11,362 nt of DNA, taken from positions 1 through 11,362 of the forward strand of contig CAIYYW010000207.1 in NCBI GenBank assembly GCA_903930515.1, written 5' to 3'. The translations under genes were made by a program, and so were the position numbers. Within the stretch, counting starts at the first letter, position 1, and each line of letters opens with the position of its first letter. Positions 1 through 11,362 of this stretch are shown piece after piece. Source of the stretch: an uncultured delta proteobacterium (GTDB taxonomy: Bacteria; RBG-13-61-14; DRUE01). The notes beneath the pieces are model-generated. The model searched no databases. It was not told where the DNA came from and saw only the letters and a list, made by a program, of their open reading frames with translations.

Positions 1-3000
1 CGGAGCCGGCTCCGGCCAAGGTGGGCTTGAAAATCCTTCCGCTAACAACGCCGGTCTGGATCCCGGTGCCGCCTCCTTCGGGATCTTCCAAGCCGGGCAC
101 CAGGGGAACGGCCCGGATATATAACGGGGGACTAGTGGTTCCTTCAAAACACTCCGCCTGGATGATACCGGGGGAGACCATTCTCGCCGGGCCCCGGATG
201 TCCAGGCGATAAAGATTGGTCAGGTCGGTGTAGGTTGCCTGGCCGACCTGCTTCCCAATCACCTGATAGTTCATTCTTTCACAAGCCTTGATGTTGAAGT
301 TCTGGGGCAGGATCATTACCGACCGGGGGTCCACCGTTAGCGAGCTGACATTCACCTGATAGGTTCCCCAAATTCTCGGCAGAAAACGGCTGGCCGGATT
401 GATATTTTCGGGCATATAGACAACCGCCAGGTTATATGGGGAAGGCGTGCCGTTATAAGTCAGGAGAGTGCCGTGGTAACGGCCGTCCCCGAACGGGACA
501 ATCGGGCTCACCTGCACATCCGGCTCTCCCGCGGAAACCGCGACAATCAGATCGGCGATATAAGCGGCGTCACGCGCTTCCTCCTCGTCCATACTGGCGC
601 GCCAACGGATAATAAAGGTGTCGGTGAGCGAGAACCTGGGGTCGTTATGAAGGGCGATTTTATGATGGGTCCAGCCATGGTCCACGCCGTCAAAATCCCA
701 GACCGGCACCCAGGTCTTGCCGCCGTCGTCGCTCACCTCGCAAACGAATTCCTGCCTGGGAGCGGTCTGCGAAGTATCGGCCATATCAACGGTTTTGGAA
801 AAGAAGGATACATACGCGTATTTATAAGAGCCGAGTTTCAAACTTCTTTCCACCATATAATTTCTTACCTCACCCAAGAACGAGGAAGTCCTTCCCAGGA
901 ACAGATAGCGGCAGTAACCGCCCAGTTCCACCGGGCAGGCTGGCTGACCCTCTCCTGCTTTGATCACGATCCCGGGGTTCGGCCCCATTGGATTGACCAG
1001 TTGGTCATCGCGGAGGACTCCGGATTCCAACACATCATTCGCGCCGGGGTTGACGCATTTAAAGTAAGGGTCTCCCTTTCCAGAGGGGATTAACTGGAAA
1101 TCATCTGCAGCCGCGGTGGTTTGGCAAACCCCGTTTAATCCGGTGTTGATAATGCCGCCGCTAGACTGGTCATCCCCGCCCGGGGTGGTGTTAAGGACCT
1201 TGTTGGGTCCGGGCCAGATTGCCTGGGTATAGGGCCGGCCTTGGTTTAAATAGGCGTTGGAATAGTATGCGTCATCACCTGCGAGATTGGAGTCGCAAAC
1301 GCCGTCCCGGCCGGCATCGGTGTAAGCGGCATAATCCACGCACACCATCGGGCTGTCGCAATAGGGCGGGGTATCCTCCCGGTTTTGCGAGAAATCCGCG
1401 TGAAACAACCAATCAAAACCGGTTACGGTCAGATTGTCAATCCAAAAAGTATCCCCGGTGGCGATCAGAAACTCAAACTTTAGATATAGTTTGCTTCCCA
1501 TAACCAGGAAATAATTAGTCAGTTGAAACTCGTCCCAAAGCCAGGCGTTTGCCTGAGATAGCAATTCCGCGCCGTGATAGGCTTTTAATACTTTCCAGGA
1601 ATAATTCTGATCCAGGTAAGAGACGGTCATCGAGCTGTCGTCATAATTCCCGGTGCCTTCATGATATCTCCATTGGAAAGACATTTTGGTCTGGCCGGTG
1701 TCCCATACCATCGGGTCAACAGTTATTTGCTGGTAACCGCTGGCAATGGCCTTGAGCGCGGAGGCTTCAAACCATCCTCCGCTGCTGCGATCAATGATGC
1801 ATCCGCTCCCGGAGTCGGGTTTAAAGATGGAGAAATTTTCGTAATAATAACCTTTGCCCGGCTCGCTGGAAAGATTGAGCATTCCGCCATTGTTGAGATT
1901 GCGGCTGGAGTAGAGCTTGAACCGGTCCGCAAAGCCGTTGACTGGATTGGAGTACCGGTCGGTGATGACAAAATCAACGCCCATCGGCTCGCCCACATAT
2001 TGAGTCCCGTAAGAAATCCAGGAGATGATGTAAGGGACTGCCTCTTCCGCAACCGGGGTTTTTACGGTCATCACGGCTTGGAGGGTTGCGGTTATGCCTT
2101 TGGAGGAGTCGGGGTTGACCCTAACCTCAATTATGGTCTCGTCGTCCAAATCCATATGGAGCATTCCGCCCACCGATCCCTTGGGGGCGTTTCCCAGGGA
2201 AAGGAACTTATCTGCGGGTTGCCCTTGGATGGTGGTATAATAATTATTATTGTATCTGAACCTTCCCCTCCCGCTGTGAACGGTAAAATATGGCGCGATC
2301 CCGGATTTGGGGTTGCCGAATTCGTCTTCCACCCGCACTAACACCTGGATATCGCCGGCCTTGGCCAGATATGCCGGGGAAATTTGTGGGGTAACCCATT
2401 TGATGGTTACTGGCCGGCTCTTGGGCTGGTAATTGTTCTGGAGGATGCTCCCGGTCTGCTTGGCCAAATCAATGACGCCGTCATCGCCGACGATAGAGGT
2501 AATGAGCTTGCCATTGCTTCCGGGCCCGACGCAAATCTGGTCCGGCACTCCGTTTCCGGCCGGGACTTGCTGGAGGTCGTCTCCGGATGCGGTGGTCTGT
2601 GCGAGGCCGTTTGCTCCTGCGGTTATGAACATCCCGTAGGTGGTGTCATCCCCGCCTGGGGTGGAGTTCAGAACATTATTGGGGCCGGGCGTGATGATCG
2701 TTCCGTAAGGAAAGCCGGAGTTGAGGGGGATCTGTTGAACATCATCCCCGGTCGCGCTGCTATTGCAAATGCCGTTGGCGCCGGTGGTGATAAACCGGGT
2801 GGGCCGGGCCGCGGCTTCGGAGACTCCGAGGTCGTAAATATTGATCCGGGCGTGTCCTCGGAAGTCCATCTGAACCCCGCCGAGCTTGACCTGGTCAACT
2901 CCTCCCACATTGAGCCTGGCTTTGTTCACCAGGTCTTTGAGGTAGTCAACATCTCCTTCTCCGAAAACCCAGTCCGCGTCGGCATCCAGGTATTGCTCCA

Positions 3001-3550
3001 GGAAGTAAGAGTTTTCCGTGTAAGCCGTGGAATAGACGGTGGCGTTCAGGAGGGTTGGGGTATAGTGGTTGCCGCGGCAATCACGCAAATCCGGAGAATA
3101 GGTGGAGGTGGCGATCGAGACAATGGTGGATTCTCCCAGGGGCGCACCGGACTTGAGCCTGAAGTAAACGGTTGAAAGCGTGTGCGCGGGAGTGGTGAAA
3201 TAAGAGCAACTTCCCGGAGAATGAATGTTGGTGTCCGAGATGGTGAGAAAGTGAAGGGAGGCGTTGGTCCGTTCATTCATAATCGGGCTGTTAAACTCGG
3301 CATCATTCCCGGCGGTGGCGCGGGTAGGTTCCAGCAGGTTGGAGTCATAAACTAGTTCCAGATAAATGAATCCCACCGGACTGATGTTAGTGAACGATAC
3401 ATTCACATTCACCGGGAATTCCGACCCGGGGGCAACATTATATACGGGCGCTCCCAGCGAAACCGTCTGCGCCTGCGCCAGGGCTGCCAGAGAAAAACCC
3501 AGGATTACCAAAGCCAGCCGCGTCGCTTTTCCCACTGCGTTATTATTCAT
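1..3550 (-). CDS. Giant secreted repeat protein with cohesin-like and dockerin-like parts (partial, C-terminus beyond window)
   Basis: The frame is open without a stop from an ATG at 3548-3550 to the left edge (1183 residues). The start is supported by GGAGGG four bases upstream and by a signal peptide: a basic start, hydrophobic stretch 12-24, and Ala-Gln-Ala cleavage site near 27. Residues about 29-165 look like a cohesin-type beta sandwich: LVYDSNLLEP around 66-75 matches the family's YDP-x-x-LE strand, followed by STVYFRLKSGAPLGESTI. Residues 189-200 form an EF-hand-like loop (D-x-D-x-D-6-x-D) and a degenerate partner near 229-240, as in dockerins. Repeat blocks lie at about 253-357 and 745-849. 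Between them are Ig-like stretches (about 375-560) and a beta-rich, aromatic region resembling a carbohydrate-binding jelly roll. A second beta-rich region follows block 2. The role is inferred to be cell-surface or extracellular binding or scaffolding; no catalytic motif is visible. Domain names rest on pattern recognition only. Confidence 0.85.
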   Translation of the reverse strand, partial: MNNNAVGKATRLALVILGFSLAALAQAQTVSLGAPVYNVAPGSEFPVNVNVSFTNISPVGFIYLELVYDSNLLEPTRATAGNDAEFNSPIMNERTNASLHFLTISDTNIHSPGSCSYFTTPAHTLSTVYFRLKSGAPLGESTIVSIATSTYSPDLRDCRGNHYTPTLLNATVYSTAYTENSYFLEQYLDADADWVFGEGDVDYLKDLVNKARLNVGGVDQVKLGGVQMDFRGHARINIYDLGVSEAAARPTRFITTGANGICNSSATGDDVQQIPLNSGFPYGTIITPGPNNVLNSTPGGDDTTYGMFITAGANGLAQTTASGDDLQQVPAGNGVPDQICVGPGSNGKLITSIVGDDGVIDLAKQTGSILQNNYQPKSRPVTIKWVTPQISPAYLAKAGDIQVLVRVEDEFGNPKSGIAPYFTVHSGRGRFRYNNNYYTTIQGQPADKFLSLGNAPKGSVGGMLHMDLDDETIIEVRVNPDSSKGITATLQAVMTVKTPVAEEAVPYIISWISYGTQYVGEPMGVDFVITDRYSNPVNGFADRFKLYSSRNLNNGGMLNLSSEPGKGYYYENFSIFKPDSGSGCIIDRSSGGWFEASALKAIASGYQQITVDPMVWDTGQTKMSFQWRYHEGTGNYDDSSMTVSYLDQNYSWKVLKAYHGAELLSQANAWLWDEFQLTNYFLVMGSKLYLKFEFLIATGDTFWIDNLTVTGFDWLFHADFSQNREDTPPYCDSPMVCVDYAAYTDAGRDGVCDSNLAGDDAYYSNAYLNQGRPYTQAIWPGPNKVLNTTPGGDDQSSGGIINTGLNGVCQTTAAADDFQLIPSGKGDPYFKCVNPGANDVLESGVLRDDQLVNPMGPNPGIVIKAGEGQPACPVELGGYCRYLFLGRTSSFLGEVRNYMVERSLKLGSYKYAYVSFFSKTVDMADTSQTAPRQEFVCEVSDDGGKTWVPVWDFDGVDHGWTHHKIALHNDPRFSLTDTFIIRWRASMDEEEARDAAYIADLIVAVSAGEPDVQVSPIVPFGDGRYHGTLLTYNGTPSPYNLAVVYMPENINPASRFLPRIWGTYQVNVSSLTVDPRSVMILPQNFNIKACERMNYQVIGKQVGQATYTDLTNLYRLDIRGPARMVSPGIIQAECFEGTTSPPLYIRAVPLVPGLEDPEGGGTGIQTGVVSGRIFKPTLAGAGS
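1004..1318 (-). repeat. Protein repeat cassette, copy 2 (residues about 745-849 of the giant protein)
   Basis: This is the second copy of the four-unit A-B-A-B cassette. From the first unit's Cys to the last Asp-Asp it spans 97 residues, against 95 in copy 1. Its best-kept parts are PGPNKVLNTTPGGDD (copy 1: PGPNNVLNSTPGGDD) and TGLNGVCQTTAAADD (copy 1: TAGANGLAQTTASGDD). At DNA level the copies are clearly diverged, so the duplication is old or under selection at protein level. Confidence 0.75.
2480..2794 (-). repeat. Protein repeat cassette, copy 1 (residues about 253-357 of the giant protein)
   Basis: This stretch encodes four short units in the order A-B-A-B, each ending in Asp-Asp. Unit A has the form TGANGIC-x-x-x-A-x-G-DD followed by a Q-x-IP segment, and unit B has PGPN-x-VL-x-x-TPGGDD. 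The same four units in the same order occur 490 residues further on in the protein. The acidic Asp-Asp ends and the N/D-G turns suggest calcium binding, by analogy with thrombospondin type 3 and other D-rich extracellular repeats. That function is inference. Confidence 0.75.
2830..2986 (-). other. Dockerin-like EF-hand pair in the giant protein
   Basis: Residues 189-200 read D-A-D-A-D-W-V-F-G-E-G-D, so positions 1, 3, 5 and 12 of a calcium loop are all Asp, as in dockerin and EF-hand loops, followed by a helix-like DYLKDLVNKA. A second loop about 40 residues later (MDFRGHARINIYDL) keeps position 1, the hydrophobic position 8 and Asp at position 12, but has Arg and His at positions 3 and 5. 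The first loop looks able to bind calcium and the second looks degenerate. The pair directly follows the cohesin-like domain. Confidence 0.45.
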
Positions 3551-3567
3551 AAAGCCCTCCTTGATAG

Positions 3568-3633
3568 AATCCCGAGTTTTAGGATTTAACTTCCGCGCCC
3601 TGATCCGCCTTTGCAGCGGATTCCCCTTTGGGG
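3568..3633 (-). promoter_or_regulatory. Structured leader (three small hairpins) upstream of the giant secreted gene
   Basis: Three inverted repeats lie just ahead of the start codon. CCCC-AAA-GGGG is at 3623-3633. ATCCGC-(7)-GCGGAT is at 3603-3621 and is a perfect 6-bp stem. AATCC-(9)-GGATT is at 3568-3586. The run of stems directly before the Shine-Dalgarno site could be a cis-acting RNA controlling a surface protein or just chance GC pairing. I considered the cyclic-di-GMP-I riboswitch and could not match its conserved core. Confidence 0.35.
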
Positions 3634-3657
3634 CTCTTGTTCCATCCTCTTAAGTTT

Positions 3658-3684
3658 AGCATACTCTTGCATTAAATGAAACAA
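3658..3684 (-). promoter_or_regulatory. Weak candidate promoter for the giant secreted gene
   Basis: On the minus strand, TTGTTT (3679-3684) and TATGCT (3658-3663) are separated by only 15 bases. A start near 3651 would give a leader of about 100 bases that includes the hairpins. The short spacing makes this weak. Confidence 0.2.
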
Positions 3685-3813
3685 TAGACGCTCCGGAATC
3701 ATCAATTTCTGGCCGGGGGGTTTCTAAAGCCGGTTTCCCGGGCAGGAGGAAGCGGCACAGCTTTGATAATCAATGGGTTTCGCAGGGGCCGGAAAAGGGG
3801 GAAAGCGCGGATT

Positions 3814-3842
3814 TTGAGGTTTGATTATTGGTATGATATACT
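3814..3842 (+). promoter_or_regulatory. Candidate sigma-70 promoter for nagB and the symporter
   Basis: TTGAGG (3814-3819) and TATACT (3837-3842) are separated by 17 bases. The predicted transcript start, near 3849, is only about 10 bases before the ATG at 3859. The mRNA would therefore have a very short leader with only a weak GGGG as ribosome site. If real, this promoter also supports 3859 as the nagB start, because the longer frame would begin upstream of it. Confidence 0.45.
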
Positions 3843-3858
3843 ACCGCCGGGGTTAAAA

Positions 3859-4599
3859 ATGGAAGTAAAAATTTTTCGGAGTAAGCACGAGTTAGGGGAA
3901 GCCGCGGGGAAGGACGGCGGGAAATTTATCCGGGAGGCGATTGGGAAAAAAGGCAAGGCCAATCTCATTCTCGCCACCGGGGTTTCGCAGTTTGAGATAC
4001 TTCAGACCCTGGTCAAGGAGCCGGGGATAGACTGGGGCAAGGTGGTTTGCTTTCACCTGGACGAATACATCGGCCTGGCCGAGACCCATCCGGCGTCTTT
4101 TCGCAAATATCTGAAAGAGCGTTTCGCGCAATATGTCCCGGTCCGGGAGTTTCATTATTTAAACGGGGAAATTGACGAAGAGGCTGAATGCAAAAGGGTT
4201 GGAGAGTTGATCCGGAAAGCTCCGATCGATGTTGCGTTAGTGGGAATCGGCGAGAACGGTCATCTGGCGTTCAACGATCCGCCGGCTGATTTTGAAACCG
4301 AAGATCCTTATATCGTTGTGAACCTTGATGAAACCTGCCGGAAACAGCAATTGGGGGAGGGCTGGTTCAAGACCATCGCCGATGTCCCCAGGCAGGCGAT
4401 TTCCATGAGCATCCGGCAGGTGATGAAATCCAAAGTCATCATCTGCGCCTGCCCGGACGGCCGCAAGGCCAAGGCGGTCAAAACCTGCCTGGAAGGCCCG
4501 GTCAGCAATCTGGCGCCTTCGTCCATTTTGCAGGAGCACCGGAAGGCGATTATTTATCTGGACCGGGAATCATCCGCTCTGCTGACCAAATATAAATAG
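3859..4599 (+). CDS. nagB: Glucosamine-6-phosphate deaminase/isomerase (NagB family)
   Basis: This 246-residue cytoplasmic enzyme belongs to the family that converts glucosamine-6-phosphate to fructose-6-phosphate plus ammonia, feeding amino sugars into glycolysis. The length is close to the usual 240-270. FHLDEYIGL at 65-73 carries the conserved LDEY (Asp68). GIGENGHLAFNDP at 129-141 is the catalytic signature with His135. Compared with the E. coli enzyme, the catalytic Asp before Gly-His is Asn here (N133) and the Glu after Phe-Asn is Asp (D140). A 'GENGH...FNDP' form is one I associate with a separate branch of the family, so the exact sugar phosphate is uncertain. The symporter gene follows after 18 bases, so the two are probably co-transcribed. 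I chose the ATG at 3859 because it gives the family's N-terminus; an upstream TTG at 3763 adds 32 unlikely residues. Confidence 0.9.
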   Translation: MEVKIFRSKHELGEAAGKDGGKFIREAIGKKGKANLILATGVSQFEILQTLVKEPGIDWGKVVCFHLDEYIGLAETHPASFRKYLKERFAQYVPVREFHYLNGEIDEEAECKRVGELIRKAPIDVALVGIGENGHLAFNDPPADFETEDPYIVVNLDETCRKQQLGEGWFKTIADVPRQAISMSIRQVMKSKVIICACPDGRKAKAVKTCLEGPVSNLAPSSILQEHRKAIIYLDRESSALLTKYK

Positions 4600-4617
4600 T
4601 TAAGAAGGGGGAACCGA

Positions 4618-6312
4618 ATGCAAACCGCGGATATTGTCGCGCTGGTTGTCTATCTCGGGGTCCTGGTCGTGATCGGCTTCTGGATGTCGCGCAAGGTTAA
4701 GTCCATGGAAGAGTTCGTGCTGCCCAGGAGGTTCGGAAAAATCCTGATGATCACCTTCTCCTTCGGGACCGGCACCCACGCCGACGAGGCCGTGGGGGTA
4801 TCCTCCAAATCGTTCACCAACGGCGTTTCCGGAATCTGGTATCAGTGGCTCTACCTTTTCTGCACCCCCTTTTACTGGGTGATCGCTCCGATTATGAAGC
4901 GGTTCCGCGCCCTGACCACCGCGGACATCTACGAGGCTCGTTACGGAAAAAGCGTGGCCTACCTTTATACCCTGGTCGGGATATTGATTTTGATCGTGGA
5001 TATGGGGACCATCCTCAAGGCCTTTGGCGCCGTGGTTCAAGGGTCCACCGGGATCTCGGCCAACCTCGCCATCGGCTTGGTGGTGTTCGTGTTCGTGATC
5101 TACAGCGTTGCCGGAGGACTGGCCGCGGGGATCATCACCGATTTCATCCAGGGAATCCTGACCGTGATCTTTTCCTTCATTCTGCTCCCGTTCGTGCTCC
5201 GGGCCGTGGGCGGAATAAGCGGACTGCATCAGAGCATCTCTGACCCGAAACTATGGTCCATGGTCGCGCCCGGGGACATCGGCGTGTTTTATATCGCGAT
5301 GCTCTCGGTGATGGGGTTGATCGGGATCGTGACCCAGCCGCATATTATGGCCAATTGCTCGGCCGGCCGGACCGAGATGGACGGGCGGGTCGGGTTTATG
5401 GGCGGCAATATGGTCAAGCGCATCTGCACCATGGCCTGGTGCCTGGTCGGGTTCGCGGCCATCGCATATTTCGCCGGAAAAGAGATCATCCCCGACCAGG
5501 TCTGGGGACATATTGCCAAAGACTTCCTGAGCAAGGCCGCTCCCGGCCTGCTCGGGATTTTTCTCGCGACCCTGCTCGCCTCCCTCCAGAGTATGGCCAA
5601 CGCCGTGATGATCTGTTCGTCCGGATTGTTCACCGAAAATATCTATAAAAAATTTGCCGCGGGAAAATCCCCCAAGCATTACCTGTTGGTGGCGCGGATT
5701 TCCTCGGTGGTCACCGTGGCCTGCGCGTTGGTGTTCGCCTACCGGGTGGAAGGGGTGGTAAAGGGACTGGAGATTTTCTGGGTGGTCGGACTTTTGCTCG
5801 GGGTCGCCTTCTGGATGGGGCTGTTCTGGCGGAAGACCACGACCGCCGGGGCCTGGGCGTCATTTTTCGGAGTGGCCGCGAGTTGGTGGCTGAGCCGGCA
5901 GCAATTTTTCATCAACGCCGTTGCGGGTCTGCCGGCTTCCAGCGCGCTCCGGTTCGTGATGGAAGGCAAAGCCGGACCGCATATATATCTGCCCTGGTCC
6001 ATAGTATTTTTCGTCGTCTGCGGCCTGACCCTGGGGATCATTGTGAGCCTGCTCACAAAAGCGGTGGACGAGAAAAAGCTGGAAAAATATTATCAACTGA
6101 TCCATACCCCTTGCCGGGACGGGGAACAGGTGGTCACGCCCTGCACCTTGCCCGAAGATCATCTGCCCACACTCAAGCGCCGGTCCATCCCCTGGCTCGG
6201 CATTGAAATCCCCAACCTCACCCTGACCGACCTCTGGGGATTCCTCGCCGGATGGGCCTATGTCTTCACCCTGATCGGGGTTTTCTACTGGATTATCACC
6301 TGGGGCAGATGA
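4618..6312 (+). CDS. Sodium:solute symporter (SSS family)
   Basis: This is a 564-residue inner-membrane transporter with about 13 hydrophobic segments (for example 6-23, 116-140, 150-165, 176-198, 219-240, 305-325, 385-405, 458-480, 540-560). The SSS signature is clear: YSVAGGLAAGIITDFIQG at 162-179. The sodium-site helix region ATLLASLQSMANAVM at 317-331 is followed by the family's FTENIYKKF. A good ribosome site (AAGAAGGGGG) precedes the ATG at 4618. Members of this family couple inward sodium flow to uptake of sugars, amino acids, sialic acid or other solutes. The tight link to nagB suggests an amino sugar or a sialic-acid-type substrate, but nothing in the sequence proves which. The central loop and C-terminal cytoplasmic stretch (about 482-530) look normal for the family. 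Confidence 0.92.
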   Translation: MQTADIVALVVYLGVLVVIGFWMSRKVKSMEEFVLPRRFGKILMITFSFGTGTHADEAVGVSSKSFTNGVSGIWYQWLYLFCTPFYWVIAPIMKRFRALTTADIYEARYGKSVAYLYTLVGILILIVDMGTILKAFGAVVQGSTGISANLAIGLVVFVFVIYSVAGGLAAGIITDFIQGILTVIFSFILLPFVLRAVGGISGLHQSISDPKLWSMVAPGDIGVFYIAMLSVMGLIGIVTQPHIMANCSAGRTEMDGRVGFMGGNMVKRICTMAWCLVGFAAIAYFAGKEIIPDQVWGHIAKDFLSKAAPGLLGIFLATLLASLQSMANAVMICSSGLFTENIYKKFAAGKSPKHYLLVARISSVVTVACALVFAYRVEGVVKGLEIFWVVGLLLGVAFWMGLFWRKTTTAGAWASFFGVAASWWLSRQQFFINAVAGLPASSALRFVMEGKAGPHIYLPWSIVFFVVCGLTLGIIVSLLTKAVDEKKLEKYYQLIHTPCRDGEQVVTPCTLPEDHLPTLKRRSIPWLGIEIPNLTLTDLWGFLAGWAYVFTLIGVFYWIITWGR

Positions 6313-6340
6313 ATCCCGGCAAGTGGAAGGTGAAGATCGG

Positions 6341-6365
6341 GGCCAGAAAAAACTTTGTTCTGGCC
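6341..6365 (+). other. Hairpin between the symporter and the radical SAM gene
   Basis: GGCCAGAA (6341-6348) and TTCTGGCC (6358-6365) form a perfect 8-bp stem with a 9-base loop, 28 bases after the symporter stop. No run of T follows on either strand, so it is not a classical intrinsic terminator. It could stabilise the nagB-symporter transcript end or attenuate read-through into the next gene. Confidence 0.4.
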
Positions 6366-6398
6366 GAGGCTTTGCGGTAAAAAGGGATAAGGGAATTA

Positions 6399-7469
6399 GT
6401 GACCATCAGGATTAAGAGAATTTTTTTAAGCCCGGAGGCCCGCCGCGACCAGAGGGCCGAAGGGATCATCCAACGGTTCCATCCCGGAGAGATCATTGAA
6501 GTGAACGATGTCCTGGCTGCGAATCAATTTTTGGAGCAATTCCACGACCCGATCGCCGAGGGCAAGCAGAGCCTTTGGCTCGGGAAATTCGCCGGAACAT
6601 TTTTCGAGCCTTGCCCGTGCACGCGCGATTATTTCCGGTGCGGATACTGGATTTTAAGCCCGGTGGCCGGGTGCCCGCTTGATTGCAGCTACTGCATCCT
6701 GCAAAGCTACCTTACCGCCTATCCGATCCAGGTCTATCTCAATTTTGAGGATTTGTTCGCGGAGGTTAAAAAATTTGAAAAAGCGCATCCCGGGAAAAAG
6801 ATCAGACTGGGCACCGGAGAGTTGGCGGACAGCCTGGCTTTGGAGCCGGAATTAGGTTATGCCCGGAGCCTGATTGAATTTTTTTCGGAACACAAGAATT
6901 GTGCCTTTGAGCTGAAAACCAAATCAGCGCGATGCGATTGGCTGCTTGAGCTTGGTCCTCAAAAAAACACCGTGGTTAGCTGGTCCGTGAATCCGGCGCC
7001 TGCGGTGGAACAAGAGGAAAAAGGAGCCGCGGGGATTGAAGACCGTCTGAACGCGGCCAGGGAATTGTCCGAACAGGGCTGGAGGGTCGGGTTTCATTTT
7101 GACCCGATCCTGCCGGAGTATGGCGAGCCGGCATATCTGGACTTGGTGGAGCAAATTTTTAAGCAGGTCAAGGCGGAGAAAATTTCCTGGATCAGCTTAG
7201 GGATGCTCCGCTTTCCGCCCAAGCTCAAGCCCATCATCAAGGGCCGTCATCCCGACTCAAGAATCCTCTGCGGAGAAATGTTCCCGGGACAGGATCGCAA
7301 ACTCCGTTACCTCCGGCCGATCCGCGAGAAATTCTATTCCGCTTTAATCCGCCGCATCCGCGAGCACGATCCGAACGCGCTCATTTATTTATGTATGGAA
7401 TCCGAATCGCTCTGCGAGAAATTGCTCGGCGCCCTCCCGCCCCTGATCCGGGAAAAACTGGCGCAGTGA
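6399..7469 (+). CDS. SPL-family radical SAM protein (spore photoproduct lyase-like)
   Basis: This is a 356-residue radical S-adenosylmethionine protein. GCPLDCSYCILQSYL at 91-105 contains the CxxxCxxC cluster motif (Cys92, Cys96, Cys99) in the form typical of spore photoproduct lyase and relatives. The flanking pattern (PCPCTRDYFRCGYW at 71-84, RLGTGELADSL at 136-146, VSWSVNP at 193-199, GFHFDPI at 231-237) fits the wider SPL family often annotated as DNA photolyase. True spore photoproduct lyases carry a hydrogen-donating Cys after the third strand, about where GTGELADS lies here, and this protein has none there. A thymine-dimer repair role is therefore doubtful and spore formation is not implied. 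The start is a GTG with AAGGGA four bases upstream. The gene lies 86 bases after the symporter and may be read with it or from its own promoter. Confidence 0.85.
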   Translation: MTIRIKRIFLSPEARRDQRAEGIIQRFHPGEIIEVNDVLAANQFLEQFHDPIAEGKQSLWLGKFAGTFFEPCPCTRDYFRCGYWILSPVAGCPLDCSYCILQSYLTAYPIQVYLNFEDLFAEVKKFEKAHPGKKIRLGTGELADSLALEPELGYARSLIEFFSEHKNCAFELKTKSARCDWLLELGPQKNTVVSWSVNPAPAVEQEEKGAAGIEDRLNAARELSEQGWRVGFHFDPILPEYGEPAYLDLVEQIFKQVKAEKISWISLGMLRFPPKLKPIIKGRHPDSRILCGEMFPGQDRKLRYLRPIREKFYSALIRRIREHDPNALIYLCMESESLCEKLLGALPPLIREKLAQ

Positions 7470-7470
7470 A

Positions 7471-7623
7471 TCAATTTTTAGCGTCCAGCCCAATGATCGG
7501 CTTGAAGACATCTTCATCCGCCCGAATTTCCATCGCCTTTACGGCATTGCTCCGGCTTCTTCCGCCGCGGTGACCGCGGCCAAAGCGTCCGTCTGCTGCT
7601 GATTTTTCCCTGACTGCCAGCTC
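7471..7623 (-). other. Possible gene-tail remnant in the convergent junction
   Basis: On the minus strand, two partial open frames look more protein-like than random. One runs into DALAAVTAAEEAGAMP and stops, and the other begins about there and continues as AVKAMEIRADEDVFKPIIGL before a stop at 7471-7473. Read together they could be the C-terminal end of a broken, frameshifted coding sequence. I cannot assign a family, and the stretch may simply be non-coding. It lies to the left of the left-hand direct repeat and so would be the original sequence downstream of the iron-sulfur gene before the cassette arrived. Confidence 0.25.
7564..7580. other. Perfect GC hairpin in the convergent junction
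   Basis: GCCGCGG-TGA-CCGCGGC is a perfect 7-bp stem with a 3-base loop, 95 bases after the radical SAM gene. There is no T-run after it on either strand. Its position between convergent genes makes a role in stopping or pausing transcription possible. Confidence 0.4.
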
Positions 7624-7703
7624 CCGGCTGCGGGCTGCTGATTTTCAAGCCGGAACAAATTCTTTTTCGCGGACCTGGATCAACTGGATCGCCTCGGTCG
7701 GGC
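7624..7703 (-). repeat. 80-bp direct repeat, left copy (detached 3' end of the iron-sulfur gene)
   Basis: This copy matches 8261-8340 at 78 of 80 positions; the two differences are T/C near the stop codon and A/G eight to ten bases on. On the minus strand it still encodes the last 18 residues and stop of the 4Fe-4S protein (PTEAIQLIQV then REKEFVPA), plus 21 bases past the stop. It has no upstream coding part, so it is a gene-tail duplicate. The toxin gene stops seven bases to its right. Confidence 0.9.
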
Positions 7704-7709
7704 TTAATT

Positions 7710-7979
7710 TTATCTTTGCCGGTAAGCTTCTCTTCGGTGAACCAGATGGTAGATGGCCACCAATTTGTTTTTATCATCAATGGTATAAAACACCCGATAA
7801 TCTCCAACCCGGAGCCGGTATTCATCATCAGCGCCCTTTATTTTTTTTGATTGGACCGGACGCGGATTTTTCTCCAGTGCGAGAATTTTTCCCACCAGCC
7901 AGGGGATTAACTTGCGGTCTATTTTGCGGATATCCTTATCAAAGGAGCGGGCGAAAACCAGTTCATAAGAGACTGTCAT
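7710..7979 (-). CDS. RelE/ParE-family toxin
   Basis: The protein is 89 residues long, the normal length for this type II toxin family. The conserved C-terminal half is clear: YRLRVGDYRVFYTIDD at 54-69 and HLVHRREAYR at 78-87, with the basic residues and the terminal Tyr that ribosome-dependent mRNA interferases of the RelE group use. ParE toxins, which act on gyrase, share the fold, so the target is not settled by sequence alone. The ATG at 7977-7979 lies inside the antitoxin gene, overlapping it by 17 bases, with GAAAGG eight bases upstream. Translation is therefore likely coupled to the antitoxin. The gene order (antitoxin first) is the usual one. The stop codon sits seven bases from the left 80-bp repeat. 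Confidence 0.9.
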   Translation of the reverse strand: MTVSYELVFARSFDKDIRKIDRKLIPWLVGKILALEKNPRPVQSKKIKGADDEYRLRVGDYRVFYTIDDKNKLVAIYHLVHRREAYRQR

Positions 7980-8199
7980 CCTTCAAGCCTTTCAAAAATT
8001 CGGTTTTACTGAGCGTCCGCTCTCCCTTTCTTTCCTTGATTTTTTGATGCCCGTAAAGGTCCTCCAGCAATTCCTTCAAAACTTTGCGATGAAGGGAAAG
8101 ATCAATTACAACCGCTTTTTTATTACCCCGCTCATCTACCACGAAGCCCACGCCTTTTAATCCGGTGGAACCCGAGGCGCCTGATTTTTGCTTGTTCAT
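7963..8199 (-). CDS. Antitoxin of the RelE/ParE module
   Basis: This 78-residue, highly charged protein is encoded directly before and overlapping the toxin. After a flexible Gly/Ser-rich start, residues about 16-33 (GVGFVVDERGNKKAVVID) form a beta-strand pair typical of antitoxins whose N-terminus binds operator DNA. Residues 38-78 (VLKELLEDLYGHQKIKER onward) would be the helical and extended tail that wraps and neutralises the toxin. The family could be Phd/YefM-like or a RelB variant; I cannot decide. The ATG at 8199 sits directly at the predicted transcript start, with no ribosome site. Family knowledge predicts autoregulation by the toxin-antitoxin complex. Confidence 0.8.
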   Translation of the reverse strand: MNKQKSGASGSTGLKGVGFVVDERGNKKAVVIDLSLHRKVLKELLEDLYGHQKIKERKGERTLSKTEFLKGLKDDSLL

Positions 8200-8206
8200 A
8201 AATATT

Positions 8207-8235
8207 ATTATTGAGGGTTATGCGTTCATTGTCAA
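8207..8235 (-). promoter_or_regulatory. Promoter of the toxin-antitoxin operon, probably giving a leaderless mRNA
   Basis: On the minus strand, a perfect TTGACA (8230-8235) is followed after 17 bases by AATAAT (8207-8212). Transcription would begin at about 8200, next to the antitoxin ATG at 8199. No Shine-Dalgarno sequence is present between. The A/T-rich -10 region has AATATT-type symmetry that could serve as operator. Confidence 0.65.
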
Positions 8236-8260
8236 ATATCATCCGGCTCTGATGAACAGG

Positions 8261-8340
8261 CCGGCTGCGGGCTGCTGACTTTCAAGCCGGGACAAATTCT
8301 TTTTCGCGGACCTGGATCAACTGGATCGCCTCGGTCGGGC
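8261..8340 (-). repeat. 80-bp direct repeat, right copy (3' end of the iron-sulfur gene)
   Basis: This copy spans the last 59 bases of the iron-sulfur gene, including its stop, and the 21 bases after it. It is 78/80 identical to 7624-7703, and the distance between copies is 637 bases. Inside it, CCGGCT (8261-8266) and AGCCGG (8285-8290) form an inverted repeat straddling the stop codon, which may serve as a weak terminator stem or a recombination target. Confidence 0.9.
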
Positions 8341-9280
8341 ATTTGATCGCGCAGAGACCGCAGCCCATGCATTTTTCCGGCTGAATTACGGCGACGGATT
8401 TTCCATTCAGATCCTTCATCTCAATCGCCTTGAACCAGCAGCGGTCAAGACAGATCTCGCATCCGTTGCAATCTTCTTTAACCACCTGGGCCTGGAACCG
8501 GCTGGGATCACACAGTTTCCTGCCTTCCTTGATCAAAAGCGGCAGGAATATACAGCAATCTCCGCAGCAATTGCAGATATAAGTGAACTCGCTCGCCTTG
8601 TTCATCGTGACATGAACCAATCCGGATTCCTCGGCCTGCTTCAGAATCTTCCGCGCCTCGTCCTTGCCGATCTCTCTCCCGGTGCCGCGCTCAATCGTGT
8701 AATCCGCGGCCTTTCCCACTTGAAGGCAGACCTCCACCGGCTTGTCGCACTTGTGCGCGGTCATCCGGCAGGTGCATTTGGTCAGCGCCACCCGAGAGGC
8801 CTTATCCAGGATCTCGTTCACGCTTTCAAAAGAGAGAACCTGGTTCCGGGCGGGAACGGTTTTCTCAATCGGGATCACCCGGGTGAAGGGCTTGGGCAGG
8901 AATTTTTCCACAAACACGGTATAGGCCGGCCATTCCTCTTCCATATATCTCTGCCAGAGGTCCAGGAATTTCTGACTGGCCTCGGGCCAGAGGATGGACG
9001 CGTCATGGAACTGGCCGAGGTCGCGGCAGAGCCGGTATTTGATCCCGTCCGGTTTTTTGGACTTGAACACCAGGCCCTTCTTGAACAACCGGTTCAGATG
9101 CTCCTCCAACGCCTTCTCCTCCAGGCCGGTCCGGGCTTTCAACTCCGCCGCGGTGCCCGGAAGCGCGAGCAGAAGCTCGGCGTCCTTTTCGTCCGCGATC
9201 ATCGCGAACAGTTCCGGGACCAGCTTGGAACCCGGGCAGAGGATTTTCTCCGCCAGTTTCCGATAGTTTTCTTTTCCCAT
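8282..9280 (-). CDS. Winged-helix 4Fe-4S protein with extra cysteine clusters
   Basis: The protein has 332 residues. Residues about 36-85 look like a winged-helix DNA-binding fold (ELKARTGLEEKALEEHLNRL then GLVFKSKK). A middle segment has CTCRMTAHKC at 169-178 with Cys185, and CNCCGDCC at 236-243. This pattern recurs in iron-sulfur proteins of anaerobic bacteria whose function is unknown to me. The C-terminus has two ferredoxin-type 4Fe-4S motifs, Cys271-274-277-281 and Cys304-307-310-314, the second with the classical CP ending and the first with Trp in place of Pro. I chose the ATG at 9280 because GGAGG lies about five bases upstream; an in-frame TTG at 9298 would fall inside the upstream gene. 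The gap to the upstream gene is 8 bases, with the ribosome site overlapping its stop, so translation is coupled. A redox or metal-sensing regulator or an electron carrier is plausible; it is not a known enzyme. Confidence 0.85.
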   Translation of the reverse strand: MGKENYRKLAEKILCPGSKLVPELFAMIADEKDAELLLALPGTAAELKARTGLEEKALEEHLNRLFKKGLVFKSKKPDGIKYRLCRDLGQFHDASILWPEASQKFLDLWQRYMEEEWPAYTVFVEKFLPKPFTRVIPIEKTVPARNQVLSFESVNEILDKASRVALTKCTCRMTAHKCDKPVEVCLQVGKAADYTIERGTGREIGKDEARKILKQAEESGLVHVTMNKASEFTYICNCCGDCCIFLPLLIKEGRKLCDPSRFQAQVVKEDCNGCEICLDRCWFKAIEMKDLNGKSVAVIQPEKCMGCGLCAIKCPTEAIQLIQVREKEFVPA

Positions 9281-9288
9281 TTGCCCTC

Positions 9289-9858
9289 CTATTTCCAACT
9301 AAGATCCAGCACGGCATAAGGAATGGGCAGATCCCAGTTATGATCCACCGTGACCACCCTGACCTCTTTGCCCCCGGCCAGCTCCACCAGCCGCTCGAAC
9401 ATTCCCATACTCTGATACGAATAGACCTCAAATTCCTTGAGCGGATGGCCCAGCCGGATGATGACCTGAGAATGATTGGGCCCCAGGTCCTTGAATTCAA
9501 TCGTCTGAAAAGCGGGGTCCGGGAACTTGAACAACTGCCTGCGGAACAGCGCGAACCGCTGCAATGTCTGCATCGGTTCCTGCTCCTCAACCAAGTTCTG
9601 ATAAACCGTCTTGATCATATCGTCCATCGCGAACCTTCCCCAGGTCCGCGCGTTCTCCAGCTTCTCCCGGCCGATCTCCTTGAAAATCGCGAGCTCGGCC
9701 CGCTCGTAGGTGTCGAGCGGATACCAACTGCTGGGCAGAATCTGGCTGTGAACAATCTCCAGGTCCCGCTCGGTCAAATATTTGGTCCAGTCCCGATCCT
9801 TGTTCGCCCGGATCAGACGCGCAACCTCCAGGAGCAGGCTTCCCTTCACTTCCGACAT
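9289..9858 (-). CDS. DUF2378/HNOB-like protein, partner of the iron-sulfur protein
   Basis: This 189-residue soluble protein has no membrane segment or signal peptide. Features are a helical start, ILPSSWYPLDTYERAE near 40-55, a helical middle (GRFAMDDMIKTVYQNL near 74-89), and a beta-rich end with YSYQSMGMFERLVELAGGK near 147-165 and a final strand VRVVTVDHNWDLPI. The length, the W-[YF]-P-L/I-Y pattern and the ligand-barrel-like end resemble the DUF2378 group (TIGR02265-type, about 180 residues) and, more remotely, heme-nitric-oxide-binding-like sensors. I see no clear heme His ligand, so ligand binding is a guess. The ATG at 9858 has GGGAGG six bases upstream. It is the first gene of a coupled two-gene operon. 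Confidence 0.65.
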   Translation of the reverse strand: MSEVKGSLLLEVARLIRANKDRDWTKYLTERDLEIVHSQILPSSWYPLDTYERAELAIFKEIGREKLENARTWGRFAMDDMIKTVYQNLVEEQEPMQTLQRFALFRRQLFKFPDPAFQTIEFKDLGPNHSQVIIRLGHPLKEFEVYSYQSMGMFERLVELAGGKEVRVVTVDHNWDLPIPYAVLDLSWK

Positions 9859-9870
9859 TCAATCCTCCCA

Positions 9871-9925
9871 GCCCGGATTGATCTCCGGGCAAAAATATAT
9901 TTGCACACCAACCCCGCCCGGTCAA
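9871..9925 (-). promoter_or_regulatory. Candidate promoter/operator of the 8282-9858 operon
   Basis: Two inverted repeats sit before the ribosome site. GCCCGGA-(6)-TCCGGGC (9871-9890) is a perfect 7-bp stem, and GCAAAAATATATTTGC (9889-9904) is a near-perfect 16-base palindrome over a TATATT-type -10 element. A TTGACC (9920-9925) could be a -35 element but its spacing (17-20) is imperfect. The arrangement would fit a repressor site and leader hairpin, possibly for the operon's own winged-helix protein. Confidence 0.35.
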
Positions 9926-10052
9926 ATCCCGGGAGAAATAAATCAGGCGGAATGTTTTGGCCGGATTCTACATCTAATATTGACAAACCGGGCCGGGGGA
10001 GGACAAAGGCCGGTTGCCGGGCAAGCCGCCGGAGAGACCGCCCCGATTGATC

Positions 10053-10081
10053 TTGACAAGAACGACCGGGTGCGATAGATT
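10053..10081 (+). promoter_or_regulatory. Candidate sigma-70 promoter of hsp20-lon
   Basis: A perfect TTGACA (10053-10058) is followed after 17 bases by TAGATT (10076-10081). Transcription would start near 10088, giving a leader of about 18 bases that holds the AAGGAG ribosome site. No CIRCE or other heat-shock inverted repeat is seen between the promoter and hsp20. Confidence 0.5.
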
Positions 10082-10105
10082 GATAACAAGCAAGGAGCGA
10101 GGTGG

Positions 10106-10507
10106 ATGGTTTACCGGATTGAGCGAAATTTTCAGGGGTTGCTGGAACACGCCCTGGGCGAAGACCGGATTTGCGAGCCGGCTGTGGATATCTATGAGGC
10201 TAAAAACAGCCTGATTATTGAAGTGGAACTGCCCGGGGTCAACAAGGAAGATTTGGAGCTTTACATCATCACGGATCGGCTCTATATCCGCGCGCAACGA
10301 TCCCAGGAATCCGACCAAGAAAAAGGGCGGAGCCGTTCTTTTTTGTGCCTGGAGCGCGAGTGCGGGCAGTATTACCGCGAGATCGAGATCGCGGTTCCGT
10401 GCAAGACTTCTTTGGGCAAGGCCCGTCTGGAAAACGGGATTTTGACGGTGGAGTTTGAAAAGGTGGAAGACCGTCGCGGTCAGCGCCGCGATCTGAAAGT
10501 GGAATAA
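10106..10507 (+). CDS. Small heat shock protein (Hsp20/alpha-crystallin family)
   Basis: The 133-residue cytoplasmic chaperone would hold unfolding proteins in oligomeric complexes. The alpha-crystallin domain covers about 24-120: VDIYEAKNSLIIEVELPGV at 27-45 and the conserved ARLENGILTVEF at 106-117 with the G-I-L core motif. The C-terminus is short and lacks a clear I-x-I/V anchoring motif. Cys23, Cys81, Cys86 and Cys99 are unusual in number for this family and could bear on redox behaviour, though this may be chance. The start ATG at 10106 has AAGGAG eight bases upstream. The gene is followed after 30 bases by lon, so heat-induced co-expression of chaperone and protease is likely. Confidence 0.92.
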   Translation: MVYRIERNFQGLLEHALGEDRICEPAVDIYEAKNSLIIEVELPGVNKEDLELYIITDRLYIRAQRSQESDQEKGRSRSFLCLERECGQYYREIEIAVPCKTSLGKARLENGILTVEFEKVEDRRGQRRDLKVE

Positions 10508-10537
10508 AATTTTCAAAGGAGCAAAGATAAAGTAACG

Positions 10538-11362
10538 ATGGGGAACGAAGAAACCAAAGGCAAGCCGGGCCCGCCGGCTTCTATTCCCGGGGCGCAGGAG
10601 CCCAAGGACCAGGCCGGAACCCCGGAGCAGGGCTTTAAGATTCCGGAAATCCTGCCGGTGCTGCCGCTCCGGGATGTGGTGATCTTTCCGTTTATGATCA
10701 TCCCGCTTTATGTGGGCCGCGAGAATTCCATCGCCGCCGTCAACGAGGCCCTGAGCAAGGACCGGATGATCTTCCTGACCGCACAGAAGAGTCCGACCGA
10801 CGAAAATATCGGCCCGGAAGGGTTGTACAGCGTGGGCACCGCGGGGACCATTATGAGGATGCTCCGTCTTCCGGACGAGCGCCTGAAGATTCTGGTCCAG
10901 GGCTTGAGCCGGGCGCGGACCAAGGAGTACCTGAAGAAGGAGCCTTTTACCCAAGCCCGGATCGAGCTGTTGCCCGAGTTGCCCTCCAAGGAAATGTCGG
11001 TGGAGATCGAGGCCCTGATGCGCACGATCAAGGAAAACCTGGAGAAGATGATGCAGATGGGCCGGATGGTCTCGCCGGATTTGTTTATGGTCCTGGAAAG
11101 TTTGCAGGACCCCGGCCGGTTCGCCGACCTGGTGGCCGCCAATATCGGCTTGCCCGTGGAAGACGCTCAGAAGCTTTTGGAGCTTCTGGATCAGGTCGGG
11201 CGGCTGAAGAAGCTTAATGAAGTGTTGGCCAAGGAGATGCAGCTTCTGGAAATCCAGGCCCGGATCCAGAACCAGGCCAAGGAAGAGATGGGGAAAACCC
11301 AGCGGGAATATTTCCTCCGAGAACAGCTCCGGGCGATCCAGAAGGAACTGGGGGATGTGGAC
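10538..11362 (+). CDS. lon: Lon protease, N-terminal part (partial, runs off right edge)
   Basis: The visible 275 residues are the substrate-binding N-domain and start of the coiled-coil of the ATP-dependent protease that degrades misfolded and regulatory proteins in the cytoplasm. A Gly/Pro-rich tail (about 1-35) precedes LPVLPLRDVVIFPFMIIPL at 39-57, the family hallmark. LKILVQGLSRAR (about 113-124) and REYFLREQLRAIQKELGD near the right edge are also typical. The Walker and Ser-Lys catalytic parts lie beyond the window. The ATG at 10538 has its nearest Shine-Dalgarno-like site (AAAGGAG) about 16 bases upstream, which is long, so translation may depend on coupling to hsp20. The frame has no earlier start codon close by. 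Confidence 0.95.
   Translation, partial: MGNEETKGKPGPPASIPGAQEPKDQAGTPEQGFKIPEILPVLPLRDVVIFPFMIIPLYVGRENSIAAVNEALSKDRMIFLTAQKSPTDENIGPEGLYSVGTAGTIMRMLRLPDERLKILVQGLSRARTKEYLKKEPFTQARIELLPELPSKEMSVEIEALMRTIKENLEKMMQMGRMVSPDLFMVLESLQDPGRFADLVAANIGLPVEDAQKLLELLDQVGRLKKLNEVLAKEMQLLEIQARIQNQAKEEMGKTQREYFLREQLRAIQKELGDVD

Follow-up and report, generated by a model that had tools for sequence, protein, structure and literature searches.

The giant secreted protein encoded in the window, by which we mean the whole stretch of 11,362 nucleotides that was analysed, contains two copies of a four-unit repeat cassette that is a real, conserved and unnamed module, with a loop best explained as a longer form of a described calcium loop. 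We consider it probable that the cassette is a calcium-stiffened module of four loops of the GspG/PERCAL type, which serves as a spacer in this protein and as a loop insert in others.

The window is the entire contig C207, one of the 401 contigs of the genome. Its minus strand contains, at positions 2-3550, a single open frame of 1183 amino acids that runs off the contig end, so that the 3' end of the gene is cut; the same genome encodes a second giant protein on contig C342 (L009), with both cassettes at matching places, and a third on contig C165, which is truncated after the first cassette. The first 119 bases are identical in C207 (window 1-119) and C342, which points to an assembly break at identical paralogues and thus accounts for the missing end of the gene. 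No downstream contig was found in G000 when it was searched with a longer homologue from genome G002, and no homologue of the window protein that lacks the cassette was found. The units of the G002 homologue make up a single run that follows the dockerin, and the unit profile detected none in its C-terminal part. Elsewhere in the window there are two 80-base direct repeats (7624-7703 and 8261-8340; 98% identical), the second of which overlaps the end of an iron-sulphur protein gene, and an ORF on the minus strand between them (7710-7979) resembles, by eye, a RelE-like toxin.

The visible part of the giant protein, with all coordinates on the minus strand, starts with a signal peptide (by eye; residues ~1-27, window 3470-3550), followed by a cohesin domain (residues ~28-177, window 3020-3469). 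The Pfam Cohesin match (E 6.5e-4) is below the curated cut-off, and the first 150 residues of the structural model are a clear cohesin, with a Foldseek match to solved cohesins at E 2.5e-9 and a VIA match to 5nrm_A (Z 17.0, rmsd 2.2 over 137 residues) that identifies the cohesin fold. The next stretch (residues ~188-245, window 2816-2989) is dockerin-like by sequence alignment; its loops are degenerate in the window protein, whereas the G002 homologue contains, by eye, clear DxNxDGxxxxxD pairs. The dockerin type I family (PF00404) has no Pfam match in either protein, and the model of this region is not confident. Within one chain, the cohesin fold and the dockerin-like stretch after it (window 2816-3469) make a non-cellulosomal cohesin-dockerin pair. 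Downstream of the first cassette lies an Ig-like domain (residues ~385-505, window 2036-2398), assigned from a weak Big_1 match (E 0.17) and the strands in the model, and downstream of the second lies a Reelin-subrepeat-B-like beta sandwich (residues 878-1003, window 542-919; weak Pfam match, E 0.058). At the contig end, window 2-61 probably encodes the start of a carboxypeptidase-regulatory-like domain, with 40% identity to the G002 homologue, in which CarboxypepD_reg was matched with E 8.3e-7, just under the cut-off.

The original prediction was that window 1004-2794 (residues 253-849) includes a cassette of four units ending in Asp-Asp, present twice in the same ABAB order. Alignment and motif bear out this arrangement, including the A/B alternation. 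However, the predicted starts, at residues 262 and 752, already lie within the first unit, about 10 residues late; the borders are near residues 252-357 and 742-849, and the cassettes are 106 and 108 residues long, not 95 and 97. Cassette 1 (window 2480-2797), which is delimited by alignment, motif and predicted structure, consists of unit A1 with the loop GANGICNSSATGDD (residues 257-270, window 2741-2782), B1 with GPNNVLNSTPGGDD (289-302, window 2645-2686), A2 with GANGLAQTTASGDD (312-325, window 2576-2617) and B2 with GSNGKLITSIVGDD (344-357, window 2480-2521). Cassette 2 (window 1004-1327), delimited by alignment and motif, consists of A1 with GRDGVCDSNLAGDD (747-760, window 1271-1312), B1 with GPNKVLNTTPGGDD (781-794, window 1169-1210), A2 with GLNGVCQTTAAADD (804-817, window 1100-1141) and B2 with GANDVLESGVLRDD (836-849, window 1004-1045).

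All eight units fit the motif G-x-[ND]-x-x-x-x-[TS]-x(3,5)-D-D, which occurs nowhere else in the protein, and the fuller search motif, G-x-[ND]-[GNKED]-x-x-x-[TS]-x(3,5)-[DE][DE], likewise matches only these units; shuffled versions of the protein gave 0.0145 motif matches on average and at most one. Aligned end to end, the two cassettes score 256 (shuffles: mean 33, sd 6, maximum 61), and in the whole-genome search they match with 49% identity and E 5.5e-26. The motif starts at residues 257, 289, 312 and 344 in cassette 1 and at 747, 781, 804 and 836 in cassette 2, that is, with spacings of 32/23/32 and 34/23/32. After an A unit the connector is long, with 11 residues that often read Q-x-I/V-P-x-x-x-G-x-P, and after a B unit it is very short, with about two, which accounts for the 32/23/32 spacing. 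Cysteines are either absent from a cassette or number at least two, and their places in units A and B are fixed, which hints at a disulphide between the paired cysteines of the two units.

The isolated cassette was modelled with AlphaFold2, whose models do not place ions, from an alignment of 14 rows, namely the cassette and 13 homologous cassettes. The mean pLDDT was 94.3 and the pTM 0.81, with all five models between 93.3 and 94.3, and the succession of a short strand, a 15-residue loop ending in Asp-Asp and another short strand is repeated four times. The cassette is thus predicted to be a compact module (pLDDT 94), as had been proposed. This confident fold depends on the 14-row alignment, given that the cassette reached a pLDDT of only ~25 in a 478-residue model based on five aligned sequences. 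Comparison of the cassette model with the PDB yielded no Foldseek match at E <= 0.001, VIA gave no match at Z >= 2 among 220 chains, and no fold match was found among viral models; these negative searches are no proof of a new fold.

Sequence searches of Pfam, NCBIfam and the PDB with the cassettes and with unit pairs likewise returned nothing real. The T2SSG profile matched neither the cassettes nor the whole protein, HemolysinCabind (PF00353) had no match at E 10 in 15 unit pairs, and TSP3 (PF18884) matched no unit, its best matches in the two loci with adjoining TSP3 repeats (L015 and L072) lying outside the units. The view that the cassette belongs to no named domain therefore stands for Pfam, NCBIfam and the PDB, but it has a precedent, in a shorter form, in the calcium loop of PERCAL and pseudopilins.

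The PERCAL motif, G-x-D-G-x-x-[GN]-[TN]-x-D-D, was defined from insertions in bacterial animal-type heme peroxidases, and a PERCAL peptide binds calcium with a Kd of 33-79 uM (PMC3396595). The pseudopilin GspG (PDB 3G20) has this loop, PGPDGVPNTEDD, in which P114 and V119 bind calcium through the main chain and D117, T122 and D125 through their side chains (PMC3396595). In the loop-column alignment, residues equivalent to the GspG ligands are present in the units, in the same order: among 67 aligned units, N or D occupies the D117 column in 64 and T or S the T122 column in 66, and the position of the last Asp holds D or E in 59. The Asp/Asn/Gly loop thus matches one that was experimentally shown to bind calcium, and we infer from this likeness that the cassette binds calcium as well. 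The strict PERCAL motif has no match in the window protein, whose eight units conform to the longer form only, because the loop is 3-4 residues longer between Thr and Asp-Asp and position 3 is mostly Asn.

A profile-profile comparison aligned the unit with pseudopilin C-termini in the same loop register (probability 79%, E 1.6e-5), a match that is supportive but short of proof because the pseudopilin set was picked from unit-carrying genomes; several canonical pseudopilins score no better than shuffles with the unit profile. The end of one T2SSG-like pseudopilin, CVSAGPNGILETT...GDDV, is unit-like, with 20.3 bits against the unit profile (shuffles at most 3.7), and intermediate pseudopilin-like forms occur in G058 (LFSGGPNGVVDTVDFSVDAPGGDDLVLYL) and at L084 (CVSAGPNGILETTDQDRWIQGDDV). 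At L084, in genome G495, the end of the ORF is a T2SSG-like pseudopilin, and its C-terminal loop scores like a unit. The pilin loop and the repeat may be linked through this pseudopilin. Pseudopilin G was found in all eight genomes tested, which makes it plausible that the unit proteins leave the cell by type II secretion.

In the mechanism we propose, each unit would consist of a beta-strand, a calcium-binding loop of 14-15 residues and a second short strand, the loop being a lengthened form of the GspG/PERCAL calcium loop. Four units in ABAB order, with alternating long and short connectors, would fold into one compact module, which calcium ions, probably one per loop, would lock once the protein leaves the cell. 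The two modules of the window protein would then be stiff spacers, the first behind the cohesin-dockerin head and the second between beta-sandwich domains, and in other proteins in-frame insertion would have placed units in the surface loops of unrelated secreted domains. The repeat itself, the purifying selection on it, its presence in unrelated hosts, a single clean insertion and its likeness in sequence to the GspG loop are established. The compact fold is a prediction from the structural model, and we infer that the loops bind calcium, one ion each, and that the module has a stiffening role.

Some of the same observations could be accommodated by a structural repeat that is independent of metal, in which the loops are plain turns in a small beta module and the likeness to GspG is convergent. 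Such a repeat could explain the preponderance of Asn over Asp at position 3 and the middling pseudopilin scores. However, the conservation extends beyond turn residues to the ligand-equivalent Thr/Ser and the terminal Asp, the profile match keeps the loop register, and the intermediate pseudopilins share the long loop, so that we regard convergence as rather unlikely.

Turning to the distribution of the calcium-stiffened module that we favour, the cassette profile matched in all three genomes examined from the phylum of the window genome. Among 386 genomes chosen as relatives, only these three and G058, the only genome of its phylum in the sample, matched with either profile. Strict seed patterns searched against 84,980 species genomes identified one locus, L015, in a genome labelled Phycisphaerae, where the motif spacing is 33/24/34; 11 of 392 sampled genomes of the phylum of that genome match, some of them weakly. 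In plasmids, phages and viral contigs, no protein-level relatives were found. Looser units are also present in two large proteins on contigs C194 and C109 of the window genome, longer relatives of which (1613 amino acids in G001 and 1440 in G002) start, by eye, with a lipoprotein signal. A family of giant probable lipoproteins (L012, L032 and L030) occurs in all three genomes of the phylum, with units either scattered or in ABAB order, and the gene next to L012 resembles, by eye, an outer-membrane barrel of the PorV/FadL type.

The proteins that harbour units are varied, with some of the domain assignments below Pfam cut-offs or made by eye. Units lie between TSP3 repeats (L015 and L072), in an NHL-propeller protein (L091), in a protein whose active site is matrixin-like (L078), in a transglutaminase-like protein (L076) and at the break of a beta-helix/pectinesterase-like protein (L041 and L039). 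In this last case, in G058, a beta-helix/pectinesterase-like gene ends in units on one of contigs C51 and C8, and units followed by a beta-helix open the other; L041 and L039 are probably a single gene broken at the repeats. In the transglutaminase-like domain of G415, units make up about 125 amino acids, and none are present in its homologues from six further genomes of this phylum. In these homologues, the part with C-x-A-W is close to the part with NH-x-[IV]-V-x-Y-x-G-K-x-Y-D-P-S-Y-G, and the G415 units lie between the two; by this sequence comparison, they are a clean in-frame insertion in the transglutaminase-like domain. The proposed role as a spacer between beta-rich domains thus fits the window protein, with its cohesin-dockerin head, cassette and Ig-like domain, but not the units found elsewhere inside host domains, among them a transglutaminase-like and a metalloprotease region.

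Extracellular multidomain proteins headed by a cohesin contain the cassette, as do large probable lipoproteins encoded in the same genomes, and this could also indicate a ligand-binding or adhesion module, with a function in recognition instead of spacing and calcium as a structural aid only. We consider this improbable, given that no conserved surface residue stands out beyond those of the loops and that the host proteins are functionally diverse.

At the DNA level, the two cassettes have diverged, as the original prediction held (dS 1.28, dN 0.55, 45% amino-acid identity). Between the two paralogues, dN is 0.44 and dS 1.4 for cassette 1, and dN 0.36 and dS 0.62 for cassette 2. With dN/dS of about 0.3-0.6, the cassettes are under purifying selection, and it is the protein that is conserved, not the DNA. 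Most of the gene is otherwise saturated at synonymous sites between the paralogues, and a 63-base stretch of cassette 2 (window 1097-1159; L009 residues 834-854) differs by one base. This stretch and the lower dS of cassette 2 suggest local gene conversion between the paralogues. An in-frame mobile DNA element tolerated by the protein, like the Rickettsia palindromic elements, could account for the sporadic distribution and for insertions inside unrelated domains but is very improbable, considering the saturated synonymous sites, the conserved protein and the lack of near-identical DNA copies except for one stretch between paralogues. A palindromic form of such an element had been considered because 'DVVAG' and 'AGDDV' are reverse complements, and it was rejected: when 85 units were folded and compared with synonymous-codon resampling, hairpins were not in excess (mean z 0.05; 2 of 85 below -2).

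The calcium-stiffened module, if real, would be an unnamed building block, shared across phyla, among the calcium-dependent spacer modules of bacterial surface proteins. Furthermore, it would imply that the GspG/PERCAL loop can multiply into a domain of its own and enter other folds, and with the cassette profiles one could annotate parts of giant proteins that are otherwise blank, in bacterial phyla about which little is known. A bolder version, which we put forward tentatively and hold to be less likely, is that the ABAB cassette forms a new domain that stands by itself, is stapled by calcium and has a fold so far absent from solved structures. It would derive from a pseudopilin-type calcium loop and would have spread across phyla by dropping, like a plug-in, into loops of unrelated secreted domains.

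Among known systems, RTX repeats are similar to the cassette in being Gly/Asp-rich, tandem calcium repeats of secreted proteins. They are nonapeptides, GGxGxDxUx, stacked every 9 residues, whereas the cassette loops recur every 23 and 32 residues. The TSP3_bac repeats (PF18884), which are acidic and serve bacterial surface proteins as spacers of the calcium type, adjoin the units in L015 and L072, but the units are without the DxDxDGxxDxxE pattern. With GspG (T2SSG, PF08334; 3G20), the units share the succession of a strand, G-P-[DN]-G-V-x-N-T, D-D and a strand, with the ligand-equivalent residues in the same order; in GspG, however, a single loop ends the pilin fold, whereas the cassette loops are longer, in tandem and without a pilin fold. 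PERCAL is similar in the pattern Gly-x-Asp/Asn-Gly...Thr...Asp-Asp, in the presence of several copies per protein, in insertion into host domains and in its occurrence in secreted giant proteins of bacteria. The cassette differs from it in the loop, which is 14-15 residues long instead of 11 and commonly has Asn for the first Asp, in the ABAB arrangement of its units, with fixed spacing and a predicted compact module, and in the host domains that it enters.

Follow-up and report, generated by a model that had tools for sequence, protein, structure and literature searches.

How do chromosomal toxin-antitoxin (TA) modules reach new sites without a carrier? This unsettled question is raised in compact form by a locus in the window (the whole 11,362-nucleotide stretch of DNA analyzed here), where a TA pair lies between two copies of the 3' end of the adjacent iron-sulfur (Fe-S) gene (Table 1). 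We therefore characterized the locus itself, compared it with its closest relatives, and examined the same arrangement at other TA loci of the same genome and of further genomes.

The window locus and its closest relatives

A repeat search of the window recovered the two copies as a direct repeat with a spacing of 637, by far the longest near-perfect repeat of the window, for which the self-BLAST E value (3.5e-35) excludes a chance origin. No other 557-bp stretch of the window is as low in GC as the unit between them, whose flanks have about 55%. The unit holds only an antitoxin, a toxin, and a promoter, and 6 bases separate the stop codon of the toxin from the leftover repeat copy. The antitoxin ORF comes first and overlaps the toxin ORF by 17 bases, and both families are recognized; by these marks, the pair is predicted to be a type II TA module of the RelE/ParE superfamily. 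The putative promoter is a consensus match, and about one such match would arise by chance in a stretch of this length. An initial sequence-only reading of this DNA had given the 78-of-80 match and the 557-bp interval exactly as the repeat search and self-BLAST now return them. It had also listed the same contents for the unit, with which the ORFs, the Pfam matches, and the consensus promoter agree, and had taken the right copy for the working end of the Fe-S gene and the left copy for a leftover, which is borne out by the noncoding nature of the left copy. Its description of the toxin as RelE type holds for the superfamily but not at a finer level, as the toxin is closer to Pfam ParE_toxin and its match to the NCBIfam RelE_StbE model falls below the cutoff.

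Table 1. Features of the window locus
Feature	Positions	Strand	Description
Leftover repeat copy	7624-7703		78/80 identical to the working copy; noncoding remnant
Inserted unit	7704-8260	-	557 bp, 43.6% GC
Toxin (predicted)	7710-7979	-	89 aa; RelE/ParE superfamily; ParE_toxin PF05016, 50 bits (over cutoff)
Antitoxin (predicted)	7963-8199	-	78 aa; RelB-like; PF18506, 28.9 bits (over cutoff)
Sigma-70-type promoter (putative)	8207-8235	-	TTGACA-17-AATAAT; 11/12 consensus matches; 7 bases upstream of the antitoxin ATG
Working repeat copy	8261-8340		80 bp: final 59 bases of the Fe-S gene, including the stop codon (8282-8284), and 21 bases past the stop
Host (target) Fe-S gene	8282-9298	-	338 aa; C-terminal 4Fe-4S dicluster domain

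A DNA search with positions 7600 to 8360 against the window's own genome (G000; a 3.65-Mb assembly in 401 contigs) returned a single place, the window locus, and the 80-bp repeat is thus not a dispersed element; the dispersed-repeat reading was rejected on this ground and because the 18-base end of the repeat is exact at the two sites only. As to the marks of a transposon or insertion sequence, the unit ends show no inverted pair, and the duplication is 80 bp rather than short and fixed. Those of an integrase-bearing island were likewise not seen at the window, where the unit consists of two small ORFs with no integrase gene. We consider an integron cassette unlikely, as most of the repeat is coding sequence of the Fe-S gene. 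Elsewhere in the window, a 51-bp repeat (82% identity; positions 1169 to 1219 and 2645 to 2695) lies within a long minus-strand ORF (positions 2 to 3550) and stems from a repeated motif such as GPNNVLNSTPGGDD, and positions 6399 to 7469 encode a radical SAM protein akin to spore photoproduct lyase (NCBIfam equivalog, 96 bits against a cutoff of 400).

A search of the genus yielded two genomes, the window's own and G001, which belongs to another species. The sequence-only reading had proposed looking in relatives without the module for a single copy of the duplicated segment. The Fe-S ortholog of G001 (82% identical) indeed ends in a single tail and lacks such a TA pair, in a comparison that is between different species and extends about 400 bp beyond the tail, where the contig ends. 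Behind this single target copy lies a different small gene pair that is DUF4258/DUF2283-like by eye. It had also proposed a search for the same TA pair beside other gene tails: no sister insertion of the window's own pair was found in 98 genomes, in which the nearest relatives of the toxin are at most 48% identical, and a search of genome contigs gave one distant relative of the pair (35%).

Bracketed toxin-antitoxin pairs across genomes

We scored a locus as bracketed when a direct repeat of at least 30 bp, with at least 85% identity, an E value of at most 1e-6, and a spacing of 400 to 1400, lay around the match. By this uniform criterion, 29 of 147 TA loci from many lineages are bracketed versus 3 of 247 control places (Fisher p = 9e-11), the latter comprising 27 chance 18-mer loci, 28 Fe-S homologue loci, and 192 tiles of the window's own genome. 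One of the three control positives is itself an MNT-HEPN locus (C25, below), and the other two resemble a repeat protein and paralogues. Some of the TA loci (L255/L277 and L284/L288) overlap or share a cluster, and the repeats of L145, L153, L052, L267, L272, L279, L296, L306, and L255/L277 among the 29 look dispersed or intergenic. When classified by hand, and not blind, gene- or tRNA-derived repeats account for 17 of 143 TA loci and 0 of 246 controls (p = 2e-8). Bracketing is also tied to position, being seen in 24 of 127 cases when centered on the TA pair versus 2 to 7 of 127 at 600 to 900 bp off it, and the units have lower GC than their flanks in 12 of 13 cases (p = 0.001).

About four in five of the sampled TA loci are free of such repeats. 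No bracketing was found at six PhdYeFM loci or at six TA loci of Escherichia coli K-12, and an MNT-HEPN insertion of about 0.9 kb (L044, G000 C357), which ends near the HEPN stop codon and is absent from the orthologous site in G001 (L049, C85), shows no visible target duplication in that comparison. Three loci were rejected as target duplications: in L050 the repeat consists of parts of two tRNA genes, and in L186 and L131 it reflects, by eye, the coding similarity of paralogous neighbors.

A TA-blind scan covering 757 kb in 89 contigs of the window's own genome (3.65 Mb in all) found that most close direct repeats are, by eye, repeat proteins or paralogues. Three other repeats emerged from it (C206, C101, and C25), and all of them bracket TA pairs. 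With the targeted loci included, gene-derived repeats occur in this genome at the window, C25, C94, C267, and C101. In C25, an MNT-HEPN pair follows a sulfatase gene with a 36-bp copy that includes the stop codon; in C94, a HicBA pair follows a TIM-barrel gene with a 62-bp copy, again including the stop, and the TA pair is followed by two fragments of the gene end whose order is permuted. A HicAB pair in C267 is bracketed by 50 bp of recG, and a HicBA pair in C101 is bracketed by 119 bp of a solute-binding-protein gene, the left copy being at the contig end; the remnants lack the last 111 and 201 bases of the respective genes. The HicBA pair of C94 has a counterpart in G001 (C191) that is 83% identical and is set in unlike flanks. 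Their likeness begins about 30 bp upstream of hicB and ends exactly at the hicA stop codon; the conserved unit is thus the TA pair itself. Also seen in this genome were a near-perfect 239-bp duplication (98%; positions 1004 to 1242 and 1313 to 1551) inside the HicB region beside HicA in C206 (L153), and intergenic repeats of the type TTTGCGTCCTTTGCGCCTTTGCGG on either side of a HicAB pair in C262 (L112; positions 3584 to 3724 and 4792 to 4873), with similar text near C101 and C206.

In other genomes, TA pairs are bracketed by the final 77 bp of a DUF362/ferredoxin gene, by a 106-bp stretch that reads as the 3' end of glmS, by the duplicated 5' end of a POR-domain gene, by duplicated gene ends including the stop codon (G080 and G037), and, around HicBA in G008 (L263), by a tRNA 3' end. 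G043 carries three copies of the 5' end of an asnB-like gene (L288, C1; positions 203 to 325, 1034 to 1098, and 1967 to 2105) with two MNT-HEPN pairs between the copies, apparently the pattern of two successive insertions. The single-contig genome G048 has two bracketed cases, of 75 and 223 bp, because of which misassembly is not the cause of the arrangement. As in C267 and C101, the remnants in L258 and L326 lack the last bases of the gene. Across loci, the duplication varies in length from about 35 to 223 bp and in identity from 86 to 100%, and its target is not constant, being a 3' end at some loci and a 5' end, a tRNA end, or intergenic sequence at others. On comparing the loci, we saw neither a common core sequence at the junctions nor shared unit ends.

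As a separate observation, the joint between an iorA-like (TPP enzyme) gene and an iorB-like (POR) gene holds dissimilar MNT-HEPN pairs in L224 (G002 C44) versus L235 (G000 C313) and L245 (G001 C631), the junction being occupied in each of the latter and the pair in L235 being stitched in with 4-base overlaps. These look like independent insertions at one operon joint.

Probable insertion with target duplication, and its alternatives

The structure, its recurrence, its enrichment at TA loci, and the absence of the insert from a relative are direct observations, and the window locus has the structure of an insertion with long target duplication: copies of the target flank the unit, and their length varies across loci. 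We consider it probable that a bare TA module was captured with a long and variable duplication of its target, as in restriction-modification systems, and that addiction keeps it in place. At the window, a bare module of about 557 bp (promoter, antitoxin, and toxin) would have been captured at the 3' end of the Fe-S gene, with 80 bp of the target copied to both sides, such that one copy would rebuild the gene end and the other would be left as a remnant. As to the molecular step, a DNA fragment was probably captured either at a staggered break through fill-in or at a restarted fork through back-copying; each would yield the duplication. An insertion within a gene would survive only if the duplicated stretch restored the reading frame or the gene end. 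The gene survives where the duplication spans its stop codon, and gene tails are therefore overrepresented with no need of an insertion preference; this part can be read from the sequences.

Direct repeats of such size permit deletion of the intervening DNA. Recombination between them would therefore remove the insert and leave the site empty again; an addiction module would penalize its own loss, whereas an ordinary gene would have no such shield. We infer that TA pairs and restriction-modification systems remain visible between repeats because addiction penalizes their loss. The simplest form of insertion is insufficient because of the partial remnants in C267, C101, L258, and L326 and the permuted pieces in C94, which would call for template switching or for later deletion of remnant sequence that served no purpose.

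The same direct repeat would be obtained if a small circle or other donor DNA carrying both the gene tail and the TA pair underwent a single homologous crossover at the tail, producing tail-TA-tail at the same gene each time, and the range of repeat identities could then be donor-recipient divergence. We regard this as rather unlikely, since it leaves unexplained both the first arrival of the TA pair beside many unrelated gene ends and the similar pairs in the unlike flanks of C94 and C191, though such a crossover could act secondarily. The partial or permuted remnants in C267, C101, and C94 would suit a wider tandem duplication that later decayed, or the arrival of a TA pair in an already existing duplication. 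The sequence-only reading had offered duplication and decay as an alternative, but it does not say why a TA pair should lie between the copies. It also leaves unexplained the lower-GC interval holding little but that pair and the enrichment over controls, and the single tail of G001 points to an empty site with no duplication; we hold it to be very unlikely.

Site-specific integration at the gene 3' end, in which the incoming element brings a replacement tail, was the comparison favored by the sequence-only reading. With an integrase acting in trans, it would give the same gene-tail geometry, and the tRNA 3' end duplicated around HicBA in L263 is in keeping with it. Its chances are slighter still, given the variable repeat length, the lack of a junction core, the varied targets, which include 5' ends, and the lack of an integrase; att/integrase-like site specificity is neither needed nor supported. 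The faintest chance of all we give to an artefact of a fragmented, metagenome-type assembly, through strain mixture or a chimeric join. The 401 contigs of the window's genome and the position of the left copy in C101 speak for it, but the copies differ, the junctions coincide with the TA ends, and the association is specific to TA pairs and extends to G048.

Insertion with long target duplication also accords with another suggestion of the sequence-only reading, that of a small mobile cassette, which fits the single tail in G001 and the like arrangement of unrelated TA pairs at unrelated gene ends, and which the data support well beyond the window locus. Its observation is thereby confirmed, and its interpretation is partly right.

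Consequences and closest known systems

These results suggest that "selfish" TA pairs can establish themselves in chromosomes without a visible transposase. A broader proposition, which we put forward tentatively and think somewhat doubtful, is that unrelated TA families form a transposase-free mobile class, in which a common process leaves long target duplications, addiction retains the product, and the scars record recent movement throughout bacteria. With the scar at about 20% of the sampled TA loci versus about 1% of control places, it offers a countable sign of recent arrival. A testable consequence is that the empty site should reappear through recombination between the repeats and that addiction should select against this.

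Among previously described loci, that of Microcystis aeruginosa PCC 7806 is similar in having a type II TA pair (ParE/ParD-like) downstream of a gene and fenced by identical 152-bp direct repeats; in the account of it in PMC7935541, these repeats, unlike those of the window, begin 14 bp after the stop codon of the neighbor and hold inverted repeats, and the case is presented there as a single locus and not as a general insertion scar. There is also a remark on direct repeats flanking a TA pair in mycoplasmas (PMC8562856). Beyond these two sources, we found no wider report of such scars for TA modules in the open-access literature, which is weak evidence of their absence.

Genomic islands and integrative mobilizable elements (IMEs) at gene or tRNA 3' ends similarly duplicate the tail, with the working end on one side and a leftover on the other. 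They differ from the window-type units, which have no integrase or constant att core, measure about 0.5 to 1.2 kb, and occupy varied targets. Integron TA cassettes are likewise small TA units between repeated sequences, but here the repeats are pieces of neighboring genes and not attC, and no integron integrase was seen.

The closest parallel is with restriction-modification systems, for which insertion with long target duplication was reportedly treated by Nobusato et al. 2000 (Gene 259:99) and Furuta et al. 2010 (NAR 38:2428). Such insertion is described for restriction-modification genes of Helicobacter pylori and others in PMC1643837, PMC3031569, and PMC3874152, and as presented there the likeness lies in a self-contained addiction module, no visible transposase, and a long, variable duplication on the order of 100 bp. 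In contrast to that case, the modules here are type II TA (RelBE-type and HicAB) and MNT-HEPN pairs, in units of about 0.5 to 1.2 kb. The scar links TA modules with the way in which restriction-modification systems are described as moving, and what differs from that precedent is the presence of such scars around TA pairs, with several per genome and in many lineages.
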